Of a DNA stretch of 64,000 nt, positions 1-64,000 are shown in pieces. Source of the stretch: Acidocella sp. (GTDB lineage Bacteria; Pseudomonadota; Alphaproteobacteria; Acetobacterales; Acetobacteraceae); the NCBI GenBank assembly GCA_027308685.1, contig DAIDEE010000007.1:1-64000 (forward strand), in the 5' to 3' direction. The notes under the pieces were generated by a model. That model had not been told where the DNA came from. It did no database searches and saw only the letters and a list, made by a program, of their open reading frames with translations. The stretch's first letter is position 1. Every line of letters starts with the position of its first letter. The translations under genes and the position numbers were made by a program.

Positions 1-39
1 CTCCTTAGGCTTATTTTGCCAGCCGCTTTACATGCTATC

Positions 40-561
40 ATGATCAAAGCACGGCATTTGGTGACGGCGCGGTTGGTGATGTCGCCGGTTGGGGGCGGCG
101 ATTTGCAGGATTTGGTCGCACTGAAGGCTGACCCTCAGGCATTTGCGCAAATGCTGGGTGGCGTTCGTTCTGCCCAGCGGACGGCGGAGGAGTTGGCGGA
201 AGAGATCAGGGCCTGGGGTGAATTTGGGTTTGGCATGTGGGCGGTGAGGGTGCGCGGCGGGCACAAGCTGCTAGGGGTCACAGGGTTGATGCATCGCCCG
301 GACGGTCGGGGGATCGCATTACGGTTCGCATTTTGGCCAGCGGCGCGAGGGGTGGGGCTAGCCACTGAGGCTGTTCACGCGGCATTAGTTTATGCTCACG
401 ATACTGTCGGATTGGAAAAAATTGTGGCCGTGGCACGCGAAGATAATTTCGCATCCCGGATCGTGCTAGGCGCAATTGGCATGTGGGAGGCCGAGCGTTT
501 CAACCGGGATGGGGTAACATTACTGGTTTATAATTCTGTTCGTCACCGCAACGCTGGGTGA
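40..561 (+). CDS. GNAT-family N-acetyltransferase (RimJ/RimL type)
   Basis: Predicted cytosolic acetyl-CoA-dependent N-acetyltransferase of about 173 residues. The N-terminus has the 'T.RL...' beta strand usual in RimJ/RimL-like proteins, and the acetyl-CoA pyrophosphate-binding motif A is seen as RGVGLATEA in the middle of the protein, followed by the 'A.ARE.N..S' region typical of this subfamily. ATG at 40 is preferred because homologues usually begin just before the T.RL strand; a TTG at 16 is in frame and would add eight residues. The substrate (ribosomal protein, small amine or antibiotic) cannot be read from sequence. It stands alone at the window edge, so any upstream partner is out of view. 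Confidence 0.85.
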   Translation: MIKARHLVTARLVMSPVGGGDLQDLVALKADPQAFAQMLGGVRSAQRTAEELAEEIRAWGEFGFGMWAVRVRGGHKLLGVTGLMHRPDGRGIALRFAFWPAARGVGLATEAVHAALVYAHDTVGLEKIVAVAREDNFASRIVLGAIGMWEAERFNRDGVTLLVYNSVRHRNAG

Positions 562-642
562 AATCGCCTCCATTATCGTTCAATGTGCTTGCCTAAAGCC
601 GACGGGGTGTTGATAGGATTATCCTGTTTTAGGGACTTGGCG

Positions 643-951
643 ATGACTCGTGACGAGCAAAAACAGATAATCGAATTTATCGAGCGGGCGATGGGAGCCG
701 GATTCGACGTGGCGAATGCCACCATTGATATTGAGGCTGACGCGATCATTCGTGCTTTATTTGTCCGTAATCCTGACGCCGCATATCGCGTGACGATGTT
801 GGCGATGCGTCAAGCCGAGGAGCTTGATTGGTTGAGGGTTAAACCCTGCGGTTCAAACGAGCTGAAAGTAAGGGGGTTATGGGCCAAACTCCAAGGATTG
901 AAGCGCTGGTTCCAGAGACAGCTTCATCACGGTGCAACACAGCAATCGTAG
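643..951 (+). CDS. Short protein resembling the N-terminal part of DUF2076
   Basis: A protein of about 102 residues starting at ATG 643, which has a purine-rich AGGGA upstream; an in-frame ATG at 583 would add 20 residues that look unlike the rest. Residues 1-65 (MTRDEQKQ..., D-E-A-D--I, NPDAAYR, Q-EEL) resemble the N-terminal helical part of DUF2076 proteins from memory of that family. Full DUF2076 proteins are about twice as long, with a low-complexity middle and a glycine-rich C-terminus, both absent here; the C-terminus is instead basic (KLQGLKRWFQRQ). It may be a free-standing N-terminal module or a remnant. Function unknown. Confidence 0.5.
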   Translation: MTRDEQKQIIEFIERAMGAGFDVANATIDIEADAIIRALFVRNPDAAYRVTMLAMRQAEELDWLRVKPCGSNELKVRGLWAKLQGLKRWFQRQLHHGATQQS

Positions 952-1050
952 GGTGGGTCGCTTGTCAATTCTGCCATATTAGATAATGCAACCCCCTTGT
1001 CTCGTGGGCGATGCGTAGCTTTATAGGTTATTCATCACGCGGGGGGTATC

Positions 1051-1746
1051 GTGGCAAAGTCTCACTTGAAGAAGTCGGCTCTTATTGTTGGTGCGTCGCG
1101 GGGGCTAGGCTTGGGGCTGGCGACAGAGTTTCTAGACCGTGGCTGGCACGTAACGGCCACCATACGCCATGAGCCAGCGCCTTCTGTATTCCAGAAGTTT
1201 TCAGGACAAGTTGCCATTGAGATGCTCGATATAAACGACCTTGCCTCCGTGGAGGCATTTTTATCCCGTGTCACCGATCAAATTTTTGATGTTGCGTTTA
1301 TCAATGCGGGCATTAGTGCACCCGAGGGTAAAACTGCTGAAACGGTTACACCGGAAGAAATGACGCATTTGTTCATGACAAATGCTATTTCGCCAATCAG
1401 ACTCGGCGCCAAGTTGTGTGAAAATATTAAGCCAGAAACTGGCATTCTGGCCTTCATGACATCTATTTTGGGTAGCGTAACATTAAGTGGTGGAGCCTAT
1501 GCGCCGCTTTATTGTGCTAGCAAATCAGCTTTGAACCAACTTACCCGCAGCTTTGTGGCGGGTATGAAGCAAAATATCACAGTGTTATCCATGCATCCTG
1601 GTTGGGTTAAAACTGACATGGGTGGCTCGGGCGCCGACATCGACGTTATGACCAGCGCCAAAGGGATGGTGGATGTACTGGAAGCCAAAGCTGGGAGCGG
1701 TAAGCATGAATATTTGGATTACCGGGGGAAGACTATTCCTTGGTGA
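1051..1746 (+). CDS. Short-chain dehydrogenase/reductase (SDR)
   Basis: Classical SDR of 231 residues, an NAD(P)-dependent oxidoreductase expected in the cytosol. The Rossmann dinucleotide loop GASRGLG is at residues 14-20, the NAG motif at 85-87, the catalytic Ser near 138 and the YxxxK pair at Y154 and K158, so the active site is complete. The start is a GTG at 1051, preceded by a strong G-rich Shine-Dalgarno (GGGGGG). Length and the 'R...GLGL' beginning fit the small C-factor/CsgA-like SDR group. The substrate is not predictable. Codon use looks less GC-rich than in the metabolic genes further along, but no transfer marks flank it. The 208 bases after it hold no gene I can support. Confidence 0.88.
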   Translation: MAKSHLKKSALIVGASRGLGLGLATEFLDRGWHVTATIRHEPAPSVFQKFSGQVAIEMLDINDLASVEAFLSRVTDQIFDVAFINAGISAPEGKTAETVTPEEMTHLFMTNAISPIRLGAKLCENIKPETGILAFMTSILGSVTLSGGAYAPLYCASKSALNQLTRSFVAGMKQNITVLSMHPGWVKTDMGGSGADIDVMTSAKGMVDVLEAKAGSGKHEYLDYRGKTIPW

Positions 1747-1954
1747 TGATTGGCTTTTGCGGAGTACTTTTTAATTTTACCATATGGCTTGGTGCCCGTT
1801 ATCCTTCGTTAACCTGTCAGTGATAAGTCATATATACTGGCAAAATGCTGGTCGTTTTGAAATTTTTACAGCAGATATCGGAAGCATTGAATGGGTCAAG
1901 ATCGTTTGAAATCATAAGGAGATGTCGGAGCTTTGAACATATAGGGTAAGCAAA

Positions 1955-2365
1955 ATGGCGGGGCTTGTCGTCGAGCTAAAGCAAAATGAGATGATTATCA
2001 TCAATGGTGCCGCCATTCGCTTTCGTACTAAATCGCGCGTCGAGATTACCGGAAAAGCCCGGTTTTTATATGGCAAACAAATTTTGCTGCCTGAGGATGC
2101 TAATACGCCGGCCGCATTGATTTATCTGGCGGTTCAAACGGCCTATATCGGCAATGCTGATGAACGGGTTAAAGCATTCGATGAAGTGCGGACATTGGCA
2201 GAGCAGTTTCAACTTCAAACGAAATCAGCTCTAGCCAGAGATATTCTCGATAAAATCATGGCGCTGGTTGAAGCGCAGCAATGTTATGAGGCGTTGAAAT
2301 TTGCGCGGCGGATTATGCAACATGAAGCTTCGCTACAGCAGGTGCATTATCGTTGCGAGAGATAA
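1955..2365 (+). CDS. flbT: Flagellin synthesis regulator FlbT
   Basis: Protein of 136 residues matching FlbT in length and pattern: it opens with a lysine/glutamate beta-strand region (LVVELKQNE, INGAAIRF), followed by 'ILLPEDANTPAALIYLAVQTAYIG' split over residues 47-70, and ends in helices. In alphaproteobacteria such as Caulobacter, FlbT binds the flagellin mRNA leader and limits flagellin translation until the hook is finished; FlaF is its usual partner and neighbour. Here neither flaF nor any other flagellar gene is present. The ATG at 1955 lies after 'GGGTAAGCAA'. The stop overlaps the 3' end of the convergent transporter gene by 19 bases. Confidence 0.9.
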   Translation: MAGLVVELKQNEMIIINGAAIRFRTKSRVEITGKARFLYGKQILLPEDANTPAALIYLAVQTAYIGNADERVKAFDEVRTLAEQFQLQTKSALARDILDKIMALVEAQQCYEALKFARRIMQHEASLQQVHYRCER

Positions 2366-3294
2366 ACAGCCAGCAATACCAATGCCCCGCCGGCTAATTC
2401 CCATAATCGTACCGGTTCTCCCAACAGCAACGCGCCCCCGATCAAGCTGACCACCGGCAGCAAATATAAATACCAGCCAGCTTTTTCAGCGCCCAAAACC
2501 GCGCTTCCCGCGTTCCAGGCCAGCATGGCGATGACCGAGGTGCCAAGCGTCAGGGTGATTGTCACCAACCAATCCCAACCGGTCATGGTGACCAGCATGC
2601 CCGGCATTTGCGGCAGCCCGCTAAGCAGCATGGGGATAGCCCCGAACATGACGGTAACGGCGGTGGTGGGCAGCGCTCCGCGCCGGTTGATCAGGGCGGG
2701 TACGATCACGCAGTAAATGGCCCAGAGCACCGCCGCCAATAACACCAGCGCATCGCCCACCGGGTCGCCCAAGGCGGGACCGCTCCCTTGAGCCAGTAAA
2801 ATAACCCCGGCCAGCCCAATGAACGTGGCGATGATGGTCAATGGGGCCGGAAACCGGCGCTGGGCGATGGCCGAGAACAGCACGATAAACAGCGGCTCCA
2901 CGCCATCGAGCAAGCCGGTCAGCCCTGCCGAGACGCTGCGCTGACCAAGGGCCGCCGGTATATTATACCCCGCCACGCCGACCAGCCCGCAGATCAACCC
3001 CAGTGCCCAGTCGCGCCGGTTCCAGTGCCGGGCCTGCCATAATAAAGGTGAGAAAATCAGCGCGGCCAGCGTATAGCGCAGCCCGGTAAAGGCCATGGCG
3101 GGCATACCGGCAAAGCCGGATCCCACCATGTAGCGTGTGCCGATGGGGGAAAACCCCCATAATGTGACCGCCAGAACGGTAGCGGCAATGGCAAACCCGG
3201 GGGTTAATCCGGGCTTGGAACCAAGATTCAGCCCAGGTTTGAGAGCCCTGCGCTCAAAACTTCCACGCCCGGCAGAATTTTGCCCTCCATCCAT
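2347..3294 (-). CDS. EamA/DMT-family transporter
   Basis: Inner membrane protein of 315 residues with about ten predicted hydrophobic segments arranged as two EamA halves (roughly residues 37-165 and 180-312); the family exports amino acids, nucleobases or other metabolites, and the substrate here is unknown. The first membrane segment begins near residue 34 and no ATG, GTG or TTG occurs in frame between the ATG at 3294 and that segment. The start therefore probably lies 67 bases inside the 3' end of pgk, making it the last gene of a tkt-gap-pgk-eamA operon. An 8-bp stem (3193-3200 with 3209-3216) just after the pgk stop falls in its coding sequence but lacks a T-run. Confidence 0.87.
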
Positions 3295-4439
3295 TCGAGG
3301 AATGCTCCGCCGGCACTTGATAAATACGTCATGGAGTCAGCCGCACCAGCCAGACGCAGGGCGGAAACGGTGTCACCGCCGCCGCCGACTGAGATCAACG
3401 TACCATCCACTGTGGCCTTGGCAACCGCATCGGCCAGGGCGTTGGTGGCTGTCTGGAAGGGGGGAGTCTCAAACGCACCGAGCGGGCCGTTCCACAACAG
3501 GGTTTTAATATGGGGCAGCCGGGCGATGATGCCCGCTACCGTCGCCGGACCAACATCCAGCGCCATCATGTTGGCGGGCACGGCATCGACGCCAACCACC
3601 TGCGTCGGTGGGTTGGTGGAGAAGGTTTCGCTGACCACTAAATCGACGGGCAGAATAATCTCGCAGCCCTCTTCCTTGGCGGTCGCCAGGATGCTGAGCG
3701 CGGTGGCGTGCAGGTCTTTTTCCTGCAAGGATTTGCCGACATCATGGCCTTGCGCGGCCAGGAAGGTATTGGCCATGGCACCGCCGATGACCAGAATATC
3801 CACCTTGGCAACCAGGTTGGTGAGCAGATCGAGCTTGGTGGAGACCTTCGAGCCAGCCACAATCGCCGCCACGGGCCGTTGCGGGTCGCCCAAAGCTGCT
3901 GATAGGGCGGCTAGTTCGGCCTGCATCAGGCGGCCAGCATAGGCCGGGCGCAGCCGCGCCACGCCCTCGGTGCTGGAATGGGCACGATGGGCGGCGGAAA
4001 AGGCGTCGTTCACGTAAATATCGGCCAGATCAGCCAGCGATTGCGAGAGGTCAGGGTCGTTGGCTTCCTCGCCGGCGTGGAAGCGGGTGTTTTCCAGTAC
4101 CAGCACATCGCCATCATTCAATTTTGCCACGGCAGCCTCGGCCACCGGGCCGATGCAATCATCAGCAAAGGCAACCTCATGGCCCAGCACCGTACCAAGG
4201 GCTGCAGCGATGGGCCGCAGTGACATGGCGGGGACGGGCTTGCCCTTCGGACGGTCGAAATGGCTGCAAACAATCACCTTCGCCCCGGCGGCGGACAATT
4301 CGTTGATCGTCGGGGCCAGGCGTTCCAACCGTGTGAGGTCGGAGATTTTGCCATCCTGCATGGGCACGTTCAAATCCGCACGCACCAGGACGCGCAGACC
4401 TTTGACGGCGACATTGTCCAGAGTACGCGCGGACGCCAT
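3228..4439 (-). CDS. pgk: Phosphoglycerate kinase
   Basis: Catalyses transfer of phosphate from 1,3-bisphosphoglycerate to ADP in glycolysis, and the reverse in gluconeogenesis or the Calvin cycle; cytosolic. The predicted protein is 403 residues, normal for the family. The substrate-binding segment near the N-terminus (RADLNVP), the 'SHFDRPKG' segment, the 'PAYAGRLM' region and the C-terminal glycine-rich 'SVGGGGDTV' nucleotide loop are all present. ATG at 4439 is chosen over an upstream in-frame ATG at 4499 because it gives the usual N-terminus and lies one base after the gap stop codon, which indicates translational coupling. It is third in a tkt-gap-pgk cluster and overlaps the start of eamA. 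Confidence 0.97.
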
Positions 4440-4440
4440 A

Positions 4441-5454
4441 TTAAAGCGACCCGAACAGAGCGGCGGTGTCAGACATGCGGTTGGAGAAACCCCATTCATT
4501 GTCGTACCAGCCCATCACCCGCGCCATTGCTCCATCCACGACAGTAGTTTGTGGGGCGTCGAAGCTGCATGAGAACGGCACATGATTGAAGTCCATACTG
4601 ACTAGCTTGGCAGTGGAATAATCTAAAATACCTTTCAGCTCGCCTTCACTCGCCGCCTTGAAGGCGGCGTTAATTTCTTCCTTGGTCGCTTGCGTCTTCA
4701 AATTCACGTCGAACGATACCAGCGAAACGTTTGGCGTTGGAACACGGATAGAGGTACCGTCCAATTTTCCGAGTAATTCAGGGAAAACCAGGCCAACGGC
4801 CTTGGCGGCTCCTGTCGAAGTCGGGATCATGGAAACTGCAGCAGCGCGAGCGCGGTGCAAATCCTTATGCAGTGTGTCAACCGTCTTCTGGTCGCCGGTA
4901 TAGGAATGGATTGTCACCATATAGCCGCGTTCGATGCCGAATTTTTCATGCAGCACCTTCACCATCGGCGCCAGGCAGTTGGTGGTGCAGGAGGCGTTGG
5001 AGATGATGGTCATGTCCGTGGTGATGGTCTTGTGGTTCACGCCATAAACGATCGTGGCATCAACCCCGTCCGCCGGGGCTGAGATTAGTACCTTGCGAGC
5101 CCCTGCGGCGATCAGCTTGGCGGCATCATCACGTTTGGTGAACAGACCGGTGCATTCCATGGCCACGTCAACGCCGCTCAACGGCACTTTGGCCGGATCA
5201 CGTTCGGCTGAGACTTTGATCGGCGCGTAGGTGCGGCCATTATGGGTGATCACCAGCGTGTCGCCCACCACCTCAACCGTACCGGGGAAGCGGCCATGCA
5301 CTGAGTCATAGCGGAACATATGGGCGTTATCCTCAACGCTGCCGAGGTCGTTGATCAGCACCGGGGTAATGTCAGTGCGGCCACTTTCAATCATCGCACG
5401 CATAACCAAGCGACCAATCCGGCCAAACCCATTGATCGCAATTTTAACAGCCAT
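4441..5454 (-). CDS. gap: Glyceraldehyde-3-phosphate dehydrogenase, type I
   Basis: Converts glyceraldehyde 3-phosphate plus NAD(P) and phosphate to 1,3-bisphosphoglycerate. The 337-residue protein has the Rossmann NGFGRIGR at 8-15, the catalytic cysteine C156 in SNASCTTNC, the base H183 in TIHSYTGDQ, and the C-terminal WYDNEWGF signature. Asp in 'LINDL' (about residue 36) is at the position that favours NAD in many type I enzymes, so NAD use is likely but not proven. It lies between tkt (stop only two bases upstream of its start) and pgk (starting one base after its stop), so the three are almost certainly co-transcribed. Confidence 0.97.
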
Positions 5455-5456
5455 TT

Positions 5457-7493
5457 TTAAACTCCTGCCTTCTTAACAGCGGCGACGATCGCCGATTCGG
5501 TGATGCCAAAATATTCATAAAGTTTCTCAGCGGGTGCGCTGGCGCCAAAGCCCTTCATACCGATGAAGCTGCCATTTGGCCCCAGCCAGCGGTCCCACCC
5601 GAAGCTGACAGCAGCCTCAATGCCGATGCGCGGGACATCTCCCAACACTTCGGCTTGATAGGCGGTGTCCTGCGCTTCAAAGAGTTCAAAGCTGGGGGCG
5701 GAGACAACAGCCACCTGAACACCTTCCTTGGCCAGAGTGGCGCGGGCGGCCATGGCGAGGGCGACTTCAGTGCCGGTAGCAATCAATGTGGCGGCGCGTT
5801 TGCCTGTGGCTTCTGCCAGAACATAGGCGCCGCGGGCGCATTTATTGCCATTGGCGTCCGTGCGCAGGGCCGGGACGGCCTGACGTGAAAGCACCAGTAA
5901 ACTGGGGCCGGTGATATTGCGAATGGCAAGGTCCCAGCATTCGGCAGTTTCCATAGCGTCAGCCGGGCGTAACACAAGCACGTTTGGCATGGCCCGCAGA
6001 CTGGCCAAATGCTCAACGGGCTGATGGGTGGGACCATCTTCGCCCAGGCCAATAGAATCATGGGTCAGCACGTGAATCACGCGCGTTCCCATCAGGGCTG
6101 CGAGGCGGATAGCCGAGCGCATATAGTCGGTGAAGACAAAAAAGGTCCCGCCGTAGGGGATAAGGCCGCCGTGAAGTGCGATGCCGTTCATGGCGGCAGC
6201 CATGCCGAACTCGCGCACACCGTAATAAAGGTAGCGGGCGGCAAAATTATCGGCGGTGGCCCCGGCCATGCCCTTCACCAAGGTAAGGTTTGAGCCGGTG
6301 AGGTCTGCTGAGCCACCAATCAACTCCGGCATTGTGGGCACCAGCATTTCCAACGCTTTCTGGCTGGCCTGACGGGTCGCCAGTTTGGGTTTTTGCTCAG
6401 CCAGGCTGGCTTTGTAGTCCCGCATGGCGTCGGCATAGGCTTCGGGCAGTTTGGCGGCCATGACGCGCTCAAACTCGGTACGCTGCGGATGTTTCGCCAG
6501 ACGCTTCAGCCAGGCGCGGCGTGTGCTGGCGCCGCGGCTGCCGGCGGCTTTCCAAGGGGCAGCAATGCTTTCAGGAACGGTGAACGGCAGATAAGGCCAG
6601 CCCAGCGCCGCCTTGGCCTGTTCAGCTTCCACCCCGCCCAATGCCGCGCCATGGCTGCCCGCCGTGCCCGCTTTGGTGGGAGCGCCAAAGCCGATGATGG
6701 TCTTGCACGCGATAATGGTAGGTTTGGAGGATTTGGCCGCAAAATTCAGCGCCGCTTGCACCGCCGCAAAATCATGCCCGTCCACCCGGCGGGTGGCCCA
6801 ACCGTAGGCAGCGAAACGCTTCAGCGGGTCCTCAGAGGTTGAGATATCGGTGCCGCCATCGATAGAGATGCTGTTGTCATCCCAAAGAACCGTAAGTTTG
6901 TTTAGTTTTAGATGCCCGGCCAGGGCGCCGGCTTCATGGCTGATCCCTTCCATAAGGCAGCCGTCGCCGGCGATTACGAATGTACGATGGTCGACGAGGC
7001 TTTTGCCGAACTTGGCAGCCAGCAAACGTTCGGCAATGGCCATGCCGACAGCGGTGGCCAGCCCTTGACCCAGCGGGCCGGTGGTCATTTCGATGGCAGG
7101 GTGTTCGTGATATTCCGGGTGCCCGGCGGTGACGGAATGCAACTGCCGGAAATTCTTCAGGTCATCGATGGTCATGCCTTCGTGGCCGGTCAGATGCAGC
7201 AACGCATATAGCAGCATGGACCCATGGCCCGCAGACAGCACAAAGCGGTCGCGGTCCGGCCATTTTGGGTCCACGGCGTCGAACTTCATTGCCTTGGTCC
7301 AAAGTGCGGTGGCAGCGTCGGCCATGCCCATGGGCATCCCCGGGTGACCGGATTTGGCGGCTTCCACCGCGTCAATCGTCAGCGCCCGGATGGCGTTCGC
7401 CATATCGCGCTCAGGCGTCGCCGGCTGGGCCAAAATCGCCGCCTGGCGGGCCAATGCGGCCTCGTTGCCAGAATTGTCTGCTATGCTTGCCAT
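5457..7493 (-). CDS. tkt: Transketolase
   Basis: Thiamine-diphosphate enzyme moving two-carbon units between sugar phosphates in the pentose phosphate and Calvin pathways. Length is 678 residues from ATG 7493, which has GGAATAAG upstream; an in-frame ATG at 7556 adds 21 residues that do not look like transketolase. Visible features are the N-terminal 'AKSGHPGMPMG' region, the thiamine-diphosphate motif GDGCLMEG, 'DDNSISIDG', the middle-domain 'REFGMAAAMNG' with the catalytic glutamate, and 'FTDYMR'. It heads a tkt-gap-pgk operon, an order common in alphaproteobacteria. No phosphoribulokinase or RuBisCO gene is in view, so Calvin cycle use is not supported here. Confidence 0.96.
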   Translation of the reverse strand: MASIADNSGNEAALARQAAILAQPATPERDMANAIRALTIDAVEAAKSGHPGMPMGMADAATALWTKAMKFDAVDPKWPDRDRFVLSAGHGSMLLYALLHLTGHEGMTIDDLKNFRQLHSVTAGHPEYHEHPAIEMTTGPLGQGLATAVGMAIAERLLAAKFGKSLVDHRTFVIAGDGCLMEGISHEAGALAGHLKLNKLTVLWDDNSISIDGGTDISTSEDPLKRFAAYGWATRRVDGHDFAAVQAALNFAAKSSKPTIIACKTIIGFGAPTKAGTAGSHGAALGGVEAEQAKAALGWPYLPFTVPESIAAPWKAAGSRGASTRRAWLKRLAKHPQRTEFERVMAAKLPEAYADAMRDYKASLAEQKPKLATRQASQKALEMLVPTMPELIGGSADLTGSNLTLVKGMAGATADNFAARYLYYGVREFGMAAAMNGIALHGGLIPYGGTFFVFTDYMRSAIRLAALMGTRVIHVLTHDSIGLGEDGPTHQPVEHLASLRAMPNVLVLRPADAMETAECWDLAIRNITGPSLLVLSRQAVPALRTDANGNKCARGAYVLAEATGKRAATLIATGTEVALAMAARATLAKEGVQVAVVSAPSFELFEAQDTAYQAEVLGDVPRIGIEAAVSFGWDRWLGPNGSFIGMKGFGASAPAEKLYEYFGITESAIVAAVKKAGV

Positions 7494-7654
7494 GTCTTGC
7501 TTATTCCAACCTGATGAGGGTGTGCATAATAGGCAAGACGGCTGGCAGCAACCCAACTCGCACTTAAACCCCCCAAAAGCGCTTCTTAAACGCCTCGCTG
7601 ACGTGACGGAGCTTATAATGCCGGGTCAGTCCGCCAGGTGTCTGCCCCGGTGAA

Positions 7655-8128
7655 TTAGAACTTCAACCAGCGCGGCACCCGCCGGGTGTATATGTCCCAT
7701 TCAGGGCCGAACAAGGCGGCGAGATGTCTCTCCTCGCGCTGGATTGCCAGGATTGTCACGGCCTGAATAGCGGCGGCATCGAGCACCGCGAACCATAAAT
7801 TACCAAAGGTCAGCGCGGCACCAGCCAACAGGATGCTATTGCCCAGGTAGATCGGGTTGCGCGACATTGAAAAAGGAAAAGCCGTCACCAACGTGGTGGC
7901 AGCACGATGGGGGAGAATATTGGCGCGTTGACGATACATTCTCAGCATCGCCGCGCAGTCAAATATCAGCCCTGCCGCCATGATAACGCCACCGATGGGG
8001 TGCAGAGCGGCGGGAACAAACTGTGCGGAGGGAATTACCAGATTCACCAGCCACGCCACAATAGCCGCTGCCCCGTAAATCAGGGGCGGCCAGGGGATGG
8101 TGTTGGGGGCAGTCGCGGATGGTTTCAT
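7655..8128 (-). CDS. Isoprenylcysteine methyltransferase-like (PEMT/ICMT) membrane protein
   Basis: Membrane protein of 157 residues with about four hydrophobic segments. The C-terminal half holds the signature of the ICMT/PEMT-type membrane methyltransferase superfamily: 'SRNPIYLG' near residue 90, then 'REERHLAALFG-EW--Y-RRVPRW' at the end. Eukaryotic relatives use S-adenosylmethionine to methylate isoprenylcysteines or phospholipids; the bacterial substrate is unknown, so enzymatic function is an inference from the family. It is divergent from dnaN. The roughly 160 bases between it and tkt hold no gene; they should contain the tkt promoter, but I could not point to confident -35/-10 boxes. 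Confidence 0.8.
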   Translation of the reverse strand: MKPSATAPNTIPWPPLIYGAAAIVAWLVNLVIPSAQFVPAALHPIGGVIMAAGLIFDCAAMLRMYRQRANILPHRAATTLVTAFPFSMSRNPIYLGNSILLAGAALTFGNLWFAVLDAAAIQAVTILAIQREERHLAALFGPEWDIYTRRVPRWLKF

Positions 8129-8241
8129 GACCGTCTTTATGGCTCGAAATCGGGCTTTTCGCTATGGTCTTCCCCGAATCCCGGCCTATTGCTAGTGTGG
8201 CTCGAATCGGCGGCATTAAAGCTGGCGTTGGGAAAATCATT

Positions 8242-9366
8242 ATGAAGTTCAAGGCTGATCGCGCCACCCTGATGAAGTCTCTGGCCCACGTGCAGAACGT
8301 CGTCGAGAAGCGTAATACCATCCCCATTCTGGCCAACGTGCTTTTGGCGGTGCGCGACGGTAAGCTGACGATAGCGGCTACCGACCTTGAGATTGCTTTG
8401 GTTGAAGAAGTGCCAGCGCAGGCCACCCGTAACGGCGCCATTACGGTTCCAGCCGCCACTTTGTATGAGATTGTCCGCCGTCAGCCTGAAAATGCTGAGA
8501 TTGAGCTCGACCATCCGGGTGGCGATGCCCAGCTTGCGCTGCGGGCCGGGCGCTATGCCACCAGCTTGGTAGCTCTCAGCGTTGATGAGTTCCCCAAACT
8601 CGATGCTGGTAAGCTTTCCCACACGTTCAGCCTGTCGGCTCTGAATTTGCGCGGGTTGATTGACCGGACGAAGTTCGCGATTTCTACCGAGGAAACCCGT
8701 TATTACCTGAACGGTATTTTTCTGCACGCCGCAGATGCTGATGGTGAGCCGGTTTTGCGCGCGGTGGCGACCGACGGGCACCGTCTGGCCCGCGTCGAGG
8801 AACCCCTGCCGGAGGGTGCGGCTGGAATGCCAGGCGTGATCATTCCACGTAAGACAGTGAATGAGTTGCGTAAGTTGCTTGACGAAGTGAGCGGCGAGAT
8901 TGAGATTGCGCTGTCGGAGACCCGTATTCAGTTCACCATCGGCACGATGCGGCTGACCAGCAAATTGATCGACGGCACCTTCCCCGATTATGACCGTGTG
9001 ATTCCACGCGGTAACGATAAAATCCTGCGCGTTAATCAGAAGGATTTTTCGGCAGCGGTATCACGCGTCTCGGCCATCTCATCCGAGCGTCACCGGCCGG
9101 TGAAACTCTCATTGGCGAAGGATTTGCTGGTGATTTCGGCAGCCAGCCCTGAGCAGGGAACGGCTTCTGAGGAATTGGACGCGGACCGGATCAAGTATGA
9201 TGCTGGCCCCCTCGAAATCGGCTTTCAGGCGCGTTACCTAAATGACGTGACCGAGCAGATTGAGGGCGACGTAGAGTTTGTCTTCGCTGACGGTGCGGCA
9301 CCTACCTTGGTGCGCGACCCCAATGACCTGCGGGCGGTGTATGTGCTAATGCCCATGCGGGTGTGA
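8242..9366 (+). CDS. dnaN: DNA polymerase III beta subunit (sliding clamp)
   Basis: The ring-shaped processivity clamp of the replicase. The product is 374 residues from the ATG at 8242, preceded by GGAAAA; an in-frame ATG at 8164 adds unrelated residues. The start MKFKADRATL, the 'KRNTIPILANVLL' segment, 'ATDLEIAL', 'LNGIFLH', 'VATDGHRLA' and the C-terminal 'YVLMPMR' are typical. It is followed by recF 29 bases later, the order seen in many bacteria. dnaA is not adjacent here, as is usual in alphaproteobacteria. The clamp-binding peptide of the HdaA-like protein at 40.9-41.6 kb is a plausible partner. Confidence 0.97.
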   Translation: MKFKADRATLMKSLAHVQNVVEKRNTIPILANVLLAVRDGKLTIAATDLEIALVEEVPAQATRNGAITVPAATLYEIVRRQPENAEIELDHPGGDAQLALRAGRYATSLVALSVDEFPKLDAGKLSHTFSLSALNLRGLIDRTKFAISTEETRYYLNGIFLHAADADGEPVLRAVATDGHRLARVEEPLPEGAAGMPGVIIPRKTVNELRKLLDEVSGEIEIALSETRIQFTIGTMRLTSKLIDGTFPDYDRVIPRGNDKILRVNQKDFSAAVSRVSAISSERHRPVKLSLAKDLLVISAASPEQGTASEELDADRIKYDAGPLEIGFQARYLNDVTEQIEGDVEFVFADGAAPTLVRDPNDLRAVYVLMPMRV

Positions 9367-9395
9367 GCACGAAACAATTAAACGGGGTTTAAGCA

Positions 9396-10502
9396 ACGCT
9401 TCTTCGCCTAACCCTTACTGATTTTCGGTCTTACAAGGCGCTGCGGTTCAATCCTGCAGCGCCTATTAGTGTGTTCACGGGGCCGAATGGTTCGGGCAAG
9501 ACCAATTTACTGGAAGCGGTCTCGCTGCTGGTGCCTGGCAGAGGGTTGCGCGGAGCCAAATTTTCCGAACTCGCGAGGCGAGGGACGGAGGCAAGCGGTG
9601 GTTGGGCTGTTGCCGCCACATTGCGCGGTTTAGATGATAATTTTGAGATAGGCACCGGTACAGGGGATGACTCAGAACGCCGCGTATTTAGGCTTGATGG
9701 CGTGGCGCCACGAAGCCAGGCGGAAATTGGCTCACGCCTGGCGGCGGTTTGGTTGACGCCGCAAATGGACCGGCTGTTCACTGAGTCTGCGTCGGGACGG
9801 CGCAAGTTTCTCGATCGGTTGGTGGTGGCGCTTGAGCCTGGTCATGCTAGGCAGATTGCGGCGTTTGAGGCGGCATCCGCACAACGTAACCGACTGCTCG
9901 CAAATAACGGGGCGGACGCGGATTGGCTGGCGGGACTGGAAGATTCCATGGCGCGTCATGCGGTGGCAGCAACCGCCATGCGGGTGGCACTGATAAGCCG
10001 GTTGAATACAGCTTTGGCGGGCGGAGTGGCGGCGCCCTTCCCGGCGGTAACCTTGACGCTGGAGTGCCCGATCGCCGGACACTTGGCTAACGCACCAGCC
10101 TTGAGAGTCGAAGATTTTTTGCGGGTGGCTTTGCAGGATGCACGACGGGCCGACACTGTGCGCGGTGCCTCAAGTTACGGGCCGAACCGGGCTGACTTAC
10201 TGATTGCGGATGCCGTGACGGGCCGTTCAGCTGGTCTGTCCTCCACTGGCCAACAAAAATCCATGCTTATCGGCATTGTGCTAGGCCACGCAGCTTTGAT
10301 TGCGGCAACCCGGGGAACCGCACCATTATTGTTGCTGGACGAACCCCTGGTGCATTTGGATGCCACCAAGCGCCAAGCCCTATTCAGAGCCTTAGAGACA
10401 CAAAATTTTCATGCCCTCCTGACCGGGACAGATGCTGAGCCCTTCGATTCCCTCACGGCGGCCTATTACCGGGTGCAAGAGGGCCGTATAGAGCCTGCAT
10501 GA
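9396..10502 (+). CDS. recF: DNA replication and repair protein RecF (apparent ACG start)
   Basis: SMC-like ATPase that helps load RecA at gapped DNA. Walker A GPNGSGKT and C-terminal Walker B 'LLLLDEPL' are intact, and 'SSTGQQKS' is the ABC signature region. The conserved RecF N-terminus (RLTLTDFRSY) is encoded upstream of the first standard start codon, GTG 9471, which would leave only six residues before Walker A and remove the first beta strand. Reading back from 9471, an in-frame TAA lies at 9390-9392, and the only start-like codon between them is ACG at 9396, placed about ten bases after a GGGG. The coordinates assume the ACG start or an ATG changed to ACG; length would be 368 residues. 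It overlaps the next gene by 4 bases. Confidence 0.85.
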   Translation, partial: TLLRLTLTDFRSYKALRFNPAAPISVFTGPNGSGKTNLLEAVSLLVPGRGLRGAKFSELARRGTEASGGWAVAATLRGLDDNFEIGTGTGDDSERRVFRLDGVAPRSQAEIGSRLAAVWLTPQMDRLFTESASGRRKFLDRLVVALEPGHARQIAAFEAASAQRNRLLANNGADADWLAGLEDSMARHAVAATAMRVALISRLNTALAGGVAAPFPAVTLTLECPIAGHLANAPALRVEDFLRVALQDARRADTVRGASSYGPNRADLLIADAVTGRSAGLSSTGQQKSMLIGIVLGHAALIAATRGTAPLLLLDEPLVHLDATKRQALFRALETQNFHALLTGTDAEPFDSLTAAYYRVQEGRIEPA

Positions 10503-11317
10503 ACATGCGAATTCTTATCCTGGGCGACCTTGTTGGCCGGTCCGGCCGTGATGCGGTGATCGCGGCGTTGCCGGGCTTGCGGGTGCAAACCAGGGCGGAT
10601 TTTGTGGTGGTAAATGGTGAGAATGCCTCACACGGCTTTGGTCTGGCCCCCGATATGGCGGACGCCTTGTTTACGGCCGGCGCCGATGCAATCACGCTTG
10701 GCAATCACGCCTGGGACCGTCGCGAAATCATTCCCTATATCGCCAGGGAGCCCAGGCTTATTCGCCCGTTGAATTTTCCGCCCGGTACGCCGGGGAACGG
10801 GGCAGCCATCATGTCATTGCACGATGGCCGTAAAGTTTTGATCGCACAGCTGATGGGCCGCCTATTCATGGACCCGCTGGACGACCCCTTTCGCGTGATG
10901 GAGGATTTATTGAGCCGCAACAAGATAGGCTTGAATTGTCAGGCTGCTCTGGTTGATTTTCACGGCGAGGCCACGAGTGAAAAAATGGCATTTGCCCACG
11001 CTTTTGATGGCCGCGTTTCGGCTGTTGTTGGGACCCACACGCATATACCCACAGCAGATCACCAAGTGTTGCCAGGTGGCACGGGCTTTACTGCAGACCT
11101 TGGCATGTGTGGTGACTATAACAGTGTGATCGGCATGACCAAGGAGCCAGCGATTGCAAAATTCACCAAAAAGATGCCCGGTGAGCGACTGGCGCCAGCA
11201 GAAGGCCCAGCCACGATTTGTGGTGCATTTATCGAGGTGAATGAGAAAGGTTTGGCTGTGCGCATTGAGCCGCTACGTGTTGGTGGACGGCTTTTGCCTG
11301 CAATGCCGCAGGTGTAA
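10499..11317 (+). CDS. YmdB/TIGR00282-family metallophosphoesterase
   Basis: Protein of 272 residues of the YmdB-like calcineurin-fold family, some members of which hydrolyse 2',3'-cyclic nucleotides. Metal-binding segments are all visible: GDLVGRSGR (about 9-17), NGENASHGFG (about 40-49), LGNHAWD (about 67-73) and GTHTHIPTAD (about 178-187). ATG 10499 overlaps the recF stop codon (ATGA), giving translational coupling; an ATG six bases downstream is also possible. The link to recF is probably just operon structure. The physiological substrate is not known. Confidence 0.9.
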   Translation: MNMRILILGDLVGRSGRDAVIAALPGLRVQTRADFVVVNGENASHGFGLAPDMADALFTAGADAITLGNHAWDRREIIPYIAREPRLIRPLNFPPGTPGNGAAIMSLHDGRKVLIAQLMGRLFMDPLDDPFRVMEDLLSRNKIGLNCQAALVDFHGEATSEKMAFAHAFDGRVSAVVGTHTHIPTADHQVLPGGTGFTADLGMCGDYNSVIGMTKEPAIAKFTKKMPGERLAPAEGPATICGAFIEVNEKGLAVRIEPLRVGGRLLPAMPQV

Positions 11318-11432
11318 CTAACTGCGATTTCATAAAATAGTCATCGATTTTTGTGAAAAGCCGCTTGTCTCGTGTAAGATGGATGGCGCATCACTCCGCG
11401 ATCATTTCCCTGCTTCGTATTGGACATGTCGT

Positions 11433-12464
11433 ATGAAATTTTTTGGTTTATTTGGTGCATTCTCGTTGGCTCTGTTGGCGCTGAATACCCTACCTGCGCA
11501 GGCACAATCACCATATAAACTAACGAAAACCATCGCCCTGGGAGGGGCAATGAAATGGGACTATCTGCATTTTGATCCCGCGACCGACCGGCTTTATGTA
11601 TCGCACGGCAACGTGGTGGATGTGCTGAATGGCAAAACCGGTGTCAAAATCAGCGAACTTCGGGGTCTGCCTGGCAGTCATGGCATTGCGGTGGACCCGA
11701 TCAGCGGGTTGATATATGCTGACAGCGCTAAAAATAGTCAGGCCGTGGCATTTGATCCCAAAAGCTTCAAGCCGGTTGCAACCACACCTGTCGTGCAGGA
11801 TGCCGATGGAATGGTGTATGATGCCGCAAGTAAGCAGATATTTGTGGCGGGCGGTGATGGCAATGCCGTTACCCCGATCAGTACGATTACGAAAAAAGCT
11901 GCGGCTGATATTGCTCTTGGCGGTTCGCCAGAATTTTTGGCGGTTGATGATGCTGGTTCACTTTACGTCAATATCAACGACAAGAATGAAATTGTCCGCA
12001 TTGATACAAAAACCAATACAGTCACCGCCCGCTGGCCTGTCGCACCATGTAAGAGCCCGACCGGTCTTGCGATTGATACCATAACGCGTCGGTTGTTTTC
12101 ATCATGCCATAGCGGTGTTATGGTTGTGATGAATGCCGATACCGGCAAAATTATTTCGTCATTACCGATCGGCCAGGGCACCGATGCCGCTGCGTTTGAT
12201 CCCTCTAAAAAGCGTGTATTTTCATCGAATGCCGATGGAACTTTGAATATTATTAGTGAAGCTTCCCCTACCAGCTTTACTGATATTTCGATGCCTACTG
12301 AGAAAGCGGCCCGCACGCTCGCAGTGAATCCTGCCTCCGGTAGAATTTTTTTAGTCACAGCTAACGTGACATCGACAACGCCGCCGGCAACGCCGGGTGG
12401 GCGGATACATTATGAGTTCGCGCCAGGGTCGGTAAAATTACTGATCTTCGATCCAATCAAATGA
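11433..12464 (+). CDS. Secreted YVTN-type beta-propeller protein
   Basis: Protein of 343 residues. From ATG 11433 it begins with a lysine, a hydrophobic core and an AQA-type cleavage site (about residue 24), so export to the periplasm is predicted; an in-frame ATG at 11379 would bury that signal. The mature part consists of repeats of about 40 residues of the YVTN/NHL type (for example '[15 protein letters not shown]', '[14 protein letters not shown]', '[16 protein letters not shown]', '[14 protein letters not shown]'), which fold as a six- or seven-bladed propeller. Such proteins bind partners or act as lactonase-like enzymes; the role is unknown. Its stop overlaps the 3' end of the disrupted glpK on the other strand by 27 bases. 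Confidence 0.85.
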
Positions 12465-12664
12465 GCGCAGTACGGCTTTATGCCATGACGCATAGAGCTT
12501 GCTGCGGGTAGGTTCATCCATCGTCGGCGTAAAAACTTTATCAGGTTGCCAATTCTGGCTTAATTCGTCGGTACTATTCCAAAAACCAACAGCGAGGCCG
12601 GCGGCATAGGCTGCGCCAAGGGCGGTGGTCTCTCTGACGGTGGGTCTGATCACGGGCACGTTTA
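12438..12664 (-). pseudogene. glpK: Glycerol kinase, C-terminal fragment (gene split by IS element)
   Basis: The last 75 or so codons of glycerol kinase, with the conserved '[14 protein letters not shown]' segment of the C-terminal ATPase domain and 'WIEDQ' at the end. It lies directly beyond the left end of the IS630-type element. Joining it to the N-terminal fragment across a single TA restores one frame (…[11 protein letters not shown]…) and a 496-residue protein, the normal GlpK length. On its own it lacks the catalytic and glycerol-binding residues and has no translation start of its own that makes sense, so I treat it as one half of a pseudogene. Confidence 0.93.
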
Positions 12665-12679
12665 GAGCGTTTTCCTATC
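12663..12679 (+). repeat. IS630 left inverted repeat with target TA
   Basis: The 17 bases from the target TA inward match the reverse complement of the right end at 15 positions. The TA at 12663-12664 is one copy of the duplicated target site. Confidence 0.85.
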
Positions 12680-12754
12680 TGAATGAATCGGAAGGATTCC
12701 CAAAGCGGCTTTGATCTGATTCAAGATGTGTGCTGGCGAAGGAGGCCGGCATGC

Positions 12755-13701
12755 ATGGTGAAAGCGATTTCCCTTGATCTTCGGCGGCGTGTCTGTGCTG
12801 CCATATCGGAAGGTCTTTCGTGCCGCGAAGCGGCGGCACGTTTCAAGGTCAGCGCGTCCAGCGCGATCCGCTGGCAGGCGCAGATGAGAGCCTCTGGTGA
12901 CATTGCGCCGTTGCGTAACGGTGGTGATCGTAAGTCCGGCCGAATTGAGGCGGAAGCGGAGTTCATTCTTCGCCAAGTCGAGGAGCGCCGCGATATCACG
13001 CTGGCTGAACTGCAGGAAAAACTTGCGGCGCACGGAACCCGGGTCGGCATCGGGACGCTTTGGCGGTTCTTCGACCGCCGCAAAATCACATATAAAAAAA
13101 GACAGCGCATGCGGCCGAGCAGCAACGCGCCGACGTAGCGGCTGCACGCGATAAATGGGTGGCCGATCAGCCTCTCCTGAACCCCGAGAAGCTGGTGTTT
13201 ATCGATGAGACCGGCATTACAACCAAGATGGCCCGGCTGCGCGGCAGAGCTCCAAAGGGTAAGCGCTGCATCGCCGCAGTTCCTCACGGCCACTGGATGA
13301 CGACAACCTTCACCGCAGGTCTGCGCCTGGGCAAACTATCCGCGCCGATGGTGCTGGACGGTCCCATGGATGGTGAGCACTTCCTGGCCTATATCGAGCA
13401 GTTCCTGGTTCCCGAGCTGACGCCAGGCGATATCGTTGTCATGGACAATTTGCCAGCACACAAAATTACCGGCGTGCGCAGCGCCATCGAGGCCGGCGGC
13501 GCCCACCTGCTCTATCTTCCGCCATACTCCCCAGACTTCAATCCTATCGAGATGGCCTTCTCAAAATTCAAAGCTCTCATCAGAGCCTCAGAACCAAGAA
13601 CCCTCGAAGACCTCAGGAAAGCCGCCGCCAACGCAATCCAAAAATTTATCCCAACCGAATGCAAAAATTTCTTCACCAAAGCAGGGTATCAGTCAATTTG
13701 A
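12755..13701 (+). CDS. IS630-family transposase, two frames joined by -1 frameshift
   Basis: The first frame (12755-13138) encodes the helix-turn-helix DNA-binding half ([19 protein letters not shown]). The second (about 13099-13701) encodes the DDE catalytic core with D in FIDETG, D in VMDNLPAH and E in FNPIEMAF. A run of seven A (13094-13100) sits where the frames meet: slipping back one base there continues as [13 protein letters not shown] and runs without a stop into FIDETG, as in other IS630 transposases made by frameshifting. The start ATG at 12755 has a strong AAGGAGG about nine bases upstream. The predicted fused enzyme is about 315 residues and appears complete. Confidence 0.92.
13093..13101 (+). 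other. Slippery A7 frameshift site in transposase
   Basis: TAAAAAAAG at the junction of the two transposase frames. The zero-frame codons are AAA AAA AGA; moving back one base after the second AAA gives AAG and opens the DDE frame. Ribosomal -1 frameshifting or transcript slippage on the A-run would both work. Confidence 0.7.
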
Positions 13702-13716
13702 TCGGAAAATGCTCTA
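13700..13716 (-). repeat. IS630 right inverted repeat with target TA
   Basis: Reverse complement reads TAGAGCATTTTCC and onward, pairing with the left end. The TA at 13715-13716 is the second copy of the target duplication. Confidence 0.85.
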
Positions 13717-14980
13717 GTATATCAGCCTGAAATTGCATCAGTAATTCGTTCGTTACCATCCCGCCATCGGTCTTTAATGTGGTCAGCGTGATGCCGCTGT
13801 CTAACGTCATGGCGTCCACAACATCGCGAACCTGGTAGGCTGTGGCTTCAAGTGCCGCGCGTGCAATATGCGCCCGGTTGGCAAACCGTGTCAGACCAGC
13901 AATGATGCCACGGGCATTTTCCCGCCAATGAGGCGCATATAAACCTGAAAAAGCGGGGACAATATAGACATCACCATTATCGGGCACCGATGCCGCCAGT
14001 ATTTCAATTTGTGCAGACGTCTCGAACATCTTTAGGTTATCTCGCAGCCATTGAACAAGGGCTCCTGTAATCGCAATCGCACCTTCAAGAGCGTAATGAG
14101 GTGGTGCGTTTCCAAATTGGTAGCCGACTGTCGTCAGCAATCCGGCGGTCGATTGTACGGGCTTTGTGCCTGTGTTCATCAGCAGAAACGAGCCGGTACC
14201 ATAGGTGTTTTTTGCTTCACCGGGTTTAAAGCATGTTTGTCCGACGAGGGCGGCCTGCTGATCGCCAAGCAATCCTGCCAAGGTTACGCCTTGCAGTGGC
14301 CCTTGGTTGATAATCCCGTAAATTTCTGAGGATGACCGGATTGTTGGAAGACAAGCCGGTGGAATATCAAAGGCGGTTAAAATGCTTTGTTCCCAGCAGC
14401 ATGTCTCGATATTCATGAGTTGAGTGCGGCTGGCGTTGGTAACGTCAGTCACATGCTGGCCTGTTAAATTCCAGGTCAGCCAAGTGTCCATGGTTCCGAA
14501 TAACGCGTTGCCCGTATCGGCTTGGTGGCGGGCTTCGGGGATGGTTTCTAGGAGCCAATTTAGCTTCAACCCTGAAAAATAGCTGGTTAGCGGTAGGCCG
14601 GTGCGGCCACGAAATTGGTCTTGCCCGCCGTGGCGAATGAAATCAGCAACTTTGTTGTCAACTCTCGTGTCTTGCCAGACTAAAGCGTTGTGCAATGGCC
14701 GGCCGGTTTGGCGGTCCCAGAGAACGGTCGTCTCTCGTTGGTTCGTAATTCCAACGGCAGCGAGGTCGGGTGGATGTAAATTTGCTCGCGCCAGTGCCTC
14801 GGTTATCGCCTCGTGTACATTATTCAATATCTCAAGAGGATCATGTTCGACCCAGCCAGGTTGAGGGAAAATTTGCCGGTGTTCCTTTTGTGCGCTAGCA
14901 ACAGGCAGGCCTGATTTATCGAAGATAATGAACCGTGTACTGCTGGTTCCTTGATCGATCGCACCGATATATTTCGTCAT
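13715..14980 (-). pseudogene. glpK: Glycerol kinase, N-terminal fragment (gene split by IS element)
   Basis: FGGY-family kinase that would phosphorylate glycerol to glycerol 3-phosphate with ATP. The fragment keeps the N-terminal '[13 protein letters not shown]' phosphate loop, 'NQRET' (substrate contact), 'WLTWNLTG', '[13 protein letters not shown]' with the catalytic Asp, and '[19 protein letters not shown]', then is interrupted by the IS630 element. Translation would run on into the element for 14 codons (to 13673). Without the last 75 residues, part of the C-terminal ATPase domain is missing, so the kinase is expected to be inactive. No glpD, glpF or glpR lies near. Confidence 0.95.
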
Positions 14981-15105
14981 ATTGCAATCAAGCCCATCTG
15001 ATGAAGATATCCAAATTTATTGGTTCAAAGGTTCGTTATTGGCAGTCTTCGATCCATGAAGCTATAAAACGCTCAAAAGCCACCCGCAATATCAGGAAAC
15101 AAAAC

Positions 15106-16257
15106 ATGAATTTACCTGCGCTAAAGTCGGTTCTGGAAAATGCGGTTGCTGCTGGCGCCATTCCTGGTGCTGTTGTCGCTGCGACGGATCCAGCCGGCAC
15201 GATGTTTGAATTTGCCGTCGGCCGTCAAAGTATGAATGAGCCCCAACCGATGCAGGTGAACAGTGTCTTTTGGGTGGCCTCGATGACCAAGGCCCTGACG
15301 AGCGTCGCGGCACTTCAAATGGTTGAGGCCGGAAAACTCAAACTGGATACGCCAATCAGCGACGTATTACCTGATTTGGCTGCCCCACAGGTCCTGGAGG
15401 GCTTCGACGCCGATGGTAAACCAAGACTACGGTCCGCAGTGGGTTCCATAACGTTGCGGCAGTTACTCAGCCACACCGCGGGGTTTTCGTATGAGTTTTC
15501 AAACCCTCATCTGGCCCGCTACCTGAAAGAGACAAAAACCCCAAGTGCCGCAACCGGTTTATTGGCTGGTCTGAATCAGCCGCTGATGTCCGACCCGGGT
15601 ACCCGTTGGGAATACGGTATCAACACTGATTGGGTGGGCCGCGCGGTGGAAACAGTTTCGGGTTTAAAGCTCGATACATATTTTGAGAGACACATCAGCG
15701 GGCCGTTGGGCATGGGTGACACCCTATTTTCCCCGCGGGCCGACCAGGGGCCACGTCGTGTGGCGATGCACAAGCGGGCTGTTGATCATAGCTTGGAAGT
15801 GATCCAATTCGACCCCCGCCCTGCGCCCGAGTTTTTGAGTGGCGGCGGCGGGCTGTATTCGTCTGCTCCCGACTATTTAGCGTTTATGCGCATGATTCTG
15901 AATCAAGGTGGAAGCCTCCTGAAGCCGGAGACCGTTCTAGCGATGAGCACAAACCAGATTGGGTCATTGCGTGCTGGCGTCCTCGGGAGTGCTAACCCCG
16001 GTTTATCTTTTGGGTCAGATTTTTATCCTGGTATGGATTCAAAATGGGGGCTTGGATTTTTGCTAAACCCCGCGCCAGGTAAATTTGGCCGCAGCGCCGG
16101 TAGTCTGACATGGGCCGGCCTGCCGAACTGCTTTTATTGGATTGATGTGCCGCGCAAAATTGCGGCCGTGATATTGATGCAGTTGCTGCCTTGTGGTGAT
16201 CCGGCAGCCCTGCGGACCTACGCCGCATTTGAAGCAGCACTTTATGCTTCACTTTGA
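15106..16257 (+). CDS. Serine hydrolase of the beta-lactamase/esterase (class C-like) family
   Basis: Protein of 383 residues with the penicillin-binding-protein fold. The nucleophile motif SxxK is S59-M-T-K62 after 'FWVAS', the second motif is near Y170 (YGIN), 'LSHTAGFSYEF' is the usual strand before it, and the 'GSLTWAG' near the end matches the third (KTG-like) region of esterases in this family. There is no clear signal peptide from ATG 15106, which favours an intracellular esterase over a periplasmic beta-lactamase. In-frame ATGs at 14935 and 15001 would add a basic, non-conserved leader. It points the same way as the aldolase gene 52 bases downstream. Substrate unknown. Confidence 0.87.
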   Translation: MNLPALKSVLENAVAAGAIPGAVVAATDPAGTMFEFAVGRQSMNEPQPMQVNSVFWVASMTKALTSVAALQMVEAGKLKLDTPISDVLPDLAAPQVLEGFDADGKPRLRSAVGSITLRQLLSHTAGFSYEFSNPHLARYLKETKTPSAATGLLAGLNQPLMSDPGTRWEYGINTDWVGRAVETVSGLKLDTYFERHISGPLGMGDTLFSPRADQGPRRVAMHKRAVDHSLEVIQFDPRPAPEFLSGGGGLYSSAPDYLAFMRMILNQGGSLLKPETVLAMSTNQIGSLRAGVLGSANPGLSFGSDFYPGMDSKWGLGFLLNPAPGKFGRSAGSLTWAGLPNCFYWIDVPRKIAAVILMQLLPCGDPAALRTYAAFEAALYASL

Positions 16258-16309
16258 GGTTAAACGCGCCCATGATTACCGCAAATAATAACTCTCGGAG
16301 GGTCGGATC

Positions 16310-17095
16310 ATGGATATGAACACGCGTGTGGATTGCCCTGCGGGTATGGACGAGGCGGAATGGCAAGTGCGGTGCGATTTAGCGGCACTATATCGTCTGG
16401 TCGCGCATTTTCGGATGACGGACTTTATTTACACGCATATCAGTGCACGGGTGCCAGGTCCCGAGCATCATTTTTTAATCAACCAATACGGTGTTCTGTT
16501 TGAAGACATGCGGGCATCTGACTTGGTGAAGATCGACCTCGATGGTAAAATCATTGATCAAAATGCGGCGGGGACCAAGGTCGTCAATGAGGCTGGATTT
16601 ACGATTCACTCAGCTATCCACGCTGCCCGCGAGGATTTAACTTGCGTGGTTCATACGCATACTGCGGCGGGCATGGCGGTTTCGGCGCAGGCGCATGGGT
16701 TGCTGCCCATTACCCAACATGCTTTGAAATTCCACGGTTGCTTGTCGTACCATGGGTATGAAGGCATCGCGCTGGAGTTGGATGAGCGGCCACGGCTGGT
16801 CGCTGATTTGGGGCCAACCAACCGGGCCATGATCCTTACCAATCATGGATTATTGGCGGCGGGTCGCTCTGTCGCAGAAGCATTTCTGGAAATTTATTAT
16901 CTGGAGAGGGCGTGCCAGGCCCAGATCGCTGCGCTGTCCGGTGGCGCCAAACTTGTTTTCCCGCCAATTGCCGTTCAGGAACACACGGCCCGGCAGTTCA
17001 ATCCCCCCGAACCATATATGGCGGCACATTGCAAAATGGCCTGGCAGTCAGCGCTGCGGTTGATCGCCGGCGAAGGGTCTGACTATCGCAACTAG
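16310..17095 (+). CDS. Class II aldolase/adducin-family protein
   Basis: Protein of 261 residues. Zn ligands known from fuculose-phosphate aldolase are in place: H115 and H117 in VVHTHTAAGMA and H180 in LTNHGLLAAG, with E94 (NEAGF) as the likely catalytic acid. Bacterial members of this length without a sugar-phosphate-binding signature are often annotated only as class II aldolase, and decarboxylase or aldolase activity cannot be told apart here. A strong GGAGGG precedes the ATG at 16310. It may be co-transcribed with the serine hydrolase upstream. The stop overlaps the thpR stop on the other strand. Confidence 0.88.
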   Translation: MDMNTRVDCPAGMDEAEWQVRCDLAALYRLVAHFRMTDFIYTHISARVPGPEHHFLINQYGVLFEDMRASDLVKIDLDGKIIDQNAAGTKVVNEAGFTIHSAIHAAREDLTCVVHTHTAAGMAVSAQAHGLLPITQHALKFHGCLSYHGYEGIALELDERPRLVADLGPTNRAMILTNHGLLAAGRSVAEAFLEIYYLERACQAQIAALSGGAKLVFPPIAVQEHTARQFNPPEPYMAAHCKMAWQSALRLIAGEGSDYRN

Positions 17096-17625
17096 CCCAG
17101 GGCGTATTCGGCCTCCTGGGTGTAGGTCGGTTGGTCCTTGCCCAGGAACGAGCTGAATAGTGTCACGTTATCAGCACGAATTGGCGTTGACCTGTACAGG
17201 TTGTTGGCCTGCACGAACGCGGCAAGGCTGGGCGTTACCGGCGTATCCATGCGGGCAAGTGCAACATGGGGGGTGAAGCGCCGACGGTCGGGCGGTAGGC
17301 CAATTCTATGCAAGGCTGTTTCCACTTTAGCCTGAAGCTTGGTTAAATGCTCATTGCGTTCAACCCCGGCCCATAGGCATGAAGCGCGGCCGGATTTTTC
17401 AAACCAGCCTAAACCCGAGAGTGAAAACAAGAAGCTGCGGCCGCGCAATGTGGCGAGTGCAAGGTCTATCTCCTCCGCTTGCAAGCGGTTTGCCTCACCG
17501 ATGAAGCGCAGTGAAAGATGGAAGTTGTCAGTTGGCACCCAACGAGCACCGGGCAAGTTGAAAGAGAGGTCGCTCAATTCTTCTTTGACTTCCCAAGGGA
17601 GGTCTAGGGCCACGAACAGGCGCAT
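17092..17625 (-). CDS. thpR: RNA 2',3'-cyclic phosphodiesterase
   Basis: Protein of 177 residues of the 2H phosphoesterase family (formerly 2'-5' RNA ligase, LigT). The two HxT/S-x motifs are H36-L-S-L and H120-V-A-L, spaced as in the family, and the N-terminus MRLFVALDLP is characteristic. It opens 2',3'-cyclic phosphate ends of RNA or related oligonucleotides in the cytosol. It is convergent with the aldolase gene and probably transcribed alone or with the upstream aminopeptidase gene (77 bases apart). Confidence 0.92.
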   Translation of the reverse strand: MRLFVALDLPWEVKEELSDLSFNLPGARWVPTDNFHLSLRFIGEANRLQAEEIDLALATLRGRSFLFSLSGLGWFEKSGRASCLWAGVERNEHLTKLQAKVETALHRIGLPPDRRRFTPHVALARMDTPVTPSLAAFVQANNLYRSTPIRADNVTLFSSFLGKDQPTYTQEAEYALG

Positions 17626-17702
17626 GGTTCAGCCGCCTTTTTGATAGGGTGGTCACGATTCGCTTAAGAATCTTGCAATAACAGTGAGCAGAAGGTCAAT
17701 CT

Positions 17703-19481
17703 CTAAATAGCTGCGGTAGCTTTCGCCAGCCAGGCCAGTGTTTTGATGTCTAAAACCGGGTCGAGTTGCGGCTCCAGCCGCTCTCGTACCCCCGCATGAT
17801 AGGCATTTAGCCAATTTATCGCCGCCGGGGATAAAACAGCCGGGTCGATGAGCGCTGTATCGAATGGCACCAACGTCAATGTTTCAAAATGGAGAAATTT
17901 CCGCGATGATTCCTTGAAGGGCGCGGGCTGTACCAGGACCAGATTTTCCAGGCGGATGCCGTAATGGCCGGGCAGGTAATAACCAGGTTCGTTGGAGAGA
18001 ATCATGCCGGGTTGCAACGCAACAGGTTTGGCAGCACGTGAGATACTTGCAGGCCCCTCATGCACCGATAAATATGAACCAACGCCGTGCCCCGTGCCAT
18101 GGTCATAATCAAGCCCAGCCTGCCAAAGCGCGTGGCGGGCCAGAACATCGATATGTGCCCCGGCGATGCCTTCGGGAAACACCAACGCGGCAATTGCGAT
18201 ATGACCGGCCAAAACCCGGGTAAAACGCTCCCTTATCTCACCGGGCGCTTGGCCGGGGCCGACCCAAATCGTCCTGGTAATATCGGTCGTTCCATCCAGA
18301 TATTGGCCACCACTATCGATGAGATACACTTCATTAGGCTTCAATGCCCTGTTGCTCTCTGGGCTTACACGATAATGGATAACCGCCCCATGTTCGCCCG
18401 CCCCTGAGATGGCAGGGAAACTCTCCCCCTTAAATTTGCTTCCCATGGCGCGGTACGAGAATAGTTTGGCCGCCGCCGATATTTCAGTTTCACCCCCGCC
18501 TGGGGCAACCTCCGCCAGCCAGGCTAAAAATCGTATCATCGCAACACTATCGTGCAGATGGGCAGCGCGGGAGCCGTCTTGCTCGGTTGAATTTTTACAA
18601 GCGCGCGGGAGCGCCACCGGGTCGGGTCCGAGGGCTATCTTTGCGCCTGCGGCCTCAAGCGAGGTTTTGAACCAGACGGGCATCGTGGCGGAGTCATAGC
18701 GTACGGTTTTGCCTGTCATGGTAGCGATTGCTGTTGGCAGTGCGCTCCGCTCGGCAATGGTGATGTCTGGCCCAAGATGAGCAATTGTCTCTGGCGGCAG
18801 TTTTTGCAGTGGCATGAAAATGGTGGCGCTTGCATCTGCATTTAGCAAGGCAAAACCCAGGGCAATGGGCGTGAACTCTACGTCAGAACCGCGTATGTTA
18901 AATAGCCACGCAACTGATGCAGGGTCTGTTAAAATAGCTGCGTCCTGCCCCGCTTTCCGGAGGATTTCAGCAAGATTTTGACGCTTACTTGCTGAAGTCT
19001 GGCCGGCGAAGGTCACGTCGTAGGGTATCGCGGGTGCCATCGGTGGGGCTGGCCGATCGGTCCAAATCGCATCAACCGGGTTGCCAGACACGGGCACCAT
19101 TCTCGAATCAGAAAACCGGGCCAAAAAATCAGCCGAGATCAGCATAGGATCGTAGCCGATGCTTAACCCGGGTGCGTTGGTTTTCAGCCAGGTTTCCGGT
19201 GGATGCTCCGTGATGTGAACGCAGTCCCATAAATTTGGGTCCGTTTCATCTTTAAGTTGTATCGTGTAGCGGCCATCTGAAAATATTGCAGCTTTATCGG
19301 CTAATACGATCGCAAGCCCCGCGCTGCCGGTGAAACCACTGATAAAAGCGAGCCTCTCTGCGGCAGCCGGAACGTATTCCCCGAGATGTTCGTCGGATCT
19401 GGGGATGATAAATCCATCCAAATGCTGGCTTGCGAGCCATGAACGAAGGGCAGAAACCCTGTTATTATGCTGTGGTATCAT
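17703..19481 (-). CDS. pepP: Xaa-Pro aminopeptidase (M24B family)
   Basis: Protein of 592 residues, the long, three-domain form of aminopeptidase P. It has two creatinase-like N-terminal domains (beginning 'LRSWLASQHLDGFIIPRSDEH'-type sequence near residue 12) and a C-terminal pita-bread domain. Dinuclear metal ligands are visible: D and D in DSGGQYLDGTTDITR, H in HGTGHGVGSY, E in SNEPGYY and E in RLENLV. It removes an N-terminal residue ahead of proline in cytosolic peptides. ATG 19481 gives the expected N-terminus. It is divergent from the DUF1127 gene, with 149 bases between the two starts and no recognisable operator there. Confidence 0.94.
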   Translation of the reverse strand: MIPQHNNRVSALRSWLASQHLDGFIIPRSDEHLGEYVPAAAERLAFISGFTGSAGLAIVLADKAAIFSDGRYTIQLKDETDPNLWDCVHITEHPPETWLKTNAPGLSIGYDPMLISADFLARFSDSRMVPVSGNPVDAIWTDRPAPPMAPAIPYDVTFAGQTSASKRQNLAEILRKAGQDAAILTDPASVAWLFNIRGSDVEFTPIALGFALLNADASATIFMPLQKLPPETIAHLGPDITIAERSALPTAIATMTGKTVRYDSATMPVWFKTSLEAAGAKIALGPDPVALPRACKNSTEQDGSRAAHLHDSVAMIRFLAWLAEVAPGGGETEISAAAKLFSYRAMGSKFKGESFPAISGAGEHGAVIHYRVSPESNRALKPNEVYLIDSGGQYLDGTTDITRTIWVGPGQAPGEIRERFTRVLAGHIAIAALVFPEGIAGAHIDVLARHALWQAGLDYDHGTGHGVGSYLSVHEGPASISRAAKPVALQPGMILSNEPGYYLPGHYGIRLENLVLVQPAPFKESSRKFLHFETLTLVPFDTALIDPAVLSPAAINWLNAYHAGVRERLEPQLDPVLDIKTLAWLAKATAAI

Positions 19482-19630
19482 GGGCTTGCCTCTTACTATG
19501 CGTTTACTGCAGGCCTGACTCTGCAGCGCCCATCGCTCAAAAAACGGGCAAATGTGTTATGCACTGCAACATATTGGTGCTGCTCGGTCGTATTGGCTAG
19601 GCCGCCATTCTAGAAGCATAGGTGCGTATC

Positions 19631-19867
19631 ATGACTACCAATATCTATAATTCCTTTTCATTCGGTAAGGTTGGCACATTGCTGTTTGCACGCCAAACGC
19701 CAATGGTCACGGCCGAGCGGCACCCAACATTGTTGGGCTCGTTAAAAGCGTGGCGCGAGCGCAGGGCAGCGAAAGCTGAATTGGCAGCACTTTCTGACCG
19801 TGAACTGGCTGACATCGGGGTGACCCGTCAGGATATTTCCTCCGTGGTGGTTCGCGGTCAGCGCTAA
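19631..19867 (+). CDS. DUF1127 small arginine-rich protein
   Basis: Small protein of 78 residues from ATG 19631 (a GTG at 19622 is in frame). The C-terminal 40 residues are the DUF1127/YjiS-like domain: 'LKAWRERRAAKAELAALSDRELADIG' is spread over residues 39-64 with the usual L-x-D-R-x-L-x-D-I-G core, followed by 'TRQDI'. The first 38 residues are not conserved in the family. DUF1127 proteins are common in alphaproteobacteria; some have been connected with RNA turnover and phosphate responses, but the role here is unknown. Its stop overlaps the prmA stop by four bases on the other strand. Confidence 0.87.
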   Translation: MTTNIYNSFSFGKVGTLLFARQTPMVTAERHPTLLGSLKAWRERRAAKAELAALSDRELADIGVTRQDISSVVVRGQR

Positions 19868-20751
19868 AACCGGCTTGGTCGGCGCAGTATCAGCGTTGTC
19901 CAAGCACCATCGATGATCCGGCTATCGAGTATCAACCCGGCGCGTCGATGGGCTGAGAGAACCCAGTTCGCTTGAACGGTCAGAAGCCCGGCGAGGATCG
20001 CGATCCCGCCGGGCTTTAAGTTTTGAGCTAGTTGATGCGCCATTGCGCACAGCGGGCGGGCCAGAATATTGGCGAACACGAGGTCGTACGGTGCCGCGCG
20101 TTGGATGGTTTTATCCATCCATCCATCGGCTTTAATCGAGCGAATCTGGTTCGCAACGGCGTTTAATTTTGCATTGGAACCGGCAACCCGTGCGGCGCGC
20201 GGGTCGATGTCGGTTGCCAGCACGCTTCGCTTCATCAGCTTGGCTGCCGCGATCGCGAGCACACCCGAACCTGTGCCAAGGTCGAGAATATGCTGCGGAT
20301 GGTGATAACGTGCGATCCGTTCCAGCGCGATAAGGCATCCGCGGGTCGAATTATGTTCGCCCGTGCCAAAGGCGAGACCGGCATCGAGGGTCAAAGTAAT
20401 TCGGCCAGGTATGGCGGCAGCGTTGATGTGCGTGCCGCGAACAACAAAATTTTTGCCAATTGTCTGTTCCGGAAATGCTGCTTTGGTGCGGGCCAACCAA
20501 CCGCCTACCGGGACAAGGCTGCGAATAATCTCAGGTGAGTAGCCGGTAAGCATTTCAGCAACGGCGAGCGCTGACGATAATTCATCCTCGTAGGCACCGC
20601 GTTCCTTAACGCCTTGGATGTCCCAAAGATCATTGTCTTCATCATGAAAAAACGAGACAGCGCGACATACGGCACCAAGGGCGGCTTCATATGTTTCCAT
20701 GGCATCGGCCGGGACGATGATTGCAATACAGTCTAATAATTCAGGTGCCAT
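19864..20751 (-). CDS. prmA: Ribosomal protein L11 methyltransferase
   Basis: SAM-dependent methyltransferase of about 295 residues that methylates ribosomal protein L11. Motif I (LDLGTGSGVLAIAA), the acidic 'ATDIDPRA' and the post-motif 'YDLVFANILARPL' are those of PrmA, and 'LDAGLAFGTGEHNSTRGCL' is the strongly conserved PrmA substrate-side segment. ATG 20751 has GGAAC just upstream and overlaps the end of uvrD by 11 bases; an ATG at 20778 is also in frame. It is the third gene of a metF-uvrD-prmA run. Confidence 0.94.
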   Translation of the reverse strand: MAPELLDCIAIIVPADAMETYEAALGAVCRAVSFFHDEDNDLWDIQGVKERGAYEDELSSALAVAEMLTGYSPEIIRSLVPVGGWLARTKAAFPEQTIGKNFVVRGTHINAAAIPGRITLTLDAGLAFGTGEHNSTRGCLIALERIARYHHPQHILDLGTGSGVLAIAAAKLMKRSVLATDIDPRAARVAGSNAKLNAVANQIRSIKADGWMDKTIQRAAPYDLVFANILARPLCAMAHQLAQNLKPGGIAILAGLLTVQANWVLSAHRRAGLILDSRIIDGAWTTLILRRPSRF

Positions 20752-22918
20752 GTCGTTCCACAAACCTATCCAATACACGTTTTTCGCCGGAGGTTTCGAA
20801 TTTTATATCCAGCCGGTCGTCGTCAACAGTGAGCACGATGCCGTAGCCGAATTTTTGATGAAATACCCTGGCCCCAACCGGTATTTTAGCGGCGCGGCCG
20901 GTGGGCTGCGATTGGTCAGCCGTGCCGGCGCCGCGCAACCGAGCCATAACGGGAAATTGCACCGGAGCGGCGAGTCGTTTGGATTTATCAATCGAGGCCG
21001 AACCGGAGGTCGTAATAAACTCTCCAGGCAATTCCTCGATAAACCGGCTGGGGATTGAGGACTGCCAATTGGCGTAAATCCGCCGGTTGGCAGCATGCGA
21101 GATAATGGCGTGTTTGCGGGCCCGGGTGATGCCCACGTAGGCAAGACGCCGCTCTTCTTCGAGGCTCTTTAAACCGCCCTCGTCCAGGGCGCGTTGATTG
21201 GGGAATACGCCTTCTTCCCAACCGGGGAGAAAGACAGTGTCGAATTCTAATCCTTTGGCACCATGCAAGGTCATCATGCTTAGTTTTGCGTCGTCGGTAT
21301 TTTCTTCGTTTTCCATGACGAGCGCGACATGATCAAGAAAGCCCTGCAGGCTATCAAAATCAGCCATGGCACGGACAAGTTCCTTGAGGTTCTCTAAACG
21401 GCCAGGGGCGTCAGGGGATTTATCTGCTTGCCACATCGCTGTATAGCCCGCTTCATCGAGGAGTGTCGCCAAAGTGACAACATGCCCCTCCCGCCCAAGC
21501 ATGGCACGCCATTGTTCGAATTGATGCAGAAGATTGCGCATTGCATCGCGGAGTTTTCCGCGCAACTCGCCAGATGCGATCAAAAATTCAGTGGCCGCGT
21601 AAAGAGATATTTGCGCTGTACGGGCCTTGTTATGCATGGCACGCAGCGAGACATCACCCACACCGCGCTTCGGCGTATTTATAATACGCTCAAAGGCCAG
21701 ATCGTCGGCTGGCTGCGCCAGGACGCGCAAATAGGCAATCGCATCACGGATCTCGGCGCGTTCATAAAAGCGCAACCCGCCGATGATCCGGTATGGCAGT
21801 CCTAGCGTAATCATGCGCTCCTCAAATGCGCGCGTTTGGAACCCGGCCCGCACCAAAATCGCCATTTCGGACAGCGCGTTTCCGTCGCGTCGCAATGTCT
21901 CCACCCGGCCACCAACCATACGGGCTTCTTCCTCAGAATCCCAAAGAGCTACGACCTCTACATTGTCGCCGGAGGACTCATGGCGTCCGGAGTGTAAGGT
22001 TTTGCCAAGCCGACCTTCATTATGCGCGATAAGATGTGACGCAGCAGCAAGTATCGGCGCGGTCGAGCGATAATTTGCTTCAAGTTTGACAATTTTGGCG
22101 CCCGGAAAATCTCGTTCAAATTTCAGAATATTTTCAATCTCGGCGCCCCGCCATGAATAAATGCTCTGGTCATCATCACCGACGCAGCAAATATTTTTAT
22201 GCCCCTGCGCCAACAATCTTAACCAGTAATATTGTACCAGGTTCGTGTCCTGGTATTCATCGACCAAAATATAACGAAATGCCCGATGATAGGTGGCCAG
22301 AACCTCAGGGTCAGTTTTCAGCAAATGCGTTGTGAGCAGAAGTAAATCACCGAAGTCGGCAGCATTCAATGTCTGCAGCCGTCCCTGATAATCGGCGTAT
22401 AAACTCTTGGCTTTTCCGTTGGCAAAATCGCTGTCCTGGTCAGGCGGGATTTCACCAGGCATCAAGCCCCGATCCTTCCAACCTTGAATTTGCGCCATCA
22501 ACGCTTTGGGTGGCCAGCGCTTGGCATCAATCCTCGCAGCTTCCATAATTTGCTTGAGAAGACGTAATTGGTCGTCGGTGTCCAGGATCGAGAAATTACT
22601 TTGTAATCCTACGCGGTCAGCAAAACGGCGCAGCATTCGGGCACATAATGAATGAAAGGTGCCCAGCCAAAGCCCTTCCGCCGGCTGCCCAATGATTTTG
22701 GCAACCCGTTCACGCATTTCACGGGCCGCCTTATTGGTAAATGTCACCGTAAGAATCTGGTTGGGAAATGCGCGCTTGGTTAATAAAATATGGGCAAAGC
22801 GGGTGGTGAGCACGCGTGTTTTACCTGTGCCCGCGCCAGCCAGAACCAGCACGGGTCCCTCGGTGGCTTCAACGGCATCGCGTTGGGCGGCATTCAGCCC
22901 ATCAAGATAGGCGCTCAA
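20741..22918 (-). CDS. uvrD: UvrD/PcrA-type ATP-dependent DNA helicase
   Basis: Superfamily 1 helicase of 725 residues, a 3'-5' DNA translocase in nucleotide excision and mismatch repair. All motifs are present in order: Q/start 'LDGLNAAQRDAVEA', Walker A AGAGTGKTR, 'TFTNKAAREM', DEYQDTN (II), 'DQSIYSWRGA' (III), 'LEANYRS' (IV), 'TLHGAKGLEFDTVF' (V) and 'VGITRAR' (VI). The start is a TTG whose last two bases begin the metF stop codon (TTGA), a tight coupling. The C-terminal 60 residues carry the PcrA/UvrD-like 'VGARVFHQKFGYG' tudor-like segment. Confidence 0.95.
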   Translation of the reverse strand: MSAYLDGLNAAQRDAVEATEGPVLVLAGAGTGKTRVLTTRFAHILLTKRAFPNQILTVTFTNKAAREMRERVAKIIGQPAEGLWLGTFHSLCARMLRRFADRVGLQSNFSILDTDDQLRLLKQIMEAARIDAKRWPPKALMAQIQGWKDRGLMPGEIPPDQDSDFANGKAKSLYADYQGRLQTLNAADFGDLLLLTTHLLKTDPEVLATYHRAFRYILVDEYQDTNLVQYYWLRLLAQGHKNICCVGDDDQSIYSWRGAEIENILKFERDFPGAKIVKLEANYRSTAPILAAASHLIAHNEGRLGKTLHSGRHESSGDNVEVVALWDSEEEARMVGGRVETLRRDGNALSEMAILVRAGFQTRAFEERMITLGLPYRIIGGLRFYERAEIRDAIAYLRVLAQPADDLAFERIINTPKRGVGDVSLRAMHNKARTAQISLYAATEFLIASGELRGKLRDAMRNLLHQFEQWRAMLGREGHVVTLATLLDEAGYTAMWQADKSPDAPGRLENLKELVRAMADFDSLQGFLDHVALVMENEENTDDAKLSMMTLHGAKGLEFDTVFLPGWEEGVFPNQRALDEGGLKSLEEERRLAYVGITRARKHAIISHAANRRIYANWQSSIPSRFIEELPGEFITTSGSASIDKSKRLAAPVQFPVMARLRGAGTADQSQPTGRAAKIPVGARVFHQKFGYGIVLTVDDDRLDIKFETSGEKRVLDRFVERHGT

Positions 22919-23847
22919 ACTGCTGCCGGTTTCACACCCAAAATCCGTGCGATCGCGTAAACGAGGTCGGGCCGGTTTAATGTGTAGAAGTGAAACTCAT
23001 CCACGCCGTTGGCCTGTAAAAACCGCACTTGCTCCGCCGCGGTCGCGGCCGCAACCATCCGGCGGGTTTCGGCATCATCTTCCAGCCCATCGAATAAATC
23101 GGCCATCCAGTCCGGCACCGAGGTTCCGCAACCGGTGCAGAATTTAGCGGCTTGCACAAAATTTGAAACCGGCATGATCCCCGGCACAATTGGCGCCGTG
23201 ATCCCTGCCGCAACGGCTTTGTCCAGAAAGCGGAGGAAGGTGGTATTCTCAAAAAATACTTGGGTGATGGCCCGCGTGGCGCCCGCATCAAGTTTACGTT
23301 TAAGATTGTCCAAGTCGGCGGCCTCGCTCACCGCCTGAGGATGCACCTCGGGGTAGGCCGCGACGGTAATTTCAAAGTCAGCTACGCGCTTCAGGCCAGC
23401 CACTAAATCTGCCGCGTAGGCGTAACCGCCCGGGTGGGGGGTATAGGTTTGGCCTGCCGGGGCATCACCCCGTAAAGCAACAATGTGCCGTACGCCTGCT
23501 TCCCAGTAGCGACGTGCCACCTCGTCGACTTCCTCGCGTGTGGCCCCCACGCATGTCAGATGCGCGGCCGGCACGAGTTTCGTTTCCTGCACCAGACGCA
23601 CCACCGTAGCGTGGGTACGCTCCTGCGTGCTGCCTCCAGCACCATATGTCACGGACACAAAACGAGGTTGCAACGTCGCCAGACGCTCCACACAGGCCCA
23701 AAGCTGTGCCTCCAAGGCTGGTGTCTTGGGCGGGAAAAATTCAAACGATATAGCCGGTACGCCGGTGATGGAGCGTCCTGGTAGCGGCATGACACGCTCG
23801 CCGGTTACCCAGCGTTCCAGGGCATCGCGGGGTGGGGAATGGGTCAT
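22915..23847 (-). CDS. metF: Methylenetetrahydrofolate reductase
   Basis: FAD enzyme reducing 5,10-methylenetetrahydrofolate to 5-methyltetrahydrofolate for methionine synthesis. The product is 310 residues from ATG 23847. The N-terminal 'SFEFFPPKT' contains the catalytic Glu; 'VTYGAGGSTQERT', 'HLTCVGATREE', 'ALRGDAP' and 'QVFFENTTFLRF' are standard folate/FAD-contact regions. An upstream in-frame ATG at 23937 would add 30 non-conserved residues. The stop codon overlaps the TTG start of uvrD, so helicase translation probably depends on metF translation. An upstream hairpin lies about 50-75 bases before the start. Confidence 0.95.
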   Translation of the reverse strand: MTHSPPRDALERWVTGERVMPLPGRSITGVPAISFEFFPPKTPALEAQLWACVERLATLQPRFVSVTYGAGGSTQERTHATVVRLVQETKLVPAAHLTCVGATREEVDEVARRYWEAGVRHIVALRGDAPAGQTYTPHPGGYAYAADLVAGLKRVADFEITVAAYPEVHPQAVSEAADLDNLKRKLDAGATRAITQVFFENTTFLRFLDKAVAAGITAPIVPGIMPVSNFVQAAKFCTGCGTSVPDWMADLFDGLEDDAETRRMVAAATAAEQVRFLQANGVDEFHFYTLNRPDLVYAIARILGVKPAAV

Positions 23848-23893
23848 TATAAATATCAATTCCGGGTTATCGGTGGTGTGAGAGGTCTTTTGT

Positions 23894-23921
23894 GGCACTC
23901 CGGCTCGTTTTCGCAAGTGCC
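23894..23921 (-). promoter_or_regulatory. Hairpin in the leader region of metF
   Basis: GGCACT (23894-23899) and AGTGCC (23916-23921) can pair as a 6-bp stem with a 16-base loop, between the divergent metF and mlaA genes. The lower-strand copy lies in the expected metF leader. It does not fit any riboswitch class I can recognise by eye (no SAM-I, SAM-II or SAH pattern). It could be an attenuator, an operator dyad or chance. Confidence 0.25.
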
Positions 23922-24047
23922 TTTTGTGCGCCAACACGGTACTGTTTTCATGTCTTTATATTTGTCACAGGTTGATCCTTCCTCAATGTGCGATACATAT
24001 CTGATAGATCATAATCGGCGCTTGGCTGATTAGGCGAGGAGGCTTAA

Positions 24048-24878
24048 GTGCTGAAGAATTCTGTTTTGCGCTTTTTAGGACAAAAATATAGCCGAAAATC
24101 AAGGGCTTTGCCCTTTTTTGTCGTGTCAGGCCTGGCGTTGGGAGGGCTGCTTTCGGGTTGCGCGACTGCACCGCCAAAATCTGATGCCGAGGGTTATCAG
24201 GCCTATGTGCAGCAAAATGATCCAATTGAACCGACCAACCGGGTATTTTTTAATATCAACGATAAAATCGATCGTTATGCCCTCAAGCCGGTGGCCCAAG
24301 GATATGTTGACATCACGACTCCGGGCATTCGTGAGCATGTCGGCGATTTCACAGACAATATCGCAGAGCCTGGTCGCCTGATTTACTTTATGTTCGGCGG
24401 TAAACCACGTGATGCGGGAACGTCGCTGGTACGTTTTCTGGTAAACTCAACCATCGGCATCGGCGGCATCTTCGACCCGGCAACCTCGTTGGGCTACCCG
24501 CAAACCGACACTGATTTTGGCCTTACTTTGGCTGAGTGGGGTGTTCCGGCTGGGCCTTATCTTTATCTGCCGGTTTTTGGCCCCTCGGGGGCGCGCGATG
24601 TGCTCTACCTCCCGGCAGCATATTTTCTGACCCCTGTTGAGGCAGCCCCGGCCAGCACGGCGCTGTCTGTGTTCAGTTATTCAGAGACCGGGTTGCGGCT
24701 GGTAAACACGCGCGCCGCGTTTATTGACCCAATCGATCAGATCGAAGCCACGGCACTCGACCCCTATGCCACATTTCGGAGCCTTTATCGCCAGCAACGT
24801 GCCTCACAGTTGCAGTTAATTGACCAGCGCGACACGCCGACGGTGCCTGATTGGTACCCTCAGCCAGCGCAGAAATAA
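24048..24878 (+). CDS. mlaA: Outer membrane lipid asymmetry lipoprotein MlaA (VacJ)
   Basis: Lipoprotein of 276 residues. After a basic N-terminus and hydrophobic stretch, the lipobox LLSGC puts the lipidated cysteine at residue 38. The mature protein has the MlaA hallmark 'NDPIEPTNRVFFNINDK', 'GDFTDNIAEP', 'RFLVNSTIGIGGIFDPA' and 'TDFGLTLAEWGVPAGPY'. MlaA sits in the outer membrane with a porin and removes misplaced phospholipids, handing them to periplasmic MlaC. The GTG at 24048 follows a strong GAGGAGG. mlaC begins 31 bases downstream; the mlaFED transporter genes are not in the window. Confidence 0.95.
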   Translation: MLKNSVLRFLGQKYSRKSRALPFFVVSGLALGGLLSGCATAPPKSDAEGYQAYVQQNDPIEPTNRVFFNINDKIDRYALKPVAQGYVDITTPGIREHVGDFTDNIAEPGRLIYFMFGGKPRDAGTSLVRFLVNSTIGIGGIFDPATSLGYPQTDTDFGLTLAEWGVPAGPYLYLPVFGPSGARDVLYLPAAYFLTPVEAAPASTALSVFSYSETGLRLVNTRAAFIDPIDQIEATALDPYATFRSLYRQQRASQLQLIDQRDTPTVPDWYPQPAQK

Positions 24879-24909
24879 TGCCTGCAACTTCTGTAAAGGA
24901 CTAAACTTA

Positions 24910-25527
24910 ATGATTCTTCGTCGTTTTATTTTAGGGGCCGCCGCTGGGCTGCCGATGTTGGCTGCCGCCTCGTTGGCACAAGCTCAAGTGGCGCCAGACA
25001 CTGCCAAGACTTTCATTCAGCAATCTGGCCAGCAGTTAGTAAGTATCGTCAACAGCGGTGCCAGTACCGCGCAGAAAGCGGACCAACTTCGGCAGTTGGT
25101 TGATCAGATCGTGGCGGTTGACCAGGTGGGGGATTACGTCCTGGGACGTTATAAAAACGTCGTGACACCTGACCAGCACACTCAGTTTCTGGCACTATTT
25201 CACCAGCTTCTCGCATATAACATCACGTTTCAGATCAAGGCCTATCAAGGCATCACATTCGCGGTGAATGGCAGTTCCGTTATGGGGAACGACACCATCG
25301 TTGACACCACCATCACACGTCCCGGGCAGGCGCCTTCCGACGTGGGCTGGGCGGTGGACGAGGTTAATGGTTCACCTAAAATTGTTGACGTCATTGTGGC
25401 AGGCACCAGCCTGCGTATTACCACGCGCAATGACTATGCTTCAGTTGTAACCAGTAACGGTGGCCAGATATCGGCTTTGTTGACAGCCATGCAGTCGCAG
25501 ATCGATCGTCATAAAGCGGGTAATTAG
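24910..25527 (+). CDS. mlaC: Periplasmic phospholipid-binding protein MlaC (Ttg2D family)
   Basis: Protein of 205 residues with an N-terminal signal (RRFILGAAAG…SLAQAQ, cleavage near residue 25) and a Ttg2D/MlaC domain: 'IQQSGQQLVSIV', 'VDQVGDYVLGRY', 'QFLALFHQLL' and 'YNITFQIKAYQG'. It would shuttle phospholipid between MlaA in the outer membrane and the MlaFED complex in the inner membrane. ATG 24910 has AAAGGA upstream; an earlier in-frame start at 24820 lies inside mlaA. The twin Arg at the beginning is weak evidence for Tat export. A terminator-like hairpin lies 53 bases past the stop. Confidence 0.92.
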   Translation: MILRRFILGAAAGLPMLAAASLAQAQVAPDTAKTFIQQSGQQLVSIVNSGASTAQKADQLRQLVDQIVAVDQVGDYVLGRYKNVVTPDQHTQFLALFHQLLAYNITFQIKAYQGITFAVNGSSVMGNDTIVDTTITRPGQAPSDVGWAVDEVNGSPKIVDVIVAGTSLRITTRNDYASVVTSNGGQISALLTAMQSQIDRHKAGN

Positions 25528-25557
25528 TCGTTATTTATCATTCGGGAATGCGCTTTA

Positions 25558-26820
25558 GTGCCACTTTCGGTTGATTATAAAACGCCAAGGCGGGCAGCCT
25601 TGGCGTTTATTTTGGTGACAATCATGCTGGATATGCTGGCGATGTCGCTGGTAATTCCGGTTTTGCCGCGGTTGGTTTTGGGGTTTCTCCATAATGACAC
25701 CGCAACAGCGTCACGCGTCATCGGTATTTTTGGAACCGCATGGGCGTTCATGCAGTTCATTTTTTCCCCTATTCTGGGAGCGTTGTCAGACCGGTACGGT
25801 CGCCGCCCTGTGGTGTTGATTTCCAACGTAGGGCTGGGGTTGGATTATAGTCTTATGGCCCTGGCGCCGGGCGTTGGGTTGTTGTTTGTGGGCCGGCTGA
25901 TATCCGGGATCACCGCCGCCAGCATTTCAACGGCGCAGGCCTATATCGCCGATGTTTCGCCGCCCGAAAAGCGCGCCGCCAACTTTGGGCTCATGAGCGT
26001 GGCCTTTGGCCTGGGCTTTATACTAGGTCCGGCGGTGGGGGGCCTGCTTGGACAAATCAACCCGCGATTACCATTCTGGGTGGCGGCGGGGTTGAGCCTC
26101 ACCAATGCACTTTATGGCTACTTCATATTGCCTGAGTCCCTTGCGATTGACCGTCGGGGCGGATTTTTCTGGCGGAAAGCCAACCCTCTCGGCGCTTTGA
26201 AGTTTTTACGTGGCCGGGTCGGTCTGATGCCGCTTGCCATCATACATTTCCTGTTTTGGCTGAGCCGTGCCGCGCTTCCGGCGGTTATGGTGTTGTATGT
26301 CACGTATCGATACGGCTGGAACATCGCGACCGTAGGCCTCACCTTTGCTCTGGTGGGCTTGTGCTCAATGATTGTCGGGGGTGTTCTGGTAAAGCCGATT
26401 GTTGCACGGCTTGGCGAGAGAGCTTGCCTCATCATCGGGTTGGTTTGCGGTGCGGCCGGGATGGGGTTGTTCGGAATGGCTGACCAACCCTGGATTTTCT
26501 GGCTGGGCGTCCCGGTGATGTCACTAATGGGCCTCGCAACCCCAGCCCTTCAGGGCTTGATGACGAGCCGCATATCGCCGAACGCTCAAGGTCAATTACA
26601 AGGAGCTATCGGTAGCGTGGGGGCGGTTGCGCAAATGATTGGCCCGGGTTTGTTCAGTTTTGTATTTGCGCGCAGTATCTCGGCCCATCTCACTACCCAG
26701 GGCGCCGCTTTAACGGGTGCTCCATTCTTCGTGGCGGCCTTGCTGCTGCTTGCGGGCACAGGGTTAGCAGTTATGGTCGGACATGATGAGCGTGCATCTG
26801 CCCCCGACCATGCGGGATAA
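25558..26820 (+). CDS. MFS efflux transporter, TetA/TCR1-like
   Basis: Inner membrane protein of 420 residues with 12 hydrophobic segments, related to the tetracycline/multidrug antiporter group: '[17 protein letters not shown]' in segment 1, loop 2-3 motif A '[14 protein letters not shown]', motif C-like '[12 protein letters not shown]' in segment 5, and '[13 protein letters not shown]' in the C-terminal half. The substrate is unknown and resistance is not implied. GTG at 25558 is the only start upstream of membrane segment 1; alternatives (TTG, GTG or ATG between about 25599 and 25624) would cut into it. A 12-bp perfect stem followed by TTTATTTT lies within codons 8-19. Confidence 0.86.
25580..25614 (+). 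terminator. Rho-independent-terminator-like hairpin, overlapping MFS gene start
   Basis: A 12-bp perfect inverted repeat (arms 25580-25591 and 25597-25608, five-base loop GGGCA) followed by TTTATTTT. This is the shape of an intrinsic terminator and sits 53 bases after the mlaC stop, where an mlaA-mlaC terminator would be expected, but also 22 bases inside the MFS reading frame. Confidence 0.6.
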
Positions 26821-26858
26821 CGACTAGCCATCCTGCTCCGACGTGTTATTTCAAGGGC

Positions 26859-27977
26859 ATGTCATACAATAGTTTCGGCCTTCTTTTCAGAGTTACCACC
26901 TGGGGCGAGAGCCATGGCCCGGCGATTGGTTGTGTCATTGATGGCACCCCGCCAGGTTTGCGTTTATCAGAGGCCGACATCCAGCCATATCTCGATAAAC
27001 GCCGGCCTGGGCAGTCGAAATTCACGACCCAAAGGCAAGAGCCTGATCAGGTAAAAATTCTATCGGGAGTCTATGAAGGTCTGACGACGGGTACGCCGAT
27101 TGCGTTGGTCATTGAAAATGTCGATCAACGCTCGAAAGATTACAGCAATATAGCCGCACAATTCCGCCCGGGGCACGCGGATATCACATACGAATTGAAA
27201 TACGGTCATCGTGATCCGCGCGGCGGGGGCCGGTCCTCCGCCCGGGAAACTGCGATGCGGGTTGCGGCCGGAGCTGTTGCTCGTAAAATTCTGGGTGATC
27301 AGGTTGTTATCCGGGGTGCTATGGTTGCTCTTGGCAGTCATTGGGTGAGCCAGCCCCGCTGGGATTGGGATGAGGTTGAACGCAACCCGTTTTTTTGCCC
27401 TGACCCGGTTGCGGCGGATGAGTGGGAAGCTGTGCTGGATAGTATTCGTAAGCAGGGGTCTTCATTGGGCGCTGTCGTTGAAATCGTTGCTGACGGCGTG
27501 AAACCAGGGCTTGGCGCCCCGATCTATGGGAAGCTTGACGCAGATATTGCGGCGGGGCTGATGAGCATCAACGCGGTCAAAGGCGTGGAAATAGGGGATG
27601 GTTTTGCCGCCGCTGCCGCCCGTGGCGAGGATAACGCTGATGAAATGCGGATGAACGAGGGGGACGTACAGTTTCTTGCCAACCACGCTGGTGGCATTTT
27701 GGGGGGCATATCAACGGGCCAGCCGATTGTGGCACGGTTTGCCGTGAAGCCGACGAGTTCAATTCTCACGCCCGTTCGTGCGGTGGATCGTGCTGGAGCC
27801 GAGGTGCAATTGGTCACCAAGGGCCGCCATGACCCATGTGTGGGTATTCGCGCGGTGCCGGTAGGGGAGGCGATGCTGGCTTGTATTCTGGCGGACCACA
27901 TGCTGCGCCATCGTGCCCAAAACGGCGAAACCCCAGAAGCGCCAAGGCTGCCGAATTTGCGCTTCACGACACTGTGA
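26859..27977 (+). CDS. aroC: Chorismate synthase
   Basis: Last shared step of aromatic synthesis: 5-enolpyruvylshikimate 3-phosphate to chorismate, needing reduced FMN. Length is 372 residues, normal. Signature regions are complete: '[16 protein letters not shown]' near the start, '[10 protein letters not shown]', '[19 protein letters not shown]' with the FMN/phosphate-binding residues, '[14 protein letters not shown]' and '[14 protein letters not shown]'. The ATG at 26859 gives the canonical MSYNSFG N-terminus. It is not clustered with other aro genes here; the upstream MFS gene ends 38 bases before. Confidence 0.97.
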
Positions 27978-28013
27978 ATGTTATGGAAACGAATTGGCGC
28001 TAGAAGATAGAGA

Positions 28014-29192
28014 ATGGAATATCAGCACGCGAATGATTTTATAAATTTGGTCGGTAAATCAGCGTGGCGCGAGCGTGTGCAGACCATTACCGAACGTACC
28101 AATAAGCCAACCCGCTCGAGCAAACTCGCGGCGACGCGATTTCTGGCTGAATGTGCCATTGAAAAGGCCCGCCGGGGGCTGCCTTTGTCGTCCAGTGAAG
28201 CGTCTTTCGTGAATTTGGCAACCCGGTTGCCAATACTGTATGAGACACTGTCAGCGGGCGGTAAAGCCAGACTCAGTGAGACTCTGGAAGCAGCTATGCT
28301 GGGGGACGCAAACATTATCCCATTGCTTCATTTGATGCATACGGCTGAGTTGCAAAAGGCCCGTGGCTTCGAGGTAGCTTTCACGGGCTTGAATGATGCA
28401 ACGTCGTTTGATTTGCTCATTACACGCGGCGGCGCGGCCGCTGAAGTTGTTTGTGAGCCAATGTCTGCGGAAGACGGTCGTGCCGTGCACCATAGAGCCT
28501 GGACAGCCTTGGTTGATCGGGTTGATCCAGATCTGCAGACCTGGCTGGCTGCCCACCCGGGCAGATATTTGCTGAAGATGACCCTGCCGCAAGGTCTGAA
28601 GTCAGCCCCAGATGCTCAAGATCTGCCCGCCCTTCATGCCCGTATCAACAATATGCTCTCAACGGCGCGGCGCTCGGATTATGATGAGGCTGCGGTCCTG
28701 CGGCTTGACCCGCTGCTTCTCGCCGGGGCCCAAGCACATGATGGCCAGGTTCATCAAGCAGGAATGATGGCCAAGCTGAAGCGTGAATTTGGCCCGGAAG
28801 CATATTTTTCGGTGACGGAAGCCAACCGAAGTGTGTTTGTCATCGCTGCTCGTGGTAGTTCGGAAAACCAGATCGCAGGAGCAGTGCGCCGCCGGATGTC
28901 AGCGATTGCTCCAGCCCGATTGACGGGTGAGCGGCCTGGTATTTTGGCGATGATGATTGATGATACTGATCAGGCAGAATGGAAAACTCTGTGCGACCAA
29001 CTGTTGCTTGAGGGTGAGGCTAGACAATTTCTGACATTTCAGGAAGCCCGAAATGTTATTGCTGTCACCTGTGCCTCGCGTTTTGAGCTGGCTCATATTG
29101 GGGCCTCGCAAGGAGATTTGCGCTTTCGCAACCCTATGCACCCTGATGCCAAATCGCAAGCACTTGCCCCTGCGGTGGTATCAACGTTCTAG
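28014..29192 (+). CDS. Conserved-looking hypothetical protein with possible PD-(D/E)xK-like core
   Basis: Protein of 392 residues that I do not recognise. It has no signal peptide or membrane segment, so is likely cytosolic. After a helical N-terminal region (1-120), residues 118-150 read as beta-alpha-beta with 'ARGFEVAFTG', then D133 in FDLLI and E144-V-V-C-E148. The spacing resembles the D...ExE/K core of restriction-endonuclease-like folds, with C replacing the usual x-K part, so any nuclease activity is doubtful. The rest (residues 160-392) is alpha/beta with no familiar motif. The gene follows aroC by 36 bases in the same direction and could be co-transcribed. Confidence 0.75.
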   Translation: MEYQHANDFINLVGKSAWRERVQTITERTNKPTRSSKLAATRFLAECAIEKARRGLPLSSSEASFVNLATRLPILYETLSAGGKARLSETLEAAMLGDANIIPLLHLMHTAELQKARGFEVAFTGLNDATSFDLLITRGGAAAEVVCEPMSAEDGRAVHHRAWTALVDRVDPDLQTWLAAHPGRYLLKMTLPQGLKSAPDAQDLPALHARINNMLSTARRSDYDEAAVLRLDPLLLAGAQAHDGQVHQAGMMAKLKREFGPEAYFSVTEANRSVFVIAARGSSENQIAGAVRRRMSAIAPARLTGERPGILAMMIDDTDQAEWKTLCDQLLLEGEARQFLTFQEARNVIAVTCASRFELAHIGASQGDLRFRNPMHPDAKSQALAPAVVSTF

Positions 29193-29198
29193 TGTATC

Positions 29199-30197
29199 TT
29201 AAATTTGACATAGCCTTGCCAAACGAATGGCGGTGTGGCCCCGGCTGGGTTTCAGACTGGGCATTATAAGCAGGCAGTCATCATGAGGCGTGCGAATTTC
29301 AACGTCACCGTCGTGCGCAATCAATGTATCTTTTGTCTTAATAATTTCGCCACCCCAAAAATTCCGCACGAACACAAATCGATTGGTGCGTGCCGTAACA
29401 AGCTGCGTGACTTCCGCAAATCGGGTTGGCGTTGATGGCCGGGTGGTCTCGTGGGCCATCCCCGCATGGTGCAGTAAGGCCTTAATCGTCGCACGTATTT
29501 GCAGGACAGTCGTGAATTCCCAATGCTGCCCTGCTTCCACCAATACGCATCCGGCCTGCCCCGGATGTTCCGTAAATCGACCGTAGTCGATCAGCCGCTT
29601 GCCACCGGCATGACCTTGGTCAGCAATCACCATCGATGGTGTGCCGATTGCCAAAGCAAGGTTGCGGCCTTGTTTGCCGGGCCCGCACAGCAGCAGAGCT
29701 TCCGAAGGCCACAGCATTGAATGGAGATCAAGCACAATATCCGCAGCATCGATCAAAGGCCGGATCTCCCGTGCCCGGTCAAGTTCGAGCGACCGCCTGA
29801 CTCCAAACAGGTCGATATCGTCCCAGACACGGTTCATGTCTTCTTCGACGAATCGGGATGACACGGGATTTTCCGGGTCGAACCGTGCAAAAGCAGCGAG
29901 ATTTGCGAAGCCAAAAGTTAGCTTTCCGAGACGTGGGGTATAATTGGCACGCAACATTTCGTCCAAGACGATGGCACCGGCGAATTCGTTGCCGTGAATC
30001 AATGAGACGAGGACCACGTGGGGACCAGCAAAGCCTGAGTCGATGGTCGTGAATCCGGCGATCCCCGTATTGCCCAAATGCCACGGCGAGAGGTCCGGTG
30101 TTTTGATAAACACCGGGAAATACGGCAGGTCGCTTGGTAAAACAGCGGCTGGCGCCGTCGTTTCGGTTGGCGGTGATGAGTTGGCCGGATTTGGCAT
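29199..30197 (-). CDS. Succinylglutamate desuccinylase/aspartoacylase-family hydrolase
   Basis: Zn-dependent M14-type amidohydrolase of 332 residues. Metal ligands are H68 and E71 (IHGNEFAG) and H159 (LDLHS); the catalytic Glu is E221 in VEAGQHW; the substrate-binding Asn-Arg is in 'DMNRVW'. The family removes acyl groups from N-acyl amino acids or related amides, and the exact substrate cannot be stated. The first 35 residues are Ala/Pro/Thr-rich and look disordered; there is no signal peptide. It is divergent from the ELM1-like gene, with under 100 bases between the starts. Confidence 0.88.
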   Translation of the reverse strand: MPNPANSSPPTETTAPAAVLPSDLPYFPVFIKTPDLSPWHLGNTGIAGFTTIDSGFAGPHVVLVSLIHGNEFAGAIVLDEMLRANYTPRLGKLTFGFANLAAFARFDPENPVSSRFVEEDMNRVWDDIDLFGVRRSLELDRAREIRPLIDAADIVLDLHSMLWPSEALLLCGPGKQGRNLALAIGTPSMVIADQGHAGGKRLIDYGRFTEHPGQAGCVLVEAGQHWEFTTVLQIRATIKALLHHAGMAHETTRPSTPTRFAEVTQLVTARTNRFVFVRNFWGGEIIKTKDTLIAHDGDVEIRTPHDDCLLIMPSLKPSRGHTAIRLARLCQI

Positions 30198-30295
30198 AAC
30201 AACACTCTACTCAGACCCCAGTCAGGCGCAAATACTGATGATCCACGACGGCCTGAATATTGACGCGCCGGGCTGTGGGCCGCAAACCGCCGCCT

Positions 30296-31246
30296 ATGGA
30301 GATTGCACGGATTTTATGCACGGATTTGGCGGGTCTGCGGGCTCAGGCTATGGGGCTGGCGGAAGCTGCGGGTTTAACCCCGGATTTGCGTACGCTGACG
30401 ATCAAAAAACCATGGTCGAGCCTGTCGCCAGCCCTTTGGCCAAATCCGCTAAAAGCCATTGAAGGACCGGCCGTCGCAGAGCCACTGCCTCGGTTAATTA
30501 TCGGCTGTGGCGGGGCCGGCGCGCGCGTTGCCGCGGCATTGCGACGGCCAGATGTTAAAGTGGTGGTGATTCAGCATCCGCGTATGTCGCTGAAAAAATT
30601 CGATTTAGTCTTTGCCGGGCGTCACGACGGGATTGCGGGCCCTAATGTGGTTGTGACCCGTAATGCGCTGCATCGTGTCACGCCCCAAAGACTAGCTCAC
30701 GAAGCGGACCTGTGGCGCCCTTTTTTTGCGGCTCAGCCCCGGCCGCTGGTGGCGGTTTTGCTGGGGGGGAGTAATGGCCGTTATCGGTTCGATGCCGCCG
30801 CCGCTGAGGTATTTGGGGCGCAACTCGCATTCATGATGGGTCAGGACCATACCGGCCTTATTATTACGCCGTCACGCCGGACCGATCCGGCGGTGATTTC
30901 GGTATTGCGTCGGATGTTGGAGCCCTTGGGTGCCTGGATTTGGGACGGCACTGGTGAAAATCCTTACTTCGGGATGCTTGGTCTTGCCGATGCGGTGATT
31001 GTGAGCGCCGACTCGGTCTCGATGGTGTCAGAGGCCGTGGCGACCTCGAACCCGGTTTTCTTGTTGCGGTTGCCCGGTAAATCGTCCCGAATTGGGGCCT
31101 TTATGGACATGCTGGTGGCTGATGGCCGGGTACGGGACTTTGCCGGACGGTTCGAGACATGGGATTGTGAACCACTTGACGATACGCCGCTGGCAGGCGC
31201 GAGATTACGGCAATTGTTGGAAGTCCAAGAGAACGGTTCATGTTAG
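30296..31246 (+). CDS. ELM1/GtrOC1-family putative nucleoside-diphospho-sugar-binding protein
   Basis: Protein of about 316 residues matching the 'mitochondrial fission ELM1-like' family: N-terminal 'AGLRAQAMGLAEAAG', 'IIGCGGAGARVA', 'VVVIQHPRM', 'FDLVFAGRHDG', 'VTRNALHRV', then 'VLLGGSNGRYRF' and the C-terminal 'DAVIVSADSVSMVSEA', which look like a GT-B glycosyltransferase fold. Despite the name, the bacterial role is unknown; sugar transfer to envelope polymers is a reasonable guess. Start is uncertain: ATG 30296, GTG 30275 or TTG 30260. The stop overlaps the ATG of the next gene by seven bases, so the two are coupled. Confidence 0.82.
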   Translation: MEIARILCTDLAGLRAQAMGLAEAAGLTPDLRTLTIKKPWSSLSPALWPNPLKAIEGPAVAEPLPRLIIGCGGAGARVAAALRRPDVKVVVIQHPRMSLKKFDLVFAGRHDGIAGPNVVVTRNALHRVTPQRLAHEADLWRPFFAAQPRPLVAVLLGGSNGRYRFDAAAAEVFGAQLAFMMGQDHTGLIITPSRRTDPAVISVLRRMLEPLGAWIWDGTGENPYFGMLGLADAVIVSADSVSMVSEAVATSNPVFLLRLPGKSSRIGAFMDMLVADGRVRDFAGRFETWDCEPLDDTPLAGARLRQLLEVQENGSC

Positions 31247-33135
31247 ACATCGAAACATTCGATAATCGGCGCGGCGGCAATGTTGTTTATAAGGCGTTGG
31301 CGCACCCTCTCGCGGCTGAGGCATTGGCCCGGTTGGCGTTGAAACTTAACAAGGCGGGCGCGACGGCGATATATGATCCAGATGGCATCGCCGGCCCGTT
31401 GCTGGCGTTAAGTCCGCTGATCAATATCGAAGGTATCTATGTGCATGATACTCTGGCGGTGGGCGAAGCGCGTGGGAGTCATATTGCCCGCCCCCTGACC
31501 GACCTGCCCCATTCCAGCGCCGCCACAGTGCTTGTTGCAGCGTTTGATGCTGGTCGGCTGACCGCCCGTATCAAAGCATTGTTGCCCGCAACATGGGGTA
31601 TTGTGACGCTTGACGATGTTAAGCTGCCGGACGGGTTGGTTACAAATGTAAAGCGCTATCTCGATCCCGTAAATTTTGCGACGAATTTTGTGTTTTTCCG
31701 GGATGACGACCATTTCGCGACACGTTTGACCACGGCCAACTACTGGGCTGGCTATGGCGCGACAGCCGTAAAATTTTTCCATCGTTTGTTTGACGAAGCT
31801 GGTGCGGTGTTGGCTGAGTGGGAGACGCCTGCGCCAACAAAAGCCGGAGGGTTTATTATTGATAGCCGCGAGGTCAGGCAGCGGTTTAATCTTGGCGCTT
31901 TCACTGGCCAGCTATTTATTCATGCGGTTGGTGTGGCTGGGCACGATGTCGTTAAATATGCACTGGATGTTTATTCGACCGACAATGGCGCATCGCTATC
32001 GTGCACGCATGACGCCAACGCTTGGCCCTCTGATCGGTTTGCGGGTTTGCCAGCACCACGCGATGATGAAAATGTCGTGTTATGGGCGCAAAATAGCCAT
32101 GCTGTCGCAATTCCCGCAGGTGCCATGGCGTTGGATCGGATGGGCACCGAGGCACCTGTTAAAATTGAGATTGAAATTCCCGCATTCGCGACGCTCCCCT
32201 TGGATGTCGCAGCGTTTTTTCCCGGTTTGAAATGGCCGGCGCAAATTGAATTGCGTGCTGGCCGCCACCTCGTCAGGCCTCGATATGAAGTAACGCGCCG
32301 CGGCCGAACACGCATTGCGCATATCAATGTTGAACGTGGTGATCTGCAACCCGATCCGGGTATCAAAATTTTATCGTCCGCATTGGGGCGGGGATTCCTG
32401 TTGCCATTCCCGATTATGCCGCGCCAAACTTACAAAACCATCGTGCAGCCCACGCCCATGGCGATCAGTGAAATGAATATGCCGTTGCGCGTCGATATTT
32501 TTGACACTGATGGCGGAAAAATTGCTGAGCATTATATCGGGTTGTTGCCGCGGGATCATAATGTTGCGGTTGACCTGGATGATTTACTGCCGCCCGATGT
32601 GCTACTTGCCGGGGGACACGCCGAGCTGGTTTATGATTTCCGCAATGGTGGGGATGCCAACGGCTGGTTGCATGCGCTTTTCCGCTTTGAGGATCGGGTA
32701 AGCGGCCATGCTGCCGAGAGCAGTTTCGGCGCCCATATGTTCAATACGATGATGACCTATAAAGGTGAGCCGCAATCATACAACGGCCCACCGCCAGGGC
32801 TGTCGACCAGGTTGTTCTTGAAATTAGGGTTATTGGGTCGTTCGAGCTTCTGCGTCCTGATTTATCCGGCTTCTGCCGCCTGGAACGAAAAATCCAGCAC
32901 GAATTTGGAGCTCTATGACCAAGAGGGCCTGCTTTTAGATACAAAGTCGCTCCAAATTGCCTGTTCTGGCTCGGCTATTGTGTATCCAACTGCTTATTTC
33001 GAAACGGAAAAACTCCATGCGGCTGGTGATGCAGGCTATGTTTTGATCCGGGACATGACCTGCCGGTTGTTTGGCTTCCACGGCGTGACGGATGGAGCAG
33101 GAAGCTTTTCCCTTGACCATATGTTTGGATTTTAG
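31240..33135 (+). CDS. Unrecognised 631-residue protein coupled to the ELM1-like gene
   Basis: Large protein with no family I can name. Residues 1-170 look like a Rossmann-type alpha/beta domain ('AGATAIYDPDGIAGPL', 'TVLVAAFDAGRL', 'WGIVTLDDV'). Residues 200 to the end are mostly short beta strands with conserved-looking aromatic and acidic positions ('RYEVTRRGRTRIAHINVERGD', 'VDIFDTDGGKIAEHYIGLLPRD', 'LFRFEDRVSGHAAESSFGAHMF'), suggesting two or more beta-sandwich modules. There is no signal peptide or membrane segment. ATG 31240 overlaps the ELM1-like stop by seven bases, pointing to a shared pathway. A surface-polymer role is only a guess from that neighbour. Confidence 0.8.
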   Translation: MLDIETFDNRRGGNVVYKALAHPLAAEALARLALKLNKAGATAIYDPDGIAGPLLALSPLINIEGIYVHDTLAVGEARGSHIARPLTDLPHSSAATVLVAAFDAGRLTARIKALLPATWGIVTLDDVKLPDGLVTNVKRYLDPVNFATNFVFFRDDDHFATRLTTANYWAGYGATAVKFFHRLFDEAGAVLAEWETPAPTKAGGFIIDSREVRQRFNLGAFTGQLFIHAVGVAGHDVVKYALDVYSTDNGASLSCTHDANAWPSDRFAGLPAPRDDENVVLWAQNSHAVAIPAGAMALDRMGTEAPVKIEIEIPAFATLPLDVAAFFPGLKWPAQIELRAGRHLVRPRYEVTRRGRTRIAHINVERGDLQPDPGIKILSSALGRGFLLPFPIMPRQTYKTIVQPTPMAISEMNMPLRVDIFDTDGGKIAEHYIGLLPRDHNVAVDLDDLLPPDVLLAGGHAELVYDFRNGGDANGWLHALFRFEDRVSGHAAESSFGAHMFNTMMTYKGEPQSYNGPPPGLSTRLFLKLGLLGRSSFCVLIYPASAAWNEKSSTNLELYDQEGLLLDTKSLQIACSGSAIVYPTAYFETEKLHAAGDAGYVLIRDMTCRLFGFHGVTDGAGSFSLDHMFGF

Positions 33136-33155
33136 GCTGAGGTGGCTGCCCCAGA

Positions 33156-33230
33156 TGGTGGGCGCGACAGGGATTGAACCTGTGACCCTTCGCGTGTGAA
33201 GCGAATGCTCTACCGCTGAGCTACGCGCCC
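33156..33230 (-). tRNA. tRNA-Val (anticodon CAC)
   Basis: Reverse complement folds as a full cloverleaf of 75 bases including an encoded CCA: acceptor GGGCGCG pairs with CGCGCCC, D-arm 'GCTCAGCGGTAGAGC', anticodon stem TTCGC/GCGAA around TTCACAC giving anticodon CAC, and T-arm 'ACAGGTTCAATCCCTGT'. It reads GUG (valine). It sits 20 bases beyond the stop of the 631-residue protein gene on the opposite strand. No integrase or duplicated tRNA end is found nearby, so there is no sign of use as an attachment site. Confidence 0.97.
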
Positions 33231-33318
33231 GTTTTGGGAGGCCATCGGATAGGCCGGGTAGACCGAATTTGTCAACCGCGCCGATGTAACCCTGCCTCGC
33301 GCAGACGTTAGTTTCCGA

Positions 33319-34728
33319 ATGGCGGGAGAACACCATTATAGGGTGACTGCAGGAAGCGAAGAGGCAAGAAAGACAATGCTCGACGAGTTGGATAGGATCC
33401 CGTGGAATAAGTTCCATCGTAGAATTTCGATCGCTCTAGGGTTGGGCTGGGGGATGGATGCGTTTGAAGTCACGCTCGTCGGGTCCATTTTAGGTGTTCT
33501 TGGCCCACTTTGGCACTTAGACGGTTTCGCCCTCTCAGCGATTCTCGGAGTTTGGTTTGCTGGGATCATGCTCGGCGCTTTGGGTTTTGGCTTGCTGGCA
33601 GATCGTTTTGGCCGCCGCGCAGTATTTCTGGCCAGCCTCATGATATACGGCATTGCCACCTTCGCTACGGCTTTTGCGCCTGGGATCGTCATATTGCTGC
33701 TCCTCAGGTTTATCGCTGGTGTGGGTGTTGGAGCAGAATACTCTGCGGTTAATGCGGCAATCGCCGAACTTATCCCCAGCGCAAAACGTGGATTTGCGGC
33801 TAGTTTCGTGATGAACTTCTGGTCGGTTGGTACCTTGTTTGCGGCTTTACTCTCCTGGTTGTTGTTTTCGCTCATGCCCGCAGATTTTGCGTGGCGAATT
33901 GTCTTCGCTTGTGGTGGCTTGGTGGCGCTATCGACCCTATGGCTGCGACGTGAGTTACCCGAATCCCCCCGTTGGCTATTGGCGCAGGGTCGGGTGCCGG
34001 AGGCTGAGGCGATCATTGCAGCGATGAAGCGTGGCCAGGCAAGCTCGCCCAGTCATGGGATTCGCAGCGGCAAATTCGTGCGGGTGAAGTCTCATCTCAT
34101 TGCAGATTTACGGACTCTCGTAACGCGCCATAAAGCCGTTTTGGCGTTAGGTTGTGTGCTCGATTTTGCCGAAGCCGGTGGTTATTACGGCCTGTTCGCC
34201 TTTTTGCCTTTAGCGGTGCTGCCGAACCTGCATTTGGCGGCAACGGCTCTTCCGCCGTTTTACATCGCGGGCAGTTTGGGCGCCTTACTCGGCGGTACGA
34301 TTGTGAGCCTGTTGCTGGACAGGCTTGGCCGTAAGCCCGTCGTGAGCTTTTGTTACGGGGCAACAGCTCTTGCATGCCTTGGGTTTGCAGCCTTAGCGCC
34401 TGCTGGTGCGGCAGAGGTTATTATGGGATTTGTTGTCGTGAATATGCTGGCCACGGCGAGTTGGGTTGGGGCCTACCCAACATTTTCAGAGCTTTTTCCC
34501 ACTAATTTGCGGGCCAGTGGCATTGGAATATCGGTCGCCGTTGGACGGATCGGTGCATTGATTTCGCCTTTTTTAATTGCCTATGCAGGCCGAAGCGGCT
34601 TGGCTGCGGCACTGGGCGTGCTGGCAGGATTCTGGGTAATAGGATTCCTGGCAATGTTGGTGTGGTTGTTTGCAGGGGTCGAAGCGCGTGGCATGTCACT
34701 TGAGCGCCTGAGCAAATTCCCAGCGTGA
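33319..34728 (+). CDS. MFS transporter, sugar/aromatic-acid:H+ symporter-like
   Basis: Inner membrane protein of 469 residues with 12 hydrophobic segments. The N-terminal 'LDELDRIPWNKFHRRISIALGLGWGMDAFEV' region (split across residues 21-52) is typical of the metabolite:H+ symporter group (NiaP/SV2-like). Loop 2-3 has 'GLLADRFGRRAVF', loop 8-9 has 'LLLDRLGRKPVV', and 'PELPESPRW'-like 'RRELPESPRWLL' precedes the central cytosolic loop. The substrate is unknown. Its last codons overlap the GTG start of the phosphoesterase/radical SAM gene (GTGA), so the transporter probably moves a substrate or product of that enzyme. Confidence 0.9.
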   Translation: MAGEHHYRVTAGSEEARKTMLDELDRIPWNKFHRRISIALGLGWGMDAFEVTLVGSILGVLGPLWHLDGFALSAILGVWFAGIMLGALGFGLLADRFGRRAVFLASLMIYGIATFATAFAPGIVILLLLRFIAGVGVGAEYSAVNAAIAELIPSAKRGFAASFVMNFWSVGTLFAALLSWLLFSLMPADFAWRIVFACGGLVALSTLWLRRELPESPRWLLAQGRVPEAEAIIAAMKRGQASSPSHGIRSGKFVRVKSHLIADLRTLVTRHKAVLALGCVLDFAEAGGYYGLFAFLPLAVLPNLHLAATALPPFYIAGSLGALLGGTIVSLLLDRLGRKPVVSFCYGATALACLGFAALAPAGAAEVIMGFVVVNMLATASWVGAYPTFSELFPTNLRASGIGISVAVGRIGALISPFLIAYAGRSGLAAALGVLAGFWVIGFLAMLVWLFAGVEARGMSLERLSKFPA

Positions 34729-36413
34729 AGCTGTTTCGGGAAGGCAAGCTGCTGGCGTTTGGCGGCAGCTACAGTAATTTGCAGGCGACCCAGGCGTTGC
34801 TTGAACGGGCCCAGAGCCTTGGCATTGCGCCCTCGCACATCATCTGCACGGGCGATATCATTGCCTACGGAGCAGATGCGCACGCAACACTGGCGCTGAT
34901 CCGTGACTCGGGGATGTCGGTCCTCATGGGTAATTGCGAGGAAGCGCTCAGCCGCAATGCTGACAACTGTGGCTGCGGTTTTGAACCAGGTTCAGTTTGC
35001 GATACCCTGGCGAGCACCTGGTATGCCTATGCGGCAGCCAATATTGGTGAAGATGACCGCCGATACATGGCAGACCTTCCGGCTGACATCGAGGTTGAGC
35101 TTGCCGGGAAAAAAATCAAGTTCGTGCATGGCAATGTCGATCGTATCAACGCATTCGTGTTTTCATCAGCCAGTCACCTTGAACTGAAGCGCCAGATTGA
35201 CCGTACGGGATGTGACGCGGTTATTGCTGGGCATTCAGGCATTCCATTCACCCGGGATATGAATGGAAAAATTTGGCATAATGCCGGAAGTATCGGGATG
35301 CCGGCTAACGATGGCACCCCACGTGGCTGGTTTAGTACCATTGAGGTTTGCAATGGCAAGGTCGTCATCACTACCCATCCTTTGCATTACGATTATAAAT
35401 CGGCAGCGGCCTCGATGAGGCGGGCTGAATTGCCGGAAGATTATGCGGTGGCGCTGGAGACCGGCATTTGGCCAAGTTTGGATATATTGCCCGCCTTCGA
35501 CCGGATGTTCACCGGTAAACCAATGGAAAATCGCCAGCCAGACGAGTCAACCCCGATCGTTCCATTACAGCGGCTGGCGACATTGTGGGTGAATACAGGA
35601 ACTTTGTGCAATTTATCTTGCATAAATTGCTTCATGGACAGTACCCCGAGCAACGACAGCTTGGCATATTTCACGGCGAGCGATTTTCAGTCTGTTTTGG
35701 CTCAGGCGCCAGATTCAGTCACAGAAATAGGGTTTACAGGCGGTGAGCCTTTTATGAACCCTGACATTATTTTGATGTTGGAGTTTTGTCTGCAGTCAGG
35801 ATTACGTGCGTTAGTGCTAAGCAACGCTATGCGCCCACTGCAACGCCACAAGACAGCGTTGGTGAGGCTGATTGATAATTATGCAGGGCGTTTACGGGTA
35901 CGGGTTTCGGTAGATCATTATCGATGCGACGAGCATGACGCTTTGCGGGGCTTAGGTAGTTTTGAGCAAAGTCTGGACGGGTTAAAATTTTTAGAGGAAG
36001 CCGGAGCGGAACTGTCGGTCGCCGCCCGGACCCCGTGGGGCGAAACCGAGGCCATGATGCGCCGTGGGTTTGCCGAATTATTCTCTGAGCGTGGCATCGG
36101 CCTCAATGCCCATGAACCAACCGACCTGATCTTGTTTCCTGAGATGGATGTTGACCCGGGTGAAGCTATGCCCGTGACTAACCAGGCGCTCTCGATGTTG
36201 CAGGGAGATAAGCCTCTGATGTGCATAGAGTCTCGTATGGTTGTGCGACGTAAAGGCGCGGCTGGTTTCAGCTTTACGCCATGCACACTTCTGCCCGATG
36301 AAGATATCGGCGCCTCGTTGGCCGAAGCAGCGGCACCGGTTGCCCTGCGTTATGCGCGCTGCGGGCAGTTTTGCGTGTATGGCGGCGCTTCATGCGCGGG
36401 AGCTCCCGGTTAA
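34725..36413 (+). CDS. Fusion of calcineurin-like phosphoesterase and radical SAM enzyme
   Basis: A 562-residue cytosolic protein with two domains. Residues 1-250 resemble small YfcE/MJ0936-type phosphoesterases: 'CTGDIIAYG' (about 40-48), 'LMGNCEEAL' (about 67-75), '[12 protein letters not shown]', '[11 protein letters not shown]', 'HNAGSIGMP'. However, the first D-x-H motif is replaced by 'FGGSYSN' and the last GHxH is GHSG. Residues 280-490 are a radical SAM core with C295-x3-C299-x2-C302 and the '[11 protein letters not shown]' strand. The C-terminus holds C500, C520, C546, C550 and C557, resembling an auxiliary [4Fe-4S] (SPASM/twitch-like) site. The GTG start overlaps the MFS stop. Substrate and product are unknown. 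Confidence 0.9.
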
Positions 36414-36454
36414 AACCTCTTGTGAACCGCGGCGTACCGTGCTGTTTGCGCTCC

Positions 36455-38005
36455 ATGCATGATGAAAAAATTCTGATCCTGGATTTCGGCAGCCAGGTAA
36501 CACAATTGATCGCCCGGCGGCTTCGCGAATCTGGCGTTTACTGCGAGATTTGGGCGTTTAACGCTGACCCAGCCCGTATTGCCGCCTTTGGCGCCAAGGG
36601 GTTTATCCTCTCGGGAGGGCCGGCCAGTGTTGCCGATGCTGGGTCGCCCCGCGCACCGGAGATGGTATTTTCCGCCGGGGTGCCGGTGCTGGGCATTTGC
36701 TATGGGCAGATGGTGATGTGCGCCCAGTTGGGTGGTGATGTTCGCGGTGCCGATATCCGGGAATTTGGCCGGGCATATATCGACGTCACAGAGGATTGTG
36801 CCCTGTTTGAAGGTGCCTGGGTGAAGGGGGCGCGTGAACAGGTTTGGATGAGCCATGGTGACCATATTTCGGCGCCGCCACCGGGGTTCCGGACGGTGGC
36901 TGTCAGTGAAGGGGCGCCGTTTGCGCTGATTGCCGACGATACAAGGCATTTTTATGGGCTGATGTTTCACCCGGAAGTCGTGCACACGCCGCATGGTGCA
37001 CAATTGCTTCGCAACTTTACCCACAACGTGTGTGGGCTTTCCGGCAACTGGACAATGGCCGGCTTCCGGGAAGCCGAGAAAGCCAAAATTCGTGCCCAGG
37101 TGGGTAGTGGGCGGGTTGTTTGCGGATTATCCGGGGGCGTTGACTCCTCGGTAGCGGCAGCTTTGATTCACGAGGCGATTGGTGATCAGCTAACCTGCAT
37201 TTTCGTTGATCATGGCCTGCTGCGGGGCAATGAAGCGGAACAAGTCGTTCAGGTTTTCAGAGATCAATTCAAGATTAATCTCATTCATCGTGATGCGTCG
37301 GATTTGTTTCTGGGTGAACTCGCGGGCGTCACCGACCCCGAACAGAAGCGAAAAATAATAGGTAAGTTATTCATCGACGTCTTCGATGAAGAGGCAGCGA
37401 AAATTGGTGGCGCCGCGTTTTTGGCGCAGGGAACACTTTATCCTGATGTCATAGAGTCCGTGAGCGCTCTGGGCGGGCCAAGCGTTACCATCAAGTCGCA
37501 TCATAATGTCGGCGGGTTGCCGGCTCATATGAAAATGCAACTGGTCGAGCCTCTGCGCGAGCTTTTTAAGGATGAAGTGCGGGTTTTGGGCCGCGAGCTT
37601 GGCTTACCCGATGCGATCGTGGGACGACATCCTTTTCCCGGGCCTGGTTTGGCGATTCGTATTCTCGGAGCGGTGACGCGTGATGCGGTAAATATTTTGC
37701 AGAAGGCCGACGCGATCTATCTCGAAGAAATTCGGGCCGCGGGTTTATACGATGCCATCTGGCAGGCGTTTGCGGTGCTGCTGCCGGTGAAGTCTGTGGG
37801 CGTGATGGGAGACGGCCGAACATACGATCAAGTGTGTGCTCTGCGCGCTGTCACCAGCACTGACGGTATGACCGCCGATGTGTATCCCTTTGAGATGGCA
37901 TTTCTCAGCCGTGTTTCTAATCGGATCGTGAACGAGGTACGAGGGATTAACCGCGTGACTTACGACATTACCAGTAAGCCGCCCGGCACGATCGAGTGGG
38001 AATGA
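36455..38005 (+). CDS. guaA: GMP synthase (glutamine-hydrolysing)
   Basis: Makes GMP from XMP, ATP and glutamine. The 516-residue protein has a class I amidotransferase domain at the N-terminus ('[14 protein letters not shown]', nucleophile Cys in 'GICYGQM', His/Glu in 'FHPEVVHT'), the ATP-pyrophosphatase domain with the P-loop '[14 protein letters not shown]', and the C-terminal dimerisation domain ending '[13 protein letters not shown]'. ATG 36455 matches the family N-terminus; the in-frame ATG at 36371 lies inside the previous gene and adds 28 unrelated residues. It follows the phosphoesterase/radical SAM gene by 41 bases, possibly as a read-through operon. Confidence 0.97.
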
Positions 38006-38009
38006 TATT

Positions 38010-38648
38010 GTGAATAAACTTGAAGTTCAGATTATCCCCGTCACGCCCTTCCAACAAAACTGTGCGTTGATCTGGAATACCGATACTTTGAAAGGGGCTG
38101 TTATCGACCCAGGCGGCGACGTTCATAAAATCGCCAAGGCGGTAAAGGCGGCTGGTGTAACAGTCGAAACAATTTTTTTGACGCACGGGCATTTAGATCA
38201 TGCAGCGGGTGCAACAGACCTCGCGCATCTTCTGGGTGTGCCTATTGTCGGGCCGCAATTAGGCGATAAATTTTTACTGGATAGTTTGCCGGAGCAAGCC
38301 ATTCGGTTTGGCGTCCACGGGTTAACCGTTGTGAAGCCTGACCAATGGTTGAATGAAGGCGAGACGATTTCTATTGGCGGTGAGAGCTTTGAAGTTTTGC
38401 ATTGTCCGGGTCACACACCAGGCCATGTCGTGTTCGTAAACAAGCCATTGAAGTTTGGGATTTTCGGTGATGTTTTGTTCCGTAATTCAGTCGGCCGCAC
38501 CGACTTTGCGTATGGTAATCACGATGATTTAATATCGGCGATCACGACAAAGCTTATGGTTTTGCCGGATGACTTCGCGTTTATTTGCGGTCACGGCGAG
38601 AGTTCGACGATTGGAGCGGAGCGGAGAAGCAATCCGTTCATCAGGTGA
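38010..38648 (+). CDS. Metallo-beta-lactamase-fold hydrolase (YcbL/glyoxalase II-like)
   Basis: Protein of 212 residues. The metal motif THGHLDH (about residues 58-64), the His in 'HCPGHTPGHV' (about 130-139), Asp in 'IFGDVLF' and the C-terminal His in 'CGHGESST' give the full dinuclear site. The shape matches bacterial YcbL-type glyoxalase II-like thioesterases that hydrolyse S-lactoylglutathione or related thioesters; activity is inferred. The GTG at 38010 is only four bases after the guaA stop, implying co-transcription. A GC-rich stem follows the stop. Confidence 0.88.
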   Translation: MNKLEVQIIPVTPFQQNCALIWNTDTLKGAVIDPGGDVHKIAKAVKAAGVTVETIFLTHGHLDHAAGATDLAHLLGVPIVGPQLGDKFLLDSLPEQAIRFGVHGLTVVKPDQWLNEGETISIGGESFEVLHCPGHTPGHVVFVNKPLKFGIFGDVLFRNSVGRTDFAYGNHDDLISAITTKLMVLPDDFAFICGHGESSTIGAERRSNPFIR

Positions 38649-38663
38649 TCATTGCGCCAACTG

Positions 38664-38691
38664 GGCGGGCCTTCGTATGTTAAAGCCCGCC
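38664..38691. terminator. GC-rich hairpin between convergent genes
   Basis: GGCGGGC (38664-38670) pairs with GCCCGCC (38685-38691), with a further TT/AA pair inside. It lies between the ends of the metallo-beta-lactamase gene and ppk1, where a bidirectional terminator is expected. There is no strong T-run on either side, so termination efficiency is uncertain. Confidence 0.5.
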
Positions 38692-38707
38692 GTGTAAAGG
38701 ACTTAGA

Positions 38708-40873
38708 TTAGTCGACGCGCCGTTTGTATTTGCCTTTTGGCTTATCAGAACTCAGCCCGCCATGAATTGCTGAGCCTCGCCCTGAAAGGGATGGATTTGT
38801 CATGAAATACTCATGGGCGGACGCCGGCGGATCACCGGGTGTTACGCGTTCCCAGGTCCCATCGGCATGTAACTCAGAAGACTGCGCATCATCGCGCAAA
38901 TTCACGACCATGATCTGGTCAAGCACCTGGGCGTGGACGGTTTCATTATGGATCGGCACGAAGGTCTCGATGCGTCCATCCATATTTCTGGCCATCCAGT
39001 CAGCGCTTGACATGAATACTTTATTGTCGCGCGACGGCAGAGGGTGACCGTGAGCGAAAACACAAATGCGCGCATGTTCAAGGAAGCGCCCAACAATAGA
39101 TTTTACTTTGATGTTTTCAGATAAACCCGGAACACCTGGGCGCAGACAGCAAATACCACGAACCACAATGTTGATATGCACGCCGGCCCGCGAGGCCTCG
39201 TACAATTGGTCGATGAGGCGGTCATCAACCAACGAATTCATTTTTAACCACATCCCTGAAGGTTTCCCAGCCTTCGCGTTGGCGACTTCCTGATCGATCA
39301 ATGCCCCGATAGTTTTGCGTGTGGTGAGTGGCGAGAATGCCAACTGCTCCATATCTTCTGGCCGTGCGTAACCGGTCATATAATTGAACAAACGGGCCGC
39401 ATCCCGCGTGAGGGGAGGGTCGCAAGTAAAGAACGATAAGTCGGTGTAAATCCGGGCGGTAATCGGATGATAATTCCCCGTTCCAAAATGCGCGTACGCG
39501 CGCAGGCTGCCTGCTTCTCTACGAACCACATAGGAGATTTTGGCATGCGTTTTCAGTCCAACAAAGCCGAATACAACCTGCACGCCGGCGGCTTCAAGTG
39601 ACCGGGAAAGACGGATATTTGCCTCTTCGTCAAAACGCGCACGCAGTTCGACCATGGCCGTGACAGATTTGCCTGCTTCGGAGGCTTCAATCAGCGCCTT
39701 AACAATGGGGGAGTCCCGGCTTGTGCGATAAAGCGTTTGTTTGATTGCAACCACTGCCGGGTCTGCCGCAGCCTGGCGGAGAAACTGCACAACGACATCG
39801 AAGCTTTCAAACGGGTGATGAACCAGAATATCCTTGGCTCGGATTGCGGCAAAACAATCGCCACCGAAATCACGGATGCGTTCGGGGAATCGTGCAGTAT
39901 ATGGGGGAAATAATAAGTCTGGACGATCATCGACGATGAGCTGCTTGACATCTACCAAGCCCATAACGCCGGTTTCGACATAAATTTCGTCATTGGGCGC
40001 ATCGACGGCGTGGATCACCAATTCACGTAATTCAGGTGGCATTTCGGCTTGAATTGTGAGCTGAATGGCTTTGCCGCGGCGGCGGCGTTTAAGGGCGGTC
40101 TCATAGGACTGCACCAGATCCTCGGCTTCTTCTTCAAACTCCACATCGGTATCACGGATCAGCCGGAACAGGCCAGACCCTTCGACTTTGAACCCCGGAA
40201 ATAACCGGTCCATGAACATGCTGACTAAATCTTCAAGCATGACAAAGCGAATGGGTTGGTCAACTTCCGTAGGCAAGCGAACAAAGCGCTCTATTTGGCT
40301 CGGCATCGGAATCAGGGCCGCCATATTGCCGTGGTCATCATCGCGCGCCAAATTTAGGGCCATCACCAGTCCCATGTTGGGAATAAATGGAAATGGGTGC
40401 GCCGGGTCCACTGCGAGAGGGGTAAGCACGGGGAATACCCGCTCCATGAAGTAGCTATCCAGGAATTGCGCGTCGTCGGACGTCAGCGAGATGGTGGGGC
40501 ATACGACAATGCCCGCAGCCGCAAGCAATTTGCGAAGGTTGTTAAACGCGCCCTGCTGGGCTGCGATGAGCTCGCGGGCATGCGCGTTGATAGCGGTGAG
40601 TTGCTGGGCCGGGGTGGCGCCGTCGGCTGAGCGCTCAAGCACGCCTGCGTTGGACTGGCCTATCAAACCGGCGACCCGCACTGAATAAAATTCATCTAGA
40701 TTAGATGCGCTGATCGAAACGAACCGGAGCCGCTCCAGCAGGGGGTGGCGTGGATTTTCAGCTTCCGAGACAACGCGGAAGTTAAAGTCGAGCCAGGAAA
40801 GTTCCCGGTTTATAAACCGATTGGGGTCGTCCAGGCTAATTTCGGCTACGGGAGCCACTGCAGATTGGTCCAT
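38708..40873 (-). CDS. ppk1: Polyphosphate kinase 1
   Basis: Reversibly polymerises the gamma-phosphate of ATP into polyphosphate; usually at the inner membrane face. The 721-residue protein has all four PPK1 domains: N-terminal helical domain ('[19 protein letters not shown]' region), the '[11 protein letters not shown]' head domain, and two phospholipase-D-like catalytic domains with '[13 protein letters not shown]', '[17 protein letters not shown]', '[12 protein letters not shown]' and the His of 'GLKTHAKI' that is phosphorylated. It is upstream-adjacent to hdaA on the same strand (66 bases apart), a neighbourhood I recall from other alphaproteobacteria. Confidence 0.96.
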
Positions 40874-40939
40874 GGCTTGTTCCTACATCACCGTTATATT
40901 ATTCGGCGAGTGACGGTTTGGTAACAGTTTTTCAACGGT

Positions 40940-41599
40940 TTAGTCGATTATTCTTAGATCGTTTATCAGACTTAGTGCCAGATTGCGGGTTATTTTTCCA
41001 CCATTTGCCAGGGCGGCGCGGTCTAGCCGCGTTACGGCCTCGGCCAGGGCCGCCGGGGTGCGGGGTAGGTGCGAAAGAAGGAGATTTTGGACGTGAAAAT
41101 CCAGCACAAGTTGCCGGGCAGCGGCCAAGCGGGCGAGGAATGTGGCTAGTTCGGCGTCATCGGGGGCAAGGATTTCCGTCGCCAAGCTGGCACGCATACG
41201 GCTTGCCAGATCGGGAAGCTGGATAGCCTGCCGGGACGGCGGAAGCCTGGCGCTCATCAACACCGGTTGTCCTGCCTCGGCGGCCATGTTTAACAAGTGG
41301 AGCAGTGTCTGTTCTGAAGCTGGTATGTCTGCGTCGTCTATCGCCAAAGGCGTTGAAGGTGCCGCCACGATGCCTCGTAAATTCGAGCCTTGCAGCATTT
41401 GTGCCCGATGGAAGACTGCCCAGATATGAAGCAAGTGGGTTTTGCCACAGCCCGCCTCACCCCAAAGAATCAGACGGCCATTTGTCCAGCTCGCCGGATT
41501 TGCAAGCCAATTTTGGGCGAGACTATTCCCGGCATAGGTCCAGAAATTATCGGCAGAGTAATCAGGCTTCTGATCAAACGGGAGCGGCAACTGCCTCAT
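40940..41599 (-). CDS. hdaA: HdaA-like DnaA-regulatory ATPase
   Basis: DnaA-homologous AAA+ protein of 220 residues. It begins with MRQLPLPF, a clean beta-clamp-binding peptide (residues 3-8), as required for regulatory inactivation of DnaA-ATP by the clamp-bound Hda/HdaA. The Walker A is GEAGCGKTH (47-55), and 'LAIDDADIPASEQTLLHLLN' corresponds to the Walker B/sensor I zone. It lacks the DNA-binding domain IV of DnaA. ATG 41599 overlaps the perM stop (ATGA), so an in-frame ATG at 41755 is unlikely. The clamp itself (dnaN) is at 8.2 kb. Confidence 0.9.
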   Translation of the reverse strand: MRQLPLPFDQKPDYSADNFWTYAGNSLAQNWLANPASWTNGRLILWGEAGCGKTHLLHIWAVFHRAQMLQGSNLRGIVAAPSTPLAIDDADIPASEQTLLHLLNMAAEAGQPVLMSARLPPSRQAIQLPDLASRMRASLATEILAPDDAELATFLARLAAARQLVLDFHVQNLLLSHLPRTPAALAEAVTRLDRAALANGGKITRNLALSLINDLRIID

Positions 41600-42702
41600 G
41601 ATGACGGCGGAGGGTTCAGATAAAGTGGGCTCAGTAAATACCGTTTCAGCCAGAATCGGGCTAATACGCCAATTGTCGCGGTCACTGGTACCGCCAACAT
41701 GATGCCTAAAAACCCGAACGCCGCAGCACCGGCAAACAGTGAAAAAATAACCCAAACGGCCGGTAGGCCCACACGGTCACCTAAAAAGCGCGGCTGGATG
41801 ACATAATCATTCAGCGCTTGGCCGAGCGCAAACACCGCTAAAACAGCAAGCACGCCATGCCAGCCTGGCTCCTGTGAAAGCACCAGCAGAACTGCGCTGC
41901 CGGCTCCAATAATGGTGCCTACATAAGGGATGAACGATAATAGCCCGGCGGCGAGCCCTACAATGAGGCCTAAATCCAACCCCACGATGGTCAGCCCCGC
42001 TGCATAAATTGCTGCCAGAATTAAACAGCATATTGCCTGCCCCCGGATCCAGGCCGCGAGAATCCTGTTCACTTCGAGCGCCTGGGCGCGGATCACAGCC
42101 TCGTAAGGCCGCGGCAACCAAGTATCTACATGGCGAATGATGCCGGGCCAATCGCGTAAAAAATAGAAAGCCACAATCGGGGTAATAATCAGCAGCGTAA
42201 GAATATTCACCACGGCAAAGCCGCTGCCGACGATGTTGCTGGCGGCAGTTCCCGCGAAGGAGACAATCGCGCCGGCCTGGTTAGACGCGAGGTCTCTGAG
42301 TTTTTGGCTGATGGCACCAGGACCAAGGCGGGCCTGCAACACATATACAATATGCCCAAAATCAGCTTGCGCTGTTTTCAGATACGTTGGCAAATTGGTG
42401 ACAAGAATGGTCGCCTGCGCTGAAATGACCGGGTAGAGCAGCAGTACAAAAATAACCACGCCCAGCAAGACAGCGCCAAGTAGAATTGCGGCACCGATAG
42501 ACCGCGGAACCCGGTGTCTCGCTAGACGGCTCACCGCAGGGTCAAGAAAATATGCTACCCCAGCGGCCACCACAAATGGTGTCAAAACTGAAGAGAATAG
42601 CCTGAAAAAGAGCCATAGTATCAACAGAAACGCGATAACAAGCGCGATACGCTGCCACTGTGTACGGCGGGCTAAGGCGTCTGACTGTATGGGGTCATTC
42701 AC
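41596..42702 (-). CDS. perM: AI-2E/PerM-family transporter
   Basis: Inner membrane protein of 368 residues with about seven hydrophobic segments, including an N-terminal pair (residues 17-60) and the conserved C-terminal block 'LIVGLAAGLLSFIPYVGTIIGAG' (split around residues 240-262) and 'PRFLGDRVGLPAVWVIFSLF', which mark the AI-2E/UPF0118 family. Members have been linked to autoinducer-2 export or Na+/H+ exchange, but most are untested. It is divergent from purM and coupled to hdaA by a four-base overlap; perM-hdaA beside purM-purN is a layout I recall from alphaproteobacteria. Confidence 0.9.
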   Translation of the reverse strand: MNDPIQSDALARRTQWQRIALVIAFLLILWLFFRLFSSVLTPFVVAAGVAYFLDPAVSRLARHRVPRSIGAAILLGAVLLGVVIFVLLLYPVISAQATILVTNLPTYLKTAQADFGHIVYVLQARLGPGAISQKLRDLASNQAGAIVSFAGTAASNIVGSGFAVVNILTLLIITPIVAFYFLRDWPGIIRHVDTWLPRPYEAVIRAQALEVNRILAAWIRGQAICCLILAAIYAAGLTIVGLDLGLIVGLAAGLLSFIPYVGTIIGAGSAVLLVLSQEPGWHGVLAVLAVFALGQALNDYVIQPRFLGDRVGLPAVWVIFSLFAGAAAFGFLGIMLAVPVTATIGVLARFWLKRYLLSPLYLNPPPSS

Positions 42703-42820
42703 GTTGGCGCTGCCGAAGATTGCGCCCTGGGTACGCCTATGGTGAAAGGTGCAAGATATTCATCGAATGATTGTAGGTGTCGTGGGGTCATGGCACTGAC
42801 TTAGCGCATTGGGGGCAGAC

Positions 42821-43858
42821 ATGACTAGCGTGACCTACCGGGATGCCGGGGTTGATATTGAGGCGGGGGACGCGCTGGTTGAGGCGATTAAGCCATTGGC
42901 CAAGGCCACAACCCGCGTCGGCGTGATGGGCGGTATTGGCGGTTTTGGCGCATTGTTTGACCTCAAGGCGGCGGGTTATGAAGACCCCATTCTGGTTTCC
43001 ACCACCGATGGGGTCGGGACAAAGCTAAAACTGGCCATTGAGACCGGAATCCATGATTTCGTGGGGATCGATTTGGTCGCGATGTGCGTCAACGACCTGA
43101 TTGTTCAGGGTGCAGCGCCATTGTTTTTCCTGGATTATTTTGCGACGGGCGCTCTCGATGTGGCAGCCGCCACGCGGATTATCGGCGGCATTGCTGAAGG
43201 CTGCCGTATGGCGCAGTGCGCTTTGGTGGGCGGCGAGACGGCTGAGATGCCGGGGTTGTACGCCCACGGAGATTACGACCTGGCGGGCTTTTCAGTGGGG
43301 GCTGCCGAGCGCGGCAGGCTTTTGCCGTCCGGTGTAATGGTCGGCGATGTTATCATTGGTTTGCCGAGCTCGGGCGTCCATTCAAACGGGTTCTCGCTGG
43401 TAAGACGGATCATGGCTGATGCCGGGTTGGGTTTGGGCGAGGCCGCGCCCTTTGCAGACCAATTGAAACTTGGTGAAGCCCTGATGAGGCCGACCCGTAT
43501 TTATGTCAGCGCGGTTCTTGCCTTACACAAGGTTGGCTTATTGAAAGGGGCAGCGCATATCACCGGCGGCGGTCTGCCCGGCAATCTGCCCCGGGCACTT
43601 CCGGCAACAATGGGCGCTAAATTAACGGCCCCGTGGTCGATGCCTCAGGTGTTCCCGTGGTTGGCAAAAACTGGCAATGTGGCCACGGTGGAAATGCTGC
43701 GGGTTTTCAACTGCGGCGTTGGTATGGCGCTCATCGTCTCTGATCCCGAAGCCGCCATGACCGTGCTACGCGATGCCGGCGAGGAGCCGTTTCGGCTAGG
43801 GGTGGTAACGGGTGTGCCTGGAATTGATATTGAAAATGAGGATTTGATATTCGCGTGA
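42821..43858 (+). CDS. purM: Phosphoribosylformylglycinamidine cyclo-ligase
   Basis: AIR synthetase, the fifth step of purine synthesis. The 345-residue product shows the '[15 protein letters not shown]' N-terminus, glycine-rich '[14 protein letters not shown]', '[12 protein letters not shown]', '[18 protein letters not shown]', 'GGETAEMPG' and '[12 protein letters not shown]', all standard for PurM. ATG 42821 has GGGGGCA upstream; an in-frame TTG at 42809 is less likely. The stop overlaps the purN start (GTGA), so translation is coupled and the two purine enzymes are made together. Confidence 0.97.
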
Positions 43859-44442
43859 AGCCGCGCGTTGCCATTTTAATTTCGGGGCGCGGCTCTAATA
43901 TGATCGCGCTCATCGAAGCCGCCAAAAAGCCTGAATATCCGGCTGAGATTGTGCTGGTACTGTCTAATCGCGCGGATGCCCCTGGTTTGACATCGGCGCG
44001 AGACCTCGGAGTCCCGGCGGTTTCAGTTGAGATACGGCCATATGGGCGCGACCGTGAAGCGCATGAGCGCGCAATAAATGCTGAGCTTCAGAATGCTGGT
44101 GTCCAAATTGTTTGCCTCGCCGGATATATGCGTTTGCTGACGCCCTATCTCGTTAAAGAGTGGGCGGGACGAATGCTTAATATCCATCCAAGTCTGCTGC
44201 CAAAATATCCTGGTCTGGATACCCATAAAAAAGCTCTGGAAGCGGGGGAACTGGTCCATGGATGTACGGTCCATCTGGTCACCGAAAAAATGGACGCGGG
44301 GCCGATTTTGGCACAGAGCCACGTGATTATACTGCCAGAAGATACTGAAGATACCCTCGCTGCTCGTGTGCTTGCCGAAGAGCATAGAATTTACCCAGAG
44401 GCTTTGGCGAAATTGGCGATAGAGAGCGATTTTAAAACCTAG
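43855..44442 (+). CDS. purN: Phosphoribosylglycinamide formyltransferase
   Basis: GAR transformylase, using 10-formyl-tetrahydrofolate. The protein is 195 residues with '[15 protein letters not shown]' (phosphate loop), '[13 protein letters not shown]', the catalytic Asn/His in '[17 protein letters not shown]', and Asp in 'EKMDAGPIL'. The GTG start at 43855 overlaps the purM stop by four bases. Downstream there are about 140 bases before the next small gene, with no obvious terminator. Confidence 0.97.
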
Positions 44443-44579
44443 AATGGAATGTCTTATTTTGGATTTGTGTTCATAGAGAGTCTCATTATGAAACTATTGC
44501 CAGACCCCAGGATTGCCCGGTAAAGAATAGTCACGGATCTGTGTCCGGGTTTGAGGCGCTATTGCAGGCAGGAAAATTT

Positions 44580-44741
44580 ATGGCTGAACAGATTTCTAAA
44601 CTTAGTGAGACCTCCGAAAAAGACCCGTTCACCAACGTTAGTCAGACGGGCTGGAATCGCTTCAGTCGGTTTTTGTTGATCAATGTTTTAGTGGTGATTG
44701 CCGCGCTACTATTGATTGGCGCTTTTACTGTTTGGTCTTAG
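44580..44741 (+). CDS. Small single-span membrane protein
   Basis: A 53-residue protein from ATG 44580 (GCAGGAAAA upstream), or 66 residues from an in-frame GTG at 44541. It has a charged, Ser/Thr-rich N-terminus, a conserved-looking 'GWNRFSRFLL' amphipathic junction and one C-terminal hydrophobic span ('INVLVVIAALLLIGAFTVW'). The layout recalls tiny alphaproteobacterial oxidase or membrane-complex subunits, but I see no diagnostic motif and claim no function. The good ribosome site and clear membrane span are the reasons to call it a gene. Confidence 0.55.
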   Translation: MAEQISKLSETSEKDPFTNVSQTGWNRFSRFLLINVLVVIAALLLIGAFTVWS

Positions 44742-44792
44742 GCTCGACCCGCCGCTGATTGCACGCCGCTTGGAGTAGTGTTCTGCTCGGTT

Positions 44793-45638
44793 ATGGCCAT
44801 TCTATCTTTTCAGTCGCAGGTGGTTGCCGGACACGTCGGTAACTCTGTGGCTGTTTTTGCGCTGCAGCGTCTTGGCCATGAGGTCTTCGCGTTGCCGACG
44901 GTACTGCTCTCCCATCATCCTGGGCATGGCGGCGCTGAGGGGGGAGAAATCCCTGCTGACCTTATGGCGCGGCTGCTGGCTGGCTTGGAGACCCGGGGGT
45001 GCTTACCTCGTTGTGACGCGGTGGTTTCTGGATATTTCGGGGTTGGTGACGTGGCGGAAACTGTGCGAGCCGCCTTGGCCCGCATTCGCGCGACCCGGCT
45101 TGGCTGCACCTATCTCTGTGATCCGGTTTTAGGTGATGACGGCCGTACCTATGTGAGCCATGAGGTCGTGGCTGCTGTAAAAGGCCTGGCCAGAATCGCC
45201 GACATTATAACCCCCAATGCGTATGAATTATCGCTTTTATCTGGCCAAGGTTCCGCAAACCGGGCTGAAGCTTTAGGTGCAATGCGTATCGTCCAGGGTT
45301 TAGGCCCTTCGATTGTTTTGCTGACCAGTTTTTACGGTGCAGACACGCCAGAAAAAGCGATCGATGTTATGGTGGTTGATCGGGATTTGGCATGGCGACT
45401 CACGATACCGAAACTTCACTGTAAATTCTCGGGTGCAGGAGATTTATTTGCGTCACTATTTCTGCATTTTTGGCTACCAGAGCATAATACGGCCTTCGCG
45501 CTGGGGGCGGCTTGCTCAGCTTTGCGTGAGGTACTCCTTGAAACAATTGCCCAAGGTGCCGATGAGTTATCGTTGATTATGGCCCAAAATCGAATGGTCT
45601 CTCCCTCCGTTCAGTTCACGGCGGAGGCATTTGTTTGA
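44793..45638 (+). CDS. pdxY: Pyridoxal kinase (PdxY/PdxK-like)
   Basis: Ribokinase-family enzyme phosphorylating pyridoxal for vitamin B6 salvage. The 281-residue protein begins MAILSFQSQVVAGHVGN, the typical PdxY substrate loop, then 'LPTVLLSHHPGHGG', 'CDPVLGDDGRTYV', 'ADIITPNAYELSLLSG' and the anion-hole 'KFSGAGDLFASLF' with the catalytic Asp. An upstream in-frame GTG at 44778 is possible. Its stop overlaps the TTG start of the following ABC exporter gene (TTGA). The B6 oxidase gene pdxH is 9 kb away. Confidence 0.93.
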   Translation: MAILSFQSQVVAGHVGNSVAVFALQRLGHEVFALPTVLLSHHPGHGGAEGGEIPADLMARLLAGLETRGCLPRCDAVVSGYFGVGDVAETVRAALARIRATRLGCTYLCDPVLGDDGRTYVSHEVVAAVKGLARIADIITPNAYELSLLSGQGSANRAEALGAMRIVQGLGPSIVLLTSFYGADTPEKAIDVMVVDRDLAWRLTIPKLHCKFSGAGDLFASLFLHFWLPEHNTAFALGAACSALREVLLETIAQGADELSLIMAQNRMVSPSVQFTAEAFV

Positions 45639-47395
45639 ATTTCCTGGCGGTTTATGGTCGTGTTCTTGGTTTGCTTAAACCAGACCGCGGTATCGCGGTG
45701 GCATTGGTATTTGGCAATTTTTTTGTGGTTGGCCTGCAGTTTGCCGAACCAGTACTTTTTGGCAGGGTGATCAACATACTCACCCAGTCCGATACGATCA
45801 GCCGTTATGTTCTCTATAATAAGGCGGAATTGCTGCTAGTAACCTGGACCGCTGTCGGCGTGGCCAGCATCCTGGCTAATGTAACGGTTGCAGTACATGC
45901 CGACAGGCTTGCACATCGCAACAGACTAGCCGCGATGGCGCATTATTTTGAGCATGTTTTATCGTTGCCCCCGGCCTTCCACCGCGAGCGGCAATCTGGC
46001 CGGCTGCTTAAAATGATGCTCTCTGGCGCCGATGGCTTGTTTGGCATGTGGCTTTCTTTTTTCAGAGAGCACCTGGCTACGTTTCTGGCTACCCTATTTC
46101 TTCTACCGTTGACGATCTTTCTGAATTGGCAGTTGGCGATGGCTCTGATTGTGCTTGTGGTCGTTTTTTGCACATTCACAGTGCTGGTCATCAGCAAAAC
46201 CGAGACAGCTCAAAGGCAGGTAGAGGCCTATCATTCGGCTTTGGCAGGCACCGCGCAGGATGCACTGGCAAATATTCTTGTTGTACAATCCTTTACGCGT
46301 TTATCAGAGGAAACCCGGAATTTTTCGCGCACAACCGGCCTTGTTCTGGCCAAGCAGTTTCCTGTTTTGAATTGGTGGGCCGTTTTGAGCGTGGTTACTT
46401 CGGCCTCGAGCACAATTACAATTATTGCGATCTTTGTCGTCGGCACATTTTTGCATTTGCGGGGCGAAGCCAGCATCGGCGAAATTGTCTCGTTCATGGG
46501 GTTTGCCACGTTACTGATTGGCAGGCTTACCGGCGCTATGGGGTTTATTGCCCGTCTGTTCATGCAAATGCCCATCTTGGTCGATTTTTTTGCAGTTCTG
46601 GACGTGAAGACGACCATCCATGAGCAACCAAATGCTCCGGCATTAAAAATACAGGTTGGGGAAGTGAAATTTGAGCATGTGGGGTTCGAATATATTGCAG
46701 GGATACCCACTGTTAACGATGTTTCGTTCACGGCGCACCCCGGCAGCGTGGTAGCTTTGGTGGGTATGACAGGCGCTGGAAAATCCAGCACGATGGCGCT
46801 GTTGCAGCGCTATTGGGACCCGACCAAAGGCCGAATCACCATTGATGGCCAGGATATCAGACACGTAACGCTTGACAGTTTGCGCGGTGCGATCGGTGTG
46901 GTGTTTCAAGATAGTTTACTTTTTAATCGCTCGATCCGTGAAAATTTGCTGGTTGGTAAGCCTGATGCGACTGAGATAGAATTGCACAAAGCCTGTGAAA
47001 TGGCGGAAGCTCTGGATTTTATATTGGCGCAACCTGATGGCTTTGAAACTATGATTGGTGAGCGGGGTTCAAATCTTTCAGGGGGCCAACGCCAGCGCCT
47101 TGCGATTGCTCGGGCAATACTAAAAAACCCACCATTATTGATCCTCGACGAAGCTACCAGCGCTTTGGATGCGGCGACAGAATCAAAAGTTGGGCAGGCA
47201 TTACGCTCATTGATGGCGGGACGGACAAGTTTTATCATTGCCCATCGGCTTTCAACCATCAGGGATGCTGATGAAATTTTAGTTTTTGAAGATGGTAGAA
47301 TTGTTGAACGCGGTAGTTTTGCGGCATTACTTGCAGCCAAAGGCCGGTTTGCCTTTTTAGTTGAGACCCAAATAATGGCGAATACTACCCATTAG
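45635..47395 (+). CDS. ndvA: ABC exporter, NdvA/ChvA-like (cyclic beta-glucan type)
   Basis: Fused permease-ATPase of 586 residues. Six hydrophobic spans fill residues 20-310; the nucleotide-binding domain has Walker A 'GMTGAGKSS', 'GVVFQDSLLFNRSIRENL', the signature 'LSGGQRQRLAIARA' and Walker B 'LLILDEATSALD'. The start 'FLAVYGRVLGLLKPDR' and 'FFVVGLQFAEPVLFGRVIN' closely resemble NdvA/ChvA, which export cyclic beta-1,2-glucan to the periplasm. No glucan synthase gene (ndvB/chvB) is in view, so the substrate is inferred. It starts at a TTG overlapping the pdxY stop. Confidence 0.9.
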   Translation: MNFLAVYGRVLGLLKPDRGIAVALVFGNFFVVGLQFAEPVLFGRVINILTQSDTISRYVLYNKAELLLVTWTAVGVASILANVTVAVHADRLAHRNRLAAMAHYFEHVLSLPPAFHRERQSGRLLKMMLSGADGLFGMWLSFFREHLATFLATLFLLPLTIFLNWQLAMALIVLVVVFCTFTVLVISKTETAQRQVEAYHSALAGTAQDALANILVVQSFTRLSEETRNFSRTTGLVLAKQFPVLNWWAVLSVVTSASSTITIIAIFVVGTFLHLRGEASIGEIVSFMGFATLLIGRLTGAMGFIARLFMQMPILVDFFAVLDVKTTIHEQPNAPALKIQVGEVKFEHVGFEYIAGIPTVNDVSFTAHPGSVVALVGMTGAGKSSTMALLQRYWDPTKGRITIDGQDIRHVTLDSLRGAIGVVFQDSLLFNRSIRENLLVGKPDATEIELHKACEMAEALDFILAQPDGFETMIGERGSNLSGGQRQRLAIARAILKNPPLLILDEATSALDAATESKVGQALRSLMAGRTSFIIAHRLSTIRDADEILVFEDGRIVERGSFAALLAAKGRFAFLVETQIMANTTH

Positions 47396-47480
47396 GCCTG
47401 GACAATCAGGTTAAGGTTGTAAAAATCATTTGATTTGCGGTGGCCGCTTATTACATAATGTAGCCAAGGAGGACACAATA

Positions 47481-47918
47481 ATGATGCTTTCCGCAATTTT
47501 AAAGAATAAGCCAGCCAACGTAATCTCGGTTGATCCAGAAACTAGTATAACGAATGTTGTAAAACTGCTTGGTGAGAAGCGAATTGGTGCGGTGCTCGTT
47601 ATTGACGCGCACGATAAACTGGTTGGCATTTTGAGCGAGCGCGATATTGTGCGGACGCTGAATACTCATTCAGCCGCTACGCTTAACATGACGGCGGCGC
47701 AGTTAATGACCCATTCGCCGACGGTTACTTCGCCCGAAGCCACCGTTGTCGATGCTATGCAGGTTATGACTGATGGCCGGTTTCGCCATCTCCCAGTTGT
47801 CAGTAATGGCAAGCTAGTAGGATTGGTCAGTATTGGCGACGTCGTTAAGGCAAGAATCGACCAACAAGCGCACGAAGTAGACAGCTTGCGGGCATACGTG
47901 GTGGGTGCGGTCGCCTGA
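47481..47918 (+). CDS. Tandem CBS-domain protein
   Basis: Protein of 145 residues consisting almost only of two CBS domains (about 10-62 and 72-130), with 'GAVLVIDAHDKLVGILSERDIVR' spread over 36-58 and 'FRHLPVVSNGKLVGLVSIGDVVK' over 106-128. Such pairs bind adenine nucleotides and often sense energy state; no effector domain is attached. The ATG at 47481 (second ATG directly after) is preceded by AAGGAGGACACAATA, one of the strongest ribosome sites in the window, so an upstream in-frame ATG at 47430 is rejected. Confidence 0.92.
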   Translation: MMLSAILKNKPANVISVDPETSITNVVKLLGEKRIGAVLVIDAHDKLVGILSERDIVRTLNTHSAATLNMTAAQLMTHSPTVTSPEATVVDAMQVMTDGRFRHLPVVSNGKLVGLVSIGDVVKARIDQQAHEVDSLRAYVVGAVA

Positions 47919-47929
47919 TGCCTCTCGGC

Positions 47930-48190
47930 CTAGGTGCCGCCACGCTGCCATATAGGTTTCCCGAGGTCGACCTGTTTAGGTGACGTTGTGGTGGAAGTGA
48001 TGGCGCCGGCAGCGCCGCCGATCGCTGCCCCCACGACCACGCCTACAGGACCTCCGATAAGCCCAAAAGTGGCACCGGCAACCGCTCCACTCGCGGTGCC
48101 CCCTTGTAAACGCCCCGGTTGCCCGTTGCCGCAGGCCGCAAGGCCGAATGGCAGAATGGCAGCAAGGGTTAAGCGGATCACTATGCGCAT
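47930..48190 (-). CDS. Glycine-zipper lipoprotein
   Basis: Protein of 86 residues with a signal peptide and lipobox (LAAC, Cys at about residue 20), then a Gly/Ala-rich segment 'GAVAGATFGLIGGPVGVVVGAAIGG' spread over residues 35-60 with the GxxxG spacing of glycine-zipper (17 kDa antigen-like) proteins. The tail is short and polar. Such lipoproteins sit in the outer membrane and are thought to stabilise or insert in it. It is convergent with the CBS gene, only 11 bases apart. Confidence 0.8.
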   Translation of the reverse strand: MRIVIRLTLAAILPFGLAACGNGQPGRLQGGTASGAVAGATFGLIGGPVGVVVGAAIGGAAGAITSTTTSPKQVDLGKPIWQRGGT

Positions 48191-48259
48191 TCGGTACTCC
48201 TACGGCAACGCAAAGTATTTGTCACAGATGCCAGGCGTGCCTGGCAAGAGCGCTGATGT

Positions 48260-48709
48260 CTAATAACGCTTATAAGGCAGAAATTTACCGCTGAGCATCA
48301 TCCGAACGCGATCTCCCTTTTGGTCGGGTTGGCGCTCGAGCGTCATATCAAAATCGATGGCGCTCATGATGCCATCGCCAAACTCTTCTTGGATCATTTC
48401 CTTCCAAGTGGTTCCATACACTGATACCAGTTCGTAGAACCGATAGATTAGGGGGTCGGTTGGGACGGCCGTTGGTAATGACCCGCGATAGGGAATCGCG
48501 GTCAGAGTGTCAGCCTCGTCAGCTGTTAATCCTAAAATATCAGCAATTTTTTGAGCGGTCTCGGGCAGCATCGACATTTGCCCAAGGCAGGCCGCACAGG
48601 TCCATACCGGAGAATAGCCTATTTTATCGGCAATCTCTCTCCAAGTGAGGCCAGATTTGGCTTTCAATTTGAGAATTTTTTGGCCAAGCACAGTTTTTTC
48701 ATCGTTCAT
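48260..48709 (-). CDS. cynS: Cyanate hydratase (cyanase)
   Basis: Decomposes cyanate with bicarbonate to ammonia and CO2. The protein is 149 residues, close to the family's 156. The N-terminal helix-turn-helix-like domain ('SGLTWREIADKIGYSP') is followed by the catalytic domain with 'YRFYELVSVYGTTWK' (catalytic Arg and Glu) and 'EEFGDGIMSAIDF' (catalytic Ser), all conserved. It ends 'LPYKRY', much as E. coli CynS ends. No cynT carbonic anhydrase, cynX transporter or CynR regulator gene is adjacent; it is divergent from mscL with about 140 bases between. Confidence 0.96.
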   Translation of the reverse strand: MNDEKTVLGQKILKLKAKSGLTWREIADKIGYSPVWTCAACLGQMSMLPETAQKIADILGLTADEADTLTAIPYRGSLPTAVPTDPLIYRFYELVSVYGTTWKEMIQEEFGDGIMSAIDFDMTLERQPDQKGDRVRMMLSGKFLPYKRY

Positions 48710-48848
48710 ATAAAAACTCCGGTCTGATTACAGGTGTAACAGGTATCAGTGAGCACGCTAGCTGACGTAGTGCCAAGAGGCAGATAAATTGTTGGCGGAA
48801 TCGTGAAGACCCGGTACGGTGATTTTGTAACGAAATTGGGGAGTTTCC

Positions 48849-49295
48849 ATGTCTGATAAGCTGAAAATTAGCTCTCCCGCGTGGTTAGACGAGTTTAAAG
48901 CCTTCATTATGCGCGGCAACGTGGTTGATCTGGCGGTTGGTGTTGTCATCGGTGCGGCTTTCACCGGTATTGTGGGCAGTTTGGTCAAGGATATGATCAC
49001 CCCAGTGATCGGGTTGATCACTGGCGGCGTCGATTTTTCAAATCTGTTCGTCACCTTAAAAGGGCCTGTGGAGCCGACGATCGCTGCAGCCGTAAAGGCC
49101 GGCGCGGTGACATTAAATTACGGTATTTTCCTGAATGCCGTCATCAATTTTATTATCATCGCGTTTGCGATTTTTTGGATGGTTCGGCTTGTGTCCCGGC
49201 TTTATAAGGCACCACCTCCGGCAGCGGCGGGGCCGACCGCCTCGGAAAAACTCCTCATGGAAATCCGTGATTTATTAAAAGCTCGTGCCGAATAA
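48849..49295 (+). CDS. mscL: Large-conductance mechanosensitive channel
   Basis: Inner membrane channel that opens on hypo-osmotic shock. The 148-residue protein has the N-terminal amphipathic helix 'EFKAFIMRGNVVDLAVGVVIGAAF' (split around residues 15-38) leading to pore helix 1, a periplasmic loop, helix 2 'IINFAIFW'-like near residues 97-115 and a C-terminal cytosolic helix 'EKLLMEIRDLL'. All are standard MscL. The ATG at 48849 is five bases after GGGGAG. It is convergent with secA. Confidence 0.96.
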   Translation: MSDKLKISSPAWLDEFKAFIMRGNVVDLAVGVVIGAAFTGIVGSLVKDMITPVIGLITGGVDFSNLFVTLKGPVEPTIAAAVKAGAVTLNYGIFLNAVINFIIIAFAIFWMVRLVSRLYKAPPPAAAGPTASEKLLMEIRDLLKARAE

Positions 49296-49330
49296 CCCGC
49301 GGTGATAATTCATCAGGCCAGGGCCGAAGT

Positions 49331-52048
49331 TTAGACCCGACCGTGACAGTATTTGTATTTTTTGCCTGATCCGCAAGGGCAGGGGGCATTCCGGGGGGTA
49401 GCCCCCCATGTTTCCGGGCGCTCACGGTCGATGTTTTCTTCTCGATAAGGCTCCACTAAAACTGGAACCGGCGAACGTTCGTTACCGGTGCCGACCACAC
49501 TGCCACCCACCAGCGGTTGCGGTTCAGGGTGGTTCTCGATCATGACCGGCGGTGGCGGGGCGGCTTGAGGCGCTGTTCCGATGACAACGTGTGAGAGTAA
49601 CAAAGTCACGCGTTCTTTGAGGTCTTCCAACAGGCTGCTGAACAGCACGAAGGCCTCGCGCTTGTATTCATTTAACGGGTCACGGTTGCCATATGCCCGC
49701 AAGCCGATGCCTTGCCGGAGGTGGTCGAGGGCCAGAAGATGCTCTTTCCAAACCTGGTCAAGAGTCTGGAGCAGGATCGATTTTTCGACAAAATTTGTGA
49801 GTTCAACGCCGGTCGTCTGGGCTTTCTCAGCCGCTGCCGCTTCGGCAGCTTCAATTAGTCGTTCACGGATACCATTTTCGTCGATGCCTTCTTCGGCTGC
49901 CCAATCGACGATGGGAAGGTCCAGGTTGAGGATACGTTTTACGTCCTCGGCCAACTCTTTGGCTTCCCATTGCTCGGCGAACGCACGCTCTGGAATACGC
50001 CGGTGGACGAGGTTGGCGATAACATCTTCGCGCATTTCCGCGACAACGGATTGCACGGAATCGCTCCCCATAAATTCACGGCGCTGCGCATAAACCTCCT
50101 TGCGCTGGTCATTCATAACGTCGTCGTATTTTAGTAAGTTTTTGCGCGTATCGAAGTTGCGCGCCTCGACCTTTTTCTGAGCTTTTTCAAGCGCTTTGTT
50201 GATCCACGGGTGGATGATAGCCTCGCCCTCTTGAAGCCCGAGGCGCTGCAGCATCCCGCCCATCCGGTCGGAACCGAAAATACGCATCAGATCATCTTCA
50301 AGGGACAGGAAAAACCGTGAAGCTCCTTCGTCGCCCTGGCGGCCGGCACGGCCTCGGAGCTGATTATCGATACGCCGGCTTTCGTGGCGCTCGGTGCCAA
50401 TCACGAAAAGCCCGCCGGCTTTTTTCACAATGCTTTGATACTCTTCAATCTCCGCGCGGATTTTGGCTTCATCGGCGGCGGGTTCAAGCTTCAGGCGCAT
50501 ATCAAGATTACCGCCGAGCTTAATATCGGTGCCGCGGCCGGCCATGTTTGTGGCAATCGTGATCGCGCCAGGTGCGCCAGCCTGAGCCACGATCGTGGCC
50601 TCCTGCTCATGAAACCGAGCGTTGAGGACGCTGTGCGGAATTTTTTTCTGCATAAGTAGGTTGCTAATGATTTCGCTTTTTTCGATACTGGTGGTACCGA
50701 CAAGCACCGGCTGGTTACGTTCACGGCATTCTTCGATGAGTTTGGCGACAGCTTCATATTTTTCGGTGGCTGTACGGTAAACTTCGTCGTCGTAGTCTTT
50801 TCGTGTCACGGCAACATTCGTCGGTATTTCGACCACCTGCAATTTATAAATCTGCTCGAACTCATCTGCTTCGGTAAGGGCTGTGCCAGTCATGCCGGCT
50901 AATTTTGGGAACAGCCGGAAGTAATTTTGAAATGTAATCGAAGCGAGCGTTTGATTTTCTTTTTCTACAGTGACCTTTTCTTTGGCCTCCAACGCCTGAT
51001 GAAGGCCATCGGAATAACGCCGACCCTCCATCATACGTCCGGTAAATTCATCGATGATAATCACTTTGCCCTCGCGGACGATGTAATCAACATCGCGCGT
51101 ATAAAGAACGCGGGCGCGGAGGGACTGCTGAACGTGATGGATCAGAGAAATATTGAAAATGTCATACAGGTTGCCCTCGGTTAAAAGGCCGAAGTCGCGC
51201 AGCAGTTGCTCCACATGTTCAGATCCGGCATCCGTGAGAACCACGGTTTTGGCCTTCTCATCTTTTTCATACATGGGGTGCTTGCCGTCTTCATCGACGG
51301 GTGTTTTGAGGAGTTCGATAACAACCTCGTCGACTTTGGCGTATAATTCAGTGGGCTCATCTGAGGGACCCGAGATGATCAACGGCGTGCGGGCTTCATC
51401 GATGAGAATTGAGTCAACTTCATCGACGATCGCGTAGTTGAATGGCCGTTGTACCATGTCTTCGAGGCGGTATTTCATATTGTCGCGCAGATAGTCGAAG
51501 CCGAATTCGTTGTTGGTGCCGTAGGTGATGTCGGCGGCATAAGCGGCGCGGCGGTCCAGGTCATTTAGCCCATGGACGATGATGCCGGTAGAGAGCCCGA
51601 GAAATCCATATAGCAGGCTCATCCACTCGGCGTCGCGGCGTGCCAGGTAATCGTTCACGGTCACGACATGAACGCCTTTGCCCGACAGAGCGTTTAAGTA
51701 CACGGCGAGGGTGGCGACCAGGGTCTTACCTTCGCCGGTTTTCATCTCCGCAATCCGGCCGGAATGCAGTACCATGCCGCCGATCATTTGAACGTCGAAG
51801 TGGCGTAATCCTAGCGACCGCTTACTGGCCTCCCGAACGACGGCGAAAGCCTCTTCCAGAATATCATCGAATGTCTCGCCGTCGGCCAGCCTGGCCTTAA
51901 ACGCGGCTGTCTTGGCTTGAAGGGCAGCATCATCTAGGGCGGACATCTCAGCCTCAAAGGCGTTGATGGCTGCGACCCGGCGCTTGAAGCCCTTCAAAGC
52001 GCGGTCATTGCTGGTACCGAATACGGCGCGGGCGAGGTTGGCAAACAT
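49331..52048 (-). CDS. secA: Protein translocase ATPase SecA
   Basis: Motor of the Sec pathway, moving unfolded proteins through SecYEG. The 905-residue protein has Walker A '[11 protein letters not shown]', '[15 protein letters not shown]', Walker B/DEAD-like '[17 protein letters not shown]', '[14 protein letters not shown]' and '[17 protein letters not shown]', the helical wing and scaffold, and the C-terminal zinc motif [13 protein letters not shown] that binds SecB. ATG 52048 gives the expected [11 protein letters not shown]. It is transcribed alone, divergent from the parvulin gene. Confidence 0.98.
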
Positions 52049-52212
52049 TTCTGGCGATATCCGCTATAATAAAGATCGGTTGTCACATAGTCGCGGGGTG
52101 GGGGAGGGTCAATTGAAGCCGTTTCATGACACGGATGGGGCACAAGGCTGGCTTGCCCGTTTTCGCCACTTGGCTCATAGACGCGCCGAAGTTAACCAAA
52201 AAGGTTTTATCA

Positions 52213-53106
52213 ATGCGTCGTTTCTCCACGATTTCTGCCATAGCCCTTGCGGCCACCTTGGTCGCTGCACCCGTATTCGCACAGACGTCAGCGCCGGCAC
52301 CAGCCGCGGCGCCAGCGCCGCCGCCAGCAGACCCGGTTTTGGCGACAGTAAATGGCGCGGCCATCCATATGAGTGACGTGCAGAGTGCTGCGGCGAGCCT
52401 GCCTCCTGAGATGCAGCAGATGAAGCCGGAACAGTTGTTCCCCTTGCTGGTCAACCAGTTGATCGACCGGCAAGCCTTACTGGTCGCTGCTCATGCTGAA
52501 AGCCTTGATAAAGAACCCAAAATTCAGGCTTTGATGCAGGCCGCCGCCAATGAACAGCTTGAGAACGCTTATGTGCAGGAGCAGGTAGGCAGCCAGGTTA
52601 CCGATGCTGCGGTACAGGCCGAGTTCAACAAGGACTATGCCGGCAAGCCGGGGCCCGCTCAGGTCGATGCCCGGCATATTTTGGTGAAGACCAAGGCCGA
52701 GGCTGAAAGCATTATCACCCAGCTCGAGCATGGTGCGGATTTTGCCAAGCTGGCGACCAAAGACAGCATTGATCCCGGTGCCAAGGATGGCGGTGAACTG
52801 GGCTGGTTCAGCCAGGATGAGATGGTGCAGCCATTTGCTGATGCCGCTTTCGCACTCAAACCGGGCCAATACACCAAAACCCCGGTTCAAACGCAGTTTG
52901 GCTGGCATGTAATCCTTTGCGAGGGCAAACGGACCGGCCCGGCGCCGACACTTGATCAGGTGAAGGACCAGATCCGCAAGAATTTGGCTGATAACGCCAT
53001 CAAAGCCACACTGAATGCTGCGCGCGGCAAGGTAAAAATTCAGATATTCAACCCGGATGGCACGCCGGTTGCCGCTCCGGCAGCCGGAACGGCCACTGGA
53101 AAATAA
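52213..53106 (+). CDS. Periplasmic parvulin-type peptidyl-prolyl isomerase
   Basis: Protein of 297 residues with a signal peptide (RRFSTISAIALAATLVAAPVFA, cleavage near 23-24), an Ala/Pro linker, a SurA/PrsA-like N-terminal helical region and a parvulin domain at about 155-245 ('ARHILVKTKAEAESI', 'FAKLATKDSIDPGAKDGGELGWF', 'FGWHVILCEG'). It is expected to help outer membrane or secreted proteins fold in the periplasm, which fits a place next to secA. ATG 52213 is chosen because it gives the signal peptide; the in-frame ATG at 52126 would mask it. Confidence 0.92.
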   Translation: MRRFSTISAIALAATLVAAPVFAQTSAPAPAAAPAPPPADPVLATVNGAAIHMSDVQSAAASLPPEMQQMKPEQLFPLLVNQLIDRQALLVAAHAESLDKEPKIQALMQAAANEQLENAYVQEQVGSQVTDAAVQAEFNKDYAGKPGPAQVDARHILVKTKAEAESIITQLEHGADFAKLATKDSIDPGAKDGGELGWFSQDEMVQPFADAAFALKPGQYTKTPVQTQFGWHVILCEGKRTGPAPTLDQVKDQIRKNLADNAIKATLNAARGKVKIQIFNPDGTPVAAPAAGTATGK

Positions 53107-53109
53107 ATC

Positions 53110-54339
53110 TTGGCAAAGCCAGTCGCAATTTCGCCATTAGCACTGCCGTTGCCGGGCTTAAGCCCGGTAGCGGGCGTGACAATGGCGGTTGGGCAGGCAG
53201 GCATACGCTACCAAGGCCGAACCGATGTTCTTCTGGTACAGTTTACGCCAGGAACCACGGTAGCCGGCGTGTTCACCAAAAACCTCTGTCCGGGCGCTCC
53301 GGTTACGTGGTGCAGGGAGATATTGCCGGCGGGTCTGGCGACGGGCCTTGTGGTAAATGCTGGAAATGCGAATGTTTTTAACGGAATAGCCGGGCAGCGG
53401 GCGGTTGAAGCCACCGCCCATGCCGCTGCAAAGTCCCTTGGTTCAACGCCTGAGACGATTTACCTCGCATCCACCGGGGTTATTGGAGAGCCATTACCAG
53501 CTCATAAAATCGTCGCGGTGATGGATGATTTGCGCGCCAATTTACGGTCCGATGCTCTAGCCGATGCTGCGCGCGCGATCATGACAACCGATACGTTTCC
53601 CAAGGCCGCCACGCGGACTGCCAGGCTCGGTGGAGTCGAGGTGCGTATCGCTGGAATAGCCAAAGGCAGCGGGATGATCGCGCCAGATATGGCAACAATG
53701 CTGTCTTTTATTTTTACTGACGCGGCAATTCCGGCGGATGCTCTGCAGTCAATGTTGAGCAAGCTGGTGGATCAGAGTTTCAACTGCATTACCATTGATT
53801 CCGATACATCGACGTCTGACACAGTGCTTTTGTTTGCCACCGGGCAAGCAGGCAATCAACCTACCGATGACCCGGCCGCCCTCGCCGATTACCGGCGGGC
53901 CCTGGGTGAGGTTTTACACGAACTTGCCATGATGGTGGTGCGTGATGGTGAGGGTGCGCAAAAGCTGGTACGGATCACCGTTGATGGTGCGGTATCCAAC
54001 CATTCGGCCAAGCGCATTGCGATGGCCATTGCCAACTCCCCGCTCGTCAAAACCGCCATCGCTGGCGAAGATGCCAACTGGGGACGAATTGTCATGGCAG
54101 TTGGGAAAGCCGGTGAGCCGGCGGACCGCGATAAATTAGCCATCGCTGTTGGTGGCACCTGGATGGCGAAAGCCGGCGGTATAGTGCCTGGTTACGATGA
54201 AACCCCGGTGGTTGCCCACATGAAGGGCCGGGAGATTGATATCGACGTTGATATCGGTTTGGGCACGGGCCGGGCCACTGTTTGGACTTGTGACCTGACC
54301 CATGGATATATCGACATCAACGGTAGTTACCGCAGCTAA
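53110..54339 (+). CDS. argJ: Bifunctional ornithine acetyltransferase/N-acetylglutamate synthase
   Basis: Recycles the acetyl group from N-acetylornithine to glutamate in arginine synthesis. The 409-residue proenzyme cleaves itself at the conserved 'IAPDMATML', A195/T196, making Thr196 the nucleophile of the beta chain. 'FTKNLCPGAPV', 'NAGNANVFNG', 'AKGSGMIAPDM', 'DSDTSTSDT' and 'GEDANWGRI' are family motifs. The apparent start is a TTG at 53110, three bases after the parvulin gene's stop; the next in-frame ATG (about codon 25) would drop conserved residues. Confidence 0.95.
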   Translation: MAKPVAISPLALPLPGLSPVAGVTMAVGQAGIRYQGRTDVLLVQFTPGTTVAGVFTKNLCPGAPVTWCREILPAGLATGLVVNAGNANVFNGIAGQRAVEATAHAAAKSLGSTPETIYLASTGVIGEPLPAHKIVAVMDDLRANLRSDALADAARAIMTTDTFPKAATRTARLGGVEVRIAGIAKGSGMIAPDMATMLSFIFTDAAIPADALQSMLSKLVDQSFNCITIDSDTSTSDTVLLFATGQAGNQPTDDPAALADYRRALGEVLHELAMMVVRDGEGAQKLVRITVDGAVSNHSAKRIAMAIANSPLVKTAIAGEDANWGRIVMAVGKAGEPADRDKLAIAVGGTWMAKAGGIVPGYDETPVVAHMKGREIDIDVDIGLGTGRATVWTCDLTHGYIDINGSYRS

Positions 54340-54357
54340 TTTTAATGTGTTTCTGGG

Positions 54358-54978
54358 TTATGGATATAGTTTGCCGATAACCCACCCGTTTTCATTTCGT
54401 GTGTACGTGGTACGCTCATGCAGACGATATTTAACGTCCTGCCAAAACTCTAAATAAGTTGGCGTGACTCGCCATCCTGACCAGAACGGGGGTCTTGGGA
54501 TCGTGTCGCCAGGAAATTTGGCCTCGAATTCCTCATATCTGGTCTCAAAAGTCTCACGGTCTGGCAAAGGTTTCGACTGAGCCGACGCCCAGGCACCAAT
54601 CTGGGAACCGCGGGGGCGAGAGGCGTAGTATTCATCGGCCTGAGAGTCTGAAACCAACGATATTGTGCCCTCAATCCGGACCTGACGATGCAGCGTTTTC
54701 CAATAAAACAACAGTGCCGCATGAGGGTTTTGTTTGAGTTCCTGGGATTTGCGGGACTCGAGGTTGGTGTAAAATACAAACCCCTGGTTATCCCACGCCT
54801 TCAAAAGCACGGTCCGGGCGGCTGGTTTACCCTCGCTGGACGCCGTAGCCAAAATCATGGCGTTAGGGTCGTTTGGTTCGGATGCCTCTGCCTCAGCAAA
54901 CCAGTCACCAAATGTAACAAAGGGATCGTTTTTTACTTGTTTCACAGCGAAGCTCTCCAAATCGAAATTTCGTAGCAC
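54358..54978 (-). CDS. pdxH: Pyridoxamine/pyridoxine 5'-phosphate oxidase
   Basis: FMN enzyme making pyridoxal 5'-phosphate. The 206-residue protein shows 'DPFVTFGDWFAEA', 'AMILATASSEGKPAARTVLLK', 'FYTNLESRKSQEL', 'LLFYWKTLHRQVRIEG', the substrate-binding 'SRPRGSQIGAWAS' and the C-terminal 'WVIGKLYP', consistent with PdxH. It is divergent from fabI and convergent with argJ. The few bases between its start and the fabI leader (54979-55046) must hold both promoters; I cannot pick out clear boxes. Confidence 0.96.
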   Translation of the reverse strand: MLRNFDLESFAVKQVKNDPFVTFGDWFAEAEASEPNDPNAMILATASSEGKPAARTVLLKAWDNQGFVFYTNLESRKSQELKQNPHAALLFYWKTLHRQVRIEGTISLVSDSQADEYYASRPRGSQIGAWASAQSKPLPDRETFETRYEEFEAKFPGDTIPRPPFWSGWRVTPTYLEFWQDVKYRLHERTTYTRNENGWVIGKLYP

Positions 54979-55046
54979 TTGATCGCATGAGATACTCTAT
55001 GCCACCACCATATCACTTATGTAATGCCACTAAGGAGAGAGACCCC

Positions 55047-55889
55047 ATGCCTGACACCGCATCCCAGATATCGCCCCCGAAGGGGACTCTTATGCAGGGT
55101 AAGCGCGGGCTGATCATGGGTGTTGCCAATAACCGTTCCATAGCCTGGGCCATTGCCCAGGCGGTGGCTGCGCAAGGCGGTGAGGTAGCCTTCACCTACC
55201 AGGGCGAGGCGTTGGAGCGCCGGGTGCGGCCTTTGGCGGAATCGGTTGGTTCTGATGTGGTGCTGCCGTGCGATGTCAGCAGCGACGCGGCGATGGATGA
55301 GACCTTTGCTGCCATCAAGGAAAAATGGGGAAAAATCGACTTTCTGGTGCACGCCATTGGGTTTGCTGACAAAAATTTTCTGCGTGGCCGGTATGTTGAT
55401 ACCCCTCGTGCGGCGTTTTTGCAGGCTCTTGATATTTCGTGTTTCTCCTTCACCGCGGTAGGCCAGCGGGCGGCGGCTCTCATGACTGACGGCGGCGCCC
55501 TTCTTACGCTCTCATATCTTGGCGCTGAACGTGTCGTGCCACATTACAACGTCATGGGAGTGGCCAAAGCGGCATTAGAGGCGTCGGTGCGGTATATGGC
55601 AGCTGATTTAGGCCCCAATCAGATCAGGGTGAACGCCATCAGCGCTGGGCCGATCAAAACCCTGGCGGCCAGCGGCATCGGCGATTTCAGTTATATCATG
55701 AAATGGAATAAATATAATTCCCCGCTTGAGCGCAACGTGGAGCTTGAGGAGGTCGGTGGTGCCGGGCTTTATATGCTCTCAGATCTCTCAAAAGGTGTAA
55801 CCGGCGAGGTTCACCATGTGGACTGCGGCTATCACACGGTGGGAATGAAGAACCCGAACGCACCGGACATCGCGGTTGCCAGCGATTAA
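55047..55889 (+). CDS. fabI: Enoyl-[acyl-carrier-protein] reductase (NADH)
   Basis: Final reduction of each fatty acid elongation cycle. The 280-residue SDR-type protein has 'GLIMGVANNRSIAWAIA' (NAD loop), 'HAIGFADK', 'LTLSYLGAERVVPHYNVMGVAKAAL' with Y157, Y167 and K174 (Tyr-x6-Lys catalytic arrangement of FabI), and 'ISAGPIKTLAASGI'. ATG 55047 follows AAGGAGAG and is preferred to an in-frame ATG at 54987, which would add 20 unrelated residues. accA follows 46 bases later, so two fatty acid genes are together. Confidence 0.96.
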   Translation: MPDTASQISPPKGTLMQGKRGLIMGVANNRSIAWAIAQAVAAQGGEVAFTYQGEALERRVRPLAESVGSDVVLPCDVSSDAAMDETFAAIKEKWGKIDFLVHAIGFADKNFLRGRYVDTPRAAFLQALDISCFSFTAVGQRAAALMTDGGALLTLSYLGAERVVPHYNVMGVAKAALEASVRYMAADLGPNQIRVNAISAGPIKTLAASGIGDFSYIMKWNKYNSPLERNVELEEVGGAGLYMLSDLSKGVTGEVHHVDCGYHTVGMKNPNAPDIAVASD

Positions 55890-55935
55890 GCGCCTGGGTT
55901 CCCTCAACAGCTTTATGTGGTAAACGCCCCGTCTC

Positions 55936-56892
55936 ATGCGCCAATATCTGGAATTTGAAAAACCTGTCGCCGAACTCGAAAGTAAAATCGAGGAACTGCG
56001 GCGGATGACCTCTCCTGGTGAGATCAACATCGCTGATGAGGTGCACCGGCTGTCGGATAAGGCCGATAAGCAACTGCGTGCTCTCTACGCCAAGCTCACC
56101 CCCTGGCAAAAGACACTGGTAGCCCGTCATGCCGACCGGCCCAAGGCAGCGGCTGTCATTGCTGAATTGATCGAGGGTTTCATCCCGCTCGCGGGTGACC
56201 GCGCCTTTGCCGATGATGCGGCCATTATCGGCGGCATGGGGCGGTTCCGTGGTGCGCCGGTGATGGTGATCGGCACCGAAAAAGGGACCGATACCGAAAC
56301 CCGGATTAAGCATAATTTTGGCATGGCGCGGCCTGAAGGCTACCGCAAAGCGCAACGGCTGATGGAGTTGGCTGGCCGGTTTGGCTTACCGATTTTAACT
56401 TTTGTTGACACGTCCGGGGCATTTCCAGGCATTGATGCCGAGGCTCGCGGCCAGGCGGAGGCCATTGCGCGTGGTATTGAGATTTGCCTCAGTGCGCCGG
56501 TGCCGCTGATCGCTTCAATCATCGGTGAAGGCGGCTCGGGTGGCGCCATTGCGTTGGCGGCCGGCAATACGGTCCTGATGTTTGAACACGCGATTTACTC
56601 GGTTATTTCGCCCGAGGGCTGCGCTTCAATTTTGTGGCGTGATGCCGCCCAGGCCCCGTTGGCGGCTGAGGCCATGCGGATTACCGCGCAGGATTTGAAG
56701 AGACTCGGGCTGATTGATGAAATTGTGCCGGAGCCGATGGGTGGCGCTCAGCGTGACCCTGATCAGGCTCTGGCTAGTCTGGCCGATGCCATAGCTCTGG
56801 CGCTGGCACCTCTGAAGCCGATGACCGCCGAAGCCCTGCGGGCGCGCCGGCGCGAGAAATTTCTCGCTATGGGTAAATTAGGCCTGGTTTAA
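55936..56892 (+). CDS. accA: Acetyl-CoA carboxylase carboxyltransferase subunit alpha
   Basis: With AccD, transfers CO2 from biotin to acetyl-CoA to give malonyl-CoA. The 318-residue protein begins 'YLEFEKPVAELESKIEEL', then 'GDRAFADDAAIIGGMGRF', 'NFGMARPEGYRKAQRLM', 'FVDTSGAFPGIDAEARGQAEAIA', 'IGEGGSGGAIALAAGN' and 'SPEGCASILWRDA', typical for AccA. It lies downstream of fabI in the same direction, and its stop overlaps the convergent membrane protein gene by 15 bases. Confidence 0.97.
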   Translation: MRQYLEFEKPVAELESKIEELRRMTSPGEINIADEVHRLSDKADKQLRALYAKLTPWQKTLVARHADRPKAAAVIAELIEGFIPLAGDRAFADDAAIIGGMGRFRGAPVMVIGTEKGTDTETRIKHNFGMARPEGYRKAQRLMELAGRFGLPILTFVDTSGAFPGIDAEARGQAEAIARGIEICLSAPVPLIASIIGEGGSGGAIALAAGNTVLMFEHAIYSVISPEGCASILWRDAAQAPLAAEAMRITAQDLKRLGLIDEIVPEPMGGAQRDPDQALASLADAIALALAPLKPMTAEALRARRREKFLAMGKLGLV

Positions 56893-57270
56893 CGTCTGAT
56901 AGCGGCCGGTTTTCAGGCTGATCCAGGTGAACAGGCCGAAAGCCGCGCCCAATACCCCATACGTCCCATTGTAATTGACCACGGCCGCAACGCCGATGCC
57001 GATGGCGAGGGCTGCCAGTAGCCGGCGCCCAAGAATGAAAGCGAGCAGCCCGAGGGCCAGCGCGATCCAGCCAAATGCATGAAAATATTGCATTTTTAAT
57101 ACCACCTCGCGTGGGCCGCAAAACCCCGGGGCATTGGCGGCGGCGCAGAGGCCCACGGTGGCACGTGGCACAATGGCCAATTGCCGGAACATGATGGCGC
57201 TGCCGCCAATCGCCATGGCGAGCACGGCACAAAGACCGTCTGTGCCATTGAACCTGTTTGTCGCCGCCAT
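56878..57270 (-). CDS. Small multi-span membrane protein, unknown
   Basis: About 130 residues from ATG 57270 (GAGACACG region upstream; a further in-frame ATG at 57342 is less likely). It has three or four hydrophobic segments: residues 14-32, 61-80, 83-98 and 100-118, with short loops including '[18 protein letters not shown]'. I do not recognise the family. It is divergent from glyQ with 77 bases between starts and convergent with accA. Confidence 0.65.
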
Positions 57271-57347
57271 GCTCGTGTCTCCTTGCTCTGAGGCCGCTGG
57301 GGCCGTATTGCTGCGCTGCGCCACAACAACAATTTCACACACGGTTC

Positions 57348-58226
57348 ATGACAGAGCACGCACCTAACGCCAAGCCAAAGAGCTTTCAGGAGATCATTCT
57401 GACATTGCACGCCTTTTGGGCGCAGCAGGGTTGCGTGATTTTGCAGCCTTACGACGTGGAAATGGGGGCGGGCACCTTCCACCCCGCCACCACGTTGCGG
57501 GCATTGGGGCCAAAGCCTTGGTCCGCCGCTTATGTGCAGCCCTCGCGCCGGCCTTCGGATGGCCGCTATGGCGAGAACCCGAACCGTTTGCAGCATTATT
57601 ATCAGTACCAGGTGATCGTGAAGCCAAGCCCGGCGGCGGCGCAGGATTTGCTGCTGCAGAGCTATCAGGCCATCGGGCTGGATTTGAACAATCACGATTT
57701 CCGCTTCGTCGAGGATGACTGGGAAAGCCCCACCCTGGGGGCCTGGGGGCTTGGCTGGGAGGTCTGGTGCGACGGCATGGAGGTGGGGCAGTTCACTTAT
57801 TTCCAGCAGGTGGGCGGCATTGCGGTGGATTTACCGAGCTTTGAGATGACCTACGGGTTGGAGCGTCTGGCGATGTATGTGCAGGGCGTCGAGAATGTTT
57901 ATGACCTGGAATTCAATGGCGCTGGCGTAAAATACGGCGACGTGTTCCTGCGGGCCGAGCGCGAATATTCCGCCCATAATTTTGAATTTGCCAATACCGA
58001 CATGCTGATGCGGCATTTTGCCGACGCCGAGGCTGAATGTGCCGCGCTGGTGGGCCATAAACTGGCGCTGCCAGCGTATGACCAATGCATCAAGGCCAGC
58101 CATTTGTTCAATTTGCTGGATGCGCGGGGCGTGATTTCGGTGGCGGAGCGGGCCTCCTACATTGGCCGGGTGCGGGCGCTGGCGAAGGCCTGCGCGGAAG
58201 CCTGGGTTGCCGGGGAGGCTGCGTAA
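57348..58226 (+). CDS. glyQ: Glycine-tRNA ligase alpha subunit
   Basis: The catalytic-site subunit of the alpha2-beta2 bacterial glycyl-tRNA synthetase. The 292-residue protein has '[24 protein letters not shown]', split over residues 14-37, '[16 protein letters not shown]', '[19 protein letters not shown]' and '[17 protein letters not shown]', the class II motifs of this type. ATG 57348 gives the family N-terminus. The stop overlaps the glyS start (TAATG). Confidence 0.97.
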
Positions 58227-60229
58227 TGGCCGAGTTTTTCATTGAACTGTTCTCGGAAGAAATTCCGGCGCGGATGCAGGCAGGCGCTGCGACTGAACTG
58301 GCGCGAATTTGCGGCGCTGTGCTGACGGATTTGCAGATAAGCGACGTGCGGACGTTTTACGGCCCGCGCCGGATTGCGTTGGCAGCGACGGTGGCGGCCC
58401 AAAAATCCGGCGGTGTTATTGAAGCGCGGGGGCCGCGAGAGGGCGCGCCGGATGCGGCGCTGGCGGGGTTTTTGGGCAAGCATAAAGCCAGCCGCGATGA
58501 CGTGCTGGTGGAAGGCGGGTTTTACCTGCTGCGCCGGGCTGAACCGGCCGTGGCAGCGGCGGATTTGATGGCGGCAGTTTTGCCGGGGGCGTTGGCGAAA
58601 TTCTCCTGGCCCAAATCCATGCGCTGGGGCCAGAGCGGCGATTTCACCTGGGTGCGGCCCTTGCGGCGGATGGTGTGCCTGCTCGATGGCGCGGTGGTGC
58701 CGATTACATTGGGGCCGGTGACGGCGGGCAATGAGACCGAGGGGCATAGGTTCATGGCGCCTGGCGCGTTTACCGTGACATCGGCGGCGGATTGGCAGGC
58801 GAAATTGCGCGACCGCAAGGTGATCGCCGATCAAGCCGAGCGCCGGGCATTGGTGGTTGAAGGGCTGAACGCGGTGGCCGCCAAAGCGGGCCTGACCGTG
58901 GCCGAGGATGCCGGGTTAGTGGATGAAGTGACCGGGCTGGTAGAATGGCCGGTGGCGCTGCTGGGCAACATTGATGCCGATTTCATGAGCTTGCCGCCGG
59001 AAGTGCGGGAACTCTCCATGAAAGTGAACCAGCGCTATGTCGCGCTGCGCGATGTAGGGGGCCAACCGGCCCCATATTTTGCGTTTGCGGCGAATATCGA
59101 AGCCAAGGATGGTGGTACCGCAATAATTGCAGGCAATGAGCGCGTGCTGCGGGCACGGCTTTCCGATGCGCGGCATTTTTGGGATTTGGACCTGAAAACC
59201 CCGCTGGATGCGTTGTTGCCGAAACTGGCAAAAATTACCTTCCACGCGAAAATTGGCACGCAGTTGCAGCGTTCCGAGAGAATTGCAGCACTGGCGGAAA
59301 AAATCGCTTTGGCCTTGGGCGCGGATGCATCGGCCGCTGATGCGGCAAAAACGGCTGCGCGGTTATGTAAGGCTGACCTTGTAACTGGCATGGTGGGAGA
59401 ATTCCCCGAATTGCAAGGTATCATGGGCGGTTATTACGCCGAACGGATGGCGCAAGGCAGTATCGTCGGCCCCGCCATTAAGACACACTACCAGCCCAAA
59501 GGCCCCTCGGACGCCGTGCCGACAGGTATCGTGGCGGTGAGTGTCGCGTTGGCGGATAAACTAGATACGCTCATCCAGTTTTTCCAAATTGGCGAAAAAC
59601 CTACCGGCTCAGGCGACCCGTATGCGCTGCGCCGGGCGGCGTTGGGGGTGATTCGGATCATTCTGGAAAACGAGCTGAACCTGCCGCTGAGAACCTTTAT
59701 CAGCAATGATGAGTTATTTGGCTTCATTATTGAGCGACTGCGGGTGAAACTGCGCGGTGAGGGCCAGCGGTTTGATGTGCTGGATGCCGTGCTGGCGGCG
59801 GGTACTGACGATAATTTGGTGCGCGTGATGCAGCGCGTGAACGCCGTTTCGGCATTTTTGGCAACGGAAGATGGCGCTAATTTGCTCATCGCTTACCGCC
59901 GGGCGGCTAATATTTTGCGGATTGAGGACGCCAAGGACGGTCCGCACAAGGCGGAACCGGTGCTAGGCCCGTTGCCTCTGCCGGAAGAGGGACAGTTGCG
60001 CGATATGCTGGCGTTTCTGGCGGGCGAGACGGTGAATGATTTCCGCGATGGTAATTTTGCCCGCGCCATGGCGGCATTTTCCAAATTGCGGACATTGGTT
60101 GACGCCTTCTTCGATAAAGTAACCGTCAACGACCCGGTGCCCCAAATACGCCAGAATCGTTTGCGATTGCTCGCCCAACTGCGTGATACCATGCATCAAA
60201 TTGCTGATTTTTCGAAAATTGAAGGCTGA
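58226..60229 (+). CDS. glyS: Glycine-tRNA ligase beta subunit
   Basis: Partner of GlyQ, carrying tRNA recognition. The 667-residue protein begins 'AEFFIELFSEEIPARMQ', then 'FYGPRRIAL', 'FSWPKSMRWGQ', 'WPVALLGNID', 'FLSLPPEVRELSMKVNQRY'-like text, 'RHFWDLD', and the HD-like 'FPELQGIMGGYYAERMAQG' with C-terminal 'GDPYALRRAALGVIRI'. Start ATG 58226 shares a base with the glyQ stop codon, so the two subunits are translationally coupled. ppdK follows 15 bases downstream. Confidence 0.97.
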   Translation: MAEFFIELFSEEIPARMQAGAATELARICGAVLTDLQISDVRTFYGPRRIALAATVAAQKSGGVIEARGPREGAPDAALAGFLGKHKASRDDVLVEGGFYLLRRAEPAVAAADLMAAVLPGALAKFSWPKSMRWGQSGDFTWVRPLRRMVCLLDGAVVPITLGPVTAGNETEGHRFMAPGAFTVTSAADWQAKLRDRKVIADQAERRALVVEGLNAVAAKAGLTVAEDAGLVDEVTGLVEWPVALLGNIDADFMSLPPEVRELSMKVNQRYVALRDVGGQPAPYFAFAANIEAKDGGTAIIAGNERVLRARLSDARHFWDLDLKTPLDALLPKLAKITFHAKIGTQLQRSERIAALAEKIALALGADASAADAAKTAARLCKADLVTGMVGEFPELQGIMGGYYAERMAQGSIVGPAIKTHYQPKGPSDAVPTGIVAVSVALADKLDTLIQFFQIGEKPTGSGDPYALRRAALGVIRIILENELNLPLRTFISNDELFGFIIERLRVKLRGEGQRFDVLDAVLAAGTDDNLVRVMQRVNAVSAFLATEDGANLLIAYRRAANILRIEDAKDGPHKAEPVLGPLPLPEEGQLRDMLAFLAGETVNDFRDGNFARAMAAFSKLRTLVDAFFDKVTVNDPVPQIRQNRLRLLAQLRDTMHQIADFSKIEG

Positions 60230-60244
60230 GGAGCTTTATTTGCC

Positions 60245-62905
60245 ATGACCAAATGGGTTTATAATTTCGGCGCCGGCGTAAATGACGGCAGTGCAGCCCT
60301 TCGTAATTTGCTGGGCGGCAAGGGCGCTAACTTGGCGGAAATGGCCAGTATCGACCTGCCGGTACCACCTGGCTTTACCATCACCACCGAAGTTTGCACG
60401 GCCTATTATGACAATGGCCAGAGCTATCCAGTGGAATTGCAAGCCCAGGTTAGCGCCGCGTTGACCCGCATTGAAACCGCCGTGGACCGCAAGTTTGGCG
60501 ATAAGGACAAGCCGTTGCTGGTCTCGGTGCGCTCAGGTGCCCGCGTTTCCATGCCAGGCATGATGGATACTGTGTTGAATCTGGGTCTCAATGACGTGAC
60601 CGTTCGCGGGTTGGAAACAAACTCGGGTGATTCGCGCTTCGCCTGGGATTCCTATCGCCGGTTTATTCAGATGTACGGCTCGGTGGTGCTGGGCGTGGAC
60701 CATCACCGGTTTGAGGAAATTATCGAAAATGCAAAAATGGACGCTGATGTGATTGAGGATACTGCCCTCACCCCGGCGCATTGGCAGCAAGTGGTGGAAA
60801 GCTACAAAGACATGGTGGCCGAGGAAACCGGCAAGCCGTTTCCGCAGGACCCGCATGACCAGTTGTGGGGTGCGATTGGGGCGGTGTTTGGCTCCTGGAT
60901 GAACCCGCGGGCCAATGTGTATCGCCGGTTGCATGATATTCCGGCCAGTTGGGGCACCGCTGTCAACGTGCAGGCGATGGTCTTCGGCAACATGGGCGAT
61001 GATTGCGCCACCGGCGTATGCTTCACGCGGGATCCGTCCACCGGCCTGAATGAATTCTACGGTGAGTATCTGGTGAACGCGCAAGGCGAGGACGTGGTGG
61101 CGGGCATCCGCACGCCGCGCCCGTTGAGCCAGGCCTATGCCAAGCCGGGCGAAGTGAGCATGGAGCACGCCATGCCGGAAGCCTACGCCGAACTGAACAA
61201 GGTGCGCGATGTTCTTGAGAAACACTATAAGGACATGCAGGACATTGAGTTCACTGTGCAGCAGAACAAGCTCTACATGCTGCAAACCCGCTCTGGTAAA
61301 CGCACCGCTGCCGCCAGCTTGCGCATCGCCGTTGAAATGGCGGAGAGCGGGTTGATCGACCGTGATACGGCCATTATGCGCGTGAATCCGGCCTCGCTCG
61401 ACCAGTTGTTGCACCCGACCCTGGACCCCAAGGCAACGCCGAAGCTGTTCGCCAAAGGCTTGCCGGCCAGCCCGGGCGCTGCATCGGGCGCGGTGGTGTT
61501 CACAGCTGATGAGGCTGAGTTGCGCGCCCAGAAGGGTGATTCGGTAATTTTAGTGCGCATTGAAACCAGCCCGGAAGATATTCATGGAATGCACGCCGCC
61601 CGCGGAATTCTCACCACCCGAGGCGGCATGACCAGCCACGCCGCCGTGGTGGCGCGCGGCATGGGGCGGCCTTGCGTGGCGGGTGCCGGTGGCATCAGCG
61701 TTGATTATGGTGCGCAAACCCTCTCGGCCGGCGGCGTTGTGGTGCGGGCTGGTGATATTCTCACCCTCGATGGTGCGACGGGTGAAGTGTTCGTCGGTGC
61801 CGTCAAGATGATCGAGCCGCAATTATCCGCCGAATTCGGCACACTGATGGGTTGGGCCGATGCGGCCCGCCGCCTGAAGGTGCGTGCCAACGCGGAAACC
61901 CCGCTGGATGCCGACACCGCCCGCAAGTTCGGGGCTGAGGGCATCGGCCTGTGCCGCACCGAGCATATGTTCTTTGACCCCGCCCGGATTGGCGCGGTGC
62001 GTCAGATGATTATGGCGAAGGATGAAGCAGGCCGCCGTGTGGCGCTTGAGAAATTACTGCCCTTCCAGCGCGAAGATTTTGTCTCATTGTTCAAAATCAT
62101 GGCTGGTCTGCCGGTGACCATCCGCCTGCTCGACCCGCCTTTGCATGAATTCCTGCCCCATGGCGCCGCCGAACTGGCGGAAGTGGCGCAGGCTTTGGGG
62201 ATGGATGCGCATGCCATCGCCGAACGTGCCGCCGAGCTTTCGGAAACCAACCCGATGCTGGGGCATCGTGGCTGCCGGTTAGGTGTTTCCTACCCGGAAA
62301 TTTACGAAATGCAGGCGCGCGCGATTTTTGAGGCCGCTGTGGAAGTGGGCAAAACCGGCGCCGCTCCGGTGCCGGAGATCATGATTCCGCTGGTGGGGAT
62401 CAAGCGCGAGTTGGATATTACCCGCGCCCAGGTGGAAAAAGTGGCCAAGGCGGTGTTCGCCGAAACCGGCACCACCATTGAATATAGCATCGGCACCATG
62501 ATCGAACTACCGCGTGCCGCCCTAACCGCTGACTCCATCGCCGACGCGGCCGACTTTTTCTCGTTCGGCACCAACGATTTAACCCAGACCGTGTTTGGCC
62601 TCTCGCGTGATGATGCCGGCAAGTTCTTGCCACATTATGTCGAGCAAGGGATTTTGGCGAAAGACCCGTTTGTCTCGATCGATGTGGAGGGCGTTGGCAC
62701 GCTGGTGCGGATTGCCGCCGAGAAAGGCCGTGCCACTAAATCTGCATTGAAGCTGGGGATTTGTGGTGAGCATGGCGGTGATCCGGCTTCCATCGCCTTC
62801 TGTGAGTCGGTTGGGCTGGATTACGTCTCGTGCAGCCCATACCGCGTGCCGGTGGCGCGTCTGGCCGCGGCGCAAGCGGCGATTGAGGCTAAAAGAGCGG
62901 CGTAA
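60245..62905 (+). CDS. ppdK: Pyruvate, phosphate dikinase
   Basis: Interconverts pyruvate, ATP and phosphate with phosphoenolpyruvate, AMP and pyrophosphate; used for gluconeogenesis or glycolysis with pyrophosphate. The 886-residue protein has the N-terminal ATP-grasp domain ('LLGGKGANLAEMASIDLPVPPGF', split, and 'VRSGARVSMPGMMDTVLNLGLN'), the swivelling domain with the phosphorylated His in 'TRGGMTSHAAVVARGMGRPC', and the PEP/pyruvate barrel ('LCRTEHMFF', 'EIMIPLV', 'SFGTNDLTQ', 'GICGEHGGDP'). It follows glyS closely, an order I recall from other alphaproteobacteria. Confidence 0.97.
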   Translation: MTKWVYNFGAGVNDGSAALRNLLGGKGANLAEMASIDLPVPPGFTITTEVCTAYYDNGQSYPVELQAQVSAALTRIETAVDRKFGDKDKPLLVSVRSGARVSMPGMMDTVLNLGLNDVTVRGLETNSGDSRFAWDSYRRFIQMYGSVVLGVDHHRFEEIIENAKMDADVIEDTALTPAHWQQVVESYKDMVAEETGKPFPQDPHDQLWGAIGAVFGSWMNPRANVYRRLHDIPASWGTAVNVQAMVFGNMGDDCATGVCFTRDPSTGLNEFYGEYLVNAQGEDVVAGIRTPRPLSQAYAKPGEVSMEHAMPEAYAELNKVRDVLEKHYKDMQDIEFTVQQNKLYMLQTRSGKRTAAASLRIAVEMAESGLIDRDTAIMRVNPASLDQLLHPTLDPKATPKLFAKGLPASPGAASGAVVFTADEAELRAQKGDSVILVRIETSPEDIHGMHAARGILTTRGGMTSHAAVVARGMGRPCVAGAGGISVDYGAQTLSAGGVVVRAGDILTLDGATGEVFVGAVKMIEPQLSAEFGTLMGWADAARRLKVRANAETPLDADTARKFGAEGIGLCRTEHMFFDPARIGAVRQMIMAKDEAGRRVALEKLLPFQREDFVSLFKIMAGLPVTIRLLDPPLHEFLPHGAAELAEVAQALGMDAHAIAERAAELSETNPMLGHRGCRLGVSYPEIYEMQARAIFEAAVEVGKTGAAPVPEIMIPLVGIKRELDITRAQVEKVAKAVFAETGTTIEYSIGTMIELPRAALTADSIADAADFFSFGTNDLTQTVFGLSRDDAGKFLPHYVEQGILAKDPFVSIDVEGVGTLVRIAAEKGRATKSALKLGICGEHGGDPASIAFCESVGLDYVSCSPYRVPVARLAAAQAAIEAKRAA

Positions 62906-62911
62906 GGGAGC

Positions 62912-63388
62912 ATGATAGCGGCCCCCTTTGTTGGCCACCGGGGCGCGGTTCTCCCTGCGTGGGCCGACGACAATGCGCATATGAATTTAGCGTATTATCT
63001 GGTGATGTTTGACGCCGCTTCCGACGCGATTTTTGAGGCGTTAGGCATTGGCCAAGAATACCGGCGCGAGGCAGGTAGCACCTGCTTCGCGGCGGAAACC
63101 CACTTGGTTTACGAGCAGGAGATGAATGTGGGTGATAGAGCTTGCATCACCACCACTGTAATCGATGCAGACTCAAAACGGCTACACCTCGCACATGAGA
63201 TGGTGCGTGAAGGCGCAACGGCGCGGGCGTGCTTGCAGGAAATCATGTTTATTAACGTGAATTTAACAACTCGGCGAGCGGCGTTGTGGACCCCGCAGGC
63301 AAAGGAGACGTTACAGCAGGCTGTATTGACGCATAGCGGCTTGCCCAGGCCAGCCAAGCTCGGGCGGGCGATCGGGATTGTGCGTTAA
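62912..63388 (+). CDS. Hot-dog-fold thioesterase
   Basis: Protein of 158 residues of the 4HBT/FcbC-like thioesterase group. The active-site region is 'AWADDNAHMNLAYYLVMFDAASD' spread over residues 16-38, with the catalytic Asp followed by the helix of the hot-dog fold; 'HLVYEQEMNVGD' and 'LHLAHEMVREG' are the usual strands. Similar proteins act on acyl-CoA such as carnitine- or betainyl-CoA, but the substrate cannot be told here. The ATG at 62912 follows GGGAGC, and ppdK ends only six bases upstream, so they may be co-transcribed. Confidence 0.85.
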   Translation: MIAAPFVGHRGAVLPAWADDNAHMNLAYYLVMFDAASDAIFEALGIGQEYRREAGSTCFAAETHLVYEQEMNVGDRACITTTVIDADSKRLHLAHEMVREGATARACLQEIMFINVNLTTRRAALWTPQAKETLQQAVLTHSGLPRPAKLGRAIGIVR

Positions 63389-63963
63389 GCCAGCTTCAGG
63401 ATTAAAAACCCACCAACAATGCTGATAGCTATGATGGTTGTGATCAGCCCCAGGCGTTTTTCCACAAACACCCGCACGGGGTCGCCGAATATACGCAGCA
63501 ATGTCGCCAGCAGAAAAAACCTCCCACCTCGCGTAATCACGCTGGCTCCCATAAAAATCGGGAAATTGAACGCGGCGGCTCCGGCGGCGATGGTGACGAT
63601 TTTGTAAGGGATGGGCGTTAGACCCTTAATAAGAATGACCCATACGCCATACTGTGCGAATTTTTGTTGAAACGCCACGAAGGCGGCATGGTAATGGTAA
63701 AAATTGATAATCGGCTGGGCCAACTTGGCGAGCAGGAAATAGCCGATGCTATAACCCAAGGCACCGCCGAGCACGCTACCCAAAGTGCAGATGAGGGCAA
63801 AGGGGAAGGCCTTCTTTGGTTGTGCCAATGCCATCGGGATCAGCAAGGCATCTGGTGGGATCGGAAAAAAGCTGGCTTCGGCAAAGGCGATAGCGAATAG
63901 CCATAACGGCGCGGCCGGGCGTTCACTCAGCGCAATAATGCTGTCGTAAAATTTCTTGAGCAT
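63385..63963 (-). CDS. YqaA/DedA-type (VTT domain) membrane protein
   Basis: Inner membrane protein of 192 residues. 'EASFFPIPPDALLIPMAL' near residue 29, 'GALGYSIGYFLL', 'FAQYGVWVILIKGLTPIPYKIVTIAAGAA' (split) and 'SVITRGGRFFLLATLLRIFG' are the re-entrant and TM segments of the VTT/SNARE-associated (YqaA-like DedA) group. DedA relatives are linked to lipid (undecaprenyl or phospholipid) flipping; this member's role is unknown. The ATG at 63963 has GGAGGGC upstream. It is convergent with the thioesterase gene with a four-base overlap of stops. Confidence 0.9.
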   Translation of the reverse strand: MLKKFYDSIIALSERPAAPLWLFAIAFAEASFFPIPPDALLIPMALAQPKKAFPFALICTLGSVLGGALGYSIGYFLLAKLAQPIINFYHYHAAFVAFQQKFAQYGVWVILIKGLTPIPYKIVTIAAGAAAFNFPIFMGASVITRGGRFFLLATLLRIFGDPVRVFVEKRLGLITTIIAISIVGGFLILKLA

Positions 63964-64000
63964 GGAGCCCTCCTGCCATGGCGGGCTTAAACCGGCAATG

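Follow-up and report, generated by a model that had tools for sequence, protein, structure and literature searches.

The window, a stretch of 64,000 nucleotides from Acidocella sp., contained two overlapping genes downstream of a tRNA-Val gene and upstream of guaA (Table 1). The product of the first gene matched the transporter family MFS_1 (Pfam, E 2e-41) and also Sugar_tr; its best NCBIfam match, the aromatic acid/H+ symporter TIGR00895, gave 178.2 bits and did not reach the cut-off of 418.55. The second gene encoded a single polypeptide that joined a calcineurin-like phosphoesterase domain (MPE; Metallophos_2, E 1e-10, residues 17–199) to a radical SAM domain (rSAM; Radical_SAM, E 3e-10, residues 290–429, 41 bits against a cut-off of 29.5). 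The original prediction had proposed this fusion, the overlap of its GTG start with the stop codon of the MFS gene and the CX3CX2C motif at three named cysteines, and all of this was confirmed. The open reading frame given there for the transporter also stood, but its start likely lies at an internal in-frame ATG, since the Acidocella orthologue (82% identical) is 450 aa long. Further upstream, a gene at 31240–33135 (+) encoded a 631-aa protein for which neither Pfam nor NCBIfam gave a match at E 0.1, and whose 78% identical counterpart of the same length occupied the equivalent place in Acidocella sp. 20-57-95, and a gene at 30260–31246 (+) encoded a Mito_fiss_Elm1 protein (PF06258, E 3e-94).

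Table 1. Features of the MFS/fusion gene pair and its flanks (positions in the window)
Feature	Position	Strand	Basis or remark
tRNA-Val, upstream of the MFS gene	33156–33230	-	
MFS transporter gene	33319–34728	+	469-aa ORF; likely true start ATG 33376, giving 450 aa
GTGA start/stop overlap of the MFS and fusion genes	34725–34728	+	sequence
MPE-rSAM fusion gene, 562 aa, GTG start	34725–36413	+	ORF, Pfam, full-length family matches
MPE domain, residues 1–262	34725–35510	+	alignments; AlphaFold mean pLDDT 94.7
Degenerate motif I FGGSYSN (canonical D-x-H lost; G14, Y16)	34758–34778	+	alignment
GNCE (N70 retained, C71 invariant)	34929–34940	+	alignments
Invariant cysteines C82, C84, C92 (CGCGF..GS.CD)	34968–35000	+	alignments
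rSAM domain with cysteine-rich C-terminal region	35520–36410	+	Pfam, alignment, model
CX3CX2C (C295, C299, C302)	35607–35630	+	sequence, alignment
Five invariant C-terminal cysteines (C500, C520, C546, C550, C557)	36222–36395	+	24/24 aligned rows
guaA, downstream of the fusion	likely start 36455		

The two domains of the fusion protein

The AlphaFold model of the MPE domain had a canonical metallophosphoesterase fold (best PDB match E 7e-16), nearest to the asymmetric Ap4A hydrolase SapH (3qfm/3qfn; TM by query 0.78–0.79) and also similar to 3rqz (0.69–0.71). With these calcineurin-like phosphoesterases it had D44, N70, H135 and H170 in common, while the motifs D-x-H and GHxH were absent in their canonical form from all 22 aligned relatives: motif I was replaced by GGx[YA]SN with an invariant G14, the alignment with 3rqz placing D and H where the MPE family carries G and Y, and GHxH became GHxG, with G172 instead of the second His. 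Both motifs provide metal-1 ligands in canonical metallophosphoesterases. The cysteine of GNCE (C71) occupies the position of the His in the canonical GNH, and together with three more cysteines (C82, C84 and C92) it was invariant in 22/22 rows, plus 17/17 in a partly overlapping second set. Loss of the D-x-H motif and the presence of four invariant cysteines, which may line the active site, make ordinary phosphatase chemistry doubtful.

The rSAM domain clearly belonged to the radical SAM superfamily, with CX3CX2C conserved in 24/24 aligned rows, and its five further invariant cysteines probably form an auxiliary Fe-S site. In the model of the full fusion (pLDDT 87.8) this part resembled SkfB, BlsE, SuiB and MoaA. 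Among the best 25 of 53 NCBIfam matches the fusion stayed below every cut-off, including that of its best match, the Rv1681 family radical SAM protein (NF049973; 76.5 bits over residues 285–458, yet below the cut-off of 380). ArsS (TIGR04167), which has both CX3CX2C and invariant C-terminal cysteines, as in the fusion, ranked second of the 53; with an unfused relative as query it came third of 54. However, the match to ArsS was confined to the core (61.7 bits, residues 282–427 only), with none outside, and an hhalign comparison (E 3e-16) covered 147 core columns, the core being also common to other rSAM families. Assignment as a true ArsS was rejected because of the distance from the cut-off of 300 bits, and from its context the fusion is best classed as a variant resembling ArsS, outside the ArsS family itself. 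The expectation that no specific function had been assigned was upheld: no paper on the MPE-rSAM family was found in the open-access literature (PMC), and on a deposited Roseomonas plasmid the annotation of the unfused relatives goes no further than 'radical SAM protein' for the one and 'metallophosphoesterase family protein' for the other.

Distribution, fusion state and coupling to the transporter

Searches covered sets of 150 genomes of the family, 385 of the class and 299 of the phylum. In the family the protein was matched in 64/150 genomes (E 1e-20), the rSAM domain in all 64 and the MPE domain in 28 of these. Ten other family genomes had full-length matches to the fusion in a single stretch at 48–52% identity, so the arrangement is neither a chance one nor confined to one strain. 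In the genome of the window (contig C73) the fusion had one full match, and a second, weak match lay elsewhere (E 2e-4, 26%). The 13 genes around the pair had an identical order in Acidocella sp. 20-57-95, where the tRNA-Val was also present and the fusion was 64% identical, below the MFS protein (82%) and most neighbours. A recent insertion beside the tRNA-Val was ruled out by this common order.

In the class the protein was matched in 118/385 genomes, a count whose absences are soft because at most three candidates per genome were scored. By our own count of the match list, MPE was found in 24 class genomes, 21 of them also with rSAM. Two of the remaining three (G163 and G295) carried ArsS; the third (G201) had an MPE locus without cassette genes and TIGR04283 elsewhere in its genome. 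Three small class genomes of 1.2–1.3 Mb (G246, G443 and G520) all had rSAM, with MPE in G246 and G443 at a distant place on the contig. A scan of named genomes gave at least 554 relatives, of which 80 were kept; named carriers of rSAM included Ruegeria, Roseovarius, Roseomonas, Hyphomicrobium and Acidocella.

From 148 collected loci, 28 without an rSAM match (6 MPE-only and 22 ArsS loci) and 5 near-copies were removed, leaving 115 distinct rSAM loci: 21 fused, 16 with MPE in the same stretch and 78 whose available stretch showed no MPE match. For 76/115 loci the stretch extended 6 kb on both sides of rSAM. Gene positions in relatives were based on tblastn, because a composition-scored gene caller misses some fusions. 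Source labels looked doubtful for L108 (Terriglobia MAG), L112 (Enemella), whose gene order was that of Mameliella L148, and L168 (Klebsiella MAG), which paired with a Betaproteobacteria MAG.

Eighteen of the fused rows formed one supported clade (97/91), and three fell outside it (Magnetospirillum, a Hyphomicrobiales MAG and a Rhodospirillales MAG); the starred branches of the rSAM tree require at least three changes between the fused and unfused states. The MFS gene was found in 15/21 fused loci, all in the main fused clade, versus 0/94 other rSAM loci, and 12 other fusions had it immediately upstream at 54–58% identity. The predicted coupling to a transporter was thus borne out, while the idea of a conserved three-part neighbourhood held within the main fused clade but not for the unfused loci, six of which had a PhnDE-type transporter nearby. 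Genes resembling apaG, folE and metZ, the zwf-pgl-pgi group and recQ were set aside as functional clues and treated as vertical synteny; such neighbours were named partly by eye from sequence starts, the metZ-like one by profile match.

Arsenosugar-type neighbourhoods and co-occurrence

Genes around the relatives were clustered before any of them had been named; profile matches then supplied the names. They included a MerA-like FAD reductase, PhnD-like and PhnE-like proteins, TIGR04283 and TIGR04282 (GT4283 and GT4282, both labelled by NCBI 'arsenosugar biosynthesis glycosyltransferase'), a phosphorylase of the MTAP type, DUF547 and VTT proteins. In L105, TIGR04283 (262.8 over the cut-off of 182) and MTAP exceeded their cut-offs; in L051, TIGR04282 did so (178.6 over 134) and TIGR04283 was just below (173.8 against 182); the MTAP match of L174 was below its cut-off. 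The PhnE-like neighbour was over its cut-off (245.3 vs 216.7) and the PhnD-like one below the PhnD equivalog cut-off (163.7 vs 261.1).

Within 6 kb of rSAM, the 115 loci had MPE in 37, MerA-like genes in 19 (matches that may include lipoamide dehydrogenases), GT4283 in 17, GT4282 in 16, MFS in 15, TVP38 in 14, PhnD in 6, DUF547 in 5, and MTAP and ArsM-like genes in 3 each; ArsS was found in none. At least one of MerA-like, TVP38, GT4282, GT4283, MTAP, DUF547 and ArsM-like genes lay within 8 kb in 27/115 loci and at least two in 23/115 (24/112 and 20/112 without L176–L178, three loci chosen for their glycosyltransferases). In the other 88 no member of this core set came within 8 kb. Prominent among them were the Rhodobacterales rows next to zwf-pgl-pgi, where the role is therefore least sure. 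A near/far control inside the loci was small and not clean (GT4282 1/1, TVP38 2/1, GT4283 2/0, MerA-like 3/0). The glycosyltransferase pair adjoined rSAM in 4/14 loci sampled without knowledge of their glycosyltransferases, one of the 14 repeating L119, and an ArsM-like methyltransferase adjoined it in L176, L177 and L082. On plasmid NZ_CP061178 of Roseomonas haemaphysalidis the order was TIGR04282 arsenosugar glycosyltransferase, DUF547, rSAM, rSAM (fusion's family), phosphonate-type binding protein, PhnE, ABC ATPase and metallophosphoesterase. A second, different radical SAM gene adjoined or lay near rSAM at L206:6559–7938 and L246:86–1417, with DUF547 before or between.

Within the window the genes beside the pair were unrelated to the arsenosugar-type set, the fusion being alone with its MFS; on another contig of the same genome (C8), GT4282, GT4283, TVP38 and MerA-like genes were grouped together, with GT4283 over the cut-off. 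The glycosyltransferases TIGR04282/TIGR04283 that mark an arsenosugar-type cassette were thus present both in the genome of the window and in the cassettes of relatives, and the other marker, ArsM, did not exceed its cut-off in this genome (best 64 bits vs 263).

TIGR04283 was found in 63/64 family genomes with the protein vs 14/86 without (Fisher 4e-27, phylogeny unmodelled and assuming that both searches drew the same 150 genomes). Among 167 class genomes, taken to be G000, G040, G122 and G150–G313, it was present in 49/50 with an rSAM or MPE match vs 15/117 without (Fisher 1e-27, phylogeny unmodelled), and with about one genome per family the counts were 42/43 vs 14/97. Conversely, 14/77 family and 15/64 class genomes with TIGR04283 had no match to the protein. 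Of the 63 family genomes carrying both, a visual count gave 9 with the rSAM gene within 10 kb of TIGR04283, about 0.3 being expected.

Canonical ArsS was found in 0/150 genomes in the family, 2/385 in the class (E 1e-30) and 114/299 in the phylum (E 1e-60). The two class genomes, G163 and G295, belonged to one genus and had the order GT4282, TVP38, MerA-like, ArsS, MTAP, GT4283, MPE (other strand), PhnD, PhnE, PhnC, the MPE gene lying about 1.5 kb from ArsS; no rSAM of the fusion's family was found there in the class search or in the ArsS stretch. Twenty ArsS loci, chosen for spread from the 114 phylum genomes, had neighbours from the same set as the rSAM loci (MerA-like 9, TVP38 8, GT4282 6, ArsM-like 6, GT4283 5, MTAP 2, DUF547 2), with MPE and PhnD in none. 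Much of the cassette is therefore common to both enzymes, while MPE and PhnDE are on the side of rSAM, with one genus as a bridge. The PhnCDE phosphonate importer, absent from the window, stood beside unfused rSAM/MPE in six loci, none with MFS, and beside ArsS/MPE in two.

ArsM of the PRK11873 type was found in 20/150 family genomes (16 over the cut-off), among them all four with a cassette-type ArsM. It was present in 15/64 genomes with the protein vs 5/86 without (Fisher 0.003; 0.03 counting just the 16 genomes over the cut-off).

A possible counterpart of ArsS in Alphaproteobacteria

Since some of its relatives sit among arsenosugar-annotated genes, the fusion may be an alphaproteobacterial stand-in for ArsS. 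We consider it probable, at roughly 60%, that an organoarsenical pathway of the arsenosugar type in Alphaproteobacteria has the fusion at its core, with rSAM taking the place that ArsS holds in other bacteria. The best reading is an ArsS-like rSAM that would adenosylate arsenic in company with a remodelled MPE and, probably, an importer. ArsS adenosylates trivalent arsenic, a finding credited to Cheng et al. (2021) in PMC12159101, and according to PMC8552651, SsArsS together with SsArsM carries out the first steps of arsenosugar synthesis. By analogy with ArsS, the rSAM domain would transfer the 5'-deoxyadenosyl group of SAM onto arsenic to give an adenosyl-arsenical, the MTAP-type phosphorylase would remove adenine, freeing the ribosyl phosphate, and the TIGR04282/TIGR04283 glycosyltransferases would complete the sugar. 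The MerA-like FAD reductase may help to hold arsenic trivalent, and the MPE domain, devoid of the metal-site-1 residues and equipped with four invariant cysteines, may bind the trivalent arsenical or the adenosyl/ribosyl-phosphate adduct beside the rSAM site. The MFS protein, or PhnCDE in related cassettes, would import a phosphonate-like arsenical, e.g., methylarsonate or dimethylarsinate; the importer role is suggested by PhnCDE, an importer of the binding-protein type, in other cassettes without MFS. With no ArsM recognized in the genome of the window, either methylarsenicals would be imported, or a divergent methyltransferase would make them, or inorganic arsenic would be the substrate.

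A described parallel is the ArsQML arsinothricin operon of Burkholderia gladioli (PMC8552651), which likewise pairs a radical SAM enzyme making a C-As bond with a transporter. There the group transferred by ArsL is 3-amino-3-carboxypropyl, the operon includes ArsM, and none of its three genes is an MPE. ArsQ is a GntP-related exporter, so the MFS protein may export instead. The exporter ArsQ (PMC8552651), the binding-protein ABC importer of other cassettes and the lack of a recognized ArsM in 49/64 family genomes with the protein would also suit an arsenosugar-type pathway run as breakdown or detoxification, in which organoarsenicals made by others are taken up and degraded, or exported. We regard this as unlikely: the direction is not readable from sequence, but the glycosyltransferases and MTAP are common to ArsS cassettes, which fits synthesis.

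Less probable still is phosphorus salvage, in which the unit would import a phosphonate or phosphate ester to be cleaved or rearranged by the rSAM/MPE pair. It comes near the originally predicted rearrangement of a small phosphorylated metabolite, and the PhnD/PhnE-type transporter adjoining the split pair in 6/115 loci, with PhnE over its cut-off, and the similarity of MPE to an Ap4A hydrolase speak for it. But in 22/22 rows the MPE is without D-x-H and has GHxG for GHxH, no C-P lyase or phosphonate rSAM was among the best 25 of 53 NCBIfam matches of the fusion, and salvage would explain neither the co-occurrence with TIGR04283 nor why ArsS lies next to this MPE in G163/G295. The predicted phosphorylated metabolite was thus not supported, and the informative neighbours point to an organoarsenical pathway. 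A peptide or cofactor maturase, in which the C-terminal cysteines would hold an auxiliary cluster of the SPASM/twitch kind while the MPE binds the substrate, is the most improbable of these alternatives: the resemblance to SkfB, BlsE, SuiB and MoaA and the five invariant cysteines agree with it, but invariant C-terminal cysteines occur in ArsS as well, and the partners that recurred were glycosyltransferases and redox proteins, joined by MTAP at a few loci.

Returning to the ArsS-like reading, a wider proposition is put forward tentatively, at somewhat less than even odds: many Alphaproteobacteria may possess a second, ArsS-independent rSAM family that builds C-As bonds together with a phosphoesterase fold rebuilt as a cysteine-lined arsenic site, many of them being fed by imported methylarsenicals rather than by those made by ArsM. 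If true, this would provide a candidate C-As-forming enzyme for the many alphaproteobacteria that have arsenosugar-type glycosyltransferases and no detected ArsS, would point to genes whose part in the arsenic cycle of soils and the sea can be tested, and would be an example of a phosphoesterase fold put to a different use.
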